Shown here: in pieces, positions 1 to 64,000 of the stretch
How the letters are laid out: every line of letters starts with the position of its first letter
How positions within the stretch are numbered: the first letter of the stretch is position 1
Assembly (NCBI RefSeq): GCF_008843145.1
Contig: NZ_CP030265.1
Location: 1,285,001 to 1,349,000 of the forward strand
Source of the DNA: Skermanella pratensis
GTDB lineage: Bacteria; Pseudomonadota; Alphaproteobacteria; Azospirillales; Azospirillaceae
Direction: 5' to 3'
Length of the DNA: 64,000 bases
Position numbers and translations under genes: made by a program
The notes under the pieces: generated by a model
What the model was told of the DNA's origin: nothing
What the model saw: the letters and a program-made list of their open reading frames with translations, nothing else
The model's database searches: none

Positions 1-1
1 C

Positions 2-1660
2 TTCGTCATCTATTTCATGCCCAAGAGCGACCTGCTGCTCAGCGGCAACGAGCCCGCCTTCCTGCTCAGGGCGCTCAAGCGGCTCGGCCAGGCCGAGGTG
101 GTCTGCGACATGGGGCGGGTCCCGCCGCTCTTCGAGCTGGACGGGGAGAGCCTTTACCTGTTCTGGCAGATCGCCCTGACCGGCACCACCGACGAGGCCG
201 CGATCCGCGACGTCTTCGAGTTCGTCGTGGACGACTGCCAGGTGGATATCGCCGAGACCACCGGGCCCGCCGACGGCGGGGAGGAGGAGGCGTTCGGCCT
301 GTTCGCGGAGAACCTGCCCTATGTCCCGCCCGGACAGCTGACCGTCTACGAGGCCGGCGCGGTGGAAGGCGCCCAGGCCGCACCGGCCCGGCCGGAGGGC
401 GGCGCCGGTTCCGGTACCTTCGGCGGCGGCGGCGGCGGCGGCGGCCTGGGCGGGCACACCATCCGCGTCGACCTGGACAAGGTGGACAGGCTGGTCAACC
501 TGGTCGGCGAGATGGTCATCACCCAGGCGATGATCAGCGAGCAGCTCCGCGACGTGCCGCCCGGCACGCTCCAGCAGCTGGTCGAAGGGCTGGAGGAGCT
601 GAGCCGCCATACCCGCGAGCTTCAGGAGAGCGTGATGGCGATCCGGGCGCAGCAGGTCCGGTCCGTCTTCTCCCGCATGCCCCGGCTGGTCCGCGAGGTC
701 GCCGCCCAGACCGGCAAGGAAGTCATGCTCGCCACCTCGGGGGAGACCACCGAGGTCGACAAGACCGTGGTCGAGAACCTGGTCGACCCGCTGACCCACA
801 TGATCCGCAACTCGATAGACCATGGCCTGGAGACGCCGGACGAGCGGGAGACCGTCGGCAAGCCGCGCAGCGGGACCGTCCACCTCTCCGCCCAGCACCG
901 CTCCGGCCGGATCGTGATCGAGGTGGCCGACGACGGGCGGGGCATCAACCGGCAGCGGGTGCTCCAGAAGGCGGTCGAGCAGGGCCTCGTTCCCGCCGGA
1001 GCCGGCCTGTCGGACGAGGAGATCGACAACCTCATCTTCCTGCCCGGATTCTCCACCGCGGACGCCGTCTCGGCCATTTCGGGCCGGGGCGTCGGCATGG
1101 ACGTCGTCCGGCGCAACATCGCCAGCCTCGGCGGGCGGATCGGCGTCCATTCTACGCCCGGCGTCGGCACGCGCTTCGTGCTGTCGCTTCCGCTCACCCT
1201 GGCCGTGCTGGACGGGATGGTCATCTCGGTCGGCGAGCAACGCTTCGTCCTGCCCCTGACCAACATCATCGAAAGCCTGCGGCCGCGCAAATCCGACCTG
1301 CAAAGCGTCGCCAACCAGTGCGACGTCATCATGGCGCGCGGCGAGTATGTGCGGCTGGTCTATGTCGACCGCCTGTTCCGCATCGACGGCGCGATCGGCG
1401 ACCCGACGCGGGGGCTGGTCGTCCTGGTCGAGACGGAGGAGGGCGGGCGCCTCGGCTTGGTGGTGGACGAGGTGCTCGGCCAGCAGCAGGTCGTCATCAA
1501 GAGCCTGGAAAGCAACTTCCAGCGGCTGGACGGCGTCTCCGCCGCCACCATCCTGGGCGACGGGCGCGTAGCCCTGATCCTCGACGTCGCCGGCCTTCAG
1601 AGCATGAGCCGCCACACCCATACCCGCGCGGTCCCCGCCGCAGCGTTGCCCGCCGCCTAG
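2..1660 (+). CDS. cheA: Chemotaxis histidine kinase CheA (5' partial)
   Basis: Kinase core of a chemosensory array; it autophosphorylates and passes the phosphoryl group to receiver-domain partners. The window opens inside the gene, so the Hpt (P1) domain with its phospho-His is not visible. Seen in order: a P2-like segment (first ~115 residues), a linker with a run of Gly codons, dimerisation helices starting RVDLDKVDRLVNLVGEM, an ATPase domain with N-box HMIRNSIDHGLE, G1 box VADDGRG and G2 box GRGVGMDVV, and a C-terminal CheW-like domain. The reading frame is open from base 2, so the ATG at 17 is internal. Nine bases separate it from cheW. Identity is secure; the missing N-terminus limits domain claims. 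Confidence 0.96.
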   Translation, partial: FVIYFMPKSDLLLSGNEPAFLLRALKRLGQAEVVCDMGRVPPLFELDGESLYLFWQIALTGTTDEAAIRDVFEFVVDDCQVDIAETTGPADGGEEEAFGLFAENLPYVPPGQLTVYEAGAVEGAQAAPARPEGGAGSGTFGGGGGGGGLGGHTIRVDLDKVDRLVNLVGEMVITQAMISEQLRDVPPGTLQQLVEGLEELSRHTRELQESVMAIRAQQVRSVFSRMPRLVREVAAQTGKEVMLATSGETTEVDKTVVENLVDPLTHMIRNSIDHGLETPDERETVGKPRSGTVHLSAQHRSGRIVIEVADDGRGINRQRVLQKAVEQGLVPAGAGLSDEEIDNLIFLPGFSTADAVSAISGRGVGMDVVRRNIASLGGRIGVHSTPGVGTRFVLSLPLTLAVLDGMVISVGEQRFVLPLTNIIESLRPRKSDLQSVANQCDVIMARGEYVRLVYVDRLFRIDGAIGDPTRGLVVLVETEEGGRLGLVVDEVLGQQQVVIKSLESNFQRLDGVSAATILGDGRVALILDVAGLQSMSRHTHTRAVPAAALPAA

Positions 1661-1669
1661 GATATAAAG

Positions 1670-2212
1670 ATGGCAACAGTCCCTTCGGCCGCCCTGCCGG
1701 CCGTTCCGCGAGGTCAGGCCGGACCGGTCCCGGCCGAGGAACAGTACGTCACCTTCACCGTCGGGACGGAGGAGTACGGCGTCAACATACTGTCGGTGCG
1801 CGAGATCCGCGGCTGGACGCCGGAGACCAAGCTTCCCAACATGCCCGACTATGTGCGCGGCGTGGGCAACCTGCGCGGCATCATCATCCCGATTTTCGAC
1901 CTGCGCGCCCGCTTCGGCGGTGGGCAGACGGAGGTGACCAAGCGTCACGTGGTCGTGGTCCTGCAGGTCGGCGAGCGCACCCGGGGCATCCTGGTCGATG
2001 CGATCTCCGACATCCTCACCGTCGCCCACGACGCGGTCAAGCCGCCGCCGGATATCGACAGCGGGCTGATCGACCAGCAGTACCTCAGCGGGCTGGTCAC
2101 GGCGGAGAACCGCATGGTGACCCTGCTGGACGTGACCCGCCTGTTCGCCGGCGACGCCGTCGAGGAACTCTCTTCCCACCACATCCAGATCCCGCGCCAG
2201 GCGCAGGCCTGA
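1670..2212 (+). CDS. cheW: Chemotaxis adaptor CheW
   Basis: Adaptor that couples CheA to chemoreceptors in the cytoplasmic array. The 180-residue protein carries a single CheW domain from about residue 25, with typical segments YVTFTVGTEEYGVNI, VREIRGW, LPNMPDYVRGVGNLRG and IIPIFDLRARFG. The N-terminal ~20 residues are Pro/Ala-rich and probably flexible. Start at the ATG nine bases after the cheA stop, so it is almost certainly co-transcribed and coupled with cheA. The receptor gene follows after 24 bases. Length and motifs are normal for the family. Confidence 0.96.
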   Translation: MATVPSAALPAVPRGQAGPVPAEEQYVTFTVGTEEYGVNILSVREIRGWTPETKLPNMPDYVRGVGNLRGIIIPIFDLRARFGGGQTEVTKRHVVVVLQVGERTRGILVDAISDILTVAHDAVKPPPDIDSGLIDQQYLSGLVTAENRMVTLLDVTRLFAGDAVEELSSHHIQIPRQAQA

Positions 2213-2236
2213 GCAGAGCCCCAAAGGGATTTTACA

Positions 2237-4948
2237 ATGTCCGTCACCACTCAAAGTTCCGTCCTGGCTCGGCTCGGCATCAACAAGCGCCTGTGGCTTG
2301 CGTTCGGCCTGCTGGTCGTCCTCCTGGTCGCCGGTTTCGGCTATGGCGGGTACAGCCTGCTGTCCATTCAGTCCGGGATCCGCCTGCTGGGCGACGCGGC
2401 GCATGATGCGAAGCTGGCGAAGGGAATCGAATCCGAAATGGCCGGCATGCGGATCGCGGCCCGCAACTTCGCGTACAGCGGCGACCAGAGGCTTCCGCCG
2501 GAGGTGCGCAGCCTGCACGCCGTCCTCGTCGGCAACATCGCGGCAACCCGGCTCGAGGTCGAGGACCCGACGCGCCTGCGGCTCGTCTCCGACATCGAGA
2601 GGCTCGCCGCGAGCTATCTGGTCAACTTCGAGAAACTGGTCGAGCTGCGGACGCGGCAGGACGGCGTGCTGCGCGAGCGGATGGAGCCCCTGGCCACCCG
2701 TATCCTGGCCTATTTCACCGAGATCAAGAATTCATCCGCGGCGGCGGGCAATCTCTCCGCGTCATTCGCCGCAAGCGAGTCGGAGGAGCATTGGCTGATC
2801 GCCCGGCTGGTGGTGGACCGGTTCCTCGCCAATGGGGATCAGGCTGCCAGGCGCGAGTTCAACGACAACATGGCCCAGATGCGGCAGCACCTGGGTGAGC
2901 TCGAAGCCGTGCTGAAGGACCCCGGGCTACAGGAGGCCAGGGTCGCGCTGGGCGACGGCGTCCGGCAGTTCGAAGCCGATTTCAACGAGATCCTCGCGAG
3001 CAACGTGGAAATCCTGCGGCTGCGGGACGACGTCCTGCTCAATGCCGGGACCGCGACCTCGGCGAAGGCGCAGGAGATCGTCGCCTCGGCCGAACGCAGC
3101 CAGGCCGAAATCGAGGCCATGGCGGCGGCCCAGATCAATACCGCCCTGACCATCACCGTCGTCATCGGCGTGATCTCGGTCCTGATCGGCATCATCGCCT
3201 CCCACCTGATTTCGCGCAGCATCATCAACCCGGTCAACGCGCTCCGCAAGGTGATGGCCGACCTGACCGACGGCGACCTCGCGGTCACGGTTCCCGGCAC
3301 CGCCGACCGTGACGAACTGGGCGACATGGCGCGCGCCGTGGATGCGTTCAAGACCGTCGCGGTGGCGGCGGTGCGGACCCGGATCGGTCTCGACAACGTC
3401 AGCGCCAACATCATGATGTCCGACGCGGACGGCAAGATCGTCTACTGCAACCGGGCGATCATGGGCATGTTCGGCGCGTGCGAGGCCGACCTGCGCAAAA
3501 GCCTTCCGGCTTTCGATTCGAAGTCCCTGATCGGGACGAACATCGACGTTTTCCATCGCGATCCGTCGCACCAGCGCCGGCTGCTGAGCGGGTTGACCGC
3601 CAGCCACAAGGGCATCGCCAAGGCCGGCAGCCATACCTTCCAGGTCATCGCCCATCCGGTGTTCGGCCATGGCGGGGAACGGCTCGGCACCATCATCGAA
3701 TGGCGCGACCTGACCGAGGAACTCCAGGTCGAGGAGGAGATCGGCAGCATCGTGTCCGGCGCGGTGAGGGGCGACTTCTCCGCCCGGATCGAGCTGGCCG
3801 GCAAGAGCGGCTTCTTCCTGACGGTCAGCGAGGGCATCAACGATCTGGCGGAGAATGTCTGCGCGGTCGCCGAGGACCTGGCCGCCGTCCTCCAGTCCCT
3901 GTCCCACGGCGACCTGACCCGGCGGATCGAGAAGGACTACGAAGGCGTCTTCCAGCGCCTCAAGAGCGACTTCAACTCCACCGCCGAGAAGCTGTCCGAC
4001 ATCGTCGGCCGGATCAGCCAGTCGACCGCCGCGATCTCCGAAGCGGCGCGGGAGGTTTCGGCGGGCAGCCTCGACCTGTCGGAGCGGACCGAGCAGCAGG
4101 CGTCCAGCCTGGAGGAGACGGCGGCGAGCATGGAGCAGCTGGCCGCGACGGTACGCAGCAACGCCGACAATGCCAAGCAGGTCAACGAGGTCGCCTCGAC
4201 CGCCCGCACCGCCGCCGACCGTGGCGGCAAGGTCGCCGGCGACGCGGTGGACGCGATGCGTCGGATCGAGAGTTCCAGCCAGAAGATCAGCGACATCATC
4301 GGCGTGATCGACGAGATCGCCTTCCAGACCAACCTGCTGGCCCTGAACGCGGCGGTCGAGGCCGCCCGGGCGGGCGATGCCGGGCGCGGCTTCGCCGTCG
4401 TGGCGCAGGAGGTCAGGACGCTGGCCCAGCGCTCGGCCCAGGCGTCCAAGGAGATCAAGGCGCTGATCATCGACAGCAATACCCAGGTGCGCGATGGCGT
4501 CGATCTGGTCGGCGCGGCCGGCGGAGCGCTGTCGGACATCGTGGCGGGCGTCAGCCGGGTCGCCGACCTGGTCGCGGAGATCGCCCGCGCGACCGCCGAG
4601 CAGGCCAACGGGCTGGACGAGATCAACGGCGCCGTAGCCCAGATGGACGAGATGACCCAGAAGAACGCGGCCCTGGTCGAGCAGAGTTCGGCCGCGGCGC
4701 GCTCGATGGAGGGGCAGGCCCATGATCTCGGCTCGCTGATCTCGTTCTTCAGCGTCACCGGCGCCTTGTCTCCTGCCGGCGAGCTTCCGGCGCGGCCCGC
4801 GCCGGTGCCGATGCGCAAGGCCGCGGCCGGTGCGCGGCCCGCTCCCCGTCCGGCCGGCCGCCCCGCCGAGGCCAAGCGGGTCGCTCAGCATCCGACCACC
4901 CTGCGCCGGGTCGAGACCAACGACGATCCCGACTGGAAGGAGTTCTGA
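2237..4948 (+). CDS. Methyl-accepting chemotaxis protein, membrane-bound, HAMP-PAS-HAMP
   Basis: Transmembrane chemoreceptor of 903 residues. Seen: membrane segment ~22-42 ([19 protein letters not shown]), a helical periplasmic domain ~45-300, a second membrane segment ~301-325, HAMP ~326-378, a PAS-like domain ~388-500 ([20 protein letters not shown]), a second HAMP-like stretch, and a signalling domain whose hairpin tip reads [18 protein letters not shown]. The C-terminus ends DWKEF, which fits the W-x-x-F tail that tethers CheR/CheB in some receptors, matching the cheR, cheD and cheB genes just downstream. Ligand unknown. The internal PAS suggests it may also sense a cytoplasmic or redox cue (inference). 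Confidence 0.95.
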
Positions 4949-4970
4949 GCGGGGCGCCACGGCCCCGGCT

Positions 4971-5000
4971 CATGACGTTTCATGACCTTTCATGACATCT
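4971..5000 (+). repeat. Three tandem 10-bp CATGACNTTT-like repeats before cheR
   Basis: CATGACGTTT, CATGACCTTT and CATGACATCT follow each other directly in the 81-base gap between the receptor gene and cheR. The 10-base period is close to one helical turn, as expected if a regulator binds repeated sites on one DNA face. No protein can be named. CATGA also contains ATG and TGA, so chance cannot be excluded. Confidence 0.55.
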
Positions 5001-5029
5001 GGCGACACGCCCCGCGCGGGAGGGATCGA

Positions 5030-5937
5030 ATGACTGACGCGGCGCACCGGAGCGCACCGGGCAGCCGGGGACGGGAGGGCAGCCTGTCCCGGACCACCGG
5101 CGAGCGCGAATTCCATTTCACCCGGGGCATTTCGACCATATCGCGGCGCTGCTCCAGCAGCTCACGGGCATCCATCTCGCTCCCCACAAGGTCGAGATGG
5201 TCTATTCCCGCCTTGCCCGGCGGCTGCGGGACCTGGGCATGGCGGACTTCGACGCCTACTGCGCCTTCCTGTCGTCCGAGTCGGGGGAAAGCGAGATCGG
5301 CCTGCTGGTCAACGCCCTGACCACCAACCTCACCCGCTTCTATAGGGAGTCCCACCATTTCGAGCACCTGGCCGCGGTCGTGCTGCCCCGGATCCAGGAA
5401 CGGCAGGCCGGCGCCGCCAAGCCGCGCCTGCGGATCTGGTCGGCGGGCTGCTCCTCGGGGGAGGAGCCCTACACGATCGCGATGACCGTGGCCTCGGCGG
5501 TGCCCGACCTTCACCGCTGGGATGTCCGCATCCTGGCGACCGACATCGACACCCACATGGTCGAGACCGCGCGCCGGGGGCTTTACGCCGCGGACGCGGC
5601 AACCGCCATCCCCGCGGCGATCCGTTCGCGCCACACCGCGGAGCAGCAGCAGGGAACCCGCCGGGTTCTATCCATGGGCGAAAGCCTGCGCCGATTGATC
5701 ACCTTCAAGCCGCTGAACCTGCTTGAAGACTGGCCTATGCGCGGACCCTTCGATGCGATCTTCTGCCGCAACGTGCTTATCTATTTTGACAGGCATGGTA
5801 GGACTGAAGTGATAGGGAAGTTCCATCAACTCCTGGATGTCGACGGGCATCTCTATCTCGGCCATTCAGAGAGTCTCTACGGCGTTTCCGAACAGTTTCG
5901 CCAAGTGGGGCCGACCAGCTATCAGGCCATACCATGA
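5030..5937 (+). CDS. cheR: Chemotaxis methyltransferase CheR (apparent -1 nt frameshift near 5124)
   Basis: SAM-dependent methyltransferase that methylates receptor glutamates. Start chosen at the ATG at 5030, preceded by GGGAGG at good spacing. That frame gives an N-terminus ending REFHFTRG, then loses CheR similarity. The -1 frame continues FDHIAALLQQLTGIHLAPHK and the rest of the protein (RLRIWSAGCSSGEEPYTIAM SAM site; FDAIFCRNVLIYFD). One extra G in the GGGG run at 5124-5127 would join the two halves perfectly. Without it the longest ORF starts at 5197 and lacks part of the N-terminal helical domain. Its stop overlaps cheD by ATGA. Either a sequencing error or a real disruption. Confidence 0.88.
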
Positions 5938-6578
5938 AGCATGCCGCGCGCGCACTTGACGACCGCAGAGGGAGTGTTCCGAGCCTGGACGAGCCCAACG
6001 AAGGCTATTTCCATCCGGGCTTTCGGGCCCATGCCGTCAAGGTCCTGCTCGGCGAGCACAAGATCTCCCAGCGGCCCGACGAGATGCTGGTCACCACCCT
6101 CGGTTCCTGCATCGCCGCCTGCGTCCGCGATCCGGTCCTGGGCCTGGGCGGCATGAACCATTTCCTGCTGCCCGAAGCTCCCGCCGGGAACGACGGCGGG
6201 GTCAACGCCGCCGCGCGCTACGGCGGCGTCGCCATGGAACGCCTGATCAACGAGATCCTGCGGCGGGGCGGCCGGCGCGACCGGCTGGAGGTCAAGGTGT
6301 TCGGCGGCGCCAAGGTGATCGTCAGCAGCAATCCCATCGGGCGCCGCAACGCCGAGTTCGTGCTGGGCTTCATCGCCGCCGAAGGGCTCACGCTGGCCGC
6401 GCAGGACCTGGGCGGCACCCTCGCGCGGCGCGTCCATTACTTCCCGAACACCGGGAAGGTGATGCGTCGCCTGATCCGGCAGGAAGCGGTGGAGGACACC
6501 ATCCGCAGCGAGATGAGGTTCATGTCCGACCTGGGCGCCAAGCCGGTCGAAGGCGATATCGAGTTGTTCGGGGATTGA
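5934..6578 (+). CDS. cheD: Chemoreceptor glutamine deamidase CheD
   Basis: Deamidates receptor glutamines to methylatable glutamates. The 214-residue protein contains the CheD core: TTLGSCIAACVRDP with the catalytic Cys, GGMNHFLLPE with the catalytic His, then ARYGGVAMERLINEILRRG and VKVFGGAKV. The ATG overlaps the cheR stop by four bases (ATGA), and its own stop overlaps the cheB start, which indicates tight translational coupling in the adaptation set cheR-cheD-cheB. The N-terminal ~35 residues before the core are longer than in minimal homologues. Confidence 0.95.
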   Translation: MKHAARALDDRRGSVPSLDEPNEGYFHPGFRAHAVKVLLGEHKISQRPDEMLVTTLGSCIAACVRDPVLGLGGMNHFLLPEAPAGNDGGVNAAARYGGVAMERLINEILRRGGRRDRLEVKVFGGAKVIVSSNPIGRRNAEFVLGFIAAEGLTLAAQDLGGTLARRVHYFPNTGKVMRRLIRQEAVEDTIRSEMRFMSDLGAKPVEGDIELFGD

Positions 6579-7627
6579 TGATGGGCAAGCCGATCCGGGT
6601 CGCGATCGTGGACGACAGCGCGCTGATGCGCCGGATGCTGACCGAAGCGCTGTCCGCCGAGCCGGGCTTCGAGGTGGTCGGCCATGCCGCCGATCCCTAC
6701 GAGGCGCGGGAAATGATCAAGTCGGCCAATCCGGACGTCCTGACGCTGGACGTCGAGATGCCGCGCATGGACGGGCTCACCTTCCTGGAGAAGATCATGA
6801 CGCTTCGGCCGATGCCGGTGGTCATGGTCTCGACCCTGACCCGCGAGGGAGCCGACGCCACGGTCCGGGCGCTGGAGCTGGGGGCGATCGACTGCATCGC
6901 CAAGCCCAACGGGGCCGAGGGAGAGCGTTTCGTGGATTTCCGCGACGAGCTGGTCGGCAAGCTGAAGGTGGCGGCCCATGTCCGCCTGGGGCCACCCCGG
7001 GCGAAGCCGGCGCGTGCCAAGGCCGGGGTCCGCAGCGGCGGCGGCCGTCTGATCGCGCTGGGCGCCTCGACCGGCGGGGTCGAGCGCATCCGTGACATCC
7101 TGGAGGTTCTGCCGGAAGGATCGCCGCCGATCCTGATCGTCCAGCACATGGGCGCCTTCTACGTGCCGAGCTTCGCCGCCCGGCTGGACCGCCAGTCCGC
7201 GCTGACCGTCAGGATGGCCGAGTCCGGCATGCGCGTGACGGCCGGCGAGGTGCTGATAGCGCCCGGCGACCGTCACATGGCGTTGCGCCGGGACGGCTTC
7301 GGCTATCTGTGCGAGATCGTCGACGGGCCGCCGGTCAGCGGTCACCGGCCGTCGGTCGATGTCCTGTTCAATTCGGTCGCCGAAGTGGCGGGCGCCAACG
7401 CGGTCGGCGTGATCCTGTCGGGGATGGGACGCGACGGCGCATCCGGGATGGCGGCGATGCGTGCCGCCGGCGCCTGGACGATCGGGGAGAACGAGCAGAG
7501 CTGCGTCGTCTACGGCATGCCGCGCATGGCCAAACTGGGAGGCGGCGTCGCCGTCGAGATGCCGCTTGGGCAGATCCCGGCCGAGATGCTCCGCGCCGCG
7601 GTGGCCCCCGCCGCACGGCCGGCCTGA
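6578..7627 (+). CDS. cheB: Chemotaxis response regulator protein-glutamate methylesterase CheB
   Basis: Removes methyl groups from receptors; activated by CheA. The receiver domain (~1-120) has VAIVDDSALMRRML, the phospho-acceptor in LTLDVEMPRMDG and the Lys in IAKPNG. The methylesterase domain (~155-345) has the Ser in ALGASTGGVERI, the His in VQHMGAFY and the Asp in GVILSGMGRDGASG. I chose the ATG at 6578, which overlaps the cheD stop as TGATG; ATG at 6581 or TTG at 6575 are alternatives. No defects are seen. The receptor upstream carries a matching W-x-x-F tail. Confidence 0.95.
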   Translation: MMGKPIRVAIVDDSALMRRMLTEALSAEPGFEVVGHAADPYEAREMIKSANPDVLTLDVEMPRMDGLTFLEKIMTLRPMPVVMVSTLTREGADATVRALELGAIDCIAKPNGAEGERFVDFRDELVGKLKVAAHVRLGPPRAKPARAKAGVRSGGGRLIALGASTGGVERIRDILEVLPEGSPPILIVQHMGAFYVPSFAARLDRQSALTVRMAESGMRVTAGEVLIAPGDRHMALRRDGFGYLCEIVDGPPVSGHRPSVDVLFNSVAEVAGANAVGVILSGMGRDGASGMAAMRAAGAWTIGENEQSCVVYGMPRMAKLGGGVAVEMPLGQIPAEMLRAAVAPAARPA

Positions 7628-7650
7628 TGACGGACGGGGGAGACTGACCG

Positions 7651-8850
7651 ATGTCGCTCGGATTGTTGAAGAGCATCGCCGGCAGCCGTTCCGACGCGCT
7701 GCCGGCGGCCGTCCGCCCGGCTCCGGTTCCGGTCCCGGCTCCGGCCGCGGAGCCGCCGGCCGATGCCGGGTACGACGATCTGCTGGGCCGCTGGCTCGGC
7801 TTCTCCGAGCTTCAGAACCATTGCCTGGACGCCCTGGCGACCGAGGTGAGGCGGACAAGCGACCTGGTCGAGTCCAGCACGCTGGAGATCAGCTCGCGGT
7901 TCCGCGATCTCGCCACCTCGGCGCAGGAGCAGACCAAGCGGGTCGAGGACATCATCGCGGTCGCCAACTCCGTCACGATCGACGGCGAAGCCATTCCGCT
8001 CGACCGTGTCGTCGCGACGATGCAGCAGATCCTGGTCGAGATGGTCAACAACATCGTCAACCTGTCGAAGCAGGCCATGACGATGGTCTATGTGCTTGAC
8101 GACGTGGTCCGGGATGTCGGCGAGGTCGAGAAGAGCATCGCCGACATCGACACGATCAACCGCCAGACCAATTTCCTGGCGCTCAACGCGACCATCGAGG
8201 CCAGCCGCGCGGGCGAGGCCGGCAGGACCTTCGCGGTGGTCGCCAACGAGGTGCGGCACCTGTCCAAGGCGACCGGGGACCTCGCCGGCCGCATGCGAGA
8301 CAAGGTCGGCGCCGTCGTCGTGGGGGTTCGGCGCGGCCACGAGATCCTGCGAGACATCGCCAACACCGACCTGTCGCCGCAGATGCTCGCCAAGGACCGC
8401 ATCGACATGACGATGATGAGCCTGGTCGCGCAGAGCCAGCATTTCCAGAGCGTGCTCCAGGACGCCGCGCGGGTCTCGACCGAGATCTCGGCCCATATCA
8501 GCCAGGTCATCACCCGGATGCAGTTCCAGGACCTGGCCAAGCAGCGCCTGGACCACGTGATCGACGGCATGACCGTTATGTCGAACGGCCTTGGGGAGCT
8601 GGGCGCGAGGACGCGCTTGGCGCTGCCGGCCGGCACCGGGATGGACTTCCCGCAGGAATGGGTGGACCAGCTGCTGTCCGGCATGACCCTGAGCGAGCTT
8701 CGCCAGCGCTTCGTCCGCCGCATGCTGCTGGCGGGTTCGGCGCTGGATGCGCACGGCGCGCTGGACCACGAGACGGGCTTTCCGGAGGCCGACGGCGCGG
8801 ATCCGGGCCTGTCGGACGGCACGGACGACGACAATGTCGAACTATTCTGA
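7651..8850 (+). CDS. Soluble methyl-accepting chemotaxis-like protein
   Basis: 399 residues with a receptor signalling domain but no visible transmembrane segment or HAMP. The N-terminal ~45 residues are Pro/Ala-rich, followed by a helical region and the hairpin tip [20 protein letters not shown] with flanking [11 protein letters not shown]. The C-terminal half continues as helices with [16 protein letters not shown], then an acidic tail. It probably joins the CheA/CheW array from the cytoplasm or acts as a soluble adaptor. It sits 23 bases after cheB and before the STAS gene, so it lies at the junction of the chemosensory and partner-switching parts of the operon. Confidence 0.87.
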
Positions 8851-8912
8851 TCGAGCGTGAGATTGCCCGGCGGCGGCAGCGCATTCTGCCATTCATGGAG
8901 CGGTGTGTAGAG

Positions 8913-9218
8913 ATGGATTACCGTATCGAGCTGGACGACCTGGAAGCACGCATCTTCATCTCGGGCCGCCTGACCTTCAACGACCATGGCAAGGTCCGCA
9001 GCATGATCCAGGAAATGGTGCAGAGCCATCCGAAGCGTCAGGTGATGATGATCGGCGGGCTGGATTTCGTGGACAGCTCCGGCCTCGGCATGATCCTGGT
9101 CGCGCGCGAGGAGGTGGCCCAGGTCGACAAGAAGCTGTTCCTCCGCGGAGCGCAGGGGCAGGTCAAGCGGGTCCTTGCGGTGGCCCAGCTGGACAAGATC
9201 GTGGACATCCAGGACTGA
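8913..9218 (+). CDS. STAS-domain anti-sigma factor antagonist (RsbV/SpoIIAA-like)
   Basis: A 101-residue single STAS domain. The motif GLDFVDSSGLGMIL contains the Ser that is phosphorylated by the cognate kinase in SpoIIAA/RsbV proteins (family knowledge). Start taken at the ATG at 8913 (MDYRIEL); an in-frame ATG at 8895 would add six residues. It is followed after 23 bases by an RsbW-like ATPase and then two receiver-PP2C proteins, the three components of a partner switch. Target unknown: no sigma factor gene is in the window. Confidence 0.9.
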   Translation: MDYRIELDDLEARIFISGRLTFNDHGKVRSMIQEMVQSHPKRQVMMIGGLDFVDSSGLGMILVAREEVAQVDKKLFLRGAQGQVKRVLAVAQLDKIVDIQD

Positions 9219-9241
9219 CGCGGATTTCGGGTGGGCCGGCC

Positions 9242-9961
9242 ATGGGGGCGAGCACGCTCTACGGTGTCGGACTGGCAGCCGAGCACCTCCAGGAGATCGC
9301 GGCGCTGGTCGATCGCGGCGGCTGCCCCGTCGTCTGCGGCCTTCCGGCCGACGCCGCCCGGATCGACGGTGCCGCCGTGCTCGCGGCGGGCCTCGACCAA
9401 GCATGCCTGAGCGAGGTCCTGGACCGGGGAGCCGGGGCCTGCATCGAGATCGGTTCGCTCGACGCTCCGACGGCGGCGGAGTGCGTTCGGCGTGCGGCGG
9501 GCTGCACCCTGTTCCTGTCCCTGACCACGGCCAGCGCCTATCGGCTGCCCGTGGCCCAGACCGTGGTGGCCGTGATCGACGGGCGGGCGCCGCTGGGGCA
9601 GGAGAGGTGCTACGACATCGAGCTGGCGCTCCAGGAGGCCGTCAGCAATGCGGTGATCCATGGCAACCTGACCGTGTCGAGCCTGCGCGGCCCAACGCTG
9701 GCGGCGCTGGACACCTTCTCCTGCGACCTCAACGAGAGGCTGGCCGACCCGGCGCTGGCGAACCTGCGGGTCGGGATCGCCGTGTCGATCGACGATGCTC
9801 GGATCACCATCGACGTGATCGACCAGGGTCCCGGCTTCGTGCCGAAACCTCGGGCGCCTACGACGGCGAGCGGGCGGGGCATCGGCCTGATCGAATCCCT
9901 GGCGGCCGAGTGGGAGCTGCTCGACGACGGCCGCCGGGTCCGCATGAGGTTCGCCCGATGA
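9242..9961 (+). CDS. RsbW-like serine kinase/anti-sigma ATP-binding protein
   Basis: 239 residues. The C-terminal ~130 residues form a GHKL ATPase fold: N-box LALQEAVSNAVIHGN, G1 box VIDQGPGFVP and G2 box SGRGIGLIES. In this family the protein phosphorylates a STAS antagonist and sequesters a sigma factor or other partner. The N-terminal ~110 residues have no motif I recognise and make it longer than minimal RsbW. Start is the ATG at 9242. Its stop overlaps the next ATG by four bases (ATGA), coupling it to the first receiver-PP2C gene. Partner identity is inferred from gene order only. Confidence 0.85.
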   Translation: MGASTLYGVGLAAEHLQEIAALVDRGGCPVVCGLPADAARIDGAAVLAAGLDQACLSEVLDRGAGACIEIGSLDAPTAAECVRRAAGCTLFLSLTTASAYRLPVAQTVVAVIDGRAPLGQERCYDIELALQEAVSNAVIHGNLTVSSLRGPTLAALDTFSCDLNERLADPALANLRVGIAVSIDDARITIDVIDQGPGFVPKPRAPTTASGRGIGLIESLAAEWELLDDGRRVRMRFAR

Positions 9962-11196
9962 ACGGCGTGATGGAGATGGCCTCCGCGGCGGCGCTGACCG
10001 AGCTTCGGCAGGTCGGGATCTTCGATTGCCTGATCCTGGTGGTGGACGACACCGACTTCAACCGCACCTTGATCACGGCGATGCTCCGGCAGGCGGGGTT
10101 CCGCCGGATCGAGCACGCGGTCGACGGCATCGACGCGCTGCGCAAGATCGACCATGAAGTGCCCGACCTGGTCATCCTGGACATCGTGATGCCTGGACTG
10201 GACGGGTTCGAGGTGTGCCGGCGCCTGCGCGCCGAGGACCGCTTCGCCGATCTGCCCGTCCTCGTGCAGACCGCCCTGTCCAACACCGAGGACCGCAACA
10301 AGGCCTTCCAGCTCGGCACCACCGACCTGATCACCAAGCCGATCGACCGCAACGAACTGCTGGCCCGTGTCCGCATCCATCTGGAGAACCGGATGCTGAT
10401 CCAGGACCTCCAGCTCTACCGCACCCGGCTGGAGAACGAACTGGCCATGGCGCGGGAGATGTACGGCCATCTGCTGCCGACCGCCGCGATCTTCGACCAG
10501 ATCAGCCGCGACAGCGGCGTGCGCATCCGGCACCACCGGGCCGTCTCGTCCGAACTGGGCGGCGACATCTGGGGCGTCATTCCGCTGCAGGAAGGACGCT
10601 TCGGGCTCTACCTGCTCGACATGACCGGGACCGGCGTGTCGGCGGCCTTGAACGCATTCCGCATGCATACCGTGCTCCATGAACTGGCACCGCTGGCCTC
10701 TTATCCCTCCCGTTTCCTGACCGAGGCCAATGCGCGGGCCGTCGGGCTTTTCGAGTCGGACGAGCGGGCGGCGATGATCTATGGCGTGGTCGATCCGATC
10801 GCCGGGACCTTCTCCTACACCACCGCCTCGGCCAAGCGGCCGATCCTGGTCCGGCGGGGCGCCGACGCGGCCACCCTGGGCGAGGCCGACGGCGCGCCGG
10901 TCGGCCATGCCGCCGAGAGCGTCTACCATACCCGCACCCTGGCGTTCGGGCCGGGTGCCATGCTGCTGCTCTACAACAATGCCGTGCTGACGGCCCTGCC
11001 GGGCGACGGCGGCAAGGCGGCGGAACGGGCGCTCGCCGACCTCGCGGTTCCCGCCCTGCAGGCGCCTAGCCTGGACGAGGCCTATGACCGCATGGTAGCG
11101 GCACTCGCCCGCGCGGTCGGCGACCGGCCTGGGCAGGACATGACCCTGGTCTTCCTGGCCAAGGACGCCTGTACCTCCCCCTGGGCGGAGCGGTAG
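9958..11196 (+). CDS. Receiver domain-PP2C (RsbU-like) protein with altered phosphatase motifs
   Basis: 412 residues. The receiver domain (~20-145) is intact: LVVDDTDFNRTL, phospho-acceptor in VILDIVMPGLDGFEV, Lys in ITKPID. A coiled linker leads to a PP2C/SpoIIE-type domain (~175-405). Compared with the next gene, metal-site motifs have changed: LGGDIWG (G206 where Asp is expected), LDMTGTG instead of D-x-SGHG, and GQDMT instead of DDxT. It may be catalytically weak or dead and act as a regulator of its paralogue (inference). Translation is coupled to the upstream ATPase gene by ATGA; the paralogue starts on the next base after its stop. Confidence 0.86.
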   Translation: MNGVMEMASAAALTELRQVGIFDCLILVVDDTDFNRTLITAMLRQAGFRRIEHAVDGIDALRKIDHEVPDLVILDIVMPGLDGFEVCRRLRAEDRFADLPVLVQTALSNTEDRNKAFQLGTTDLITKPIDRNELLARVRIHLENRMLIQDLQLYRTRLENELAMAREMYGHLLPTAAIFDQISRDSGVRIRHHRAVSSELGGDIWGVIPLQEGRFGLYLLDMTGTGVSAALNAFRMHTVLHELAPLASYPSRFLTEANARAVGLFESDERAAMIYGVVDPIAGTFSYTTASAKRPILVRRGADAATLGEADGAPVGHAAESVYHTRTLAFGPGAMLLLYNNAVLTALPGDGGKAAERALADLAVPALQAPSLDEAYDRMVAALARAVGDRPGQDMTLVFLAKDACTSPWAER

Positions 11197-12375
11197 ATGA
11201 GCAGTTCGGCCTCTGCGCCCGTCAGTATCCGGAACGCCCGGATCCTGGTGGTCGACGACAACCGGGTGAACCGTCACCTGCTGGTCGCCGTGCTTCAGCG
11301 CGGCGGCTTTCCCCATGTGGAGATGGCCGAGGACGGGATCGACGCGCTGGCCAAGATCGAGGCGAACGCGCCCGACCTGATCCTGCTCGACCTGATGATG
11401 CCGAAGCTGGACGGCTTCGAGGTGTGCCGCCGGCTGCGCACCGATCCCAACCGCCGGGACCTGCCGATCCTGGTCCAGAGCAGCCTGTCGGGCTCGGAAG
11501 ACCGGACCCGCGCCTTCTCGGTCGGGGCGACCGATTTCGTCAGCAAGCCGATCAACGCGACCGAACTGCTGTCCCGGGTCCGCATCCACCTGGAGAACCA
11601 GGCGCTGCTGCGCGACCTGCAGGGCTATCGCCGGCGCCGCCAGGGCGAGCTGGCGCTGGCGCGGAGCATGCAGGAACGGCTGCTGCCGGCCCCGTCGCGG
11701 CTGCGGGAGACCAAGGCCGACCTGGGCCTGAGCCTGGCGGCCCATTTCGAGCCGTCCTCGGAACTGGGCGGCGATTTCTGGGACCTGCGGCGCGACGGGC
11801 GCGGCCGGCTGATCGTCTGGCTGGTCGATTTCTCCGGCCACGGCGTCGGCGCGGCGCTCAACACTTTCAGATTGCACGCGATCCTGCGGCAGATGGACCT
11901 GAACGATTTCGACCCGGCCGACCATCTGCGCGAGGTGAATGAACGGGTCTGTCCGCTTCTGCGCAGCGGCCAGTTCGCGACCATGCTGGTCGGCGTGGTC
12001 GATCCGGTGGAGAACACGTTCCACTATGCTTCCGCCGGGGCGCCGGCGCCGATGGTCTGGCAGGCTGGCGACGCCGCGCCGGAGTTCGGCGACAGCAGCG
12101 GATTGCCGGTCGGCATCCTGGCCTCGGCCCGCTACCAGAACCGCGACCTGGCCTTGCCGGTCGGCGGCCGGCTGTTCCTCTACAGCGATGGCGCCAGCGA
12201 GTTGTGGACCTCCGAGGATACCGTCCTGGGCGAGGAGGGGCTGCTCGACCTGGTCCGCGGTCACATGCATCAGGAGGAGGACGCCGGCTTCCTGGCCGGC
12301 CTGCTCGGCTCCCTCACCGCGCTGGGAAATTTCGACGACGACGTGACCGCGCTGGTGCTGACCCGCCGCGCGTAA
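11197..12375 (+). CDS. Receiver domain-PP2C serine phosphatase (RsbU-like)
   Basis: 392 residues. The receiver domain has ILVVDDNRVNRHLL, phospho-acceptor in LILLDLMMPKLDGFEV and Lys in VSKPIN. The linker is followed by a PP2C/SpoIIE domain with intact metal motifs: LGGDFWD (D193 and D196), VDFSGHGVGAAL and FDDDVTALVL. It is expected to dephosphorylate the STAS protein encoded upstream when its receiver is phosphorylated, presumably by CheA. It starts directly after the stop of its degenerate paralogue and is the last gene of the operon, ending 12 bases before a convergent gene. Confidence 0.92.
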   Translation: MSSSASAPVSIRNARILVVDDNRVNRHLLVAVLQRGGFPHVEMAEDGIDALAKIEANAPDLILLDLMMPKLDGFEVCRRLRTDPNRRDLPILVQSSLSGSEDRTRAFSVGATDFVSKPINATELLSRVRIHLENQALLRDLQGYRRRRQGELALARSMQERLLPAPSRLRETKADLGLSLAAHFEPSSELGGDFWDLRRDGRGRLIVWLVDFSGHGVGAALNTFRLHAILRQMDLNDFDPADHLREVNERVCPLLRSGQFATMLVGVVDPVENTFHYASAGAPAPMVWQAGDAAPEFGDSSGLPVGILASARYQNRDLALPVGGRLFLYSDGASELWTSEDTVLGEEGLLDLVRGHMHQEEDAGFLAGLLGSLTALGNFDDDVTALVLTRRA

Positions 12376-12387
12376 CGTCATCGGACG

Positions 12388-13188
12388 TCATCCGTCCGCG
12401 ATCGGGTCGTAGAAAGCGGCGGAAAAACCCGCCTTGTCCCGGCTCTCCTCGTTGAAGGGACGCTTCAATCCGCCCTTGAAATGGGTGCGGACGAGGTTCT
12501 GCCAAGTGGGAATCGGCGGGACGCCCAGTTTGTCGCAGACATGCTCGAACCAGCGCCGGCCGGCGGCCACATGGGTGATCTCGTCGTCGTGGATGATCTG
12601 GAGCGCGTCGGCGCCGGCGTCGTCGCCGACGGTGCGCAGGTTCCGGATCATGGCGGGGGTCACGTCCAGCCCGCGCGCCTCCAGCACCAGCGGCACGATG
12701 GCGAGGCGGGCGGCGAGGTCGTGGGCGGTGTCCCGGCTGGCCTGCCAGAGCCCGTCATGGGCGGGCAGGGCGCCGTAGCGGCTGCCGAGGTCGGCCAGTC
12801 GGCGGCACAGCATGTCGAAATGCCGCGCCTCGTCGTCGGCGACCTGGACCCAATCGTCGGTGAAACCCTTGGGCATGCCGGCGCCGAAGCGGGCGACGAT
12901 GTCCCAGGACAGGTCGATGGCGTTCAGCTCGATATGGGCGAGGGCGTGGATCAGCGCGGTCCGCCCGGCGACGCTGCCGGCCTTGCGGCGCGGCGGCATG
13001 TCGCGCGGCAGGCGAAGCTCCGGATAGTCGGGACGCGCCGGCCGGTCGGGCGGGACCGGCGGGCCAGGCGGCTCGATCCCGGCCAGCGCGCCGGTCCGCC
13101 ACTCCTCGGCGAACCGGCGGGAGAGGCGGACCTTCTCCGCAGGGTCGGCGGTGGTCAGGACGGTGACGGCGGCAGACCTGATACTCAT
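12388..13188 (-). CDS. Ferritin-like domain protein (DUF455/COG2833)
   Basis: 266 residues, a four-helix ferritin-like fold of the DUF455 family. Likely di-iron ligands are in HALAHIELNAIDL, DDEARHFDML, LVLEARGLDV and IHDDEITHVAAG. The family has no settled biochemical role; a redox or RNA-modification type oxygenase has been a common guess. The N-terminal ~60 residues are Pro-rich. It runs convergent to the chemosensory operon and in the same direction as cysQ upstream. Confidence 0.85.
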   Translation of the reverse strand: MSIRSAAVTVLTTADPAEKVRLSRRFAEEWRTGALAGIEPPGPPVPPDRPARPDYPELRLPRDMPPRRKAGSVAGRTALIHALAHIELNAIDLSWDIVARFGAGMPKGFTDDWVQVADDEARHFDMLCRRLADLGSRYGALPAHDGLWQASRDTAHDLAARLAIVPLVLEARGLDVTPAMIRNLRTVGDDAGADALQIIHDDEITHVAAGRRWFEHVCDKLGVPPIPTWQNLVRTHFKGGLKRPFNEESRDKAGFSAAFYDPIADG

Positions 13189-13213
13189 GGCCCGAGTACT
13201 TATGGATTGATGC

Positions 13214-14014
13214 TCAGCGGCGCCCGTAGGCGATGAATTCCCCGTTCAGAAAGTCCGGCTTGCCGTAGCCCAGCGGCTTGCCGTCGGGCGTTTCGATGGA
13301 GCCGCCGGCGGCCAGTAGGATCGCGTGGCCGGCCGCCGTGTCCCATTCGCAGGTCGGGCCGAAGCGGGGATAGACGTCGACCTCGCCGCGCGCGATCAGG
13401 CAGAACTTCAGCGCGCTGCTGGAGTGGCGGTGCTCCTTCACCAGCTTGCCTTCCAGGAACTTGTCGAGCCGTTCGCGGTCGCCGTGCCGGCGGCTGGACA
13501 GCACCACCAGCCCGTCGGGCGGAATCATGCGGGCGGAGATCGGCACGTCGCTGCGGCCCTGGACGCAGTGGACGGCGGTGCCGGGACCGGCGGCGGCGTA
13601 GAGGTCGCCGTCCACCGGCAGGTACATGACGCCCAGGACCGGAACGCCGTCCTTCACCAGGCCGATATTCACGGTGAATTCGCCGGTGTGCTCGACGAAG
13701 CTGCGCGTGCCGTCCAGCGGATCGACCAGCCAGTAGGTGCCGTGGTCGCCCGGCGGGGACTTGCCGGCGGCGTGCTGCTCCTCCGAGATGACGGGAATGT
13801 TCGGGGTCAGGTGGTGCAGGGCCGGTAGGATGACGGATTCGGCGGCGTGGTCGGCGGCGGTGACCGGACTGCCGTCTGCCTTGACGTGGGCGGTCACGGT
13901 GTCGGTGTAATACCGGAGTATGACCTGCCCGGCCTCCCGCGCGATGGTGCGCACGGCCGGAAGCAACTTGGCAAAGCCGTGATCCAGGCTCTGATCCGCC
14001 CTACGATCTGACAT
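13214..14014 (-). CDS. cysQ: 3'(2'),5'-bisphosphate nucleotidase CysQ
   Basis: Hydrolyses 3'-phosphoadenosine 5'-phosphate to AMP in sulfate assimilation (inositol monophosphatase fold, Mg-dependent). Seen: ISEEQHAAG (metal-site Glu), YWLVDPLDGTRSFVEHTGEF (D-P-L-D-G-T metal motif) and CEWDTAAGHAILLAAGG near the C-terminus. Start chosen at the ATG at 14014, which has GGGGG just upstream; a GTG at 14032 would add six residues. About 270 residues is normal. It lies 25 bases upstream of the ferritin-like gene, so the two could share a transcript, but no functional link is obvious. Confidence 0.9.
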   Translation of the reverse strand: MSDRRADQSLDHGFAKLLPAVRTIAREAGQVILRYYTDTVTAHVKADGSPVTAADHAAESVILPALHHLTPNIPVISEEQHAAGKSPPGDHGTYWLVDPLDGTRSFVEHTGEFTVNIGLVKDGVPVLGVMYLPVDGDLYAAAGPGTAVHCVQGRSDVPISARMIPPDGLVVLSSRRHGDRERLDKFLEGKLVKEHRHSSSALKFCLIARGEVDVYPRFGPTCEWDTAAGHAILLAAGGSIETPDGKPLGYGKPDFLNGEFIAYGRR

Positions 14015-14083
14015 GAGTCCCCCAAAGGTCACAAGATGGGGAGCATACGCCCCCGCGCGACCCTTGGGGAACCCCTGCCGACG

Positions 14084-16408
14084 TTATTCGGCGGCGATCG
14101 CGGGGCGATGCTCCTGGATCAGGCGCCAAATCTTCTGCGGTGTTGCAGGCATGTCCACATGCCGCACCCCGTAGACCGACAGCGCGTCGACCACGGCGTT
14201 GATCACCGCGGGCGGCGCCCCGATCGCCCCGGCCTCCCCGGCGCCCTTCATGCCGAGCGCGTTGGTCGTGCTGGGCACCTCGTTCAGCTTGAACTGGACG
14301 AACGGGATGTTGTTCGCCCGGGGCATGCAATAGTCCATGAAGGAGCCGGTCAGCAGCTGGCCCGAATCGGGGTCGTAGACGCATTCCTCATACACGGCCT
14401 GCCCGATGCCCTGGCCGACGCCGCCATGGACCTGGCCTGCCAGCATCATCGGGTTGAGCACCTTGCCGAAATCATCGACCACGGTGTAGCGGACGAACTC
14501 GATCCCGCCGGTGTCCTCGTCGATCTCCAGCTCGCAGATGTGGCAGCCGTTGGGGAAGGTCGCGGCCGGTGGGGTCCAACGGGCCTCCTCGTCGAAGGCG
14601 AAGCCGCCGTCGGACGGGGCGCTGGCCTTGGCGACATCCTGGATCGTCACCTTGCGGTCGGTGCCGACGATGGTGAAGGTCCCGTCCTCGAACCCGATAT
14701 CCACGGCCGCCGCCTCCAGCAGCTCGGCCGCCTTGGCCCGGGCCTTCTCGATCACCCGTTCCGCCGTGTCGGACAGGGCGGCGCCGCCGACCGGGATGGA
14801 GCGGGAGCCGCCCGTGCCGGAGCCGAAGCTGATCCGCGCGCTGTCGCCCTGGACGATCTCGATGTCCTCCGCCGGGATGCCCAGCCGGTCGGAGACGATC
14901 TGGGTATAGGCCGTCTCGTGCCCCTGGCCGTTGGACTGGGAGCCGATCAGCACCGTCACCTTGCCGGTGCCGGCTATCTGGATCGTCGCCTGCTCCGGTC
15001 CGCCGCCCGAGCACGCCTCGATATATGTCGCGAGGCCGATGCCGCGCAGCCTGCCGCGCGACCGCGCCTCCGCCCGGCGCTGCTCGAAGCTGTTCCAGCC
15101 AGACAGCTCCAGCGCGTCGTCCATGTTGCGGGCGAACTCGCCGGTGTCGTAGGTGAGGTCCAGCGCGGTGTTGAAGGGCATCGCCTCCGGCGGGATGAAG
15201 TTGCGCCGGCGCAGCTCGCCCGGATGCATCCCCAGCTCGCGCGCCGCCGCGTCCACCAGCCGCTCCAGCAGGTAGGCCGCTTCCGGCCGGCCGGCGCCGC
15301 GGTAGGCGTCCACCGGGTTGGTGTTGGTGAAGACGCCCTTGACCAGCACGTGGATCGCCGGGGTGGTGTAGACCCCGGCCAGCATCGCCGTGCCCGCGTC
15401 GGTCGGGATGTAGGGGCCGAAGTTCGAGAGGTAGGCGCCCAGGTTGGCGACCGTGGAGACCCGCAGCGCCAGGAACCTGCCGTCGGCGTCCAGCGCCAGG
15501 TCGGCGTGGGAGACGTTGTCGCGCCCGTGGTCGTCGCTGAGGAACGCCTCGCCCCGGTCGGAGGTCCACTTGACCGGACGGTTCAGCTTGCGCGCGGCGA
15601 ACAGCGACAGGACATATTCGGGATACATGAAGATCTTCATGCCGAAGCCGCCGCCCACGTCGGTGGTCAGCACGTGGAACTTCTCTTCCGGCTCGTTGAA
15701 GATCTGGGTCGCGAGCTGGGTGCGCAGCCCGTGGACGCCCTGGCTGGAGACGTAGAGGACGTAGCGGTCGGTGTCGTCGATCGAGGCGAGGCAGGCCCGA
15801 CCCTCCATGGAGTTCGGCACGATCCGGTTGTTCACCAGGTCGATGCTGACCACCTTGGCGGCCTTGGCGAATCCGGCCTCGGTCGCGGCGTGGTCGCCTT
15901 TCTCCCACTCGAAGCTGAGGTTGCCGGGCGCCTGCTCCCACACCTGGGGGGCGTTGGACGCCAGGGCGCCCACGGTGTCGGCGATGGCCGGCAGCTCCGA
16001 ATAGTCGATCATGACCAGCTCGGAGGCGTCGCGCGCCGCGTCCAGCGTCTCCGCGACGATGAAGACGACGGGGTCGCCCACGTGGCGGACGCGGCCCTTG
16101 GCGAGGGCCGGGCGCGGCGGCATCACCAGCGGCTGGCCGTTGCGCTGGACCAGCGGGACGTTGCAGGGCAGGGGGGCGATGTTGGCCGCCTCCAGGTCGT
16201 CCACCGTGTAGATGCCGAGCACGCCGGGGGCGTTGCGGGCGTCTTCCAGGTCGATGGAGACGATCTCCGCATGGGCGTGGGGCGAGCGCAGGACGTACCC
16301 GTAGGTCTGCCCCGGCAGGGAAATGTCGTCGGTATAGCGCCCGCGCCCGGTCAGCAGGCGGGCGTCCTCGGTGCGCGGCACCGCTTGTCCGATTCCAAAC
16401 TTGGCCAT
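14084..16408 (-). CDS. Xanthine dehydrogenase/aldehyde oxidase family molybdopterin large subunit (form II CoxL-like)
   Basis: 774-residue molybdenum hydroxylase large subunit. It begins KFGIGQAVPRTEDARLLTG. The active-site loop reads AYRGAGR, the form II type rather than the AYxCSFR of true form I CO dehydrogenase, and the C-terminal GAGEAGAIGAPPAVINAV holds the conserved catalytic Glu. The substrate is therefore unknown and probably not CO: an aldehyde or N-heterocycle is more likely. Unusually, no medium (FAD) or small (2Fe-2S) subunit gene is next to it; its neighbours are cysQ and an SRAP gene. It would have to pair with subunits encoded elsewhere. Confidence 0.92.
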   Translation of the reverse strand: MAKFGIGQAVPRTEDARLLTGRGRYTDDISLPGQTYGYVLRSPHAHAEIVSIDLEDARNAPGVLGIYTVDDLEAANIAPLPCNVPLVQRNGQPLVMPPRPALAKGRVRHVGDPVVFIVAETLDAARDASELVMIDYSELPAIADTVGALASNAPQVWEQAPGNLSFEWEKGDHAATEAGFAKAAKVVSIDLVNNRIVPNSMEGRACLASIDDTDRYVLYVSSQGVHGLRTQLATQIFNEPEEKFHVLTTDVGGGFGMKIFMYPEYVLSLFAARKLNRPVKWTSDRGEAFLSDDHGRDNVSHADLALDADGRFLALRVSTVANLGAYLSNFGPYIPTDAGTAMLAGVYTTPAIHVLVKGVFTNTNPVDAYRGAGRPEAAYLLERLVDAAARELGMHPGELRRRNFIPPEAMPFNTALDLTYDTGEFARNMDDALELSGWNSFEQRRAEARSRGRLRGIGLATYIEACSGGGPEQATIQIAGTGKVTVLIGSQSNGQGHETAYTQIVSDRLGIPAEDIEIVQGDSARISFGSGTGGSRSIPVGGAALSDTAERVIEKARAKAAELLEAAAVDIGFEDGTFTIVGTDRKVTIQDVAKASAPSDGGFAFDEEARWTPPAATFPNGCHICELEIDEDTGGIEFVRYTVVDDFGKVLNPMMLAGQVHGGVGQGIGQAVYEECVYDPDSGQLLTGSFMDYCMPRANNIPFVQFKLNEVPSTTNALGMKGAGEAGAIGAPPAVINAVVDALSVYGVRHVDMPATPQKIWRLIQEHRPAIAAE

Positions 16409-16627
16409 GTGATCTGAACCCCCTGAAGGAATGCGCCGGCAGATTGTGCTGCCTGGTTGTGCCGTTGTCTCCGTAAGCCAGAGAGTTTATGCGTGTCCAG
16501 CCGGATGACAAACCCCGGAAGTGGTCTTACCTGACATGTCCCGAAAAGATGCTTGGCGGGCGGCGCGGGGTCCTTATGTTGCAGGATGTTTCACCGATCA
16601 GCCGAGCTTGGAAAGCACCGGAAAGCC

Positions 16628-17383
16628 ATGTGCGGACGCTATACCCTCGCGACTCCGGTCGCCGAAATGAGCCGGATGTTCGGCTTTCCCGACCTGCCGA
16701 ACCTGCCGGCCCGCTTCAACATCGCGCCGACCCAGGACGTCGCGGTGGTGCGCTGGCTGGACGACGGGAAGCGGCGCGCGCTGTCCCTGGTGCGCTGGGG
16801 GCTGGTGCCCCACTGGGCCGACGACCCGTCGATCGGCAGCCGGATGATCAACGCGCGGTCCGAATCGGTCGCTGAGAAGCCGTCCTTCCGCAGCGCCTTC
16901 GCCCGCCGCCGCTGCCTGGTCCCGGCCGACGGGTTCTATGAATGGCAGCAGCATGTGCCCAAGGGGGAGAAGAAGCAGCCCTTCCGCATCCGCCGCCGCG
17001 ACCGGCAACCCTTCGCCTTCGCCGGATTGTGGGAGACCTGGAAGGGACCGAAGGGCGGCCCGGCGCTGGACCACCCGCTGGAGACGGTCACCATCGTGAC
17101 GACCACGGCCAACGGCGTGCTGAAGCCGCTGCACGAGCGGATGCCGGTGATCCTGGCCGAGGACGACTATGCCGCGTGGCTGGACCCGGAGACATCCGGG
17201 GAGGCCGCCGGGGCGCTGCTTCGGCCCTGCCCGGAGGATTGGCTGGAGGCCTATCCGGTCAGCACGCGTGTGAACAGCGTGCGGAACGACGACCCGTCCT
17301 GCGTCGAGCCGGTCGAGGGGGCCGGGGTGATGGCGGGGACGGCGGAGCAGGCGCCGGAGCCGAGGCAGCCGAAGCTGCTGTGA
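16628..17383 (+). CDS. SRAP-domain protein (YedK/HMCES family abasic-site sensor)
   Basis: 251 residues. Start set at the ATG at 16628 so that Cys is residue 2 (MCGRYTL); the exposed N-terminal Cys is the residue that crosslinks to abasic sites in single-stranded DNA in this family. Other conserved positions are visible: MINARSE (Asn), GFYEWQ (Glu) and LKPLHERMPVIL (His). It shields abasic sites in ssDNA from error-prone processing. Upstream in-frame codons are ignored because Cys2 must be exposed. Monocistronic; the C-terminal ~25 residues are a non-conserved tail. Confidence 0.94.
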   Translation: MCGRYTLATPVAEMSRMFGFPDLPNLPARFNIAPTQDVAVVRWLDDGKRRALSLVRWGLVPHWADDPSIGSRMINARSESVAEKPSFRSAFARRRCLVPADGFYEWQQHVPKGEKKQPFRIRRRDRQPFAFAGLWETWKGPKGGPALDHPLETVTIVTTTANGVLKPLHERMPVILAEDDYAAWLDPETSGEAAGALLRPCPEDWLEAYPVSTRVNSVRNDDPSCVEPVEGAGVMAGTAEQAPEPRQPKLL

Positions 17384-17587
17384 CGGGGGCTGATGCCTCC
17401 GGGGTGTGGCCGCGGATGTCATCAAACGTGATCATGGGGGCGGGCGGCGGGCGCTCCTGTTCCGAAGGTGCCGAGGGGGCCGCAGATTACGGCGATGGAC
17501 TCAGATGAGGGGCGATATGTGAGCTTTTGTCATGATCGGACGGCGGCGTTCCTTCCATTCGTCTCTTTCATCTCCCTTTCATCATGC

Positions 17588-17687
17588 GCGGGCTTGACCC
17601 GCGTATCCACGTGCGAACCATCACGGCGCAGGATGCTGACATCACACTCCCCCGGAACATGTCAGCAAACGTGATCATCCGTGCGCA
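17588..17687 (+). repeat. ~100-bp direct repeat, copy 1
   Basis: Begins GCGGGCTTGACCCGC, continues ATCCACGTGCGAACC, and ends with GTCAGCAAACGTGAT and CATCCGTGCGC. It matches 17976-18074 over its whole length with scattered substitutions. Internal palindromes (GCGGG-CTTGA-CCCGC) mark it as a REP-like element rather than coding sequence. Confidence 0.7.
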
Positions 17688-17820
17688 GGGGGCGGGGTGG
17701 TGTCGTGGGTCCTGTAGTGCTCCTTCCCGTCATGCGCGGATTTGACTCGCGGCTGCCCGGCACGCCGATTGCCGACTCAATCAGAGGATGCTGTTCTGGT
17801 AGAGCGTTCCTCTCTTCATC

Positions 17821-17976
17821 GTCATGACCGGGCTTGACCCGGTCATCGCTTGCAGGCTTCATCAGCGCCGCCCTGCAGGGAGATACCCGGATCAAGTCCG
17901 GGTAGGACGAAAAGGGGGCGCTTCTGCCCATAGCTCAGCCTTTTGAGCGGTAAGCGACAACCGTGCCGGACAGCCG
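17821..17976 (+). repeat. ~156-bp dispersed intergenic element, forward copy
   Basis: Starts GTCATGACCGGGCTTGACC and ends CCGTGCCGGACAGCCG. It contains two palindromes: ACCGGGCTTGACCCGGT and ACCCGGATCAAGTCCGGGT. The reverse complement of 22348-22504 aligns along the full length with roughly nine in ten bases identical by eye. It has no ORF of its own with a recognisable product, so a MITE- or BIME-like non-autonomous repeat is the best description. Confidence 0.75.
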
Positions 17977-18074
17977 CGGGCTTGACCCGCACATCCACGT
18001 GCGAACCTTCGCGACGGCGATTGCTGATATCATCCCCCCGGATCGTGTCAGCAAATGTATTCATACGCGCGCGG
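17976..18074 (+). repeat. ~100-bp direct repeat, copy 2
   Basis: Second copy of the element at 17588-17687, directly abutting the end of the 156-bp element. It shares GCGGGCTTGACCCGC, ATCCACGTGCGAACCTTC, and a GTCAGCAAATG segment near the end. The abutment shows that the repeats are modular. Confidence 0.7.
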
Positions 18075-18261
18075 AAGCAAGCGGGTGTCGGGGTCCTGAT
18101 ATTCACGCTGCAAAGATCCGGCACCGGGATGCGGCGGCGAGTCTAGCGCGAATTGGTGAAGGAATACCTTCCTGGCAGCGCGAAAGAAACTTTCGCGCGA
18201 GCGTTTCAACAAATTTTATACAAATAGACGATAAAGAAGGCGCCAGGATGTCCGCAAGGTA

Positions 18262-19122
18262 GTGCGGGCACCGAGGCGCCGGCCCGATTCCGTGCCGGCC
18301 GATCCACAGGCAATCGGGGGCACGGACTTGGACAAGGGCAGGGATCTGGTCGCCGCGCTGGCGGGGATGTTCATGGTTGCCTCGGCCGGCGGCGGGTCGG
18401 GTGTCGCCGTCGCGGCATCCTCCGACGGGGCGGACCCGCTGAAGCGCTATATCGAGGCGATCTCCGACGCGGCCGTTCCGACCCCGGCCAAGATCGATGA
18501 TCGCCTGGTGCCCATCCGTCGCGATAACTCGGCCCTGCGCTGGGAGACCGAGGCCGCCGATTCCCGGGTCAAGGTTGTGTCCTGGATGTCGGAAAGCGCG
18601 TTCCAGCGTTTCTATTCCCAGCCGGAGGAGCTGCCGGCGGACAAGTCGGCCCCGCCGAACTGGGGCACGGTGATGTGGGTGACGGCCGTTCCGCAGGTGC
18701 GGGACTTCTGCCGCTCGCTGGGCACCCGCGACACGGTCGCGATCACCAGCCGCCTTCTCCAGCTTTTCGGGTTGCCACCGACCGGGCAGAACGCCCGCTT
18801 CGTGGAGATGTGGGTGTCGCCCAAGGACATGCTGCGCCCCTGTCCCGACCGCGAAGTGGACGACAGCCGCTGCGAGGTCGATACGGCAAGCGACGTTGAT
18901 GATTATCGGACCTGGTTCACCGGCAACTATGCAAAGTCCTACAACGCCTCCGGCTTTCCGTGGACGCGGCTGGGATACACCTATGACTGGGCGCCCGCCG
19001 ACGACAAGGCGAACCCGAACAAGCCCAAGGGCGCCAGCGAGTTCATCCTGAAGCCGGGAACGCCCTATACGATCACCGGGCGGTACACGACCGCCGAATA
19101 TTGCGGGCGGCCGGCGCGGTGA
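18262..19122 (+). CDS. Conserved-looking secreted protein of unknown function
   Basis: I do not recognise this protein. The ORF opens at a GTG (18262), but a TTG at 18328 preceded by GGGGG would give an N-terminus LVAALAGMFMVASAGG that looks like a signal peptide, so the start is uncertain. The mature part is rich in Trp and aromatics (RVKVVSWMSESAFQRFYSQP, WGTVMWVTAVPQVRDFCR) and has four Cys that could form disulfides, which fits a periplasmic or secreted protein. Codon use is high-GC like that of its neighbours. It stands alone between the repeat region and tRNA-Leu. Confidence 0.65.
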   Translation: MRAPRRRPDSVPADPQAIGGTDLDKGRDLVAALAGMFMVASAGGGSGVAVAASSDGADPLKRYIEAISDAAVPTPAKIDDRLVPIRRDNSALRWETEAADSRVKVVSWMSESAFQRFYSQPEELPADKSAPPNWGTVMWVTAVPQVRDFCRSLGTRDTVAITSRLLQLFGLPPTGQNARFVEMWVSPKDMLRPCPDREVDDSRCEVDTASDVDDYRTWFTGNYAKSYNASGFPWTRLGYTYDWAPADDKANPNKPKGASEFILKPGTPYTITGRYTTAEYCGRPAR

Positions 19123-19155
19123 AGACGGGGCCGTGATGCGGGGCGGTGAATTTGA

Positions 19156-19183
19156 TTGACCCGGAGGTGCCGGCGAGTATGAT
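19156..19183 (+). promoter_or_regulatory. Probable sigma-70 promoter of tRNA-Leu
   Basis: TTGACC (19156-19161), a 16-base spacer and TATGAT (19178-19183), ending 20 bases before the mature tRNA 5' end. The match to consensus and its position are both good; it is not tested experimentally. Confidence 0.55.
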
Positions 19184-19203
19184 CCCGGCACTTTCCCCAG
19201 GGA

Positions 19204-19290
19204 GCCCCTGTGGCGGAATCGGTAGACGCGGCGGACTCAAAATCCGTTGCCAGTGATGGCGTGCCAGTTCGAGTCTGGCCGGGGGCACCA
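19204..19290 (+). tRNA. tRNA-Leu (anticodon CAA), CCA encoded
   Basis: 87 bases. The acceptor arm GCCCCTG pairs with CGGGGGC near the 3' end, followed by A and an encoded CCA. D-arm region GGCGGAATCGGTAGACGC; anticodon loop CTCAAAA, giving anticodon CAA (reads UUG); long variable arm TTGCCAGTGATGGCGT; T-arm CAGTTCGAGTCTGG. The long variable arm and the CAA anticodon fix it as a class II tRNA-Leu. Confidence 0.96.
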
Positions 19291-19648
19291 GTCAAACCAA
19301 AAACTTAGAGCGTATGAGAGCCTGTTGCGGGCTTTACTCAACGGCTGTATTGCAGTCTTGCCCGGGTAGCAGGAGATCCGTACTCAGGCGTGAGTCCAGG
19401 TAAGTTCCGGGGTATGTTGTCCGGCGGTCGGCCATGTCGGATCGCGGCGCTGTCTTGACGAAGATACATCTTATTCACGATTCAGCTTAGTGCGTTATCT
19501 TTCCGAGAGAGAAGTAATCCCTGAATCGTGCCCGACGAATCTAACCGCTTTTTTCAAAATGACCCAAACGTTAAAAATTTCTTTGCTCCGTTATCAGTAG
19601 GGAGCTGGACATCAATCGCCCTGTACATGGCCTATCCTACAAGGTTTT
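19291..19648. other. Non-coding stretch after tRNA-Leu
   Basis: 358 bases without a supported gene. A small hairpin (AGCCTG, loop TTG, CGGGCT, then TTT) at 19319-19335 may terminate the tRNA transcript. Base composition around 19480-19580 is noticeably more AT-rich than the rest of the window. I looked for a duplicated tRNA 3' end that would mark an integrated element and saw none. Confidence 0.5.
19319..19335 (+). terminator. Weak possible terminator of tRNA-Leu
   Basis: Six-base-pair stem (one G-T pair) with a three-base loop and a three-T tail, 28 bases after the tRNA CCA end. Small and unproven. Confidence 0.35.
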
Positions 19649-19936
19649 CTACTCCTGCACTGGCGGCCATTGTTGGGCGGCGTGAAGCACGCGAAGGATC
19701 GTCACCGCGCGAGTGTCTTCGGTATAGACAACCACGTAATTTGTTCGAACCACCATTTCACGTGTGCCGGCGATTCGGCCGGTCCGGTAGAGCTTCGGAT
19801 GTTCAGGCAGCTTTGCAGTCTTCGCCTCAATATCGTTCTTCAGACGCTGAGCGGCGTCCAGATTGTCATCTGATATGTAATCGATGATTGCCAGGAGATC
19901 GGCGAGAGCCGTCTTCCGCCACTCAAGCACCACCAC
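19649..19936 (-). CDS. RelE/ParE-family toxin
   Basis: 95 residues with the RelE/ParE fold pattern: N-terminal VVLEWRKTALADLLAIIDYI, central ERHP-like region LPEHPKLYRTGRIAGTREMV, and C-terminal YVVVYTEDTRAVTILRVLHA with the usual strand ending in an aromatic and basic cluster. It would inhibit either translation (RelE) or gyrase (ParE); sequence reading alone does not decide. Its start overlaps the end of the antitoxin gene by 14 bases, the normal order for such operons. Confidence 0.9.
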   Translation of the reverse strand: MVVLEWRKTALADLLAIIDYISDDNLDAAQRLKNDIEAKTAKLPEHPKLYRTGRIAGTREMVVRTNYVVVYTEDTRAVTILRVLHAAQQWPPVQE

Positions 19937-20222
19937 GGCGTTTCCTGTCGATCAAGGCTTGAGCTTCGTCCATGACATGCTGATGAGGTGCCGCCGGGCT
20001 CGTGTCGGCCAGCGCCTCGTGAACCTTGGCCCGAAACCATGCGTCATACGCTTCGGGCGTTGTCGTCAATCCGGCCGGCAGAGCGCCTTCCTTGGAGATG
20101 CGCGTGAGCAGGATGCGCACGGCGTCCGAGACGGTGAGGCCGACATTGGCGAGCTTTTCCGTTGCGTCAGCCTTGAGCTTGTCGTCCACGCGGATGTGCA
20201 GCATCGATGTCTGGGCAGCCAT
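19923..20222 (-). CDS. RelB/DinJ-family antitoxin
   Basis: 99 residues. The N-terminal ribbon-helix-helix segment MLHIRVDDKLKADATEKLA and LTVSDAVRILLTRI is typical of RelB/DinJ antitoxins, which bind both the toxin and their own operator as dimers. It precedes and overlaps the toxin gene. AAGGAG lies upstream of its ATG. A perfect 18-bp palindrome between -35 and -10 elements just upstream fits autoregulation. Confidence 0.9.
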   Translation of the reverse strand: MAAQTSMLHIRVDDKLKADATEKLANVGLTVSDAVRILLTRISKEGALPAGLTTTPEAYDAWFRAKVHEALADTSPAAPHQHVMDEAQALIDRKRRGGA

Positions 20223-20249
20223 CTCCGGTTCTCCTTATTCGATACTCCC

Positions 20250-20278
20250 ATCATGTATCTCAATTGAGATACAGTCAA
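20250..20278 (-). promoter_or_regulatory. Promoter with 18-bp palindromic operator of the RelBE-type pair
   Basis: On the minus strand: TTGACT (20278-20273), a 17-base spacer, CATGAT (20255-20250). The spacer is filled by the perfect palindrome GTATCTCAATTGAGATAC (20255-20272), the expected place for the antitoxin-toxin complex to block RNA polymerase. The antitoxin ATG begins 28 bases downstream. Confidence 0.7.
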
Positions 20279-20280
20279 GG

Positions 20281-20806
20281 GCGTGTTGTTCCAGGGCTTG
20301 ATCCACGGCCATTGCGTGGTCCGGCGGTGTGTTCACTTGGACATGGATACTCTATTCACCCTGACCGGCCTTGCCCTTCGGATTTCAATCAGCGGAGGCT
20401 TGATGAAGCCCGCAGGGAGATGACCGGATCAAGTCCGGTCATGACGAATGGGGAGTGTTGCTGCTGACACCTGGTACTTTTGAATATGAAGTAACTACCG
20501 TATCTGGCAGCGATGGGCCAAACCCGGTCATGATGAGAAGAGAGGCTTGTATTCACCGGTGAAGATCAATCGCTAGGGCGGTGTCCGATCAGGTTGAACC
20601 GGTCCGGTCCACGCGGCCTGCCGTTCCACTTGCCGCGTTGCGTTGGGCCATGGGCCCAACGCAACGGTTCGGCTGCTCCGGGCGGATCGACCTGATCGGG
20701 CACAGCTCCAGGCCAGACAGCCGTGGACTTGCCGGGCAATTCGGCCCATGGGCAGGTTGGCTCAGTTGGCTTCCGCTCCGCATCGCCGATCGCCGAGAAA
20801 GGGGCC
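20281..20806. other. 526-bp intergenic region with repeat fragments
   Basis: No supported gene. It contains a degenerate fragment of the dispersed element family (about 20395-20450, with GATGACCGGATCAAGTCCGG) and a shorter one near 20515-20540. The last ~200 bases before the transporter stop are GC-rich with no clear signal. Confidence 0.5.
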
Positions 20807-22123
20807 TCACCCCCACAGCAGGCCCAGCGAGATCACCACACCCGACACGACCAGCACGATCAGGCAGAACCCCATCACGTCCTTCGCCTTCAGCCCGGCG
20901 ATCGCCAGGGCCGGCAAAGCCCAGAAGGGTTGGATCAGGTTGGTCCAGGCGTCGCCCCAGGCGACGGCCATGGCTACCTTGGAGAGGTCGGCGTTCAGCT
21001 CCATGGCGGCCGGGAGCATCACCTGCGACTGCACCGCCCACTGGCCGCCGCCCGAGGGGATCAGGACGTTCAGCAGGCCGGCGCTCCAGAAGGTGAAGAG
21101 GGACAGGGTGTCGGCGGTGGAGAAGGAGACGAACCATTCGGACAGGCTCCGGGCCAGGCCGGATTCCACCATCATCCCCATGATGCCGGCGTAGAACGGG
21201 AACTGGATGACGATGCCGGCGGCACCTTTCACGGCCTCCTGGAGGCTGTGGAGGAAGCGGTAGGGCGTGCCGTGAAGCAGGATGCCGAGGAACAGGAAGA
21301 TGAAGTTGACGATGTTCAGGTTCAGCGCCAAGCCCTTGTCGATCACATAGAGCGCGATGAACAGCAGGCCGAGGCCGCCGACAATCCAGGAGATCACGCG
21401 GCTCTGCTCCAGCCAGTCGGCCGGGCGGTCGATCCGGCCGGCGTTCTCCGGGTCGGTGTCCACCAGCTTGTCCGGGTCCACGTAGACGGGGTCGCCGCCG
21501 TGGCCCAGCATCAGGCGGTTGGTCAGCGGGATCAGGATGAACAGCGCCACGACGATGATCAGGTTGTAGCTGCTGAACAGCGTCTGGCTGGTCGGCACGA
21601 TGCCGATCAGGTTCTCGGAGAAATGGCCGGGAGTCGCGATGGTCAGGGGGACCGAGCCCGACAGGCCGCCGTGCCAGATCACGAACCCGGAATAGGCGCT
21701 GGCGATCAGCAGGCGGTAGTCCACCTTCGGGACGGCGCGGGCGAGCTGGCGAGCGAACAGGGCGCCGATAACGAGGCCGAAACCCCAGTTGATCCAGCTC
21801 GCCACCAGCGAGACCAGGGTGACCATGACGATCGCCTGTCCCGGCGTCTTCGCCAGCCGGGCCATGTTGGAAAGTATGCGCCGGAAGAAGGGCGTGCTGG
21901 CCAGCACGAAGCCGGTCACCAGGACCAGCACCATCTGCATGCTGAATTCCAGCAGCTGCCAGAACCCGCCGCCCCAGTAGCGGGCCATGGCGAGCGGCGA
22001 GGCGCCTTCGAACAGGATGCCGGCGGCATAGACGAGCAAGGTCAGCAGCAGCACGAGAACGTAGGGGTCGGGCAGGTAGCGCTCGACCAAGTTCGTGGAC
22101 CAGTTCGTTGCTGCGCCCAGCAT
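20807..22123 (-). CDS. atoE: Short-chain fatty acid transporter, AtoE family
   Basis: 438-residue polytopic inner-membrane protein with about a dozen hydrophobic segments. Characteristic family stretches: TNWSTNLVERYLPDPYV at the N-terminus, ARYWGGGFWQLLEFSMQM, VASWINWGFGLVIGALFAR, HGGLSGSVPL and FVSFSTADTLSLFTFWSAG, then IPSGGGQWAVQSQVM. It is expected to take up short-chain fatty acids such as butyrate or acetoacetate. Start chosen at the ATG at 22123, which has GGGGGAG just upstream; 21 further in-frame codons before it lack family similarity. Monocistronic and flanked by repeats on both sides. Confidence 0.9.
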   Translation of the reverse strand: MLGAATNWSTNLVERYLPDPYVLVLLLTLLVYAAGILFEGASPLAMARYWGGGFWQLLEFSMQMVLVLVTGFVLASTPFFRRILSNMARLAKTPGQAIVMVTLVSLVASWINWGFGLVIGALFARQLARAVPKVDYRLLIASAYSGFVIWHGGLSGSVPLTIATPGHFSENLIGIVPTSQTLFSSYNLIIVVALFILIPLTNRLMLGHGGDPVYVDPDKLVDTDPENAGRIDRPADWLEQSRVISWIVGGLGLLFIALYVIDKGLALNLNIVNFIFLFLGILLHGTPYRFLHSLQEAVKGAAGIVIQFPFYAGIMGMMVESGLARSLSEWFVSFSTADTLSLFTFWSAGLLNVLIPSGGGQWAVQSQVMLPAAMELNADLSKVAMAVAWGDAWTNLIQPFWALPALAIAGLKAKDVMGFCLIVLVVSGVVISLGLLWG

Positions 22124-22645
22124 TGACGTCTCCCCCTTGTTGATTCCGTGCCGGCGTGCGGAGCCGGGCCGGGTGTTTGCGGGCAATCAACCCGCTGGGG
22201 AGCCGGAAGTTCAGGAATTATGGACGAATGCCGGGGGCTGTCGCGAATCGGGAGCGGGGTCCCCCTCGTCATGCGCGGGTTTGACCCCGCGCATCCGCGC
22301 GCGAGTTGATATGATCAAATTCGCGCGCGGATGGCCGGATCAAGTCCACGGCTGTCCGGCACGGTTGTTGCCTAACGCTCAGAAGGCTGAACTATGGGCA
22401 GAAACGCCCCCTTTTCGTCATACCCGGACTTGATCCGGGTATCTCACCGCACGGCGGCGCTGATGGAGTCCGCAAGCGATGACCGGGTCAAGCCCGGTCA
22501 TGACGATGAAGGGAGGAGCGCCCCACCAGAAAAGCGTCCACTGGTTGAGGCGGCAAGTACCGTGCCGGACAGCCGTGGATCAAGTCCGGCCATGATGAAA
22601 AGGAAGTTTTTCAGTCTCTAGGCATGGCCAGCGCGGCGATGGCCG
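22124..22645. other. 522-bp repeat-rich intergenic region
   Basis: It contains a 12-bp inverted repeat ATCCGCGCGCGA/TCGCGCGCGGAT around 22290-22331 whose loop is itself palindromic, the reverse copy of the ~156-bp element (22348-22504), and a short REP-like unit near 22565-22600. No gene is supported. Confidence 0.6.
22348..22504 (-). repeat. ~156-bp dispersed intergenic element, reverse copy
   Basis: The reverse complement matches 17821-17976 end to end (starts GTCATGACCGGGCTTGACC, ends CCGTGCCGGACAGCCG) with scattered substitutions. Together the two copies bracket about 4.4 kb containing the secreted protein gene, tRNA-Leu, the toxin-antitoxin pair and atoE. Confidence 0.75.
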
Positions 22646-22822
22646 TCAGTCCAGGATCGTCCCGAGCAGGCCGCCGCCGGCTCCGCCGATCACGGCTCCG
22701 CGCTTGCCGTCCACCGCATAGCCGCCGGCCGCGCCGACGCCGGTGCCGACCATCTGTTCCGTCGAGCACGCTCCCAGCGCCAGCAGGGCGAATACAACAC
22801 CGATAAGCTGCTTCTTGCTCAT
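22646..22822 (-). CDS. Small glycine-zipper lipoprotein (OsmB-like)
   Basis: 58 residues. Signal sequence KKQLIGVVFALLALGAC ends in a lipobox (LGAC), so it is a lipoprotein. The mature part is a Gly-rich zipper, GTGVGAAGGYAVDGKRG, of the OsmB/SlyB type, likely associated with the outer membrane. Start at 22822 is supported by AAGGAG seven bases upstream. Small conserved envelope proteins of this kind are common; a specific role is not known. Confidence 0.8.
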   Translation of the reverse strand: MSKKQLIGVVFALLALGACSTEQMVGTGVGAAGGYAVDGKRGAVIGGAGGGLLGTILD

Positions 22823-22904
22823 GATTTGATCTCCTTCTGAGCATTTAACAGACAAGCCGGTGTTTCATTCCCCGAGCGGCGGGCGATCCCGCGGCGGTAC
22901 CGCT

Positions 22905-23885
22905 TCAGGCTTTGCCGGACTTCTTCGCGGCTACTTCGCGCGTCTCGGCCACGGGGGTCAGCGCGCCGCGGCCGTCGAACCAGGAGACCAGGTTGTCCAC
23001 CACGAGCTGGCCCATGGCGTTGCGGGTGTGGACCGTTCCGGAGGCCACGTGGGGCAGCAGCACGGTGTTCTCCATCGCGATCAGCTCGGCCGGGACGTTG
23101 GGTTCGTCGGCATAGACATCCAGGCCGGCGGCCAGGATCGCCTTGGAGCGGAGCGCCTCGATCAGGTCGGCCTCGTTCACCACGGTGCCGCGGCCGACAT
23201 TGACGAAGATGCCGTCGGGGCCGAGGGCTTCGAAGATCTCGCGGCCGACCATCCGCTCGGTCGAGGCGCCGCCGGGAATGACCGAGATCAGCACGTCCAC
23301 CTGGCGGGCCAGATCGACCGCGTCGGCGACATAGGCGTAGTCGACGCCTTCCTGCCGCCTGCGGCCATGGTAGGAGATCGGTAGGCCGAAGGCTTCGAGC
23401 CGCTTGGCGATGGCCTTGCCGATTCGGCCCAGGCCGAGGATGCCGACCGTGCGGCCGCGCAGCGACGCGGTGAGCGGGAAGGCTCCCGAGGGCCACTTGC
23501 CGTCGCGCAGGTGGCGTTCGGCCTCCGGGATGCGGCGGACCGTCGAGATCAGCAGGCCGATGGTGAGATCCGCGACCTCGTCGGTCAGCACGTCGGGCGT
23601 GTTGGTCACGACGATGCCGTGGCCGCCGGCCCACTTGGCGTCGATCTGGTCGTAGCCGACGCCGAAGGCGGAGACGATCTCCAGCGCGGGGAGCTTGCCC
23701 ATCAGCGCTTCGTTCAACGGGGCGTGCCCGCCGGCGGCGATACCGCGGATCCGGGGGCCGTGCTCGGCCAGGAATGCGTCCCGGTCGGCGACCTCCCACA
23801 GCCGGTGAACGGTGAACAGCCGGTCGATCTGGTCGGCGACCACGGGCATCATCGGGGCGATCTGAAGGATTTCCGGGCGGGCCAT
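22905..23885 (-). CDS. D-2-hydroxyacid dehydrogenase (glyoxylate/hydroxypyruvate reductase type)
   Basis: 326 residues. NAD(P)-binding motif GILGLGRIGKAIAKRLEAF; catalytic Arg region ISVIPGGASTERMVG; NVGRGTVVNEADLIEAL; Asp/Glu in LAAGLDVYADEP; catalytic His in LLPHVASGTVH. It reduces a 2-oxoacid such as glyoxylate or hydroxypyruvate, or oxidises the matching D-2-hydroxyacid. The ATG at 23885 is used; a GTG at 23900 would add five residues. Divergent from the RraA-like/ABC operon 188 bases away, so it may belong to the same sugar-acid pathway and share a regulated intergenic region. Confidence 0.9.
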   Translation of the reverse strand: MARPEILQIAPMMPVVADQIDRLFTVHRLWEVADRDAFLAEHGPRIRGIAAGGHAPLNEALMGKLPALEIVSAFGVGYDQIDAKWAGGHGIVVTNTPDVLTDEVADLTIGLLISTVRRIPEAERHLRDGKWPSGAFPLTASLRGRTVGILGLGRIGKAIAKRLEAFGLPISYHGRRRQEGVDYAYVADAVDLARQVDVLISVIPGGASTERMVGREIFEALGPDGIFVNVGRGTVVNEADLIEALRSKAILAAGLDVYADEPNVPAELIAMENTVLLPHVASGTVHTRNAMGQLVVDNLVSWFDGRGALTPVAETREVAAKKSGKA

Positions 23886-24073
23886 GGCTTGTATCAGCAC
23901 CTTTGTTGTCTCTTCCCTCCGCCTTGTGTCCGGCGGCTACACACCATGGCGCGTCTGTCAACTCCAGGCAAGTTTCGTTCCAAAGAAAACAGGCTTTGTT
24001 GTGGCATAAAGCCGCGTTACAGTTCTGGAAAGCCTCCAGGACCAGAGAGGCGCAATCAGGGGGAGATGAGCCC

Positions 24074-24790
24074 GTGGCGACTGGCACGGACATTCTCGAT
24101 ACCATACGCACGCGGCTTTTCACGGCCGTGCTGGGCGACGTCATGGATACGCGCGGGCTGACCCGCCAGTTCCTGCCGCCGGCGATCCGCCCGATCGATT
24201 CCGATACCGTTCCCGACAGGGTGATGGCCGGCCGCGCCATGCCCGTGCTGGAGGCCGACTGCTGCGGCGACGTGGAGTGGCGGGGGGCTGGTCACGGGGT
24301 CGGGGAGGGGGGAGGCAATCCTTTTCCGTTCGGGTTGATGCTCCGCGCGCTCGACGAGCTGAAGCGGGACGAGGTCTATGTCTGCACCGGCGGATCGCCG
24401 CGCTACGCGCTGTGGGGCGAGCTGATGAGCACGCGCGCCCGCACGCTGGGGGCGGCGGGGGCGGTGGTCGACGGCTTCCACCGCGACACGCTGGGGATCA
24501 GGAAGCTGGGATTCCCGGTGTATTCCCACGGCTCCTATGCCCAGGACCAGCGGATGCGCGGGCGGGTCATCGACTTCCGCTGCCCGATCGAGTTCGGCAG
24601 CGGCGTCAGGATCGATCCCGGCGACGTGATCGTCGGCGACATCGACGGCGTGCTGGTCATCCCGGGCGACCATGCCGCCGACATCGTCGCGCTTGCGCTG
24701 GAGAAGGTCGAGGGCGAGGAGAGCGTCCGGCAGATGATCGAGCGGGGCGAGCGCACCGAGGACATCTTCGGGAGGACCGGCATCATGTAG
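24074..24790 (+). CDS. RraA-family protein (HMG aldolase/oxaloacetate decarboxylase-like)
   Basis: 238 residues. Key family segments: VLGDVMDTRGL near the N-terminus, GGSPRYALWGELMSTRA, GAAGAVVDGFHRD (the conserved R-D pair that binds substrate and metal) and PGDVIVGDIDGVLVIP. Family members cleave 4-hydroxy-4-methyl-2-oxoglutarate-type acids or decarboxylate oxaloacetate; some only bind RNase E. Next to sugar-acid uptake and dehydration genes, an aldolase or decarboxylase role is more likely. The GTG at 24074 is chosen because GGGGGAGATGAG precedes it and similarity starts there. First gene of the operon. Confidence 0.85.
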   Translation: MATGTDILDTIRTRLFTAVLGDVMDTRGLTRQFLPPAIRPIDSDTVPDRVMAGRAMPVLEADCCGDVEWRGAGHGVGEGGGNPFPFGLMLRALDELKRDEVYVCTGGSPRYALWGELMSTRARTLGAAGAVVDGFHRDTLGIRKLGFPVYSHGSYAQDQRMRGRVIDFRCPIEFGSGVRIDPGDVIVGDIDGVLVIPGDHAADIVALALEKVEGEESVRQMIERGERTEDIFGRTGIM

Positions 24791-24864
24791 CGGAGTCGGG
24801 GAGCGCGTCGGTCCCGGTGTTGCCGGATGGAACAATCAAAAAACGAGAACGGGGAGAAGAAGCG

Positions 24865-26232
24865 ATGAAGTCACTGTTGGGTGCGGTTCTGGCCGTCTGC
24901 ATGGCCGCGACGGCGGGCCAGGCGATGGCCCAGGAAAAGCTGAACGTCTTCTGGGTCAAGGGTTTCTACAAATCCGAGGACGACGCGCTGTTCGAGGCGA
25001 TCAAGAAGTACGAGCAGAAGACCGGGGTCAAGGTCGAGCTGTCCCAGTACCCCGTGCAGGACATGATCCCGAAGACGGTCGCGGCGCTGGATTCCGGCAC
25101 GCCGCCGGATGTCGCCTATGCCGACGTCTATGATTTCCAGGTCACCGGCAAGTGGGCCTTCGAGGGCAGGCTGGAGGACATCACCGACGTCCTGGAGCCG
25201 ATGAAGGACCGCTTCGCGCCGAACACCGTGGAGACGGCGTACCTGCTGAACGAGAGCACGGGCAAGCGCGCCTATTACGCCTTTCCGATCAAGCAGCAGA
25301 CCATGCATATCGAGTACTGGCTCGACATGCTGACCCAGGCCGGCTTCCAGGAGTCGGACATTCCCAAGACCTGGAAGGAGTACTGGGCCTTCTGGTGCAG
25401 CGAGGTGCAGCCCGCTTATCGCAAGGCATCGGGCCAGCGGGCCTACGGCATCGGCCAGCCGCTGGGCGTGGACAGCAGCGACTCCTTCTATTCGTTCCTG
25501 ACCTTCGCCGACGCCTACAACGTCAAGATGGTCGATGACGACGGCAAGCTGCTGGTCGACGATCCCAAGGTCAAGGAAGGACTGGTCGGCGCGCTGACCG
25601 ACTATACCGAGCCCTATGCCAAGGGCTGCGCGCCGCCGTCGGCCACGAGCTGGAAGGACCCGGACAACAACGTCGCCTTCCACAACAAGACCACGGCCCT
25701 GACCCACAACGCGACCATCTCGATCGCGGCCAAGTGGCTCGACGACATGAACAACGCGACCCTGACCCAGGAACAGCGGGACCAGGCCAAGAAGAACTAT
25801 TACGAACTGATCCGCACGGCAGGTTTCCCCCAGAAGCCCGACGGCAGCAAGATGGTCTACCGCGCGGCGGTCAAGACCGGCGTGATCTTCTCCGAGGCCC
25901 GCAACAAGGAGCGCGGCAAGGAATTCGTGAAGTTCCTGCTCGAGGAGGACAACCTGACCCCCTATGTCGAGGGTTCGCTGGGCCGCTGGTTCCCGGTCAC
26001 CAAGGAAGGGCAGGAGCGTCCGTTCTGGAAGGCCGATCCGCACCGCCAGTCGGTCTACGACCAGTTCAAGGACGGCACCGTGACTTTCGAGTTCACCAAG
26101 AACTACAAGTTCACGACCCTGAACAATGAGAACGTGTGGGCCAAGGCGGCCAACCGGGTCATCAACGAGAAGGTGCCGGTGGACAAGGCCGTGGACGAGA
26201 TGATCGCCCGCATCAAGGCGGTCGCGGGCTGA
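24865..26232 (+). CDS. ABC transporter sugar/sugar-acid-binding protein (family 1)
   Basis: 455 residues. Signal peptide MKSLLGAVLAVCMAATAG ending at AMA-Q, then an extracellular solute-binding protein of the MalE/UgpB type: LNVFWVKGFYKSEDDALFEA, AALDSGTPPDVAYADVYDF and AYYAFPIKQQTMHIEYW. It delivers ligand in the periplasm to the two permeases encoded next. A GGGGAGAAGAAG run precedes the ATG. The gene order with the RraA-like and racemase-family genes suggests an acid sugar as ligand (inference). Confidence 0.93.
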   Translation: MKSLLGAVLAVCMAATAGQAMAQEKLNVFWVKGFYKSEDDALFEAIKKYEQKTGVKVELSQYPVQDMIPKTVAALDSGTPPDVAYADVYDFQVTGKWAFEGRLEDITDVLEPMKDRFAPNTVETAYLLNESTGKRAYYAFPIKQQTMHIEYWLDMLTQAGFQESDIPKTWKEYWAFWCSEVQPAYRKASGQRAYGIGQPLGVDSSDSFYSFLTFADAYNVKMVDDDGKLLVDDPKVKEGLVGALTDYTEPYAKGCAPPSATSWKDPDNNVAFHNKTTALTHNATISIAAKWLDDMNNATLTQEQRDQAKKNYYELIRTAGFPQKPDGSKMVYRAAVKTGVIFSEARNKERGKEFVKFLLEEDNLTPYVEGSLGRWFPVTKEGQERPFWKADPHRQSVYDQFKDGTVTFEFTKNYKFTTLNNENVWAKAANRVINEKVPVDKAVDEMIARIKAVAG

Positions 26233-26314
26233 CTCCGGCACGACGAGGCGGAAGGGCGGCGGGACGCCGCCCTTCCGCGGTGCCCGCTTTCCATCCACCA
26301 CAACGGCGGACGCG

Positions 26315-27187
26315 ATGAACACGATAGCGGTTTCCGAATCGGACGCCGGGGCTCGGCCGAAGCGGCGGGGCTGGTCGCCCACGCGGGTCTGGGGCACCAT
26401 CCTGCTGGTGCCCTATGTCCTGGTCTTCCTGTTCTTCGTGGTCTATCCCGTGTGCTACGGGTTCTGGCTGGCGCGGGACCCGCAGAGCTACGTCCAGCTG
26501 TTCGAAGACCCGATCTTCGTCCGCTCGATCTTCAACACGCTGGCCTTCCTGCTGATCGGCGTGAACCTGAAGATGATGGTGGCGCTGCTGCTGTCGGGCT
26601 TCTTCCTGCACGACCGGATCTGGATCCGCTGGCTGTCGCTGATCTTCATCCTGCCCTGGGCGGTGCCGTCGATCCCGACGATCCTGTCCGTGCGCTTCAT
26701 GCTCAACCCGGAATGGGGCGTCATCAACCAGCTGATCTTCCGGTTCACGGCCGAGGACGGGCCGAACTGGCTGAACGACCCGACCCTGGGCCTGACCTTT
26801 TCCATCCTGGTCCATATCTGGAAGAGCCTGCCCTTCTGGACCCTGATCCTGCTGTCCGGCCGGCTCGCGATCTCCAAGGACCTGTACGAGGCGGCCTCGG
26901 TGGACGGCGCGAGCCCGGTCCAGCAGTTCCGGTTCGTCACCTGGCCGTCGATGAAGACGCTGTACGTGACCTGCACGGTGCTGTCGATGATCTGGACGCT
27001 GGGCGACTTCAACAGCGTCTACCTGCTGACCGGCGGCGGGCCGGCCGACCTGACCCACGTGCTGGCGACGCTCGGCATCCGGTACCTGCGGCTCGACCAG
27101 GTGAACCTGTCCATGGCGGCGATCGTCACGGCACTGCCGCTGGTGCTTCCGCTGGTCTATTTCATGATGCGGCGGCTTTCAAAATGA
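26315..27187 (+). CDS. ABC transporter permease, MalF-like
   Basis: 290 residues with about six membrane segments, first at ~28-50 (GTILLVPYVLVFLFFVVYPV). The EAA loop reads LYEAASVDGASPVQQFRFVT, typical of CUT1 permeases that dock the ATPase. It starts 82 bases after the binding-protein gene. Its stop overlaps an ATG of a six-codon mini-ORF that leads into the second permease gene (see the repeat entry at 27184). Confidence 0.94.
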   Translation: MNTIAVSESDAGARPKRRGWSPTRVWGTILLVPYVLVFLFFVVYPVCYGFWLARDPQSYVQLFEDPIFVRSIFNTLAFLLIGVNLKMMVALLLSGFFLHDRIWIRWLSLIFILPWAVPSIPTILSVRFMLNPEWGVINQLIFRFTAEDGPNWLNDPTLGLTFSILVHIWKSLPFWTLILLSGRLAISKDLYEAASVDGASPVQQFRFVTWPSMKTLYVTCTVLSMIWTLGDFNSVYLLTGGGPADLTHVLATLGIRYLRLDQVNLSMAAIVTALPLVLPLVYFMMRRLSK

Positions 27188-27225
27188 AGAGGTTGCCAAA
27201 ATGAAGAGGCTGGCCAGATGAAGAG
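27184..27225 (+). repeat. Triplicated 17-bp start region with two six-codon overlapping mini-ORFs
   Basis: ATGAAGAG occurs at 27184, 27201 and 27218, exactly 17 bases apart. The first permease stop overlaps the first ATG (ATGA). That ATG encodes MKRLPK and stops at the second ATG (ATGA). The second encodes MKRLAR and stops at the third ATG (ATGA), which is the true start of the second permease. Because 17 is not a multiple of 3, each copy lands in a new frame but keeps the four-base overlap. Confidence 0.8.
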
Positions 27226-28069
27226 ATTTTCCCTGGCGGGGGTCGCGGGCGAGGCGAAGCTTCTGCTCATTGGCATTCCGGTCCTGATCTGGACGATGCT
27301 GCCGATCTACCACCTGTTCCTGTTCGCGATCTCGCCCCGGGACGCCGCCTTCTCCGGCAATATCTGGCCGGAGGAACCGACGCTCCGGAACTTCCAGATC
27401 GTGCTGAACCAGGACCACTATTTCCTGATCCATTTCTGGGAACAGCTTGCCAACTCGCTGATCGTCGCGATAGCGACCGGGGTGCTGACCCTGCTGGTGG
27501 CGACATTCGCCGCCTTCGCGATCAGCAGGCTGAAGGTGGAGGGCGGGCGCACGGTGATGAACCTGGCGCTGTTCACCTATTTCATCCCGGCCGCCTTCCT
27601 GGCGGTGCCGATGTACCGGACCATGGGCATGTACGGGCTGCTCAACAGCAAGTGGGCGCTGATCCTGGCGATGGTCACGGTGGCGTCGCCCTATGCGATC
27701 TGGGTGCTGAAGCAGGCGTCGGACAAGCTGCCCTACGAACTGGACGAGGCGGCGGTGGTGGACGGCGCGTCGCCGCTGCAGCTGTTCTGGATGGTCTACC
27801 TGCCGCTGATGAAGCCGTCGCTGGTGGCGGTCGGGACCTATGCGCTGCTGCTGGCCTGGAACGAGTATCTCTACGCCTTCCTGCTGCTGTCCCGCGACAC
27901 CGAGATCACCCTGCCGGTGGCGCTCGGCAATTTCCTGGCGGCGGACGACTCGCCGTGGGAGCTGCTGATGACGACCGGGCTGATCTATGCGCTGCCGCCG
28001 GCGGCGATCTACTACGCCTTCAAGCGCTACATGGTCTCCGGCCTGACCGCGGGCGCCGTCAAGAGCTGA
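27218..28069 (+). CDS. ABC transporter permease, MalG-like
   Basis: 283 residues with about six membrane segments, first at ~15-38 (LLLIGIPVLIWTMLPIYHL). EAA loop YELDEAAVVDGASPLQLFWM. Partner of the upstream MalF-like permease. Its ATG is the last of three tandem ATGAAGAG copies and is preceded by two overlapping mini-ORFs, so re-initiation probably feeds it from the first permease. The ATPase gene follows after 27 bases. Confidence 0.94.
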   Translation: MKRFSLAGVAGEAKLLLIGIPVLIWTMLPIYHLFLFAISPRDAAFSGNIWPEEPTLRNFQIVLNQDHYFLIHFWEQLANSLIVAIATGVLTLLVATFAAFAISRLKVEGGRTVMNLALFTYFIPAAFLAVPMYRTMGMYGLLNSKWALILAMVTVASPYAIWVLKQASDKLPYELDEAAVVDGASPLQLFWMVYLPLMKPSLVAVGTYALLLAWNEYLYAFLLLSRDTEITLPVALGNFLAADDSPWELLMTTGLIYALPPAAIYYAFKRYMVSGLTAGAVKS

Positions 28070-28096
28070 GCGTGACCGATATTTGGGGAAGCAATC

Positions 28097-29173
<1,077 letters not shown>

Positions 29174-29179
29174 GGACCA

Positions 29180-30268
29180 ATGGCGAAACTTAGCTCCATC
29201 GAACCAGGATTCTACCGCATCCCGCTGCCGGTGGTGCTGACCGACAGCACCCATGGCGAGATGAAGGCTTTCGAGCTGAACACCGTCCGGCTGCGCGATG
29301 CCGACGGGGCGGAGGGGGTCGGCTACACCTTCACCGTGGGGCGGAACGGCGGCGCCGTCGATTCCGTGCTGACGCGCGAGATCCCCGAGCTGATGCAGGG
29401 GGAGGAGGCCGACGCGATCGAGTGGCTGTGGCAGAAGGCTTGGTGGGCGCTCCACTATGGCGGGCGCGGCGGCCCGACGGTGCTGGCGCTGTCGGCCTTC
29501 GACATGGCCCTGTGGGACCTGAAGGCCCGGCGGGCCGGGCTGCCGCTGTGGCGGCTGCTGGGCGGCTACGATCCCAGGGTGCCGTGCTATGCCGGGGGCA
29601 TCGACCTGGAGCTTCCGCTGGACGCGCTGCTCCGCCAGACCGACGACAACCTCGCCAAGGGGTTCCGGGCGATCAAGATGAAGGTGGGGCGCCGGAACCT
29701 GTTCGAGGACGTCGAGCGGGTCGCGGCGATGCGCGCGCACCTGGGGCAGGGCTTCCCGCTGATGGTGGACGCCAACATGAAGTGGGGCGTGGACGAGGCG
29801 ATCCGCGCCGCCCGGGCGCTCCAGCCGTTCGACCTGACCTGGCTGGAGGAGCCGACCATCCCGGACGACCCGGCCGGCCACGCCCGCATCGTCCGCGAGG
29901 GCGGGCTGCCGATCGCGGCCGGCGAGAACCTGCGGACGCTTTGGGAGTTCAAGCTGTATATCGCGGGGGGCGGCGTGACCTATCCGGAGCCCGACGTCAC
30001 CAATTGCGGCGGCATCACGCCCTTCATGAAGATCGCGCACCTGGCGGAAGCCTTCAACCTGCCGGTGACCAGCCACGGCGCCCATGACGTGACCGTCCAC
30101 CTGCTGGCCGCCTGCCCGAACCGTTCCTTCCTGGAGGCCCACGGCTTCGGGCTGGACCGCTACATCGCGGAGCCGCTGCGGATCGAAAACGGCGTCGCGA
30201 TCGCGCCGGAGCGGCCGGGGCACGGGATGGAGTTCGATTGGAAGGGGTTGGAGAAGATCCGGGGGTAA
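29180..30268 (+). CDS. Mandelate racemase/muconate lactonizing enzyme family protein (likely acid-sugar dehydratase)
   Basis: 362 residues, enolase superfamily, mandelate racemase subgroup. Catalytic elements: IKMKVG (K-x-K base), metal ligands in LMVDANMKW, LEEPTIPDD and AAGENL, and the His of VTSHGAHD with its partner Asp in EPDVTNCGG. Most bacterial homologues with K-x-K plus His dehydrate acid sugars such as galactarate, talarate or tartrate; the exact substrate cannot be read. Last gene of the transporter operon, so it probably processes the imported compound. Confidence 0.92.
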   Translation: MAKLSSIEPGFYRIPLPVVLTDSTHGEMKAFELNTVRLRDADGAEGVGYTFTVGRNGGAVDSVLTREIPELMQGEEADAIEWLWQKAWWALHYGGRGGPTVLALSAFDMALWDLKARRAGLPLWRLLGGYDPRVPCYAGGIDLELPLDALLRQTDDNLAKGFRAIKMKVGRRNLFEDVERVAAMRAHLGQGFPLMVDANMKWGVDEAIRAARALQPFDLTWLEEPTIPDDPAGHARIVREGGLPIAAGENLRTLWEFKLYIAGGGVTYPEPDVTNCGGITPFMKIAHLAEAFNLPVTSHGAHDVTVHLLAACPNRSFLEAHGFGLDRYIAEPLRIENGVAIAPERPGHGMEFDWKGLEKIRG

Positions 30269-30279
30269 ACCGCCGCCCC

Positions 30280-30318
30280 TTGACCGGAGACCCGTTCGCA
30301 CTAGAACATTATGTGAAC
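30280..30318 (+). promoter_or_regulatory. SOS promoter with LexA box upstream of the DNA-repair operon
   Basis: A perfect alphaproteobacterial LexA box, GAAC-N7-GAAC, spans 30304-30318 (GAACATTATGTGAAC). It overlaps the -10 region of a possible promoter: TTGACC at 30280-30285, 16 bases, then TAGAAC at 30302-30307. The gene starts 17 bases after the box. LexA bound here would block transcription until DNA damage; the downstream genes encode repair-type proteins, which supports the call. Confidence 0.8.
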
Positions 30319-30334
30319 AAGTGCGGGCGGGACG

Positions 30335-31558
30335 ATGGAACTGCGAGAGAAGCTGGAGATCCTGGCGGATGCGGCCAAGTATGACGCGTCCTGCGCGTCG
30401 AGCGGGTCGGACCGCAAGACTTCCGCCGGGACCAAGGACGGGATCGGCTCGACCGAGGGCATGGGTATCTGCCACGCCTATGCGCCGGACGGGCGCTGCA
30501 TCTCGCTGCTGAAGATCCTTCTGACCAACTTCTGCGTCTATGACTGCCTTTATTGCGTCAACCGTCGGTCCAGCAATGTCCGCCGCGCCCGCTTCACGCC
30601 GGAGGAGGTCGTCAGGCTGACCCTGGGCTTCTACCGGCGCAACTACATCGAGGGGCTTTTCCTCAGCTCCGGCATCATCCAGAGCCCCGACTACACCATG
30701 GAGCAGCTTGTCCGGGTGGCGAAGATGCTTCGGGAGGACCACGGCTTCCGCGGCTATATCCACCTGAAGACGATCCCCGACGCCTCGCCCGAGCTTCTGG
30801 CCGAGGCGGGGCTGTACGCCGACCGGCTCAGCATCAACATCGAGCTGCCGTCGGAGCCGTCGCTGGACCGGCTGGCGCCGGAGAAGGACGCGGGCGCGAT
30901 CAGGCGTTCCATGGGGCGGCTGCGGCTTCGGATCGAGGAGGCGAAGTCCAGCCCGCGCGAGCCGCGCTTCGCGCCCGGCGGCCAGAGCACCCAGATGATC
31001 GTCGGGGCCGACGGGACGGACGACTGGGGCATCCTGGCGACCAGCGACCGGCTCTATACCGGGTACCGGCTGCGCCGGGTCTATTATTCCGCCTTCAGCC
31101 CGATCCCGGACGGCAGCTCCAGCCTGCCGCCGGGGGCACCGCCGCTGGTGAGGGAGCACCGGCTGTATCAGGCCGACTGGCTGATGCGGTTCTACGGCTT
31201 CGACGCGGGCGAGATCGTGCCGGACGGCGGGCTGCTAGACCTGGAGATCGACCCGAAGCTGGCCTGGGCGCTGGTCAATCGCCACCGGTTCCCGGTGGAC
31301 GTCAACAAGGCGGACCGGGAAAGCCTGCTGCGGGTGCCCGGAATGGGCGTACGTACGGTGGACCGCCTGCTGTCGATCCGGCGGCACAAGGCCGTACGTC
31401 TGGAGGACCTGGGGCGGCTTCGGGTCCAGCTTGCCAAGGTGGCGCCCTTCGTCACCACGGCAGACCCGCAGGTCGGACGCTCGACGCTGGACCGGCTGGA
31501 CCTGCGTCAGCGGCTGGCGCCCCGGCCGGCGCAGCTGGCGCTGCCGCTGTTCGCCTGA
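30335..31558 (+). CDS. Putative DNA modification/repair radical SAM protein
   Basis: 407 residues. The radical SAM cluster motif is C67-x3-C71-x2-C74 in FCVYDCLYC, preceded by LLKILLTNF. Family features continue: LFLSSGIIQSPDYTMEQL, GYIHLKTIPDASPELL and LSINIELPSEPSL. A C-terminal helix-hairpin-helix-like stretch (VPGMGVRTVDRLLSIRR) suggests DNA contact. It matches the family always found next to a DUF4130/uracil-DNA glycosylase-like partner, as here, seven bases downstream. The reaction is not known. A LexA box overlaps its promoter. Confidence 0.9.
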   Translation: MELREKLEILADAAKYDASCASSGSDRKTSAGTKDGIGSTEGMGICHAYAPDGRCISLLKILLTNFCVYDCLYCVNRRSSNVRRARFTPEEVVRLTLGFYRRNYIEGLFLSSGIIQSPDYTMEQLVRVAKMLREDHGFRGYIHLKTIPDASPELLAEAGLYADRLSINIELPSEPSLDRLAPEKDAGAIRRSMGRLRLRIEEAKSSPREPRFAPGGQSTQMIVGADGTDDWGILATSDRLYTGYRLRRVYYSAFSPIPDGSSSLPPGAPPLVREHRLYQADWLMRFYGFDAGEIVPDGGLLDLEIDPKLAWALVNRHRFPVDVNKADRESLLRVPGMGVRTVDRLLSIRRHKAVRLEDLGRLRVQLAKVAPFVTTADPQVGRSTLDRLDLRQRLAPRPAQLALPLFA

Positions 31559-31565
31559 GGCCGCC

Positions 31566-32975
31566 ATGCACGCTGTCGATCTGGCCCATCCCGTCGATTT
31601 CGAGGGCTGGCGCGCGGCGGCGCGGCGGATGGTGCTGGCCGATGCCCGGCCGGAGGCGGTGGACTGGCGGGTGGGCGCGCAGGCGGGGCTGTTCGGCGAT
31701 GCGGCCGCGCCGGTCGTTCCGGAAGCGGACCGGAACCGCGCGTTCACCGTGCCGAAGGATTTCCTGGAGCTGGCGGAGACCGTCGTCTGCCACCGCGACC
31801 CGGCGCGCTTCGCGCTGCTCTACGGCCTGCTCTGGCGGCTAACCCATGGGGAGCCGAAGCTGCTGGAGATCGTGTCGGACCGGGAGGTCCACCGGGCGGA
31901 GACCATGGCGCGGGCGGTGCGCCGCGACATCCACAAGATGCACGCCTTCGTCCGCTTCCGCGAGCGGGAAGGGCACTATCTGGCCTGGTTCGAACCGGAC
32001 CACTTCATCGTGGAGCGGGCGGCGCCGTTCTTCGCCCGCCGGTTCGCCAACATGGACTGGTCGATCCTGACGCCGGACCGCAGCGTCCACTGGGACGGCG
32101 GGACGCTCCACTTCACCCCCGGCGCCAGCCGGGCGGAGGTGCCCGACGAGGACTCGCTGGAGGATTACTGGCGCAGCTACTACGCCAGCATCTTCAACCC
32201 GGCCCGGCTCAAGGTCGCGGCCATGCAGTCGGAGATGCCGCGGAAATACTGGCGCAACCTGCCCGAGGCGCGGCTGATCGCCCCGCTGATCCGCGACGCC
32301 GGCCGCCGGGCCGCCGCCATGGTCGAGAGCGGCGTGACGCTGCCGGCACCGAAGTCCGGGCGCTGGGCCGGGGCCGTTCCGTCCGTTCGGGCGCCGGCGC
32401 CCGAGGGCGGCCTCCAGGCCTGCCGGCGCTGTACGCTGTGGCGCGACGCGACACAGGCGGTTCCGGGCGAGGGGCCGATGGGAGCGCGGCTGATGCTGGT
32501 GGGCGAGCAGCCAGGCGACCAGGAGGACCTGGCCGGGCGGGCGTTCGTCGGACCGGCCGGCCGGCTGCTGGACCGGGCGCTGGGCGAGGCCGGCATCGTG
32601 CGGTCGCAGTGCTACGTCACCAACGCGGTCAAGCATTTCAAGTTCACGCCGCGCGGCAAGCGCCGCATCCACCAGAAGCCCGATGCCGGCGAGGTCGAGC
32701 ATTGCCGCTGGTGGCTGGCGGAGGAGGTCGCCGCGGTCCGCCCGCGGCTGATCGTGGCCCTGGGCGCCACGGCCGGCCGGGCGCTGCTGCGCCGGGAGGT
32801 CGCGGTCCAGCGCGAGCGCGGCGCCGTCCTCCGGCTGGAGGAGGGGCGGTCGATGCTGCTGACCGTGCATCCCTCCTACCTGCTCCGGCTTCCCGATGCC
32901 GCCGCCAAGGCGGCGGAGTATGACCGTTTCGTCGCCGATCTGAGGCTTGCTACCTCCTTTGCGATGGCGCCGTGA
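31566..32975 (+). CDS. DUF4130 domain-UdgX-type uracil-DNA glycosylase fusion
   Basis: 469 residues in two parts. The N-terminal ~250 residues are the DUF4130-type domain (FALLYGLLWRLTHGEPKLLE, VRRDIHKMHAFVRFRE). The C-terminal ~200 residues are a family 4-like uracil-DNA glycosylase with motif GEQPGD at 313-318 and the loop KRRIH with His at residue 369. GEQPG plus KRRIH marks UdgX, whose loop His bonds covalently to the abasic sugar left after uracil removal (family knowledge). HPSYLLRLPD is the distal motif. A Cys pair (CRRC) and other Cys may hold a 4Fe-4S cluster. Second gene of the SOS-linked operon. Confidence 0.92.
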   Translation: MHAVDLAHPVDFEGWRAAARRMVLADARPEAVDWRVGAQAGLFGDAAAPVVPEADRNRAFTVPKDFLELAETVVCHRDPARFALLYGLLWRLTHGEPKLLEIVSDREVHRAETMARAVRRDIHKMHAFVRFREREGHYLAWFEPDHFIVERAAPFFARRFANMDWSILTPDRSVHWDGGTLHFTPGASRAEVPDEDSLEDYWRSYYASIFNPARLKVAAMQSEMPRKYWRNLPEARLIAPLIRDAGRRAAAMVESGVTLPAPKSGRWAGAVPSVRAPAPEGGLQACRRCTLWRDATQAVPGEGPMGARLMLVGEQPGDQEDLAGRAFVGPAGRLLDRALGEAGIVRSQCYVTNAVKHFKFTPRGKRRIHQKPDAGEVEHCRWWLAEEVAAVRPRLIVALGATAGRALLRREVAVQRERGAVLRLEEGRSMLLTVHPSYLLRLPDAAAKAAEYDRFVADLRLATSFAMAP

Positions 32976-33018
32976 ACACCGGCCGGTGGCATTCTCCGGT
33001 TATCGATGGGGAGTGACG

Positions 33019-33249
33019 ATGCAACCACGATTTGGCCATGCCGTACTGACCGAGGACGATCGCCGCCGCCTGCGCGACCGCCTGGAGCGGCTGGGCGAGC
33101 AGAAGGTCCGGCTGATGTCGGGGGTGGACTGCGTACGCTATTTCGGCAACTGGCAGGCCGCGGAACTGGTCGACGAGTGGCTCGAGGTCAAGGACGCGGA
33201 ACGCCAGGAGCAGTCCGGACTGCTGAGGCGCCTGTTCGGAAAGAAGTGA
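33019..33249 (+). CDS. Small hypothetical protein, charged
   Basis: 76 residues; no family recognised. The start at 33019 is supported by GGGGAG a few bases upstream. The sequence is helical and very rich in Arg, Glu and Lys (DDRRRLRDRLERLGEQKVRL), with a basic C-terminus LLRRLFGKK. It follows the UdgX gene after 43 bases on the same strand and could be co-transcribed, but nothing else links it to repair. Confidence 0.6.
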   Translation: MQPRFGHAVLTEDDRRRLRDRLERLGEQKVRLMSGVDCVRYFGNWQAAELVDEWLEVKDAERQEQSGLLRRLFGKK

Positions 33250-33585
33250 CCTCTCCCCCCATTCCGGCAATGGAGTTTCGCCGTCCGGGCGGCTAGGCGT
33301 ACGCCATCCGCCGCGCCGCCGGAACAATTCGTCCGGGCAGAAGGGCAGCAACCGGTATCATCCCTTCACTCGGTCGCCCCGTGACGTTACTATGGCGAAT
33401 TCGGTTTACGGGATGGCGATTGAACATTCGGTCGCCGCCGTATGTTCCAGAAGGAACTTGTCGCTGTCCCTGAAAGGCCATGCGCCCACGAACCCGGCCC
33501 AGGAACCCGATGCGGCCTCGACGAACCAGGCTGAAGAAGTAGGAAGCGCTTGCCATGAGGCCGGTGCGGAGATTTGCAGGTGGAA
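33250..33585. other. 336-bp intergenic region
   Basis: I see no gene, tRNA or strong hairpin here. A 65-codon ORF exists (33392-33589) but lacks a ribosome-binding site and any recognisable product. The sequence presumably contains the promoter of the phosphatidylcholine synthase gene; no clear -35/-10 pair stands out. Confidence 0.4.
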
Positions 33586-34323
33586 ATGACTTCCAGGATG
33601 ACCGAAGTGACCGAGCCTTATTCCCACGTTCAGAAGGCCGCCGCCTGGGTGGTCCACGCCGTCACGGCGAGCGGGGTGGTGCTCGGGCTGATGGCCCTGC
33701 TGGCGCTGGTTGACAACAACGCCAAGGGCTGCCTGCTCTGGCTCGGCGCGGCACTCCTGGTCGATGGGGTGGACGGGACGCTGGCCCGCAAGTTCTCGGT
33801 CAAGCGGGTCCTGCCGAACTTCGACGGCGCGACCCTCGACCTGGTGATCGACTATCTGACGTACGTGTTCATCCCCGCGATATTCATTTACAAGTTCATT
33901 CCGCTCCCGGGACCGCTCGAACTGGTCGCGGTCGCGTTCATCCTGCTGTCGGCGCTCTATTGCTTCTGCAACGTCAACATGAAGAGCAACGACAATTATT
34001 TCGTCGGGTTTCCGGCGGTCTGGAACGTGGTCGCCTTGTACCTCTTCATCCTGGACCTGGACCCGGCGGTCACCTTCGCCCTGATCACCTTCTTCGCCCT
34101 GATGACCTTCACCACGGCCAAGTTCGTCCATCCTTTCCGGGTGCCGCACCTGATGCCGGTCAACATCGCGATGACTGCGGTCTGGATGATCAGCAGCCTG
34201 CTGCTCGTCCTGGGCCAGCCGGACGACCCGATGGTGCTGATGGTTCCGTGGATCGTCGCCTCCGCCTGGTTCACCGGCATCTGCGCCTGGCGGACCGTGC
34301 TGGGATACGCGCGCGGCGCCTGA
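33586..34323 (+). CDS. pcs: Phosphatidylcholine synthase
   Basis: 245-residue inner-membrane enzyme that makes phosphatidylcholine from CDP-diacylglycerol and choline. The CDP-alcohol phosphotransferase motif appears in the Pcs form: VDGVDGTLARKF followed by LPNFDGATLDLVIDYLTY. About seven hydrophobic segments are visible, and further family signatures are NVNMKSNDNYFVGFPAVWNV and FVHPFRVPHL. Start set at the ATG at 33586 after AGGTGG; an upstream TTG would add four residues. The Pcs pathway is typical of host- or soil-associated alphaproteobacteria and uses exogenous choline. Confidence 0.93.
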   Translation: MTSRMTEVTEPYSHVQKAAAWVVHAVTASGVVLGLMALLALVDNNAKGCLLWLGAALLVDGVDGTLARKFSVKRVLPNFDGATLDLVIDYLTYVFIPAIFIYKFIPLPGPLELVAVAFILLSALYCFCNVNMKSNDNYFVGFPAVWNVVALYLFILDLDPAVTFALITFFALMTFTTAKFVHPFRVPHLMPVNIAMTAVWMISSLLLVLGQPDDPMVLMVPWIVASAWFTGICAWRTVLGYARGA

Positions 34324-34486
34324 CCGGCCGGCGCAGGCCCGAAACATCGAATGCCGAATATTGGGGCCCGCGGTTCGCCGCGGGTCTCTCTTTTTGCCAA
34401 GTCCGTTTGACCAATGGACAACCCGCCCCGGAGTCGTGGGAATCTGGATGCCGGTTGGTAGAGTCCTGGTAGGAGGAAGCATCCCG

Positions 34487-35679
34487 ATGCGTAACTATGC
34501 CATCCTGCGAAATCTATCTCCGCTGGCAACCGCGGAGCCGTTCGAACGCCGGGCCCGGAGCGTCCGTCCGGAAGCCGTCATGATTCCGCCCGAACCGATG
34601 ATCGACGTGGCGCGGCTGACCTCGCGCCAGGTTCGGGAGGTGGCCCGCGATCCAGGAGTCCGCGGCATCGCTCCGGTCATGCCCATCACGCTGATCCGGC
34701 CGTTCGAGGTTCCCGAGGCGGAGGCCGCCACCCAGGCCTGGGGGATCGGCGCCGTCCGGGCGGACGTCTCGGACTTCACGGGGCCGGGGTCACGGTGGCG
34801 GTGCTGGACACCGGCATCGATGCCGGCCACGCCGCCTTCCAGGGCGTGGAACTGGTCCAGGAGGACTTCTCCGGGTCGGGCAACGGCGACAGGCAGGGGC
34901 ACGGCACCCACTGCGCCGGCACGATCTTCGGGCGCGATGTCGACGGCACGCGGATCGGCGTCGCCCGCGGCGTCGGCCGGGCCCTGATCGGCAAGGTGCT
35001 CGGGGACGACGGCAGCGGCAGCAGCGACATGATCTTCCGGGGCATCCAGTGGGCGGTCCAGGAAGGCGCCCAGGTGATCTCGATGTCGCTGGGGTTCGAT
35101 TTCCCCGGGCTGGTCGCCCGGCTGGTGGCGGACGACTGGCCGCCGGAGCTGGCGACCTCCGTGGCGCTGGAAGGCTATCGCGGCAATCTCCGCATGTTCG
35201 ACGCCCTGATGGAAATGGTCGAGGCGCGGGCCGCCTTCTCGATCGGGACTGTCCTGGTGGCCGCGGCGGGCAACGAGAGCCGGCGCGACCGGAACAAGGA
35301 CTTCGAGGTGGCCGTGTCGATCCCGGCGGCGGCCCAGGGCATCATCTCGGTCGGCGCGCTGGGCCAGACAGGGGGGCAGACGGGGACCACCCTGGGCGTC
35401 GCGCCCTTCTCCAACACCTTCCCGCAGGTCAGCGCCCCCGGCGTCAACGTGCTGTCGGCCAGGGCCGGCGGCGGTCTGGTCGCCCTGAACGGCACCAGCA
35501 TGGCGACCCCCCATGTCGCCGGCGTCGCGGCGCTCTGGTGGGAGGCCATGGGCGGCGCGCCGGCCCGGATCGCCGCGTCGGCGGTCGCCGCGAAGGTCCT
35601 GGGGCAGGCGCGGACCGATGTCTTCCTGTCGGATGCGGACCCGGCGGACCGCGGGCTGGGGATCGTCACCGCGCCGTAG
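34487..35679 (+). CDS. Subtilisin-like serine peptidase (S8), apparent -1 nt frameshift near 34780
   Basis: Secreted-type subtilase split over two frames. The first frame starts at the ATG at 34487 behind a strong AGGAGG and gives a propeptide-like region ending AWGIGAVRADVSDFTG. The catalytic part lies in another frame: Asp in VAVLDTGID, His in GHGTHCAGTIFG, Ser in LNGTSMATPHVAG. One more G in the GGGG run at 34780-34783 joins the two as DFTGAGVTVAVLDTG, exactly the family pattern. No signal peptide is evident at the N-terminus. Either a sequencing error or an inactivated gene; an internal GTG at 34795 is too close to the active-site Asp to be a good start. Confidence 0.85.
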
Positions 35680-35749
35680 GGCGGTGCCGGGGTGAACCAC
35701 CGGGCCGGGCGACGTGTTGTCCAGGAGATTGCCGTCCCATGAGGTCTCC

Positions 35750-36277
35750 TTGAAACGCGTCGTTCCCGGCCTGCTGCTGGTCGCCCTGCTGGCGGGCTGC
35801 CAAGCGCCCGTCCGCATGTCCAACATGATCGTTCCCGACACCGAGCGGATCGCCGGACAGACCGGCCGCCCGCTCGCGGTCGAGGTCGGCAGCGTGGGCA
35901 GGGGAAGCTCCTGGAACGTCCTGAACCAAGTCCAGGTCGCCGATTTGGACCTGCGGGAAGCCCTGATCAATTCCCTCGCCGTGCGCGGCGCCCTGGCGGC
36001 GAGCCAGCCGCGCTACCGGGTCGATGCGGAACTGCTCCGCACGACCCGGGGCCTCCAGGAGATCCTGATGGGGCTCAACGTGACGGCCGAGGTGGAGATC
36101 CGCTATCTGGTCACCGACACGGCGACCGGCGCCGTCGTCTTCTCCCGGCCGATCGTCTCGACCGGGACCGCGTCCTCGTCGGACTATTTCAGCCCGACCG
36201 AGCGGACGCGCGTCGCGACCGAGCGCGCGATCCAGGACAACATGCGGAAGCTGCTGGCGGAGCTTTACGGTTTTTAA
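35750..36277 (+). CDS. Lipoprotein of unknown function
   Basis: 175 residues from a TTG start at 35750 preceded by GAGG. Signal sequence KRVVPGLLLVALLAGC ends in a clear lipobox. The mature part has alternating strands (RYRVDAELLRTTRGLQEIL, AEVEIRYLVTDTATGAVVF), resembling small periplasmic-facing outer-membrane lipoproteins, but I do not recognise the family. It ends just before a long perfect hairpin shared with the convergent RND operon. Confidence 0.75.
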   Translation: MKRVVPGLLLVALLAGCQAPVRMSNMIVPDTERIAGQTGRPLAVEVGSVGRGSSWNVLNQVQVADLDLREALINSLAVRGALAASQPRYRVDAELLRTTRGLQEILMGLNVTAEVEIRYLVTDTATGAVVFSRPIVSTGTASSSDYFSPTERTRVATERAIQDNMRKLLAELYGF

Positions 36278-36294
36278 GGGTGGACTCGGCGCTC

Positions 36295-36343
36295 CCGTAT
36301 GCCATCGGCGTTCGCCCTTCGGGCGAACGCCGATGGCATACGG
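36295..36343. terminator. 23-bp perfect hairpin between convergent genes
   Basis: The left arm 36295-36317 (CCGTATGCCATCGGCGTTCG...) and right arm 36321-36343 are perfectly complementary over 23 bp with a TTC loop. It lies between the convergent lipoprotein and RND genes and could terminate both transcripts. It lacks a long T-tract on either side (TTTATGC follows), and a related hairpin at 47608-47636 shares the GGCGTTCGCC-TTC core, so it may also be a mobile-type repeat. Confidence 0.65.
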
Positions 36344-36356
36344 TTTATGCGGGTTG

Positions 36357-39300
36357 TCACTCCGCCGGCTGTCGGTTGCGTAATCCCCGGAGTTGCCGGC
36401 GCAGTTCCTCCGCGACGGAATTGGCGGGGCGGGTGAAGCGGGCGAGCAGGTCGTAGAGCACCGGCGTGACGAACAGGGTCAGCAGCGAGGCAACGGTCAG
36501 CCCGCCGATGATCACGGCGCCGATCGCCACCCGGCTCTCGGCGCCGGCCCCGGTGGCGAGCAGCAGGGGAACCGCCCCCAGCACGGTGGACAGCACCGTC
36601 ATCAGGATCGGCCGGAAGCGGAGCGCCGATCCTTCGGTGATCGCCTGCCGGACATCCATCCCCCCGGCACGGAGCTGGTTGGCGAACTCGACGATCAGGA
36701 TGCCGTTCTTCGCCATCAGGCCGATCAGCAGAACCATCCCGACCTGGCTGTAGATGTTCAGCGACAACCCTCCCACGGCCAGCGCACCGAGCGCGCCGGC
36801 GAGTCCGAGCGGCACCGTCAGCATGATGATCAGCGGGTGGATGAAGCTTTCGAACTGGGCGGCCAGCACCAGGAAGACGATCAGCAGCGCGATCCCGAAG
36901 GTGATGGCGATGCCGCCGGATGTCTCCAGGAACTGCTGGCTCTGCCCGGTATAGCTGAGCCGGCCCTCGGGCGGCAGCTCCTCCGCCGCGATCTCGTTCA
37001 TGAAGTCGATGGCGGAGCCCAGGTCGTACCCGTCGGCCAGCGATGCCGAGACGGTGATCGACGGCAGCCGGTCGAACCGCTTCAGCTCCGGCGCCGCCGC
37101 CAGCTCCTCCAGGGTGATCAGCGCATTGAGCGGGACCAGCGATCCGTCGTCGCCGGCCCGGACGAAGATGTTCTTCAGGTCGGCCGGCGTCTGGCGGTCG
37201 CTGTCGCGCGCCTGGATGATCACGGGATAGACCCGGCCGCGGTTGATGTAGTCGGTGACCTCGCGGGACGCCAGCATGGTCTGGAGCGTGCTGCCGATCT
37301 GCTCGATCCCGATCTCCAGGTCGTCGGCCTTGCGGCGGTCGATCAGCACGTTGAACTGGGGCCGCGTCGCCTCGAAATCGGTCTCGACGTTCTGAAGGCC
37401 GGGATTTTCCAGGGCGCGGGCGATGATGCGGTCCGACCATTCCTGGATCGTGTCGTAGTCCTGGCCGCCGATCACCACCTGGAGCGGCGCGCTGCTGCCG
37501 CGCTGGCCCAGCCCGGCGGGGTTGACCGGGAAGGCGCGGACACCGGGTATGCCGCTGACTCCGGGAATGATCGAGTTCACGATCTCGCGCTGGCTCCGCT
37601 CCCGCTCGGCCCAGTCGGCCAGGCCCACCACCACGAAACCCCGGCCCGGCTGGTTGCGGAATCCCACGATGGCGAAGATGCGGTCGGCTTCTCCCGTTTC
37701 CCGCAAGGGGGACAGGATTTCCTCGATCCGGCGGACATTGGAATCGGTGTAGCCGGCCGTGGCCCCTTCGGGAGCGGTCACCGGAATGAAGAAGACGCCG
37801 CGGTCCTCCGTCGGGGTCAGCTCGCGCGGGAGGATGTCGTAGAGCAGGACCGTCCCGGCCGAGATCGCGCCCGCCACCGCGAGCACCAGCACGGGCATGC
37901 CGAGCGCGCGCCCGAGCAGGCGCCTGTAGCCTTCCGCCATGGCGTTGAAGGCGCGCTCCAGCCCGCGGCCGATCCGCCCGGGCTTCTCCTCGCCGCGCAG
38001 CAGCTTGGAGCACAGCATGGCGCACAGGGACAGCGCCACGAAGGTCGAGATCGCGACCGCCGCGGCCATGACGATGCCGAATTCGGCGAACAGGCGGCCG
38101 ACCTGTCCCTCCAGCGTCGAGATGGGCAGGAAGACGGCGACCAGGGTCAGCGAGGTCGCGATCACCGCGAAGGTGACCTGCCGGGTGCCGAGGAAGGCTG
38201 CCGCCAGCGGATGCTCGCCCCCTTCGACCCGCCGCTGGATGTTCTCCAGCACGACGATCGCATCGTCCACCACCAGGCCGATCGCGAGCAGGAGCGCCAG
38301 CAGGGTCAGGACGTTGATCGAGAAGCCGAAGGCATAGATGAAGGCCAGCGTGCCGATCACGGCGACCGGGATGGTGACGGCCGGCACGATCGTTGCGCGG
38401 ACGGAATGAAGAAACAGGAAGATCACCGTGATCACCAGCAGCACCGACAGGCCGAGCGCTATCACCACCTCCTCGATCGACTGGGAGATGAAGATGGCGT
38501 CGTCGGAGCTGACCATCACCGACATGCCTTCGGGCAGGGTGGGGCGCAGCGCCTCCAGCTCGGCGCGGACCTGGTTGCTGACCTCGATCGTGTTGGCCTG
38601 GGACTGCCGCAGCACGCCCAGCCCTACGGCGGCTTGGCCGTTGGAACGGACGATGGAATTGTCGTCCTCGACGCCCAGCTCCACCTGAGCCAGGTCGCCC
38701 AGCCGGACGGGGAAATTGCCGACCTGCGCCACGACGATGTCGCGGAACTCGTCCACCGTGCGCAGCCGGGTGTCGGTCCGGATGGTGAACTGGCGGGAGA
38801 CCGATTCCAGCTCTCCCGCCGGCAATTCCACATTGTTCCGCCGCAGGGCCGACTCCACGTCGGCGACCGTCAGGTTGCGGGCGGCCAGCGCCTCGCGGTT
38901 CAGCCAGATGCGGATCGCGTAGCGTCGCTCGCCGAAGATCTCGACCTGCGCGACGCCGTTCAGCACCGACAGCCGGTCCACGATGAAACGGCTGGCATAG
39001 TCGTTGATGTCGGCCGGCGTCATGCGGTCGCTGGTGATGGCGATGCGCATGATCGGCTGGGCATCGCTGTCGGTCTTGACGATTTCCGGCGGGTCCGCCT
39101 CGTCGGGCAAGTCGATGGAAACGCGGCCGACCGCGTCGCGCACGTCGTTGGCCGCCTGGTCGATGTCGCGGGAGGTGATGAACTCGACCACGATGCGGCC
39201 GCGCCCCAGCCGGCTCGACGAGCTGATGCTGCGGATGCCGTCGACGCTGCTGATGCCGCCTTCGATCACCTCGATGATCTCGGTGTCGATGATCTCAGGG

Positions 39301-39461
39301 GCCGCGCCCGGATATGTCGTCGTGATCGTCACGACCGCGGTGTCGACGTCGGGCAGTTCGCGCACCGGCAGCCGCAGCAGGGCGGCGATGCCGATGACCA
39401 CGATCAGCGCGCTGAGCACGATCGCGAGGACCGGACGCTTGATGCAGAGGTCGGAGATCAT
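36357..39461 (-). CDS. RND efflux transporter, inner-membrane permease (HAE1/AcrB-like)
   Basis: 1034 residues. N-terminus MISDLCIKRPVLAIVLSALI begins the first membrane helix. The proton-relay motif in TM4 reads LAIGLVVDDAIVVLENIQRR (two Asp). GAAPEIIDTEIIEVIEGGI and the C-terminal GLMAKNGILIVEFANQLR are typical of HAE1-type drug pumps. It works with the membrane fusion protein encoded four bases into its start (ATGA-type overlap); no outer-membrane channel gene is in the window. Substrate unknown. Confidence 0.95.
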   Translation of the reverse strand: MISDLCIKRPVLAIVLSALIVVIGIAALLRLPVRELPDVDTAVVTITTTYPGAAPEIIDTEIIEVIEGGISSVDGIRSISSSSRLGRGRIVVEFITSRDIDQAANDVRDAVGRVSIDLPDEADPPEIVKTDSDAQPIMRIAITSDRMTPADINDYASRFIVDRLSVLNGVAQVEIFGERRYAIRIWLNREALAARNLTVADVESALRRNNVELPAGELESVSRQFTIRTDTRLRTVDEFRDIVVAQVGNFPVRLGDLAQVELGVEDDNSIVRSNGQAAVGLGVLRQSQANTIEVSNQVRAELEALRPTLPEGMSVMVSSDDAIFISQSIEEVVIALGLSVLLVITVIFLFLHSVRATIVPAVTIPVAVIGTLAFIYAFGFSINVLTLLALLLAIGLVVDDAIVVLENIQRRVEGGEHPLAAAFLGTRQVTFAVIATSLTLVAVFLPISTLEGQVGRLFAEFGIVMAAAVAISTFVALSLCAMLCSKLLRGEEKPGRIGRGLERAFNAMAEGYRRLLGRALGMPVLVLAVAGAISAGTVLLYDILPRELTPTEDRGVFFIPVTAPEGATAGYTDSNVRRIEEILSPLRETGEADRIFAIVGFRNQPGRGFVVVGLADWAERERSQREIVNSIIPGVSGIPGVRAFPVNPAGLGQRGSSAPLQVVIGGQDYDTIQEWSDRIIARALENPGLQNVETDFEATRPQFNVLIDRRKADDLEIGIEQIGSTLQTMLASREVTDYINRGRVYPVIIQARDSDRQTPADLKNIFVRAGDDGSLVPLNALITLEELAAAPELKRFDRLPSITVSASLADGYDLGSAIDFMNEIAAEELPPEGRLSYTGQSQQFLETSGGIAITFGIALLIVFLVLAAQFESFIHPLIIMLTVPLGLAGALGALAVGGLSLNIYSQVGMVLLIGLMAKNGILIVEFANQLRAGGMDVRQAITEGSALRFRPILMTVLSTVLGAVPLLLATGAGAESRVAIGAVIIGGLTVASLLTLFVTPVLYDLLARFTRPANSVAEELRRQLRGLRNRQPAE

Positions 39462-40576
39462 CCCGCACGCTCCGCCACCTTGTCGGCGTCGCCCTCGGAA
39501 GAGGGGGCCGGCACGGCAGGCAGCCGGACGGCCGAGCCGGGGCGCAGCCGCTGGAGGCCCGCGGTGACGACGCGGTCGCCGATCCCGATGCCCTCGATCA
39601 CCTCGACCTCGCCGACCCGGCGCTGGCCCAGCCGTATCTCGACCCGCTCCGCCCGGGGCTCTGCCGGCGTTCCGATGATGCGGTAGACGAAGTTGGAGCG
39701 CCCTTCGGCCACCACGGCCTCCTCCGGGATCAGGATGGCGTCGGGGCGGGTGGACAGGGTAACCCGGGCCAGCATGAACAGGCCGCCGGGCATGCGTCCC
39801 TCGGGGTTGGGAAACTCGGCACGGACCCGGAACGACCGGGATACCGCGTCGATCCTCGTATCGATGGCGGCGACGGTACCGGTGAAGTCCGTGTCCGGGA
39901 ACGCCGTGCTGGTGGCGCTTACCGGCTGGCCGTGGCGGATCGCGCCGAAGAAACGCTCCGGCACGGCGAATTCAAGCTCGATGACGGACAGGTCGTCCAG
40001 CCGGGTCAGCACCGTGCTGTCGGTGACGCGGGCACCCATGTCGACCTCCCGCAGTCCGACGATGCCGGCGAAGGGCGCGTTGACGGTACGGTCGCGCAAC
40101 CGCTGGCGCTCCGCCGCGACGCGCGCCTCGGCCGTGAGGAAGGCCGCCCGCAACTCGTCCACCCGCGCCTCCGAGACGGCGTTGTTGGAGATGAGCTGCC
40201 GGGCGCGGTCCAGCTGCGCCCGGGCATCGGTCAGGACGGCCTCGGCCTCCGCGAGGTTCGCCTCCTGGATGCCGCGGTCGAGCCGGACCAGGGGCTGGCC
40301 CTGTTCGACGCGCTGCCCGGTCTCGAACAGGATCTCGTCGACCCGGCCGCTGTCGTCGGCGATCACCTCGATCGACTGGCGCGGCCGGGTGGTCCCGACC
40401 GCCTCGATCACCTCGGAAACCTCGCCCCTGCGGGCCTCGGCGACTTCGACCGGCACGGCACGGGGACCCTCGGCCTGCTGGGCGGCGCCGCTTCCCGGCG
40501 TGTCCAGGTACCACCAGGCACCTGCGGAAATGGCGATCAGGACCAGGACGATGACGATCTGGCGGACCATGGTCAT
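39458..40576 (-). CDS. RND efflux periplasmic adaptor (membrane fusion protein)
   Basis: 372 residues. One N-terminal anchor (VRQIVIVLVLIAISAGAWWY), then the adaptor order: barrel-sandwich half (AVGTTRPRQSIEVIADDSGR), alpha hairpin (QLDRARQLISNNAVSEARVD), second half NAPFAGIVGLREVDMGARV, and beta-barrel. It bridges the RND pump to an outer-membrane channel. Its stop overlaps the pump start by four bases. An ATG at 40570 is an alternative start two codons in. The CRISPR array lies ~310 bases upstream on the other side of its promoter region. Confidence 0.94.
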   Translation of the reverse strand: MTMVRQIVIVLVLIAISAGAWWYLDTPGSGAAQQAEGPRAVPVEVAEARRGEVSEVIEAVGTTRPRQSIEVIADDSGRVDEILFETGQRVEQGQPLVRLDRGIQEANLAEAEAVLTDARAQLDRARQLISNNAVSEARVDELRAAFLTAEARVAAERQRLRDRTVNAPFAGIVGLREVDMGARVTDSTVLTRLDDLSVIELEFAVPERFFGAIRHGQPVSATSTAFPDTDFTGTVAAIDTRIDAVSRSFRVRAEFPNPEGRMPGGLFMLARVTLSTRPDAILIPEEAVVAEGRSNFVYRIIGTPAEPRAERVEIRLGQRRVGEVEVIEGIGIGDRVVTAGLQRLRPGSAVRLPAVPAPSSEGDADKVAERAG

Positions 40577-40889
40577 CGAGCGGCTCTTTGCATGTATGGT
40601 TCCCCGGCGGTGGATCGACCTCCTATAAGCTTGCGGCGGAACGGCTCAGGACAAGGGTGAATCTGACCGGGCACCCTTCCGCGTGCCTGCGCGAACCCTT
40701 CCGCGTGCCCGCGCGAACCCCAAGCGGTCGTATTTTCCCCGGGAGGTTCGTGCGGGCGATTCCTCTTGCATAATCAACGCATCCGGGCAGGATGGCATGG
40801 TTGGGCGCCTGTCTGCGGCGTCCGCGTTGGGGAGGTTCGCGCAAGAGCCTGTCTGCGCGGTTATTTTACAAGTAGATAGCAGAGACTAG
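40577..40889. other. Intergenic region: RND promoter side and CRISPR leader
   Basis: 313 bases. A 22-bp tandem repeat occurs at 40674-40717 (CCCTTCCGCGTGCCTGCGCG... then the same with one change). The part from about 40780 to 40889, directly before the first CRISPR repeat, turns AT-rich (GGTTATTTTACAAGTAGATA) and is the likely leader. No gene is supported. Confidence 0.5.
40674..40717 (+). repeat. 22-bp tandem repeat, two copies
   Basis: Copies at 40674-40695 and 40696-40717 differ at one base (CCTGCGCG versus CCCGCGCG). Non-coding, between the RND adaptor gene and the CRISPR leader. No role assigned. Confidence 0.6.
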
Positions 40890-41318
40890 GTCGCCTCCCG
40901 TGCGGGGCGTGGATTGAAACGATATGGCCGCGAGCCAGTCGAACGCCCTGTACAGGTCGCCTCCCGTGCGGGGGCGTGGATTGAAACGATTCCGGCAGGA
41001 CCTTCTGGTACCAGCCTTGCCCGTCGCCTCCCGTGCGGGGGCGTGGATTGAAACTTCGGCGTCGATCGCGGCAAGTTCTTCGATGAGGCGTCGCCTCCCG
41101 TGCGGGGGCGTGGATTGAAACTCGCCCTTGGCGTGGCGATTACTGGTGCCGCCGCGTCGCCTCCCGTGCGCGGGCGTGGATTGAAACGACGACACGACCT
41201 ATTGGGTTCCGGATGCCGGCGGTCGCCTCCCGTGCGGGGGCGTGGATTGAAACCACGGTTGGCGGTGCGCGGGCTGGTGCCGCCGCGTCGCCTCCCGTGC
41301 GGGGGCGTGGATTGAAAT
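40890..41318 (+). CRISPR. CRISPR array, 7 repeats and 6 spacers, type I-C-like repeat, no cas genes
   Basis: Repeat consensus is 32 bases: begins GTCGCCTCCCGTGCGGGGGC and ends GTGGATTGAAAC, as in type I-C repeats. Starts at 40890, 40956, 41023, 41090, 41156, 41222 and 41287. Spacers are 33-35 bases. The first repeat lacks one G (31 bases); the fifth has a G-to-C change (GTGCGCGGG). The last ends GAAAT instead of GAAAC, the usual decay at the leader-distal end, so the leader is on the left. No cas gene is within the window on either side, so this is a remote or orphan array here. Confidence 0.95.
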
Positions 41319-41348
41319 GCTCGCTTACCGATGAGCAGCGGGACCTAG

Positions 41349-41384
41349 GCGCGGTCGCGCTTCGCGCGGTCGCGCTTCGCGCGG
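41349..41384 (+). repeat. 15-bp tandem repeat, 2.4 copies
   Basis: GCGCGGTCGCGCTTC at 41349 and 41364, followed by GCGCGG. Lies just after the CRISPR array and before the MazF-type toxin stop. Self-complementary, so it could fold into a hairpin and end transcription of the array. Confidence 0.5.
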
Positions 41385-41460
41385 GGAGTTTCGGCACCGC
41401 TGGTTGCTGGGCGGAAAATGCGGATTGTCGCCAAGGCTGCCGCTCCAGGGGGCCGGCGTC

Positions 41461-41787
41461 TCAATCCGACAGGCCGATCGTGAACGCCACGGCGGATGCG
41501 ATCCGGGCCAGATCTTCGTCCGAGACCCGGCCAATCACCGACCCGATGCGGCGGCGATGCACGGTCAGGGGCTTGTCCGCCATGACCTGGGAAATCTCAA
41601 GCAGCCCGTTCTCGGTGCTCGGGCTGAGCGTTATGCGCAGGTCGCTGGCCACCAGTTCTTTCGTGCACTGGACGATCACCACTGATGGATGGTCCTGCGG
41701 AATAGCGTCTGTCTGGAGGATCACAGCAGGGCGCGGTTTGCCGTAGTCGCCGGTCGTCGCAACCGTCACGACATCACCGCGCCGCAT
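41461..41787 (-). CDS. MazF/PemK-family toxin (endoribonuclease)
   Basis: 108 residues. Typical MazF start MRRGDVVTVATTGDYGKPRP, then AVILQTDA and VVIVQCTKEL, and a C-terminal region HRRRIGSVIGRVSDEDLARI. Family members cleave mRNA at short motifs. The gene overlaps its antitoxin by 14 bases and lies 142 bases after the CRISPR array, convergent with the array's transcription. Confidence 0.92.
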   Translation of the reverse strand: MRRGDVVTVATTGDYGKPRPAVILQTDAIPQDHPSVVIVQCTKELVASDLRITLSPSTENGLLEISQVMADKPLTVHRRRIGSVIGRVSDEDLARIASAVAFTIGLSD

Positions 41788-41995
41788 CGGCGTCTTCGTT
41801 GTCCAGGATGTTCACCGCCTCGATCCAGGCAAGAGCTTCTTCCTCTGCTTCGCGAGGGAAGCGCCGGACCTGTTCGGCAATACGCTGGCGCACAACGGGC
41901 GACCGTGCATCGAGGATGAACATCCGCACTTCCCGCCGCCCGGCAGCGCGCTGCCGTTCCCGGTAGCGTTCGACTCGTTGAGATGCCGCTGACAT
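41774..41995 (-). CDS. MazE-type antitoxin (DUF3018-like)
   Basis: 73 residues. ASQRVERYRERQRAAGRREV followed by LDARSPVVRQRIAEQVRR and an acidic C-terminal EAVNILDNEDADA that would wrap the toxin. This is the small alphaproteobacterial antitoxin family that pairs with MazF. It starts upstream and overlaps the toxin start. Inverted repeats just upstream fit self-regulation. Confidence 0.87.
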   Translation of the reverse strand: MSAASQRVERYRERQRAAGRREVRMFILDARSPVVRQRIAEQVRRFPREAEEEALAWIEAVNILDNEDADAAR

Positions 41996-42005
41996 TGTCG
42001 CCCCT

Positions 42006-42043
42006 CGTTACGCGTTCTCGTTCGCGTAACATAACGCGTAACG
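42006..42043 (-). promoter_or_regulatory. Operator-like inverted repeats upstream of the MazEF-type pair
   Basis: CGTTACGCGTT at 42006-42016 is the exact inverse of AACGCGTAACG at 42033-42043, with a third half-site CGCGTAAC at 42023-42030. It starts 10 bases before the antitoxin ATG, the expected position for autoregulation by the antitoxin-toxin complex. Confidence 0.65.
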
Positions 42044-42195
42044 ATGCCGTGATCAACACCGTGCGAAGAAGCTGGCAGTGAGGCGCGGTCTGCCGCGAGC
42101 ATACCAGGAATACGGTCTCTGCGGACTTGGATGACCGGATCAAGCCAGTCATGAAGATGAAGGGTGCGGCCCTGCCGGAACAGGGCCGCGCTGCC

Positions 42196-43995
42196 TCAGT
42201 GCGAGTGGCGGGGCATGCCGCTGGTGTGGACGACGTCCTGGTACTTGACCGCCATCTCCAGGCATCCGCCGTCCGAGAGCTGGCCGACCAGTCCGCGGTA
42301 GAGTTCCTGCCACGGCGTCTGGTGCTTCAGCTCCGGCAGCTTCAGCGCCGCGCGGCGGGCCGCGATCTCCTCGTCGGAGGCGAGCAGGTCGACGCGGCGC
42401 TTGCGCAGGTCCACCCTTACCTTGTCGCCGGTCTTCAGCAGGGCCAAGCCGCCGCCGACCGCCGCCTCGGGCGAGGCGTTCAGGATCGACGGGCTGGCCG
42501 AGGTGCCGCTCTGGCGTCCGTCGCCGATCGTCGGCAGGGAGACGATGCCCCGCTTGATCAGGTGGTCGGGCGGCTGCATGTTCACGACCTCGGCGGAGCC
42601 GGGGTATCCGACGGTGCCGCAGCCGCGGATGAACAGGATGCAGTTCTCGTCGATGTCGAGCGACGGGTCGTTGATCCGCGAGTGGTATTCCTCCGGTCCT
42701 TCGAAGACGATCGCCCGGCCGACGAAGGCGTCGGGATCGTCGGGATTGGACAGGTATTGCTTGCGGAAATCGGGGCTGATGACGCTGGTCTTCATCACAG
42801 CCGAGTCGAACAGGTTGCCGCCCATGACGAGCATGCCGGCTTCCTCCATCAGAGGCTTGCCGTAGGGACGGATCACGTCGTCGTCCGGATCGGGCGCCCG
42901 TTCGACGTTCTCGCCCATCGACTTGCCGGTGACGGTCGGCGCCCCGGTATGGATGCGGCCGGCCTTGATCAGTTCCTTCATGACGGTCGGAACGCCGCCG
43001 GCACGGTGGAACGCCTCGCCCAGATAGAATCCGGCCGGCTGGCAGTTGACCAGCAGCGGAACGTCGTGCCCGAACTTCTGCCAGTCGTCCAGCGTCAGGT
43101 CCACGCCGACATGGCGCGCGATCGAGATCAGGTGCGGCGGGGTGTTGGTCGAGGCGCCGATCGCCGAGGCGACCACGATGGCGTTCTCGAACGCCTCGCG
43201 GGTCATCACCTTGCGCGGGGTCAGGTCCTCGCGGACCATGTCCACGATCCGCTTGCCGGTCAGGTAGGCGATCTGGCCGCGCTCGCGGTACGGGCCGGGG
43301 ATGGCGGCGCAGCCGGGCAGGGACATGCCCAGCGCCTCGGCGATCGAGTTCATCGACAGGGCGGTGCCCATGGTGTTGCAGTGGCCGACGCTGGGGGCCG
43401 ACGAGCTGACCATGTCCATGAACTCGTCATAGCCGATCTTGTCGGCGGCGAGCATGCGGCGCGCCTCCCACACGATGGTGCCGGAGCCGGCGAGCTTGCC
43501 CTTGTAGTGCCCGTCGAGCATCGGTCCGCCCGACAGGACGATGGCCGGGATGTTGACGGTCGCCGCACCGGTCAGCATGGCGGGCGTGGTCTTGTCGCAG
43601 CCGGTGGTCAGCACGACGCCGTCGAGCGGATAGCCGTACAGCACCTCGACCAGGCCCAGGTAGGCCAGCGTGCGGTCGAGCGCCGCGGTCGGGCGCTTGC
43701 CGGTTTCCTGGATCGGATGGACCGGGAATTCCAGCGGGATGCCGCCGGCTTCGCGGATGCCGTCCTTGACGCGGGATGCCAGCTCGACGTGGTGGCGGTT
43801 GCAGGGCGCCAGGTCGCTGCCGGTCTGGGCGATGCCGATGATCGGCCGGCCGGACTGGATCTCCTGCCGGGTCAGGCCGTAGTTCAGGTAGCGCTCGATG
43901 TAGAGGGCGGTCATGTCGGGGTTCGACTGATCGTCGAACCAGGCTTGGCTGCGCAGTCTGCCCGAGGCGTTCTTGGCGGATGTCTCTGAGGTCAT
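42196..43995 (-). CDS. IlvD/Edd-family pentonate (L-arabinonate/D-xylonate) dehydratase
   Basis: 599 residues. Iron-sulfur ligand Cys in [21 protein letters not shown] and [16 protein letters not shown]. The sequence is closer in style to sugar-acid dehydratases than to Ilv[21 protein letters not shown] at the N-terminus and [20 protein letters not shown] near the C-terminus. It converts a pentonate to its 2-keto-3-deoxy acid in the non-phosphorylated arabinose/xylose route. The ATG at 43995 has GGAGGGGAG upstream. Monocistronic here; partner enzymes must be elsewhere. Confidence 0.9.
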
Positions 43996-44250
43996 GGTTC
44001 TCCCCTCCCTCCGTTCTTGTGGTCGCCAGTTTGGCTGGTATGGCAGTCAGGGACAATAGGGCGGAGGCAATAAATCCGCAGTCGCGGGGCGGCGGCACGG
44101 GTAAAATGAGTTCGCTCCGCCCTCCGGGAATTGGCTTAAATTAACGATTTGTTGCTTCTCCGGATGCTATCGTCTTCCCGTGCAGTGGCGGGTCGGTGCG
44201 GGAAGACAGATGAGCGCGCTCAACGGTTCAGCCGGAGTGATGTGGCCATT

Positions 44251-45542
44251 ATGAATCGCCCGAGGCAGGATCGCCCGCCTCGCGACTGGGTGCGCGTGAA
44301 GCCGGGGAGAAGGCTGCGGCGGTTCCGGAAAAGCCGCAACACGACGACGAACGCCTGCTCAAGCTGCTGCAATCCGCGAAGCGTGAACTGCAGGGGCTTC
44401 GCCTGATCCACCTCCATCTGTCGATCCTTCAGGACAAGAATTACGGCGACATTCACGAGATCAAGCGGGCGGTCCAGGCGATCGCCGACAACTCTGCTTA
44501 TCTCCAGCTGTTCACCCTGTCCAACGACGACGTGCTGATCCTGTACAAGGGCATCAAGTTCTCGACGATCACGGAGGCCTGCCAGAAGATCGAGAAGCTG
44601 ATGCTGGCCCGGACGAAAATGTCGGGGCTGAACGCCTATCGCGAGAATTCGCTCTACTCGATCATGGAGCTGTCGCTCAACTTCGTGAACGTCATCCGGT
44701 TCATCGAGGGCCTGGGCGCGGATGGCGGCGGCGGCGATACCGCCAAGGCCGCCACGAAGGAGCCGATCAGCCTGGAGGAACTGGCCAAGATCGAGCGCCA
44801 GATCGGAAACTTCGACCTGTCGCCCTTCATGCTCAACCAGCCGATCGTCGATATCCAGGCCGAAGAGGGCAACCGGCGCGAATATTTCGAGGTCTATATC
44901 GCCGTCAAATCCCTGGAGGATCGCCTCAGCCCGGAGTTCGACCTGACGGCCAACCGGTGGCTGTTCAATTACTTCACGTCCAGCCTGGACCATGCGGTCC
45001 TGAAGTCGCTGAACCATGGCGTCGACTTCATCCGTGGGCACAAGATCGGCCTCAACCTCAATCTCAGCACGATCATGTCGTCGGTGTTCGTCAAGTTCGA
45101 CGAACGGCTGACCATGGAACTGCGCGGCAACATCGTGCTGGAGATCAACAAGGCCGACTTGGTCGAGAATATCGAGACCTACAAGGAGGTCGTCGAGTTC
45201 GCAAACAACCGCGGCTATTCGATCTGCATCGACGGAATCACCCCGATGTGGGTCGAGCACATGGACCTGGAATGCATGGCCTGCGACTATGCCAAGATGT
45301 TCTGGAGCAACGACCTGCTGGACATGGGCGAGGCCGCGCTGGAAAATTTCAGCGCGAAGATCCGCAGCCAGGAGAACTGCCGCTTCATCCTGGGCCGGTG
45401 CAGCACCGTGACCGGCCTGCTGTTCGCCCAGAAGCACGGCATCCACCTGGTCCAGGGGCGCATGGTCGATACCATCCTGCGGAAGGGCGTCAGGATCACC
45501 GACGCCCTGAAGATGGCCAATATCATGGAGGCGGACGAGTGA
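44251..45542 (+). CDS. Degenerate EAL-domain protein (apparent -1 nt frameshift near the 5' end)
   Basis: The C-terminal ~240 residues resemble an EAL fold (LSPFMLNQPIVDIQAEEGN, LNLNLSTIMSSVFVKFDERL, LVLEINKADLVE-like, GRMVDTILRKG) but lack the EAL signature and most metal ligands, so it is probably a c-di-GMP-independent or binding-only protein. The ORF is open from a GTG at 44532, yet similarity-like coding sequence runs well upstream (LLKLLQSAKRELQGLRLIHL) with no start codon. The only ATG with a sensible N-terminus, at 44251, is one base out of frame; one extra G near 44282-44284 or in GGGG at 44309-44312 would join them. Start therefore uncertain. Confidence 0.65.
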
Positions 45543-45571
45543 GGGGCAGGGCTTAGTCCATCGCAGGGCGA

Positions 45572-46063
45572 TCAGCGCGTCAGGAACAGCAGGACGCCGT
45601 CGAACCAGTTCATCGCGATGAGATCGGGCGATATCCGGGATATCCAGGAGCCCCGGTCGTAGGACGGTCCGATGTCGCCGCTGCCGCAGGTGATGAAATG
45701 GGTCGGGTGCGGAGCGTCGGGTGAATCGACCCCCATGGCGTCGGGCGAGGCGTCGTAGGTTTCCTCGATCAGGGTCCGCAGGGGCAGGGTCTCGGTGATG
45801 ATCTGCGGTGACGTGCAGGTGTGGCCATCCATGGCGAGGCTGTCGCCGGTGACGTGGAGGCGCAGGGCCAGCAGGGCGGGATCGTCCGGCAGATAGGCGG
45901 TCACGCCCGTCGTATCGACCTTGGCCGACGATGCCGACCAGGTGCCGGCGAGAGCCGGCGGCACCTGGCCGGAGCCTGCGGGTGCCGCGTCGGCCGCGCA
46001 ACCCGCCAGCAGGAACGCGGCGGCCAGGGCCGTCCATGCTCTTGCCGCGTTCCCGATGATCAT
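45572..46063 (-). CDS. Putative lipoprotein of unknown function
   Basis: 163 residues. Signal sequence AARAWTALAAAFLLAGC ends in a lipobox. The mature part has LAGTWSASSAKVDTTGVTAY, two Cys (HTCTSPQ, HFITCGSG) that could pair, and PSYDRGSWISRISPDLIAMN, like small inhibitor or stress lipoproteins, but no family is recognised. Convergent with the EAL gene. Confidence 0.7.
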   Translation of the reverse strand: MIIGNAARAWTALAAAFLLAGCAADAAPAGSGQVPPALAGTWSASSAKVDTTGVTAYLPDDPALLALRLHVTGDSLAMDGHTCTSPQIITETLPLRTLIEETYDASPDAMGVDSPDAPHPTHFITCGSGDIGPSYDRGSWISRISPDLIAMNWFDGVLLFLTR

Positions 46064-46119
46064 CGCCGAAGGCTCCCGTCACGTGCCGATGCAGTGGCTC
46101 GATGCAATGGGACGGGACC

Positions 46120-46719
46120 TTACACGGGCGTGTTGAACAGTGCCACTTCGAGATTGCGCCGGTTGACGAGGCCCTGGACCACCTGTCCGCCCGACTTGTT
46201 CCAGAGCTTGAAGCTCTCCGCCGCCGCAGCGAAGTCGCCCTTGTTGATGTTGGCGACGACCGAGCTGTTCTTGAAGTTGCCGCCGCCGATATTGTAGTCG
46301 AGCGACACCATGGCATCGAACTGGTTCTGGTTCACCGCCACCTTGACGTAGGTCTTGACGTCCTTCTCGTAGGGCGGAAGGGCGATGTCGAGCAGAGCCT
46401 GCTCCTGCGCCTGGGTCAGGGTCACGGCGCCGGAATTGGCCTGGACGAAGGCCTTGGCGTCGTTGCCGGTCTTGCCGGCCGCCAGGGACAGGGTCTGCGC
46501 CGCGTCGGCGGAGACGCCGATATTCGTCAGGTCGGCGATGATCTGCGCCGCGGTCCGGTGGCCCAGGTCATAGCCCGGCCCGAGCGTCACGCCGCTGCTG
46601 CCGCCCGGCCAATGGGGCTTGTTGCTGACACCCTTCTGCGCTTCCCGATTGTAGAGGAAGGCAAGGCCGTTGGGAGAGACCCTCTTGTCGGCGTTGGGCC
46701 CGCCGGCGGTTCCTGTCAT
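46120..46719 (-). CDS. Lysozyme-like glycoside hydrolase (GH24/pesticin-type fold)
   Basis: 199 residues. FLYNREAQKG places a catalytic Glu as in T4-type lysozymes, followed by GGSSGVTLGPGYDLGHR and later NQNQFDAMVSLDYNIGGGNF and NRRNLEVALF, all hallmarks of the fold. It would cut peptidoglycan. No signal peptide, holin or other phage gene is nearby, so the route out of the cytoplasm is unclear; a domesticated phage gene or an effector substrate of a secretion system are both possible. A 13-bp inverted repeat sits 30 bases upstream of its start. Confidence 0.85.
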   Translation of the reverse strand: MTGTAGGPNADKRVSPNGLAFLYNREAQKGVSNKPHWPGGSSGVTLGPGYDLGHRTAAQIIADLTNIGVSADAAQTLSLAAGKTGNDAKAFVQANSGAVTLTQAQEQALLDIALPPYEKDVKTYVKVAVNQNQFDAMVSLDYNIGGGNFKNSSVVANINKGDFAAAAESFKLWNKSGGQVVQGLVNRRNLEVALFNTPV

Positions 46720-46748
46720 CGCACACCATAGTATTGAGTTGCATAAAC

Positions 46749-46787
46749 CTAACCAAATAGGGTAATCGAATAGTCCTATTTGGTTAG
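46749..46787. promoter_or_regulatory. 13-bp perfect inverted repeat upstream of the lysozyme gene
   Basis: CTAACCAAATAGG (46749-46761) and CCTATTTGGTTAG (46775-46787) with a 13-base AT-rich spacer. It may be an operator for the lysozyme gene, or a terminator for the gene ending at 46846. No T-tract follows on the minus strand, so an operator is slightly favoured. Confidence 0.5.
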
Positions 46788-46845
46788 ATAAAATGCAATA
46801 TCCTTTTGGCTTGCAATAAGCGGAGCCTCGCTAACGTATAAGTAG

Positions 46846-47535
46846 TCAGATCTTCATGAGAACGACTGCTGCGCCCAGCGCGGCGGTGCAGGCGGAAAGT
46901 ATGCCCAGGGCGATCCATACACCTTTGTTCGGGCTGGCAGAGGGCCGCTGCTTCAGGCTGTTGTTCAACTCGTGCAGGCTTTCGTCGATTCGCAGCAGGA
47001 ACACCTCGATCCCGCCGACCTGCTGCTGAAGCGCCTCCTGCGCCGCCGCCAGCCCGTCGAGGCGCTGCTCGGCCCCGGGGGCGGCCTGCCCCTGCTTGAG
47101 CAGTTCGCGAAGGCCGCGCAGGACCGTCTGCTGGTTGCGCTGTGTGGTGTCCATCAGCGCCGACATGCGGAGCAGGGTAGGGCCGAGGACGCTTTCGGTC
47201 ACGGACTCCACGTCGGACGGCAGCCGCAGCGCGACCGTCTCGCCGGTAACCGGAGAGCGGGCGAGCGCGGTCGGCACCTCGCCCTCTGCAAGGTCGAGCG
47301 CCGTTTCGAAGGCGTGGCAGCCGTCCCCGACGCCGTTGGCCTTCAGGTCGTCGCGCGGCTGGTTGGCCAGCGCCTTGGCGACCAGCCGGTCGCCCACCCG
47401 GATCTCCACTTCGAGATGGTCGGCCGGCCGGGTGCGGTCCCAGGCCCACCCGTAGACCCGGCCGCCCTTGATCGCGTCGATCCGGCCGTCGATATCGGCC
47501 GGCTGCGGGGCAAGTGTTTGTAGCACTGCGGACAT
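46846..47535 (-). CDS. Membrane-anchored protein with a glycan-locus N-terminal domain
   Basis: 229 residues. The N-terminal ~90 residues contain IDAIKGGRVYGWAWDRTRPA and KANGVGDGCHAFETALD, a repeat-type domain seen attached to glycosyltransferases in alphaproteobacteria. A helical middle (~110-200, many Gln and Leu) looks like a coiled coil, and a C-terminal membrane segment VWIALGILSACTAALGAAVV ends the protein. ATG at 47535 is preferred because GGGAA precedes it; an ATG at 47565 would add ten residues. Its link to the glycan genes upstream is inferred from the shared domain. Confidence 0.7.
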   Translation of the reverse strand: MSAVLQTLAPQPADIDGRIDAIKGGRVYGWAWDRTRPADHLEVEIRVGDRLVAKALANQPRDDLKANGVGDGCHAFETALDLAEGEVPTALARSPVTGETVALRLPSDVESVTESVLGPTLLRMSALMDTTQRNQQTVLRGLRELLKQGQAAPGAEQRLDGLAAAQEALQQQVGGIEVFLLRIDESLHELNNSLKQRPSASPNKGVWIALGILSACTAALGAAVVLMKI

Positions 47536-47607
47536 TCGGAATTCCCGTACTGCGGACAAGTGCATGACGGCACTGCTTCATGCGTGGCTGGAACGTTGAT
47601 GCAGGGT

Positions 47608-47636
47608 GTCGGCGTTCGCCTTCGGCGAAGGCCGAC
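47608..47636. terminator. Hairpin downstream of the glycan operon
   Basis: GTCGGCGTTCGCC and GGCGAAGGCCGAC pair over 13 positions with one mismatch and a TTC loop, 87 bases beyond the pyruvyltransferase-family gene's stop on the minus strand. It shares its GGCGTTCGCC-TTC core with the longer hairpin at 36295-36343. No T-tract. Confidence 0.5.
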
Positions 47637-47639
47637 CTA

Positions 47640-47712
47640 CAACCGTCCCCTTCTCGTCATACGCGGATCAAGCCCGGCCATGACGAGAAGGGTTGGAGAC
47701 GCCTGTCGGACA
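47640..47712. repeat. REP-like palindromic unit
   Basis: Contains TCATACGCGGATCAAGCCC and GGCCATGACGAGAAGG followed by CGGACAGCCGTGCGG, matching the ends and core of the 156-bp element family found at 17.8 and 22.4 kb. Confidence 0.55.
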
Positions 47713-47722
47713 GCCGTGCGGC

Positions 47723-48904
47723 TTACGCCACCTGGAGCCGGCGCGGGCGCGCGACGCCGTGGTGCATCTTGTGGTCGATGAAGTTCTCGTCGAGGAAGGC
47801 GCGCATGTCTCGGAAGCGCTGGTAATAGGTGCGGTTGAACCGTTCGAACCGCGCCTGGTCCCAGTAATCCTCCAGTACGAAGGGCTTCTGCGAGAACACG
47901 TCGTAGCAGGGGATCGCGAAGGTCTCGGCGAACTCCACGGTCCGGCTGTCGTAGCTGAAGTAGATCGACGGCGTGCGATTGGCCAGCGCCATCAGGTTGC
48001 CGTGCAGGCGGTAGCCCAGCACGAGGTCCTTGGACCGCACCAGGTCCTCGTAGTCGGAGACGACGTCCGAGTACCACAGCTTCGTCTTGTAAAGTTCCTC
48101 CATCTCCGCGTCGAGGAACCACTTGCCGATCCAGCCATTGTTCTTCAGCTCGGCCAGGGCGTGGGCCTTCTGCTCGTCGGTGCCCCAGAGCAGCTTCTTC
48201 TCCTCGACCTCGCCCTGCATCATCATGACGATGTCGAACCGGCGCGCCATCTCCTTGACCACGTCGCGGTGACGGGTCAGGTAGGTCTCGATGTTCTGGG
48301 CATAGGCGGCCGAGACCTCGCGGCGCATGGTGAACCCGACCTTCTTCACCTGGTCGAGCGGCGGCAGGTCGATGCGCAGGTCGGGATCGTTGTTTCGGAA
48401 GGCGGTCGGGCAGCCGACGATCCGGACGTTCTTGATGCCCAGGTCCCACAGGACCTCGGCGGTGTAGGTGCCGCGCACGCCGAGCGACGCCGACTTGTCG
48501 GCGATGATGCTCCAGATCCGCTTGCTCTGGTCGGACAGCTGGAGCTTGCCTTCCACCGGGGCCTGCGCGCCGACGCCGAAGGCCAGGATCGGAATCTTCA
48601 GCTTGGGCAGGACCTGCTCGGCGTTCTCCCAGTCCATGTGGCTGTGGATGTAGTTCGAGCCGCGCAGGAAGACATAGTCGTATTCGGCGTTGTAGCGCTC
48701 GACGTCGCCCGGCTTGACGTTGCGGATCGTCAGCACGTCGAGCTTGTCGTAATTCAGCAGCTTCAGCGAGGAGTCGAAGACGAACGCGTCGCCGATGTTG
48801 TGATAGTGGTCGATGTGCTTCTGGACCTGCTGGTACTCGTACCAGCGGACGCAGTCGTGATCATAGACTTCGCCCGACGGGATCATGACGAGGATCTTGG
48901 CCAA
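47723..48904 (-). CDS. Polysaccharide pyruvyl transferase family protein
   Basis: 393 residues from a TTG start at 48904 with AGGAG seven bases upstream. Family pattern: YDYVFLRGSNYIHSHMDWEN, LGVRGTYTAEVLWDLGI, RIVGCPTAFRNNDP and KDLVLGYRLHGNLMALANRT (the R-L-H-G motif). Family members add ketal-linked pyruvate to sugars of capsules, exopolysaccharides or cell-wall polymers. Last gene of the glycan operon, 52 bases after the glycosyltransferase stop. The acceptor sugar is unknown; galactose is suggested only by galE nearby. Confidence 0.88.
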   Translation of the reverse strand: MAKILVMIPSGEVYDHDCVRWYEYQQVQKHIDHYHNIGDAFVFDSSLKLLNYDKLDVLTIRNVKPGDVERYNAEYDYVFLRGSNYIHSHMDWENAEQVLPKLKIPILAFGVGAQAPVEGKLQLSDQSKRIWSIIADKSASLGVRGTYTAEVLWDLGIKNVRIVGCPTAFRNNDPDLRIDLPPLDQVKKVGFTMRREVSAAYAQNIETYLTRHRDVVKEMARRFDIVMMMQGEVEEKKLLWGTDEQKAHALAELKNNGWIGKWFLDAEMEELYKTKLWYSDVVSDYEDLVRSKDLVLGYRLHGNLMALANRTPSIYFSYDSRTVEFAETFAIPCYDVFSQKPFVLEDYWDQARFERFNRTYYQRFRDMRAFLDENFIDHKMHHGVARPRRLQVA

Positions 48905-48956
48905 GGGATTTCTCCTGGTGACTTTTTGACAGGTTGGAAGCGGGGGGTTGTAAGAT

Positions 48957-50321
48957 CTAGAGAGGCTGGGCCACGGCGCGGTCGAGGGCTTGGGTGCCCT
49001 GCGCCGCGGCGGGTTTCGCCGGAATGTCCTGCGCGGCGGAGGCTCCGAGCAGGGCGTTGAAGATTTCGGTGTGCCGGCGGGCGCATTCCTGCCGGTCGAT
49101 CGGCCGCTTGATCCGGGCACGCAGCCGGTCCCACAGGTCCGGGCTGCGGAGCACGTCGGTCAGGCGGTCGACCAGGTCCTCCACGCTGGCGTTGCGGAAA
49201 TGCAGGCCGTCCACGTTGTGGGTGACTTTCTCGGCCATGCCGCCGATGTTGCTGGCGATGATCGGGCGGCCGTGCAGGAAGGCTTCCTGGATCACGACCG
49301 GAGAGTTCTCCCACCAGATCGACGGGATGATCAGCCAGTCCACGTCCTTCATCAGGCTGGGCAGTTCCGCCGAGCGGTAGCTGCCGTAGAAGCGGACGCG
49401 GTTGCCGGCCTTCTCCGTCAACTCGTTGAACTTCTTCTGGAAGGCCTCGGGCTGGCGCTCCAGGTTGCCGCCGAAGATCATCAGCGCGCTGTCGTCGCCC
49501 CAGTCCTTCCCGGAGACCCGGGACACCGCCTCGACCAGCACGTGCAGGCCCTTGAACTCGGTCACCTGGCCGAAGAAGCCGAAGCGGTTGCGCCGGCCGC
49601 CCTTGGGCAGCGGGCGCGGCGGCACGATGTCCTCGACCGTCAGGCCGTTCTCGATCATGCGGAACTTCTCGCGCGGCAGGCCCCAGTCGACGTAGCGGTC
49701 GATCAGGAACTCGCTCGGGCTGACGTAGAAGTCCGCCATCTCCAGGAAGGTCTTGAGGAAGGCTTCCCGCTTGAAGAACTGGCTCTCGGGGATCTGGGGG
49801 AAGCAGTTCGTGCATTCCGCCGGCGACGACTTGTAGCACAGCGTGTTGCGGCTGGTCTTCACCATCTGCCCATGGTGGTGGCAGATCGACAGGTATTCGT
49901 GAAAGGTCACCACGACCGGCACGCGCGGCAGCGCCTGCTTGATCGCGAAGATGGTCTCCACGCCCAGGCCCAGGAAGTGGTGGAAATTGATCACGTCGGG
50001 CTGGAGGTCCACCACGTAGCGGACGAAATCCTGGCGCAGGCCGGGCAGGTTCCGGTTCGAGCAGCGGAAATGGTCGTAGTCGTTGGCGTAGTAGAGGATC
50101 TCGCGCTCCTTCTGGCGAAGGCTCATCAGGGCGCTGTCCTTGTGCCGGTTGACCGGCGGGCCGACCCGGGCGAGGTAGAAGCTCTCCCAGCCCGGCAGGT
50201 CGTGGATGCCGTTGAACAGGTTGTAGGACGCCACCTCGGCGCCGCCGAGCGAGAAGGTCGGGTGGCCATGGCTGATGATGAGGACTCGCTTGTCCCTCTT
50301 GACGCTGTCGGTGACGGTCAT
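48957..50321 (-). CDS. Glycosyltransferase, GT4 family (1)
   Basis: 454 residues, GT-B fold. N-terminal LIISHGHPTFSLGGAEVASY, nucleotide-sugar half with RFGFFGQVTEFKGLHVLVEA and PSIWWENSPVVIQEAFLHGR (the E-x7-E region). NTLCYKSSPAECTNCFPQIP contains Cys resembling a zinc site seen in many GT4 proteins of this type. Shares this layout with the gene at 52504, so the two are paralogues. Overlaps the upstream gene by ATGA. Confidence 0.92.
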   Translation of the reverse strand: MTVTDSVKRDKRVLIISHGHPTFSLGGAEVASYNLFNGIHDLPGWESFYLARVGPPVNRHKDSALMSLRQKEREILYYANDYDHFRCSNRNLPGLRQDFVRYVVDLQPDVINFHHFLGLGVETIFAIKQALPRVPVVVTFHEYLSICHHHGQMVKTSRNTLCYKSSPAECTNCFPQIPESQFFKREAFLKTFLEMADFYVSPSEFLIDRYVDWGLPREKFRMIENGLTVEDIVPPRPLPKGGRRNRFGFFGQVTEFKGLHVLVEAVSRVSGKDWGDDSALMIFGGNLERQPEAFQKKFNELTEKAGNRVRFYGSYRSAELPSLMKDVDWLIIPSIWWENSPVVIQEAFLHGRPIIASNIGGMAEKVTHNVDGLHFRNASVEDLVDRLTDVLRSPDLWDRLRARIKRPIDRQECARRHTEIFNALLGASAAQDIPAKPAAAQGTQALDRAVAQPL

Positions 50322-52507
50322 CGGTCAACGCTCCCGAGCGTGTGGGTGGAGTGGAGGCGGGGCCATTTGCGCTCGAACCCCCAGCGGTCGACGAGGCCGC
50401 CGGTCTGGAGCCAGTATTCCTGCGCCTGGTCGCGCGGGGTCTCGTCCAGCGCGATCAGCTCGACCGTCGGCAGCCACAGGCAGGCGTGGCCGGCCGCGCG
50501 GAGCTTCAGGCAGAAATCCACGCCCTTGTAGTCGGACCCCACGAAGTCCCGGCTGAACCCGCCGGCTTCCAGGAAGGCGGCGCGGGGGACCAGGGCGCAA
50601 TCGGTCGAGGCGGCCTGCACCGCGGTGATCTCGCGGCCCATCAGCCAGTCGCGCGAATAGCCGGCATATTGCGACACCGCCGAGTCGGCGCTGATCTGCT
50701 GGATGCCGGCGAACCGGATCGAATAGTCCTCGTAGAGCAGCGTCGGGCTGAGCATGCCGGTCTTGCCGCAGGCCCTGTAGGCCCGCTCCAGCTTCGACAG
50801 CCAGCCGGCGGACGTCGGCAGCACGGAGGGGGAGAGCAGAAGCAGCATGTCGGACGCGGCATGCCGGACCCCCTCGTCCATCGCCTGATAGGCGTCGTGG
50901 GCGTGGGGGCAGGGGATCAGCCGGATCGAGAGGCCGTAGAAGTCCGCGAAACGCCGGAGCGACGGAGACAGCCGCTCATGGGCGGCGGCCCCGGCCGCGA
51001 TGACGATCTCGGCTCCGTCGAAGTCCCGGTCCACCGCCAGCTTCGCCAAGACAACGTCGATGTCGTCGCGCCCGTCGGCGACCGGGATGACCACGGACAG
51101 CCGGGGAGCCGCCAGGGAGGCGCCCATGGCATAGGCCGGGACGGAGATTTCAGAGGCGACCGGCGCCCGGCCCACGGCCTGCACCAGCGGGCCGATGTGC
51201 CGGGCGATGATGGTTTCCGCGGCGGGGTCGTTCAGGTTGACGGCGGACAGCAGGCGGCGCAGCGCCGGGGCGGCGGCCCGGGACGTCGGCACGGGAACGA
51301 AGGCGCAGGAATCGTCGCTCAGCGAGAGTTCCAGGTAGCGTTCGGACTGGTCGGCGCAGGCGGCGGGCTCCGGCACGAAGGTCAGGAAGCCGTGGGCGTC
51401 CTGGCCGGGCACGATCTTGCCGGCGAACAGGGCGTCGGCGGCGAAGGCCTCGCTGACGTCGCGGCGGCTGGTGCGGCACCAGTCCTGGTCGAAACGCGCC
51501 GACAGCCCGATACCCTTCAGGGTGACCGCGGAGACGTGGCGCTCGGGGTCGAGCACCCAGCCCGTCACCAGCGTGCCGGCGCCGGGAACCCGGACGGCGG
51601 TGTCCAAGCCGACGCGGACCGGCAGTTCCAGCCGGCTGATCGTCTCGAAACCCTCGTACTGGGCGTTGGACAGACGCTTGAGCGCGCGCAGGACGGCCGG
51701 TTCCCCCGTCAGCGTCGGCAGCATGGCGCGCAGGTGCGGAACGGCGCTCCGGTCGTTCAGGAGGGTGCGGTTCTCGAAGATCTCCAGGTAGCACCAGCCC
51801 TTGGACGCCTTGTGGTAGATCCGGCGGATCGCCGGCAGGTCGAGGGTGTCGGCACCGTGCAGGACGCCCAGCACGCCGCGCGCGGTGGACGGCAGGTCGG
51901 AACGCTCGAAGCTGCCGACCGTGCTCCGGAACGTCAGGCAGCCGTCGGTCTCCACGATCAGGTCCCGCTCGCCGGCGGCAAGGCTGAACGACCAGCCCTG
52001 CACCAGGGTGCCCAGGCCGGTCATGCAGCCGAAGATCTCCGCGAAGCCGTCGGGCTGGGCCATCGTCTGGAGGAAGGCCAGCATCAGCCGGGTCACCCGC
52101 TCCGACGGCCCGGCTTCCCCGAGCTTCGCGTGGAGGAAGTCGAACACCACCGGCAGCGCCTCCGGCATGTCCTCCTTCAAGGTGGAGAGCAGGGTCCAGG
52201 GGTTGATCTTGATGTTCTGGATCGGCGGGATCGCGTAGCGGGTGCCCCGGTCGGCCCCGGCGATCGAGAGGCGCTGGGGCCGGATCTGCGCGATGTTGTC
52301 GAACCGCAGCAAGGCCACGAACCACTGCGACACCTCGTCCCGGTGCCAGAAATGCCCGTCATAGCTGCCGGCGGCGCCGCTGCCCTCCGAGAAGCTGGCG
52401 GTTCCCGAAGTCGGCAGCGCCCGGTCGATCCAGCCGAACAGCAGCAGCGTCCTCTCGTCCACGAGGACCGCGATCTGGATGTCGGCTTTCGGGGTGATCT
52501 CTTTCAT
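50318..52507 (-). CDS. Glycosyltransferase, GT2 family with large N-terminal extension (1)
   Basis: 729 residues from ATG at 52507 (GGAG upstream). The N-terminal ~450 residues are of unknown fold (MKEITPKADIQIAVLV, LLFGWIDRALP, YHKASKGWCYLEIF). The last ~270 residues are a GT2 domain: LSVVIPVADGRDDIDVVLAK, DMLLLLSPSVLPTSAGWLSK and GGFSRDFVGSDYKGVDFCLK. The usual D-x-D is replaced by a less acidic stretch (LLLSPSVL), so metal binding may differ. Same architecture as the gene at 54719; overlaps both neighbours by four bases. Confidence 0.87.
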   Translation of the reverse strand: MKEITPKADIQIAVLVDERTLLLFGWIDRALPTSGTASFSEGSGAAGSYDGHFWHRDEVSQWFVALLRFDNIAQIRPQRLSIAGADRGTRYAIPPIQNIKINPWTLLSTLKEDMPEALPVVFDFLHAKLGEAGPSERVTRLMLAFLQTMAQPDGFAEIFGCMTGLGTLVQGWSFSLAAGERDLIVETDGCLTFRSTVGSFERSDLPSTARGVLGVLHGADTLDLPAIRRIYHKASKGWCYLEIFENRTLLNDRSAVPHLRAMLPTLTGEPAVLRALKRLSNAQYEGFETISRLELPVRVGLDTAVRVPGAGTLVTGWVLDPERHVSAVTLKGIGLSARFDQDWCRTSRRDVSEAFAADALFAGKIVPGQDAHGFLTFVPEPAACADQSERYLELSLSDDSCAFVPVPTSRAAAPALRRLLSAVNLNDPAAETIIARHIGPLVQAVGRAPVASEISVPAYAMGASLAAPRLSVVIPVADGRDDIDVVLAKLAVDRDFDGAEIVIAAGAAAHERLSPSLRRFADFYGLSIRLIPCPHAHDAYQAMDEGVRHAASDMLLLLSPSVLPTSAGWLSKLERAYRACGKTGMLSPTLLYEDYSIRFAGIQQISADSAVSQYAGYSRDWLMGREITAVQAASTDCALVPRAAFLEAGGFSRDFVGSDYKGVDFCLKLRAAGHACLWLPTVELIALDETPRDQAQEYWLQTGGLVDRWGFERKWPRLHSTHTLGSVDR

Positions 52508-53817
52508 CGTCGTGAACTCCGCAACGTCGCGGCTGTCGTCAGGCCGGCATAGAGGCTGCGGTGCTCGGCGGCGCTTTCCGCCACCGTCCGCACCGGCGAG
52601 ATATTGGAAGCGAGGCGCTGCCACAGGCCCGGCAGGGTCATCGCCCTGCGCATCGCACGCGCCAGGTCGGCCGCGTCGCCGGTCCGGAAATGCAGCCCGT
52701 CATGGTCGTCGGTCACCGCTTCCGCCATGCCGCCGATGTCGCTGCAGATCACCGGGCGGCCCTGCTGGAAAGCCTCCTGGATCACCAGGGGGGCGTTCTC
52801 CCACCAGATCGACGGCGTGATCACCCAGTCCACGGCATTCAGCAGCCGCGCCATCTCGTCCCGCCGGTAGGCCCCGTGGCGGATCACCCGGCCGCCGCAG
52901 GACTTCGCGGCCTCGTCGATCTCCGCCTTGAAGGCGTCGGACTGGAACGGCATGCCGCCATGGACGTGGAGGACGAAGTCCTCGTCCTTCTCGGCGAGCA
53001 TCCGCGCCGCGCCGAGCGCCACCAGGATGCCCTTGTAGGGGCTGAGATTGCCGAAATAGCCGAAGACGTTGCGCCGCGCGGGGGACTGCCCGGCGGCGGG
53101 CGCCTGCTCCTCGGCCAGGGCGGCCGGGGCGGGCGGGCGGCCGTTGCGCAGGACCGTGATCCGGTCGGCCGGGAGGCCCCAGGCGATGTACCGCTCGCGC
53201 AGGAAATGGCTGGGCGACACGAAGCGATCGACCAGCGACAGCATGCCCTTGAGGTGCTTCTCCCGGAGCACGAACTTGTCCGGGGTGCGCTCCGGGAAGC
53301 AGCGGTGGCAGGCGTCGGGGGAGGCGCTTGCGCACAGCCGGTGCCCGTCCGTCGTGACCATCTGGCCGTCGTTGGCGCAGATCGGATAGTAGTCGTGCAG
53401 GGTATAGACGATCCGCGCCCGGGGCAGCACCCGGCGGATCAGGAACAGCATCTCCACGCCCAGCAGCAGGGTGTGGTGGATATGGACGATGTCGGGCCGG
53501 AACGACTGGAGCAGCGTCGAGAGGTCGGGGACGATGCCGTGCAGGTCGATCTGGCTCTGGTAGAAGCGGTCGAAATGCCCGGCCCAAAGGACCAGCTCGT
53601 CCGAGCTGCGGCCGACCGTCTGGAAATTGGTGCCCGGCTTCTGGTCGCGGTGGACCTTGTTGGTGCAGGCGAGGAACATCGCCTCGATCCCGTCCACGTC
53701 CTTCATGTGGCGGAACAGGTCGTGGGCGAAGATCTCCGTCCCGCCGGGATGGAAGCTCGGATGGTTGTGGCAGACGAACAGGACGCGGGGGGCGGAGCGG
53801 GACCGGGACGACGTCAT
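52504..53817 (-). CDS. Glycosyltransferase, GT4 family (2)
   Basis: 437 residues from ATG at 53817. VLFVCHNHPSFHPGGTEIFA, NVFGYFGNLSPYKGILVALG and PSIWWENAPLVIQEAFQQGR match the GT4 fold; HRLCASASPDACHRCFPERT repeats the Cys pattern of the paralogue at 48957. It should transfer a sugar from an NDP donor onto the growing surface glycan. Overlaps the methyltransferase gene upstream and the GT2 gene downstream by four bases each. Confidence 0.92.
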   Translation of the reverse strand: MTSSRSRSAPRVLFVCHNHPSFHPGGTEIFAHDLFRHMKDVDGIEAMFLACTNKVHRDQKPGTNFQTVGRSSDELVLWAGHFDRFYQSQIDLHGIVPDLSTLLQSFRPDIVHIHHTLLLGVEMLFLIRRVLPRARIVYTLHDYYPICANDGQMVTTDGHRLCASASPDACHRCFPERTPDKFVLREKHLKGMLSLVDRFVSPSHFLRERYIAWGLPADRITVLRNGRPPAPAALAEEQAPAAGQSPARRNVFGYFGNLSPYKGILVALGAARMLAEKDEDFVLHVHGGMPFQSDAFKAEIDEAAKSCGGRVIRHGAYRRDEMARLLNAVDWVITPSIWWENAPLVIQEAFQQGRPVICSDIGGMAEAVTDDHDGLHFRTGDAADLARAMRRAMTLPGLWQRLASNISPVRTVAESAAEHRSLYAGLTTAATLRSSRR

Positions 53818-54722
53818 GGCAGGGCGGCCCTCTCCAGCACCAGCAGGTCCTGGTAGCTGACCGCGTTGGTCCGGCCGCACCAGGCGCCGTAGACTGTCGG
53901 CCTTGCCGGCTTCAGCCCGACCGAGGCGAAGATGTCCAGCAGGAACGCCTCGTCGTGGGCGACCGCGGCCGACGGGACCGCCGGGTCGCCCAGCCAGGTC
54001 GGGCCTTCGGCGTCGGGGTCGAAGGTCAGGCGCCGGTCGCCGCCGCGCAGGCCCTCGCGGGCGACGTCGTTCATCAGGAACAGGCTGAGGAAGCAGCGTC
54101 CGCCGGGGCGCAGCAGCCGGCTGATCTCCCAGGCATAGGCCAGGGCCTCGGCCGCCTGGAGATGGGTCAGCACGGAGGTCAGCAGCACGAAGTCGAAGCT
54201 CTGGTCGCGGAACGGCAGGGTGACGCCGGTCGGCTCGATCCGTCCCTGCGGATTGTACAGGTCGTTCGCCACGTCCATGTGGTGGAACCGGAAGGCGGGA
54301 TAGGCCGGCGAGATCGTTCGGCTGCACCAATCGATGCCGTCCGGCACCACGTCCATGCCGTCATAGGTGCCGTCGGTCAGGTACTGGGTCAGCGGCAGCG
54401 CCATGCGGCCGATGCCGCAGCCGATCTCCAGCACGCGGTCGGTCGGGCGCAGGTCGCCCAGCTTGACGAAATGCTTCAGGAACTCGGCCCCGATGGCGCG
54501 GAAATCGCCGTCGCCGACGAAGACGTTCTCCGGCGGCGGGACCGGCATGAAGCGGTTGCGGACGATCTGCTCGCACAGCCAGTCGATCCGCTGGGCGTCG
54601 CGCGCGTCCTGGCGGACCAGCAGCTTGATCACGCGCTGGTTGGCGGGCACGGGCGCCGGCGAGGAAGCCGGGGAAGGCTGGGCGGAAACCGACGACGGGA
54701 GGATGGGTTGGGGCGTGCTCAT
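53814..54722 (-). CDS. SAM-dependent class I methyltransferase
   Basis: 302 residues. Motif I VLEIGCGIGRMALPL, then DGMDVVPDGIDWC and DQSFDFVLLTSVLTHL, with LLRPGGRCFLSLF as the later motif. The N-terminal ~30 residues are a Pro/Ser-rich tail. It presumably methylates a sugar of the same glycan or caps it; in several bacteria terminal methylation sets chain length. Nested between glycosyltransferase genes with four-base overlaps on both sides. Confidence 0.9.
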   Translation of the reverse strand: MSTPQPILPSSVSAQPSPASSPAPVPANQRVIKLLVRQDARDAQRIDWLCEQIVRNRFMPVPPPENVFVGDGDFRAIGAEFLKHFVKLGDLRPTDRVLEIGCGIGRMALPLTQYLTDGTYDGMDVVPDGIDWCSRTISPAYPAFRFHHMDVANDLYNPQGRIEPTGVTLPFRDQSFDFVLLTSVLTHLQAAEALAYAWEISRLLRPGGRCFLSLFLMNDVAREGLRGGDRRLTFDPDAEGPTWLGDPAVPSAAVAHDEAFLLDIFASVGLKPARPTVYGAWCGRTNAVSYQDLLVLERAALP

Positions 54723-57022
54723 GCTGCCGAAGTCTTTCTGCTGCGGTTGCGGCGGCGGGCCGGGGGGCGGCCAAGGGATCGGCCGAGGGAACGGGAGGGT
54801 TCTTCGGCCGGCCAGTCCCGGCCCATGAGGTCTTCCATCAGGCCGGACCAGCGGCCGGAATGGAGCCAGGCGTTGTATTCGGAGGCGACCCCGCGGGTGT
54901 AGCCGGCATGGCGGCTGATCGACTGGCGCTCCAGGTGGTAGAGCTCCACGGCCGGCACGTAGCGGATCTCCCGGCCCGAGGCCCGGACCTTGAGGCACAG
55001 GTCCGAGTCCTCGTAGTCGCCGATGATGTAGTCGGTGGTGAAGCCGCCCACCTCGCGGAAGACGCCTGCCGGCATCAGCAGGCAGGCGCCGGTGACGCCG
55101 GGGACCGCGCGGGGCAGGCAGGCCGGGGCGAAGTCGCGCGGCATGCCCTTGTGGTAGTGCTGGTTGATCCAGCGTCCGCGGTAGTCGCGGCCGAAGAACA
55201 GCCCGGCATGCTGGAGCGAATCGTCCTCGAACAGCAGCTTCGGGCCGACGGCGCCGGTTTCCGGCGACGCCTCCAGCGCCGCGACGAGCCGGGGCAGCCA
55301 GCCGGGCCGGTCGGGGATCACGTCGGAGTTGAGGAACAGCAGGTGCCGGCCGCGCGCGACCGCGGCGCCCGCGTTGTTGGACGTGGAGTAGCCGTGGTTG
55401 GCGGCGTTCACCACCAGGGTCAGCGGCAGCGCGTAGAGGCCGTGCAGGCCGTGCAGGTAATGGCGCAGCTCGTCGCGCTGCTCCGGGCTGTCGAGGACCA
55501 GGACGATCTCGGCCCCGTCCGCCACCGCGGGATCGATCGCGAAGGCGGCGAGCTGAAAGCGCAGGAACTCCAGGTTGCGATAGAGCGGGATCACGATCGA
55601 CACCGCCGGATCGGCGACCGGCGAGCCGTAGCGGAAGACCTCCGGGGCCGGCACCTCGGCCGTCATGGCGGCATGGATCGGTGCGACGGCCGGGGCGATG
55701 CAGGTCTCCAGCGCGGCCTCGGTCACGAAGGGCGGAGGCATGCTGCCCAGCACGGCGGCGCGGACATCGGCAGGGTTCAGCGGGCGGGACGGCGGCACGA
55801 TGTCGATCCGGCCGCCCGAGCGGAGCAGCAGCTCGCACCGGTACTGGAGCGCCGGGGCCGGGTCCGGCGCGCCGGGGATCCAGGCGGCGAACCCGGAGGG
55901 TGAAGCGGACTTGTAGATCGCCGCGACGTCCTCGCGCGGGAAGCGGTGGGGCAGGGCGGCGAGGATCCGCTGGTCGCCGAAGGGCGAGGTGACGCGCACC
56001 GAGTCGACCAAACCGTGGGGATCGTGCAGCCAGCCCGCCAGGAACAGTCCGCCGTCGCCGGTCGACACCGCGACGTCGATGTCGCCGCCGACCGGCCGGT
56101 CGGCCGCCGCCACGTGGCGGCGCGGCAGGGGCATCAGCACCTGGAGTTCGCGCACCGCGGCGGCGGCCTGCGGCTCGTCGGCGGCGCGGAGCGCCAGCGC
56201 CCGAAGCACGTGGTCGCGCAAGTGCTGCGGGCACGGCTTCAGCCGTTCCAGCCATTCGAGCAGGGTCGGAAGCTCCGCCGGGGGCGCCGCGACCGTGCGG
56301 CAGGCAAGGCCGCTGCGGCCGAGCAGGACGACCAGCGTCTCCGCCCCGCACAGCGCCCGGTCCATCACCAGGTGGAGGGGCAGGCGGCCGCGCTTGTCCG
56401 GTGCTGCGCCGACCGCGGGCGGAACCTCCAGCCGGCGCATGCCGCCCGGGGTGATCACGACCGTCGCGGTGATCTCGCCGAACCCGGCGGAGACTCCGCC
56501 GTCGCACAGGGCGAGCTGGCGGGTCGGGGCGCAGCGGACCGTCAGGGCCGCGGGGTTCGGCGACAGCTCCAGGATCAGCCGGCGGCACAGATGGGAGAAC
56601 CGCCCGTCGTTCTGCAGGCTGAAGGCGCTGCGGCAGAAGTCCAGCAGCAGGCGGACCACGCGCAGGCGGGCGGCGCCGTCGAGGCCGCTCATCAGCAGGG
56701 CCGCGTCGAATTCGGTGCGGTCTGCGGGATGGGCGGTCGCGGCCGGGCGGGATGATTCGTTCCGGAAGGTGACGGTCCCGGCCCCGGCCGGGCAGCGGAG
56801 CACGGCGATGGTGCGTTCCCCGCCCCAGCCGGTCGGCACGGTCAGAAGGGTGTAGGGACGCGGCACCTCCGTCCCGTCGATCGAGGGAACGATGCGGCCG
56901 GACTGGCCCGGCGCGGCGGTTTCCCACACCGCCATGACGAAGTCGCCGCCGACGCCGTGCAGGCGGGCGGTCGGAACGGCGGCGTCGGGATGGTGGGCCA
57001 GGGCGGTCGGGAGCATCGGCAT
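54719..57022 (-). CDS. Glycosyltransferase, GT2 family with large N-terminal extension (2)
   Basis: 767 residues. The N-terminal ~430 residues have no fold I recognise but resemble the first part of the gene at 50318 in length and in VSTGDGGLFLAGWLHDP and IYKSASPSGFAAWIPG. The GT2 domain follows: AVSIVIPLYRNLEFLRFQ, HLLFLNSDVIPDRPGWLPRL (a normal NSD acidic motif) and GGFTTDYIIGDYEDSDLCLK (E-D-x-D). The basic C-terminus RPPARRRNRSRKTSA is unusual. First gene of the glycan operon, starting 79 bases after the RTX gene. Confidence 0.88.
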   Translation of the reverse strand: MPMLPTALAHHPDAAVPTARLHGVGGDFVMAVWETAAPGQSGRIVPSIDGTEVPRPYTLLTVPTGWGGERTIAVLRCPAGAGTVTFRNESSRPAATAHPADRTEFDAALLMSGLDGAARLRVVRLLLDFCRSAFSLQNDGRFSHLCRRLILELSPNPAALTVRCAPTRQLALCDGGVSAGFGEITATVVITPGGMRRLEVPPAVGAAPDKRGRLPLHLVMDRALCGAETLVVLLGRSGLACRTVAAPPAELPTLLEWLERLKPCPQHLRDHVLRALALRAADEPQAAAAVRELQVLMPLPRRHVAAADRPVGGDIDVAVSTGDGGLFLAGWLHDPHGLVDSVRVTSPFGDQRILAALPHRFPREDVAAIYKSASPSGFAAWIPGAPDPAPALQYRCELLLRSGGRIDIVPPSRPLNPADVRAAVLGSMPPPFVTEAALETCIAPAVAPIHAAMTAEVPAPEVFRYGSPVADPAVSIVIPLYRNLEFLRFQLAAFAIDPAVADGAEIVLVLDSPEQRDELRHYLHGLHGLYALPLTLVVNAANHGYSTSNNAGAAVARGRHLLFLNSDVIPDRPGWLPRLVAALEASPETGAVGPKLLFEDDSLQHAGLFFGRDYRGRWINQHYHKGMPRDFAPACLPRAVPGVTGACLLMPAGVFREVGGFTTDYIIGDYEDSDLCLKVRASGREIRYVPAVELYHLERQSISRHAGYTRGVASEYNAWLHSGRWSGLMEDLMGRDWPAEEPSRSLGRSLGRPPARRRNRSRKTSAA

Positions 57023-57101
57023 CCGTGGGGTGTCGGGGTGGTCGGAGTCGCGATGGCGCCAGGGGGACCGGCGGCAACCCCCGGGCTGCCGCCGAAATCC
57101 C

Positions 57102-57977
57102 TTAGCTGATCACGAAGAAGGCGTTCGGGTTGTTCTGCACGTCCTCGGCGTTGACGTTCATCAGGGTGATGGTGTCGCCGTTGCCCAGGTCGATGACGGC
57201 GTTGCCGCCGGCATCGAGCACCCGCGCCGCCATGTCAGCCGCGCTGGAGATGTCCAGGCCGTTGATGTTGCGGGCGATCTGAAGGATGTCCTCGCCCGCC
57301 TTGAAGTCCATCACGACGTCCTGGCCGCCGCCGCCGGTGAAGACGAAGGTGTCGCTCTCGGAGCCGCCGGTCAGGGTGTCGTTGCCGGCGCCGCCGCTGA
57401 TGATGTCCTTGCCGGACCCGCCGAAGATGACGTCGTCGCCGGCCCCGCCGAACAGCACGTCGCTGCCGCTCTCGCCGCGGATGATGTCGTTGCCGTCGCC
57501 GCCCATGACGATGTCGTTGCCGGCGCCGCCGGTCAGGGTGTCGTTGCCGGCGCCGCCGTCGATCACGTCGTGGCCCGCTCCGCCGTTGATGATGTCGTTG
57601 CCCTCGCCGCCGTTGACGACGTCGTCGCCCGGGCCGGCGTCGATGATGTCGTTGCCCGTGCCGCCGTCGATGATGTCGTTGCCGGCGCCCCCGGTGATGA
57701 TGTCGTCGCCGGCCCCGCCCTGGAGCACGTCGCTGCCGGCGCCGCCGAGCAGGGTGTCGTTGCCCTCGCCGCCGAACAGCGTGTCGTTGCCGGCGCCGCC
57801 GTCGAGCAGGTCGTCGCCGGCCCCGCCGAACAGCATGTCGCTGCCGGCGCCGCCGACGATCTGGTCGTCGCCGCCTTCGCCCATGAGGATGTCGTTGCCA
57901 GCCGCGCCGAAGATCACGTCGGCATCGGCCGTGCCGGTCAGGTAATCGTCGTAGGAGCCACCGGGAAGGGTTGCCAT
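57102..57977 (-). CDS. RTX (hemolysin-type calcium-binding) repeat protein
   Basis: 291 residues, of which about residues 14-211 are 22 back-to-back nonapeptides of the G-G-x-G-x-D-x-U-x type (for example GGAGNDTLF). In this family the repeats bind calcium outside the cell and fold into a parallel beta-roll. No catalytic or pore-forming domain is present. The C-terminal ~75 residues end AFFVIS, a typical uncleaved type I secretion tail (hydrophobic last residues after DDVQNNPN-like polar region). GGAGG precedes the ATG. The ABC exporter and fusion protein genes lie upstream on the same strand. Confidence 0.93.
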   Translation of the reverse strand: MATLPGGSYDDYLTGTADADVIFGAAGNDILMGEGGDDQIVGGAGSDMLFGGAGDDLLDGGAGNDTLFGGEGNDTLLGGAGSDVLQGGAGDDIITGGAGNDIIDGGTGNDIIDAGPGDDVVNGGEGNDIINGGAGHDVIDGGAGNDTLTGGAGNDIVMGGDGNDIIRGESGSDVLFGGAGDDVIFGGSGKDIISGGAGNDTLTGGSESDTFVFTGGGGQDVVMDFKAGEDILQIARNINGLDISSAADMAARVLDAGGNAVIDLGNGDTITLMNVNAEDVQNNPNAFFVIS

Positions 57978-58241
57978 ATCAAGCCTCCAGTAAAGGGATC
58001 AGCGAAGCATTGTTTCCGTGCTTTCGATAAGAGGAAACTAGCGTTCCAAATCTTAATCGATGGTTAAATTTGGTGCGGCGCCGCAATTTTGTACCAATCC
58101 TAAAATAAGCTTCTGAAATACTCAAGTTCGAATTCATAAATCCGTATTCCTTTACTTTGAATGGAGTATTCAAGAGTTTGCAAATTGGTTTGAAAATCGA
58201 AGCAATAAGGCGGGGTCGTTGTTTCCCCTTTCGGGAAGGAC
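57978..58241. other. AT-rich upstream region of the RTX gene
   Basis: 264 bases, strikingly more AT-rich than flanking genes, containing runs such as ATTTTCAAACC and TTAATCGATGG. It probably carries the RTX gene's own promoter and a long 5' leader. A 52-codon ORF runs through it (58137-57979) but uses many AT-rich codons that are rare in the neighbouring genes. Confidence 0.5.
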
Positions 58242-59525
58242 TCAGCCCGTCGCCGCCAGCTCCAGGTGCGCCTCCCCGGACCGTCCCGCTGATTTGTCGA
58301 CGCTGCCGGCGAGGTGCCGGATCAACTGGAGATGGCGGGGAAGCAGGTCGGCCAGCGCGTAGCGCTCGACCACGCGGCGGCGCGCGGCGGCGCGGATCGG
58401 TTCCATCTCGGCGCGCCGGTCCAGCGCGTGCGCCGTCTTCGCCGCGATATCGTCGGGGGAGAAGAAATCGGCCAGCAGGCCATTGACGCCGGGTTCGACC
58501 ACCTCGCGCACCGCGGCGTTGTCGGCGGCCACCACCAGGCAGCCGGTGGAGAGCGATTCGAGCAGCGACCACGACAGCACGAACGGCACCGTCAGGTAGA
58601 CATGGACGTCGGTGGCGCGCAGCATGTCGCGGTAGATCGGGTATTCCAGCGGGCCGACGAAGTGCAGCCGAGAGCGGTCGAGTCCGGGCAGCTCGTCCAG
58701 CATCATCCGCTTGTAGGTCCGGCCGGGCGGCGGCAGCCTGCTGTAGGACACGCTGTCATCGCCGCCGATCACGATATGCAGGTCCGGCCGCTCCCTCAGC
58801 AGGATGTCGGCGGCGCGCATGAACTGGGGAAAACCGCGGTACGGCTCCATTCCGCGGGTCGCGTAGGTCACGATCTCCCTGGCGGAGGAGAGGTCGAGCC
58901 CGGGCAGGACCATGGGCGCTCCGGGCTCCGGCGAGAAGAAGCCGGTGTCGATGCCGTCATGCATCAGGGTCAGCTTGTTCTGGAACGCCGCCGGGAACCG
59001 GCCGCGCTGGAACACGGTCGGGCAGACGCCCCAGTCGCAGTTGGCCAGCTCCATCTGGATCGCCGCGTTACGGCTGCGGATCCGGCAGGCGTCGTCGGCG
59101 CTGACCGGGCCGTCCAGGTAATCGGCATCGCTTTCCCTGGCGTGGTAGAACCACTCGAAATAGCCCAGCAGGGGCGTGTCCGGGAAGGCGTCCTTGATGA
59201 ACAGCCCCGGACCGAACCCGGCATGGGCGCAGACCAGGTCGGGCACGAAGCCGTCGCGCTTCAGCCGGTCGCACAGCCGGTAGACCGCCTGCCCATGCAG
59301 CACCGCATCCTCGAACGGGCGGACATAGTGGTGGGTCTGCGGTCCCGGCGGCCGCGACGGCGCGAAGACGTGCTTGTCCACCCCGGGGATCGACCCGGTC
59401 CGGTCCTTCGTGATGAAGACGACCTGGTTGGCCGGGTCGGCGGCCAGTTCGGCGGCCAGGTGCTGGTAATGGCCGGGAAAGTGGTTGTGCACGAACAGGA
59501 TGCGCATGGCTCGCCGTCCGGTCAT
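58242..59525 (-). CDS. Glycosyltransferase, GT4 family (3)
   Basis: 427 residues, GT-B fold: MRILFVHNHFPGHYQHLAAE, EIVTYATRGMEPYRGFPQFM and LLESLSTGCLVVAADNAAVR with VEPGVNGLLADFF. It differs from the two GT4 paralogues downstream and looks like glycosyltransferases found next to type I secretion genes. Its ATG at 59525 overlaps the stop of the fusion protein gene by four bases, so it is translated with the exporter. It may glycosylate the exported RTX protein or build the attached glycan (inference). Confidence 0.9.
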   Translation of the reverse strand: MTGRRAMRILFVHNHFPGHYQHLAAELAADPANQVVFITKDRTGSIPGVDKHVFAPSRPPGPQTHHYVRPFEDAVLHGQAVYRLCDRLKRDGFVPDLVCAHAGFGPGLFIKDAFPDTPLLGYFEWFYHARESDADYLDGPVSADDACRIRSRNAAIQMELANCDWGVCPTVFQRGRFPAAFQNKLTLMHDGIDTGFFSPEPGAPMVLPGLDLSSAREIVTYATRGMEPYRGFPQFMRAADILLRERPDLHIVIGGDDSVSYSRLPPPGRTYKRMMLDELPGLDRSRLHFVGPLEYPIYRDMLRATDVHVYLTVPFVLSWSLLESLSTGCLVVAADNAAVREVVEPGVNGLLADFFSPDDIAAKTAHALDRRAEMEPIRAAARRRVVERYALADLLPRHLQLIRHLAGSVDKSAGRSGEAHLELAATG

Positions 59526-60865
59526 TCCTCTCGGAACGCCCGCCTCATGCTGTCTGTGATGGGGCTGAGGAAATAGTCGATCGCCCGCCGCTTGGCGTTG
59601 ATCATGATGACTTCCGCAGGCATGCCGGGGACCAGCTCCACATGGTGGAGCGACGCCAGCGACACGGGGTCCAGCTTGACCCGCGCGGTGAAGTAGGACT
59701 GGCCCGTCCGCTGGTCGAGCACCTGGTCGGCCGCGACATACATCACGTGCGCGTCGATGGTCGGGACCTTGCGCTGCTTGTAGGCGCTGAGCCGCACGTT
59801 GGCGACCTGGCCGACCCGGATGCTGTCGATGTCGGCCGGGCTGACCTGGGCCTCGACCACCAGCTCGTCATCGACCGGGACGAGGTCCAGGATCGGAGCG
59901 CCGGCGCCGATCACGCCGCCCGGCGTGTAGAAGCGGATGTCGGTGACCTTGCCGTCCTGGGGGGCGACCACCTCCTTGCGCTGGACGATGTCGGTGGCCC
60001 CGCGGGACCGCTCGGTCATGTCCGCCAGCGTGCCCTGGGTCTGCTGGAGCGCGTCGGCGATCTCCGTCCGGCGGTCGTGCTTGAGGGACAGGATCTCCAG
60101 CTCGGCGGCGGCGATCGCCTGCTCGGCCTGGGCTTCGTTGGCAGCCAGTTCGCCGACCCGGCCCTTCAGCTCGGCCGACAGGCGCTGCATCTCCAGGAGC
60201 CGGGGGCGGCGCTCGTAGCCTTTTTCCAGCAGGGCCTTGATGGTCCCCAGCTCCTCGTTGGTGTAGCGCAGGCGGTCCGCGGCGGCGCTGGCCTGAGCCT
60301 TCAGGGCCGCGATCTGCTCCCGGAGCTGGTCGATCTTGCGCCGGTTGATCGCCAGCGATCCGTCGTAGCTGTCCCAGCGCGCCGCGAACAGCCGCTGCTC
60401 GGTCGCCATGGCGTCCGCCGCGACCGTGCTTCGCTTGCCGGCTTCGACCAGGTCCTCGGGGAAAGCCAGGGAGCGCTGGTCGGCCTGCTCGGCGCGCAGG
60501 CGGGCCACCCGGGCCTGGGCGGTCCAGAGCTGGTTCTCGACCTGGCCCAGCAGGGCCTGGGCCTGGGTGCCGTCCATCCGCAGCAGGATCTGCCCGGCCC
60601 TGACCTGGTCGCCTTCCTTGACGAGCAACTCGTGCAGGATTCCGCCTTCCAGGTGGGAGATGGTCTTGCGGTGGCTGTTGGCGATGACGGTGCCCTGGGC
60701 GATGGCGGCGCTGCTGAGGTCCGCGGTCATGGCCCAGCCGGCGAAGCCGCCGAACCCGACCAGCACCGCGACCGTGCCGGCGATCATGGTATTGCGCAGC
60801 GACGGCTCGCGCGGCTCCGCCTCCAGGGTCACGGTCCAGACGGGATTGTCGGTCGGAAGCGTCAT
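59522..60865 (-). CDS. Type I secretion membrane fusion protein (HlyD/PrtE family)
   Basis: 447 residues. Single N-terminal membrane helix IAGTVAVLVGFGGFAGWAM, lipoyl-type half ISHLEGGILHELLVKEGDQV, a long coiled-coil (~110-290), then VVAPQDGKVTDIRFYTPGGV and the C-terminal VELVPGMPAEVMI-like end that is typical of HlyD proteins. It connects the ABC exporter to an outer-membrane TolC-type channel, which is not in the window. Overlaps the exporter gene by four bases. Confidence 0.94.
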   Translation of the reverse strand: MTLPTDNPVWTVTLEAEPREPSLRNTMIAGTVAVLVGFGGFAGWAMTADLSSAAIAQGTVIANSHRKTISHLEGGILHELLVKEGDQVRAGQILLRMDGTQAQALLGQVENQLWTAQARVARLRAEQADQRSLAFPEDLVEAGKRSTVAADAMATEQRLFAARWDSYDGSLAINRRKIDQLREQIAALKAQASAAADRLRYTNEELGTIKALLEKGYERRPRLLEMQRLSAELKGRVGELAANEAQAEQAIAAAELEILSLKHDRRTEIADALQQTQGTLADMTERSRGATDIVQRKEVVAPQDGKVTDIRFYTPGGVIGAGAPILDLVPVDDELVVEAQVSPADIDSIRVGQVANVRLSAYKQRKVPTIDAHVMYVAADQVLDQRTGQSYFTARVKLDPVSLASLHHVELVPGMPAEVIMINAKRRAIDYFLSPITDSMRRAFREE

Positions 60866-62628
60866 GATGCGTGTCCCGTCTGAACGCCGTCCGCCAGGGC
60901 CTTGCCGGTCTTGACCAGGCGGGCCACGTTGGGCGCGGTCGCGACCTGGCGCGTGCCGGGCGGGGCGGAGATCGCCTTCAGCACGTCGGCGCGGGCGCCG
61001 AACTGGTCGATCATGCCGTCCTTAAGGACCAGCAGCTTGTCCACCGCGGCGACCACGGAGGGCCGGTGGGCGATCAGGACGACGGTCGTTCCTGCCGCCT
61101 TGGCCTTGGCGATCGCCTGGAGCAGGGCCTGCTCGCCGGCGTTGTCGAGGTTGGAGTTGGGCTCGTCCAGCACCAGCAGGCGCGGGTTGCCGAACAGCGC
61201 GCGGGCGAGGCCGATCCGCTGGCGCTGGCCGCCGCTCAGGCTGTAGGCGCTGTCGCCGACGCCGGTGTCGTAGCCGAACGGCAGCCTGCCGATCATCTCG
61301 TGGACGTCGGCCATCTTGGCCGCGTTCACCACGTCGAGCGGGCTCGCCTCGGTCATGCGCGAGATGTTCTCCCGGATCGTGCCGTCGAGCAGCGAGACGT
61401 TCTGGGGCAGGTAGCCGACGCTGACGCCGAAGCTCTCCCGTTCCCACAGGAAGGTGCTGTGACCGTCCAGGTAGATCCCGCCCGAGGTGGGTTCCCATAT
61501 GCCGACCAGCAGCCGGGCCAGCGTCGATTTGCCGGCGGCGGACGGGCCGATGATCCCCAGCGTCTCGCCCGGTTCCAGCGAGAACGAGATGCCTTTCAGC
61601 ACCGCCTTGTCGACTCCTGGCGGGATATAGACGAGCCGGTCCACGCTCAGCCGCCCCTCCGGCCGGGGGAGGGGCATGCTCTGGCGGCGGTTCTGGGTGC
61701 CGTTCAGCAGGCCGCGCACCCGGCCGAAGGCCGACAGGGCGAACACCCATTGGCGCCAGCCGTCGATCAACTGCTCGAACGGCTGGAGCATGCGGCCCAT
61801 CAGGATGCCGGCAGCCATGGCGCTGCCGGGCGACGCCTCGCGGTCGATCACCAGCAGGCAGGCGGTCGAGATCATCGCGATCTGGAGGATCAGCCGGAGC
61901 GAGCGCGAGACGGCGGTCAGCGCCTTGGCCGCGCTGTTGCCCCGGTTCAGCAGGCCGATCATGCGGTACTGGCTGCGCTCCCACCGTTTCGCCACGGCCG
62001 GCAGCATGCCCATCGCCTCGATCACCTCCGCGTTCCGGACGGTGGACGCGATGTCGCCGAAAGACCGCGCCGCCGCCTCGTTGGCCTGGGCCAGCGGGCG
62101 CCGGGTCAGCAGGTCGGTCAGCACGCTCATCAGGAACAGCAGCACGGCGGCACCCAGCGCCAGCCAGCCGTAGATCGGGTGCAGCAGGAACAGGACGGCC
62201 AGGAACATCGGCACCCACATCACCTCCAGCGGCACCGTGATGGCGCTGCCGGTGATGAAGGAGCGCAGGTCGTTGAGGTCGCGGATCGCCTGGGTCGAGT
62301 TGCGCTGGCTGCCGTGCAGGGTGTCGATGACGGCGGCCTGCAGGGTCGGGACGTTCAGCCGCATGGCGATCAGGTCGCCCATGATCAGGAAGACCTTGGT
62401 CCGGATGAAGTCCAGCACCGCGTAAAGCATCAGCCCGCCGACCGCCACGACCGCCAGCATGATCAGCGTGTCGGTGCTCCGGCTGGTCATGACCCGGTCG
62501 TAAACCTGCATCGTGTAGAGCGGCACGATGAGCATGAGAATATTTATGAAACAGCTGAGCACGGCAGCAAACACCATGCCCCTGCCGAGATGCCGCAGCG
62601 TGCTGCGGAGTAGTGCGTGGTCATTCAT
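60862..62628 (-). CDS. Type I secretion ABC exporter/permease (PrtD family)
   Basis: 588 residues from ATG at 62628. The membrane domain (~20-310) has about six helices (VFAAVLSCFINILMLIVPLY, YTMQVYDRVMTSRS). The ATPase has Walker A GPSAAGKSTLARLLVG, signature LSGGQRQRIGLARALFG, Walker B LLVLDEPNSNLD and switch IAHRPSVV. There is no peptidase domain, as in RTX-protein exporters of the PrtD type. Upstream in-frame codons to 62826 are AT-rich and lack similarity, so they were left out. First gene of the exporter-glycosyltransferase set. Confidence 0.93.
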   Translation of the reverse strand: MNDHALLRSTLRHLGRGMVFAAVLSCFINILMLIVPLYTMQVYDRVMTSRSTDTLIMLAVVAVGGLMLYAVLDFIRTKVFLIMGDLIAMRLNVPTLQAAVIDTLHGSQRNSTQAIRDLNDLRSFITGSAITVPLEVMWVPMFLAVLFLLHPIYGWLALGAAVLLFLMSVLTDLLTRRPLAQANEAAARSFGDIASTVRNAEVIEAMGMLPAVAKRWERSQYRMIGLLNRGNSAAKALTAVSRSLRLILQIAMISTACLLVIDREASPGSAMAAGILMGRMLQPFEQLIDGWRQWVFALSAFGRVRGLLNGTQNRRQSMPLPRPEGRLSVDRLVYIPPGVDKAVLKGISFSLEPGETLGIIGPSAAGKSTLARLLVGIWEPTSGGIYLDGHSTFLWERESFGVSVGYLPQNVSLLDGTIRENISRMTEASPLDVVNAAKMADVHEMIGRLPFGYDTGVGDSAYSLSGGQRQRIGLARALFGNPRLLVLDEPNSNLDNAGEQALLQAIAKAKAAGTTVVLIAHRPSVVAAVDKLLVLKDGMIDQFGARADVLKAISAPPGTRQVATAPNVARLVKTGKALADGVQTGHAS

Positions 62629-63111
62629 GCAGGGGACGGGCTCCAAGACGGGCGCTGGGTGCAATGCAATATTGCGGCAAAATGTTAAACGGGCGTTAAA
62701 CGGCTGTTTCCCGGTCAGTTGCGCCGGTCGAAGATTTCGGCTTTCGTTAGAAAATAAGACAAATTCAAAACAAAATTCGGCGCTGGTCGGTTCCATATGC
62801 AGAATTCGCCCGATCCGGGGCGGCACGCGCGACGCGCCTGGATTGCGCTGAAATTCAAATGAAATTCCACTTGGTTTGACTGCATGTCCACCGTGCTTTC
62901 TTATAAATAAAACTGGTTAATATTCAAGTATGATCCGGATGTTCATTAACTTGCGGGTAATAATCGTATGATAAATATCATGTTCAATGGGGCTCGGAAC
63001 CAGCCGGACTCCAGAGTTTCCCGCATCAAGAGCCGTCAAAACCCCGCCAGGAGGGCGCAACGCCCCTCCTGGGCACCTGCGGTTTAGAGCGGTTCAATAA
63101 AGGAGCTTTGC
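62629..63111. other. Divergent intergenic region between the exporter gene and galE
   Basis: 483 bases, AT-rich for this genome, carrying the promoters of both divergent units. A TATAAA/TAAAACTGG area near 62905-62920 and TTGACT at 62876 are promoter-like, but the spacing is too long to call with confidence. A near-perfect hairpin lies at 63047-63072 in the galE leader. Confidence 0.5.
63047..63072 (+). other. Hairpin in the galE leader
   Basis: CCAGGAGGGCG and CGCCCCTCCTGG pair around a CAA loop with one bulged base, ending 39 bases before the galE ATG. It could be an attenuator or a 5'-UTR stabilising structure; no T-tract follows. Confidence 0.4.
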
Positions 63112-64000
63112 ATGTCTCATCAGGAAACGGTCCTGGTCACCGGCGGCGCCGGTTTCGTCGGCAGCCACTGCGTTGCCGAATTGGTCGCCCGCGGCTATTC
63201 GGTGGTCGTTTTCGATAATCTCCAGCAGGGACACCGTGCCGCCGTCCCGGCCGAGGCCGAGCTGGTCGAGGGCGACCTGGCCAGCCCGGCCGCGTTGACC
63301 CGCCTGTTCAGCGCCTTCCGCTTCGACGCGATCCTGCATTTCGCCTCGAACTCGCTGGTGGGGGAGTCGATGCGCAACCCGCACCTCTACCTGCACGACA
63401 ACGTGGTGAACGCCCTTAACCTGGTGCAGTTCGCGGCCGACAACGGGGTCCGGCGCTTCGTGCTGTCCTCCACCGCCAACCTGTTCGGCATGCCGGACCG
63501 GATGCCGATCGACGAGAACACCGAGATCGATCCCGGCAGCCCCTATGGCGAATCCAAGTTCATGATCGAACGCATCCTGCACTGGGCCGACAAGGTGCAC
63601 GGCATGCATTCGGCCTGCCTGCGCTATTTCAACGCAGCCGGAGCTCATCCCGACGGGCACCTGGGCGAGGATCACGACCCCGAGACGCACCTGATCCCGC
63701 TGGTGCTCGATGTCGCGGCGGGAAAGCGGCCGCACATCGAAATCTTCGGCGACGACTACCCGACCCATGACGGCACCTGCATCCGGGACTACATCCACGT
63801 GTCCGACCTCGCCGATGCCCATGTCAGGGTCCTGTCCGCGCTGGATCACCGCAGCTGCCGGTACAACCTGGGCAACGGCAGGGGCTACACGGTGCGCGAG
63901 GTGATCGAGACGGCCCGGAAGGTGACCGGCCGCGACATCGCGGTGAAAGTCGGCGCGCGGCGCCCCGGCGATCCTCCCGTCCTGATCGCGTCGAGCGAGC
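63112..64000 (+). CDS. galE: UDP-glucose 4-epimerase GalE (3' partial)
   Basis: Interconverts UDP-glucose and UDP-galactose, giving donors for surface glycans. Short-chain dehydrogenase fold: [20 protein letters not shown] (NAD binding), LSSTANLFG (catalytic Ser/Thr), [11 protein letters not shown] (Tyr-x3-Lys) and [13 protein letters not shown]. The ATG at 63112 has AAAGGAG seven bases upstream. About 296 codons are visible; the last ~30 residues are beyond the window. Divergent from the exporter operon; its product plausibly feeds the adjacent glycosyltransferases. Confidence 0.95.

Follow-up and report, generated by a model that had tools for sequence, protein, structure and literature searches.

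Do the receptors of a chemotaxis cluster that ends in a partner switch serve motility only, or do they also act on other cell functions through serine phosphorylation? The question is raised by a locus of Skermanella pratensis (GCF_008843145.1, contig NZ_CP030265.1), analysed in a window of 64,000 nt (positions 1,285,001-1,349,000, forward strand). Together with the adjoining upstream DNA, the gene order is STAS-cheY-cheA-cheW-mcp-cheR-cheD-cheB-soluble MCP-STAS-RsbW-RP1-RP2. RP stands for receiver-PP2C, RP1 and RP2 being the first and second such gene, and RW for the RsbW-like kinase.

Gene order and related systems

The che genes and the STAS, RsbW and PP2C genes listed by the initial annotation are all present on the plus strand and supported by Pfam (Table 1). 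cheR is not a single clean frame: the expected start at 5030 and the gene body lie in different frames, and comparison with intact congeners places a one-base shift near 5125. Overlaps of 4 bp join cheR to cheD and cheD to cheB, RW and RP1 share an ATGA with the RP1 ATG at 9958, and the RP2 ATG (11197) directly abuts the RP1 stop. A scan for promoters and terminators returned one promoter-like site and two terminator-like sites, both of the latter on the minus strand (shuffle means 0.6 and 3.8).

Table 1. Features of the operon (window positions; L007, positions in the locus that extends upstream of the window)
Feature	Position	Strand	Basis and remarks
second STAS gene	L007:8826-9149		upstream of window; precedes cheY
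cheY (125 aa)	L007:9134-9511		upstream of window; same genome
cheA, 3' part	1..1660	+	Pfam Hpt, H-kinase_dim, HATPase_c, CheW
cheW	1670..2212	+	Pfam
mcp, membrane receptor	2237..4948	+	HAMP-PAS-HAMP-MCPsignal (Pfam); C-terminal DWKEF
cheR, frame-shifted near 5125	5030..5937	+	Pfam; open frame of body 5197-5937
cheD	5934..6578	+	Pfam
cheB	6575..7627	+	Pfam; start TTG 6575, or ATG 6578 or 6581
mcpS, soluble MCP without TM segment	7651..8850	+	Pfam; weak CheZ-like helix at 8521-8544
STAS, phosphosite motif DSSGLG	8895..9218	+	Pfam; start 8895 or 8913
RW, RsbW-like kinase	9242..9961	+	Pfam; N-box, G1/G2 intact
RP1, receiver + degenerate PP2C (very probable pseudophosphatase)	9958..11196	+	Pfam, active-site alignment
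RP2, receiver + PP2C, active site complete	11197..12375	+	Pfam, active-site alignment

The apparent lack of a stand-alone cheY was due to the window edge, which had cut off the upstream genes. A search of the upstream DNA, as had been proposed, recovered the N-terminus of CheA (713 aa in all; start 482 bp upstream of the window at L007:9519, last 552 codons inside), the cheY gene 7 bp before cheA and a second STAS gene, and a cluster without cheY is therefore rejected. A conserved cheY directly upstream that takes all CheA phosphate had been named as an observation that would speak against coupling to the switch; the gene is there, which is half of it, and CheY may be the main acceptor of CheA phosphate.

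Published systems are compared here as far as excerpts of the cited papers describe them. Judged by such descriptions, the che half of the operon appears to correspond to Che4 of Azospirillum brasilense, a motility system. Che4 is an F7 system of core genes, cheD and two MCPs with nine proteins including CheS (PMC8561660, PMC6759762, PMC8429497); its receptor Tlp4a has a PAS domain between the first and second HAMP. cheD, two MCPs, an extra gene before cheY and a receptor PAS between HAMPs are likewise found here, with two HAMPs by Pfam against the three stated for Tlp4a. A downstream STAS/RsbW/PP2C switch is present here, whereas the excerpts of the Che4 descriptions contain no mention of one.

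The layout as such is of a known kind. Gammaproteobacterial F7 'stage 1' clusters read antagonist-cheY-cheA-cheW-aer2-like-cheR-cheD-cheB-mcpA-like-antagonist-serine phosphatase, where antagonist means anti-sigma factor antagonist (PMC7184735), and the same succession, STAS-cheY-cheA-cheW-receptor-cheR-cheD-cheB-receptor-STAS-phosphatase, is found here. The stage 1 clusters have two cheW genes and one phosphatase gene; S. pratensis has a single cheW, encodes the RW kinase separately and carries a pair of receiver-PP2C genes, of which one is catalytically degenerate. A published precedent for a che-linked partner switch is the CrsR/CrsA system encoded at Che1 of Shewanella oneidensis, where the authors consider it probable that Che1 has a role in RpoS control (PMC9855816, PMC6482189). 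Both loci combine a receiver, a PP2C and an RsbW-like kinase acting on STAS. However, CrsR is one polypeptide with three domains and acts on RpoS, whereas here kinase and phosphatase are separate and the phosphatase is duplicated. Receiver, PP2C and kinase are fused in the loci L212-L214. Because both layouts were known, the surprise is limited; new is the tandem RP1/RP2 pair with its lost RP1 active site.

The HmpU/HmpV/HmpW locus of Nostoc punctiforme is linked to chemotaxis-like genes. It is described as a motility locus with a partner switch of phosphatase HmpU, STAS protein HmpV and kinase HmpW (PMC8256260); the system is cyanobacterial, and the excerpt mentions no degenerate second phosphatase. 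In the open-licence literature, covered in excerpts, no paper was found that describes such a gene arrangement for Azospirillaceae or a pseudophosphatase linked to che genes.

Linkage of CheA and the partner switch

Of 82 genomes of the family, 57 have both this CheA and the switch, one has the switch alone, none has this CheA alone and 24 have neither. Each genome is counted with a single CheA match (G003, G013, G027 and G051 had several, of which the best was taken), and the marker of the switch is an RP1 match with E <1e-95 (57 genomes). G067 was added; its listed match is its RP2, and its RP1 was located by neighbourhood. The remaining 24 genomes gave weaker receiver-PP2C matches, which were counted as other genes. 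Where both are present, they lie on the same contig and strand, 5.7-8.9 kb apart, in 53 of 57 genomes; in G036 the operon is divided over two contigs. The recommended comparison of neighbourhoods showed that the gene order recurs, with exceptions, in 13 long loci of the family. The cheY counts of the locus census are unusable and left aside, because loci too short to include cheY gave other receivers instead. The physical and phylogenetic link proposed at the outset is thus borne out by recurring order and co-occurrence, and given this recurrence and the one-contig linkage, the operon arrangement is more than chance. Adjacency this old suggests a functional link, as distinct from proof of phosphotransfer.

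Could the locus nevertheless be an ordinary Che4-type motility operon, with CheA phosphate passing to CheY and CheB only and an adjacent or co-transcribed switch fed by another histidine kinase? In support of this, cheY directly precedes cheA, and Che4 sets swimming reversals in A. brasilense and is needed for chemotaxis (PMC8561660), which leaves the partner switch a second output at best. Moreover, two genomes (G058, G121) have the switch with no che genes beside it, and there another kinase can probably feed it. We nevertheless regard this explanation as unlikely, as all 57 genomes with this CheA also have the switch and 24 lack both, and as a STAS and a receiver-PP2C gene come after the second MCP in distant alphaproteobacteria too, and likewise at three loci from other bacteria. 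The distant relatives have a single receiver-PP2C, and the RP1/RP2 pair is therefore not required for coupling as such.

A contig scan of named organisms gave 80 loci, of which four were used (L067-L070); in nearly all others the match was confined to the receiver part. The RP cores of L067 are identical to those of locus L184 of G043, and one genome of the set is a named Azospirillum MAG. In the plasmid collection, no RP1 match of at least 60% identity was found among the best 5000 records and no CheA match of at least 60% identity in 136 records; a Vibrio stretch from this collection was unannotated and without che match.

The two receiver-PP2C genes

The locus carries what a partner switch calls for: a STAS phosphosite, kinase boxes and one PP2C with a full active site. 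The phosphosite Ser is invariant in 58/58 loci and the RW kinase boxes are kept in 59/59, counted per locus, with some loci repeating a genome. RP2 has intact active-site residues at all six columns (58/58). By contrast, the Asp of the YSDG motif is lost in all 57 readable RP1s, while it is kept in 58/58 RP2s and in 37/37 other receiver-PP2Cs. By our own motif reading, this Asp is a metal ligand that corresponds to SpoIIE Asp746; the published SpoIIE Mn ligands, taken from an excerpt, count in support of the main explanation given below. For this alignment, matches spanning <280 query residues were dropped, including the RP1 of G067, and 196 sequences were merged to 153 by identical cores. The dephosphorylation of STAS by two PP2Cs, as initially supposed, is accordingly unsupported, and activity of both is rejected. 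Of the first reading as a whole, gene content and the CheA-switch link stand, while the missing cheY and two equivalent active PP2Cs do not. RP1 still retains the GGD Asp in 53/58 and the last DD in 55/57 sequences, so that it may have residual activity.

RP1 is not a decaying pseudogene. Its dN/dS of 0.078-0.200 (three genus comparisons; receiver 0.016-0.081, PP2C 0.14-0.34) is well below 1, and the receiver D-D-D-K is complete in 58/58; the phosphorylation sites are intact in the receivers of both proteins. Identity in the receiver is 0.710 for RP1 and 0.730 for RP2, against 0.435 and 0.609 in the PP2C domain (17 RP1s, 17 RP2s). Because the Asp is lost throughout, the receiver is as conserved as that of RP2 and selection is purifying, RP1 is very probably a conserved phospho-receiver pseudophosphatase and RP2 the enzyme, as judged from sequence. 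RP1s form one clade (SH-aLRT 98) and RP2s another (90) in a quick-search tree with SH-aLRT support only and a midpoint root for drawing (18 of 58 RP1s, 18 of 58 RP2s and 37 others, one of these being the RP2 of G067). RP1 is nearest to RP2 in its region of this tree, which is without RssB sequences, and by their sequences the two are old tandem duplicates.

The conserved receiver would also suit a role as phosphate sink: RP1, as an additional receiver, would draw phosphate off CheA and thereby modulate how CheY and RP2 respond, with the PP2C as a relic. Receiver dN/dS is the lowest among RP1 domains or nearly so, and the receiver is kept while the PP2C drifts. However, every RP1 read retains the reading frame and the fold of the PP2C, with the dN/dS given above and a confident model, which counts against a pure sink, since a sink alone needs no PP2C; we consider this role improbable.

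Highly unlikely is an RssB-like adaptor whose phospho-receiver and dead PP2C bind a target such as a sigma factor and pass it on to a protease or RW: the confident RP1 model, in which a 42-residue helix lies between receiver and PP2C fold, does have RssB as its top Foldseek matches, nearest P. aeruginosa RssB, and RssB is its best fold and full-length sequence relative in the PDB, but the nearest solved relative of the presumably active RP2 is likewise RssB, so that the match cannot separate the two roles, RP1 is nearest RP2 in the tree described above, and neither RpoS nor another target is singled out. RssB itself is active in P. aeruginosa and has an inactive PPM domain beside its receiver in E. 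coli (PMC12143880). RssB and RP1 share receiver, helical linker and PP2C fold; RssB hands a sigma factor over for degradation, whereas the RP1 gene has its presumably active sister and the STAS and RsbW genes as neighbours.

Proposed signalling route

As overall explanation we favour, at a probability of roughly 0.55, the view that this is the family's own form of a chemosensory operon of the F7 'stage-1'/Che4 type that incorporates a partner switch, in which RP2 is active and RP1 tunes it. The array receptors would set CheA autophosphorylation, and CheA would pass phosphate to the co-encoded CheY (motility) and CheB (adaptation) and, as we infer, to the receivers of RP1 and RP2. RP2 would be the competent phosphatase: once its receiver is phosphorylated and its helical linker orders a dimer, it would take the phosphate off the STAS serine previously phosphorylated by RW. 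Dephosphorylated STAS would then bind RW, and RW would let go of its target, presumably some regulator such as a sigma factor; the direction of this switch and the final target are likewise what we infer. As RP1 keeps receiver and linker and lacks a working PP2C site, it most likely tunes RP2, either by bringing its receiver into a dimer with RP2 or by competing for phosphate from CheA.

No sigma gene linked to the locus was found, and none of the 19 sigma-70 region-2 matches in the genome was singled out. RW has an N-terminus of about 95 residues of unassigned family (mean pLDDT of the model 66), of which a 93-aa piece had no Pfam match even at E 10.

A cluster that ends in a phosphorylation switch with a live and a dead phosphatase may allow the chemotaxis system to steer other cell functions. 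In A. brasilense, mutants without CheA1 or CheA4 are altered in transcription and nitrogen metabolism, and according to the authors the route from CheA1 and CheA4 to RpoN is not yet known (PMC8561660). The same-operon switch, present in all 57 family genomes with this CheA, is a candidate and testable route for the unexplained non-motility effects of Che4. The conserved degenerate RP1 also offers a natural case of how a pseudophosphatase-borne receiver might control an active PP2C, in agreement with the model proposed for RsbU and RssB, in which a coiled-coil linker drives PP2C dimers (PMC12143880).

More tentatively, CheA might drive the serine switch through a phosphorylation-gated RP1-RP2 heterodimer, so that the array sets gene expression in parallel to motility, and the CheZ-like helix of mcpS might reset the receivers. 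If so, in Azospirillum this would explain how CheA4 comes to influence transcription and nitrogen metabolism. Against Pfam CheZ, mcpS gave E=0.02 for a 90-aa piece and 7.9 for the whole protein, neither of which passes the cut-off. With hhalign and six CheZ sequences, mcpS scored P=0.0023 (probability 12.5%) and the ordinary mcp, taken as a control, P=0.085 (0.7%).

Gene order of the che and partner-switch genes

The 5.87 Mb genome of Skermanella pratensis, a single contig, carries on one strand throughout the gene order STAS0-cheY-cheA-cheW-mcp-cheR-cheD-cheB-mcpS-STAS-RW-RP1-RP2, in which STAS0 is an upstream STAS gene, mcpS a soluble MCP, RW an RsbW-like kinase, and RP1 and RP2 tandem receiver-PP2C genes. 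The window covers G000:C1:1285001-1349000 of this genome. A stand-alone cheY, reported as missing by the initial annotation, was found on reading the upstream stretch L007; its apparent absence was an edge effect because STAS0, cheY and the cheA start lie just outside the window. The initial observation holds except for cheY and the condition of cheR, and Pfam backs every gene. Relative to the intact copies in the congeners G079 and G081, cheR has a one-base frame shift near 5125, which is either a real loss or a sequence error.

Coordinates of features in and around the operon and elsewhere (window position = L007 position minus 10000)
Feature	Location	Strand	Remark
STAS0	L007:8826-9149	+	directly upstream of window edge
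cheY, stand-alone	L007:9134-9511	+	directly upstream of window edge
cheA start	L007:9519	+	directly upstream of window edge
TCATGAC repeats	window 4970-5000
cheR, frame shift	window 5030-5200
CheZ-like helix of mcpS	window 8521-8544		residues 291-298
Next long open frame taken as gene past RP2	window 12388-13188	opposite
Receiver + PP2C-like gene	G000:C1:5229033-5229599	minus (of L008)	L002, L008
RsbW-like ATPase matches	G000:C1:3880161-3883547		L004, L229, L231
G036 break, first side	G036:C1:2949000-2962000		L264
G036 break, second side	G036:C2:276000-292000		L265

Gaps calculated from the coordinates are -16 (STAS0-cheY), 7 (cheY-cheA), 9 (cheA-cheW), 24 (cheW-mcp), -4 (cheR-cheD), -4 (cheD-cheB), 23 (cheB-mcpS), 44 (mcpS-STAS), 23 (STAS-RW), -4 (RW-RP1) and 0 (RP1-RP2); the mcp-cheR gap is about 81, counted to the expected cheR start at 5030. 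A site scan of the operon found no promoter-like or terminator-like sites above shuffles, weak evidence that the che genes and the switch may form one transcript. The mcp-cheR gap contains three TCATGAC units, which also occur in G079.

The mcp product combines a HAMP-PAS-HAMP-MCPsignal architecture with two hydrophobic segments (near 13-44 and 298-330) and carries DWKEF at its C-terminus; mcpS has no hydrophobic segment of this kind. Asp and Ser of the STAS DS.G motif are retained in 58/58 loci, as are the N-box Glu, Asn and G1/G2 residues of RW in 59/59, and RW is the fastest-evolving of eleven genes (dN/dS 0.30-0.33 in three genus pairs). STAS0 is devoid of the DSSG motif, yet its Ser is retained in 13/13 loci.

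Occurrence across genomes and relation to known systems

Searching 82 family genomes with RP1 and with CheA revealed both CheA and the switch (STAS-RW-RP1-RP2) in 57, CheA alone in none, the switch alone in one (G058) and neither in 24. The two share a contig and strand, 5.7-8.9 kb apart, in 53 of these 57 genomes. Three exceptions (G031, G048, G051) are assemblies split into at least 260 contigs; in the fourth, G036, STAS0-cheY-cheA-cheW-mcp is on contig C2 and mcp-cheR-cheD-cheB with the remainder on C1. Matches to mcp flank both sides of this break.

The operon order was seen in thirteen long family loci (L147-L157, L159, L160), of which two (L156, L157) show nothing matching mcp in the cheW-cheR interval, and L160 starts within cheA at a contig end. 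In G067, the cheD match is positioned after RP2. Outside the family, four alphaproteobacterial loci (L193, L200, L202, L206), each starting inside the cluster, hold che genes, mcpS, STAS and a single receiver-PP2C. A further 20 loci were taken from the surroundings of CheA hits elsewhere in the class and phylum. Two of them, L208 and L209, have the operon order and a single receiver-PP2C. Three from beyond the class (L212, L213, L214) have it too, with receiver, PP2C and kinase fused in one open frame (585, 576 and 576 codons, respectively); the remaining 15 have different layouts or are cut short. In two genomes, G058 and G121 (the latter belonging to another family), the four-gene switch has no che matches nearby, and no sensor kinase was found among the ten neighbouring proteins scanned there.

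The published gene order of F7 'stage 1' clusters (PMC7184735) is nearly identical to that of the S. pratensis operon. The F7 system Che4 of Azospirillum brasilense comprises nine proteins including CheS, with cheD and two MCPs, Tlp4a having a PAS domain between HAMPs; it sets reversal frequency and is required for chemotaxis, and cheA mutants also show changes, as yet unexplained, in nitrogen metabolism and in transcription (PMC8429497, PMC6759762, PMC8561660). Because its gene content matches that of Che4, the che half is read as a Che4 orthologue, judged on content and architecture rather than on A. brasilense sequence. Genus g3 takes in a named Azospirillum MAG (identical RP cores, L067 versus L184 of G043).

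The interpretation as an array coupled to a partner switch is right in kind and has precedent: CrsR/CrsA sit in Shewanella Che1, and control of RpoS is described (PMC9855816, PMC6482189). A partner switch of such kind tied to a Che4-type motility operon is new, as is the conserved active/pseudophosphatase receiver pair.

An unequal pair of receiver-PP2C proteins

The two PP2Cs, whose receivers CheA had been proposed to phosphorylate, are unequal. Among 153 distinct receiver-PP2C sequences, the YSDG Asp is missing in all 57 readable RP1s (Val in 21, Asn in 17, Thr in 13, others in 6; the 58th is truncated by a contig end), whereas it is present in 58/58 RP2s and in 37/37 other receiver-PP2Cs. 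From a reading of the motifs, it would correspond to Asp746 of SpoIIE, listed with Asp628 and Asp795 as Mn ligands (PMC3517971, PMC8080068). Two further losses in RP1 are the GHG His (55/58) and the Asp four residues ahead of it (25/58); the GGD Asp (53/58), the last Asp (55/57) and the receiver D, D, D and K (58/58) are retained. The RP1 of G067, outside the residue table owing to a length filter, likewise retains a receiver, and its PP2C domain is degraded still further.

RP1 and RP2 fall into separate clades, with SH-aLRT support of 98 and 90, respectively, in a quick tree of 73 rows. Both clades take in a copy from G121, so the pair either predates the family or has moved from one family to another. 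In a comparison of 17 genomes, receiver conservation is near equal (RP1 0.710, RP2 0.730), in contrast to that of the PP2C domain (0.435 vs 0.609). Together with dN/dS values of 0.078-0.200 for RP1 and 0.016-0.081 for its receiver, this domain conservation indicates that RP1 is a maintained protein constrained mostly in receiver and linker.

In the RP1 model (mean pLDDT 86, eight sequences), a 42-residue helix joins the receiver to the PP2C fold. Its top Foldseek match is P. aeruginosa RssB, followed by E. coli RssB. As the first PDB match of RP2 by sequence is P. aeruginosa RssB as well, this likeness cannot tell the roles of RP1 and RP2 apart. Coiled-coil linkers beneath receivers and other sensors are described as ordering PP2C dimers, and E. 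coli RssB as an inactive relative (PMC12143880). A dead receiver-PP2C beside an active one would fit a heterodimer with either receiver gating activity; RP1 as a phosphate sink would fit too.

Further observations in the genome

Another gene with receiver and PP2C-like parts (399 aa) lies outside the cluster. Elsewhere, several RsbW-like ATPase matches adjoin a PP2C match, possibly a second partner-switch locus. Finally, mcpS contains QFQDLAKQ, which resembles the CheZ catalytic helix with weak statistical support; its Asp and Gln are retained in all 56 covered loci of 58.
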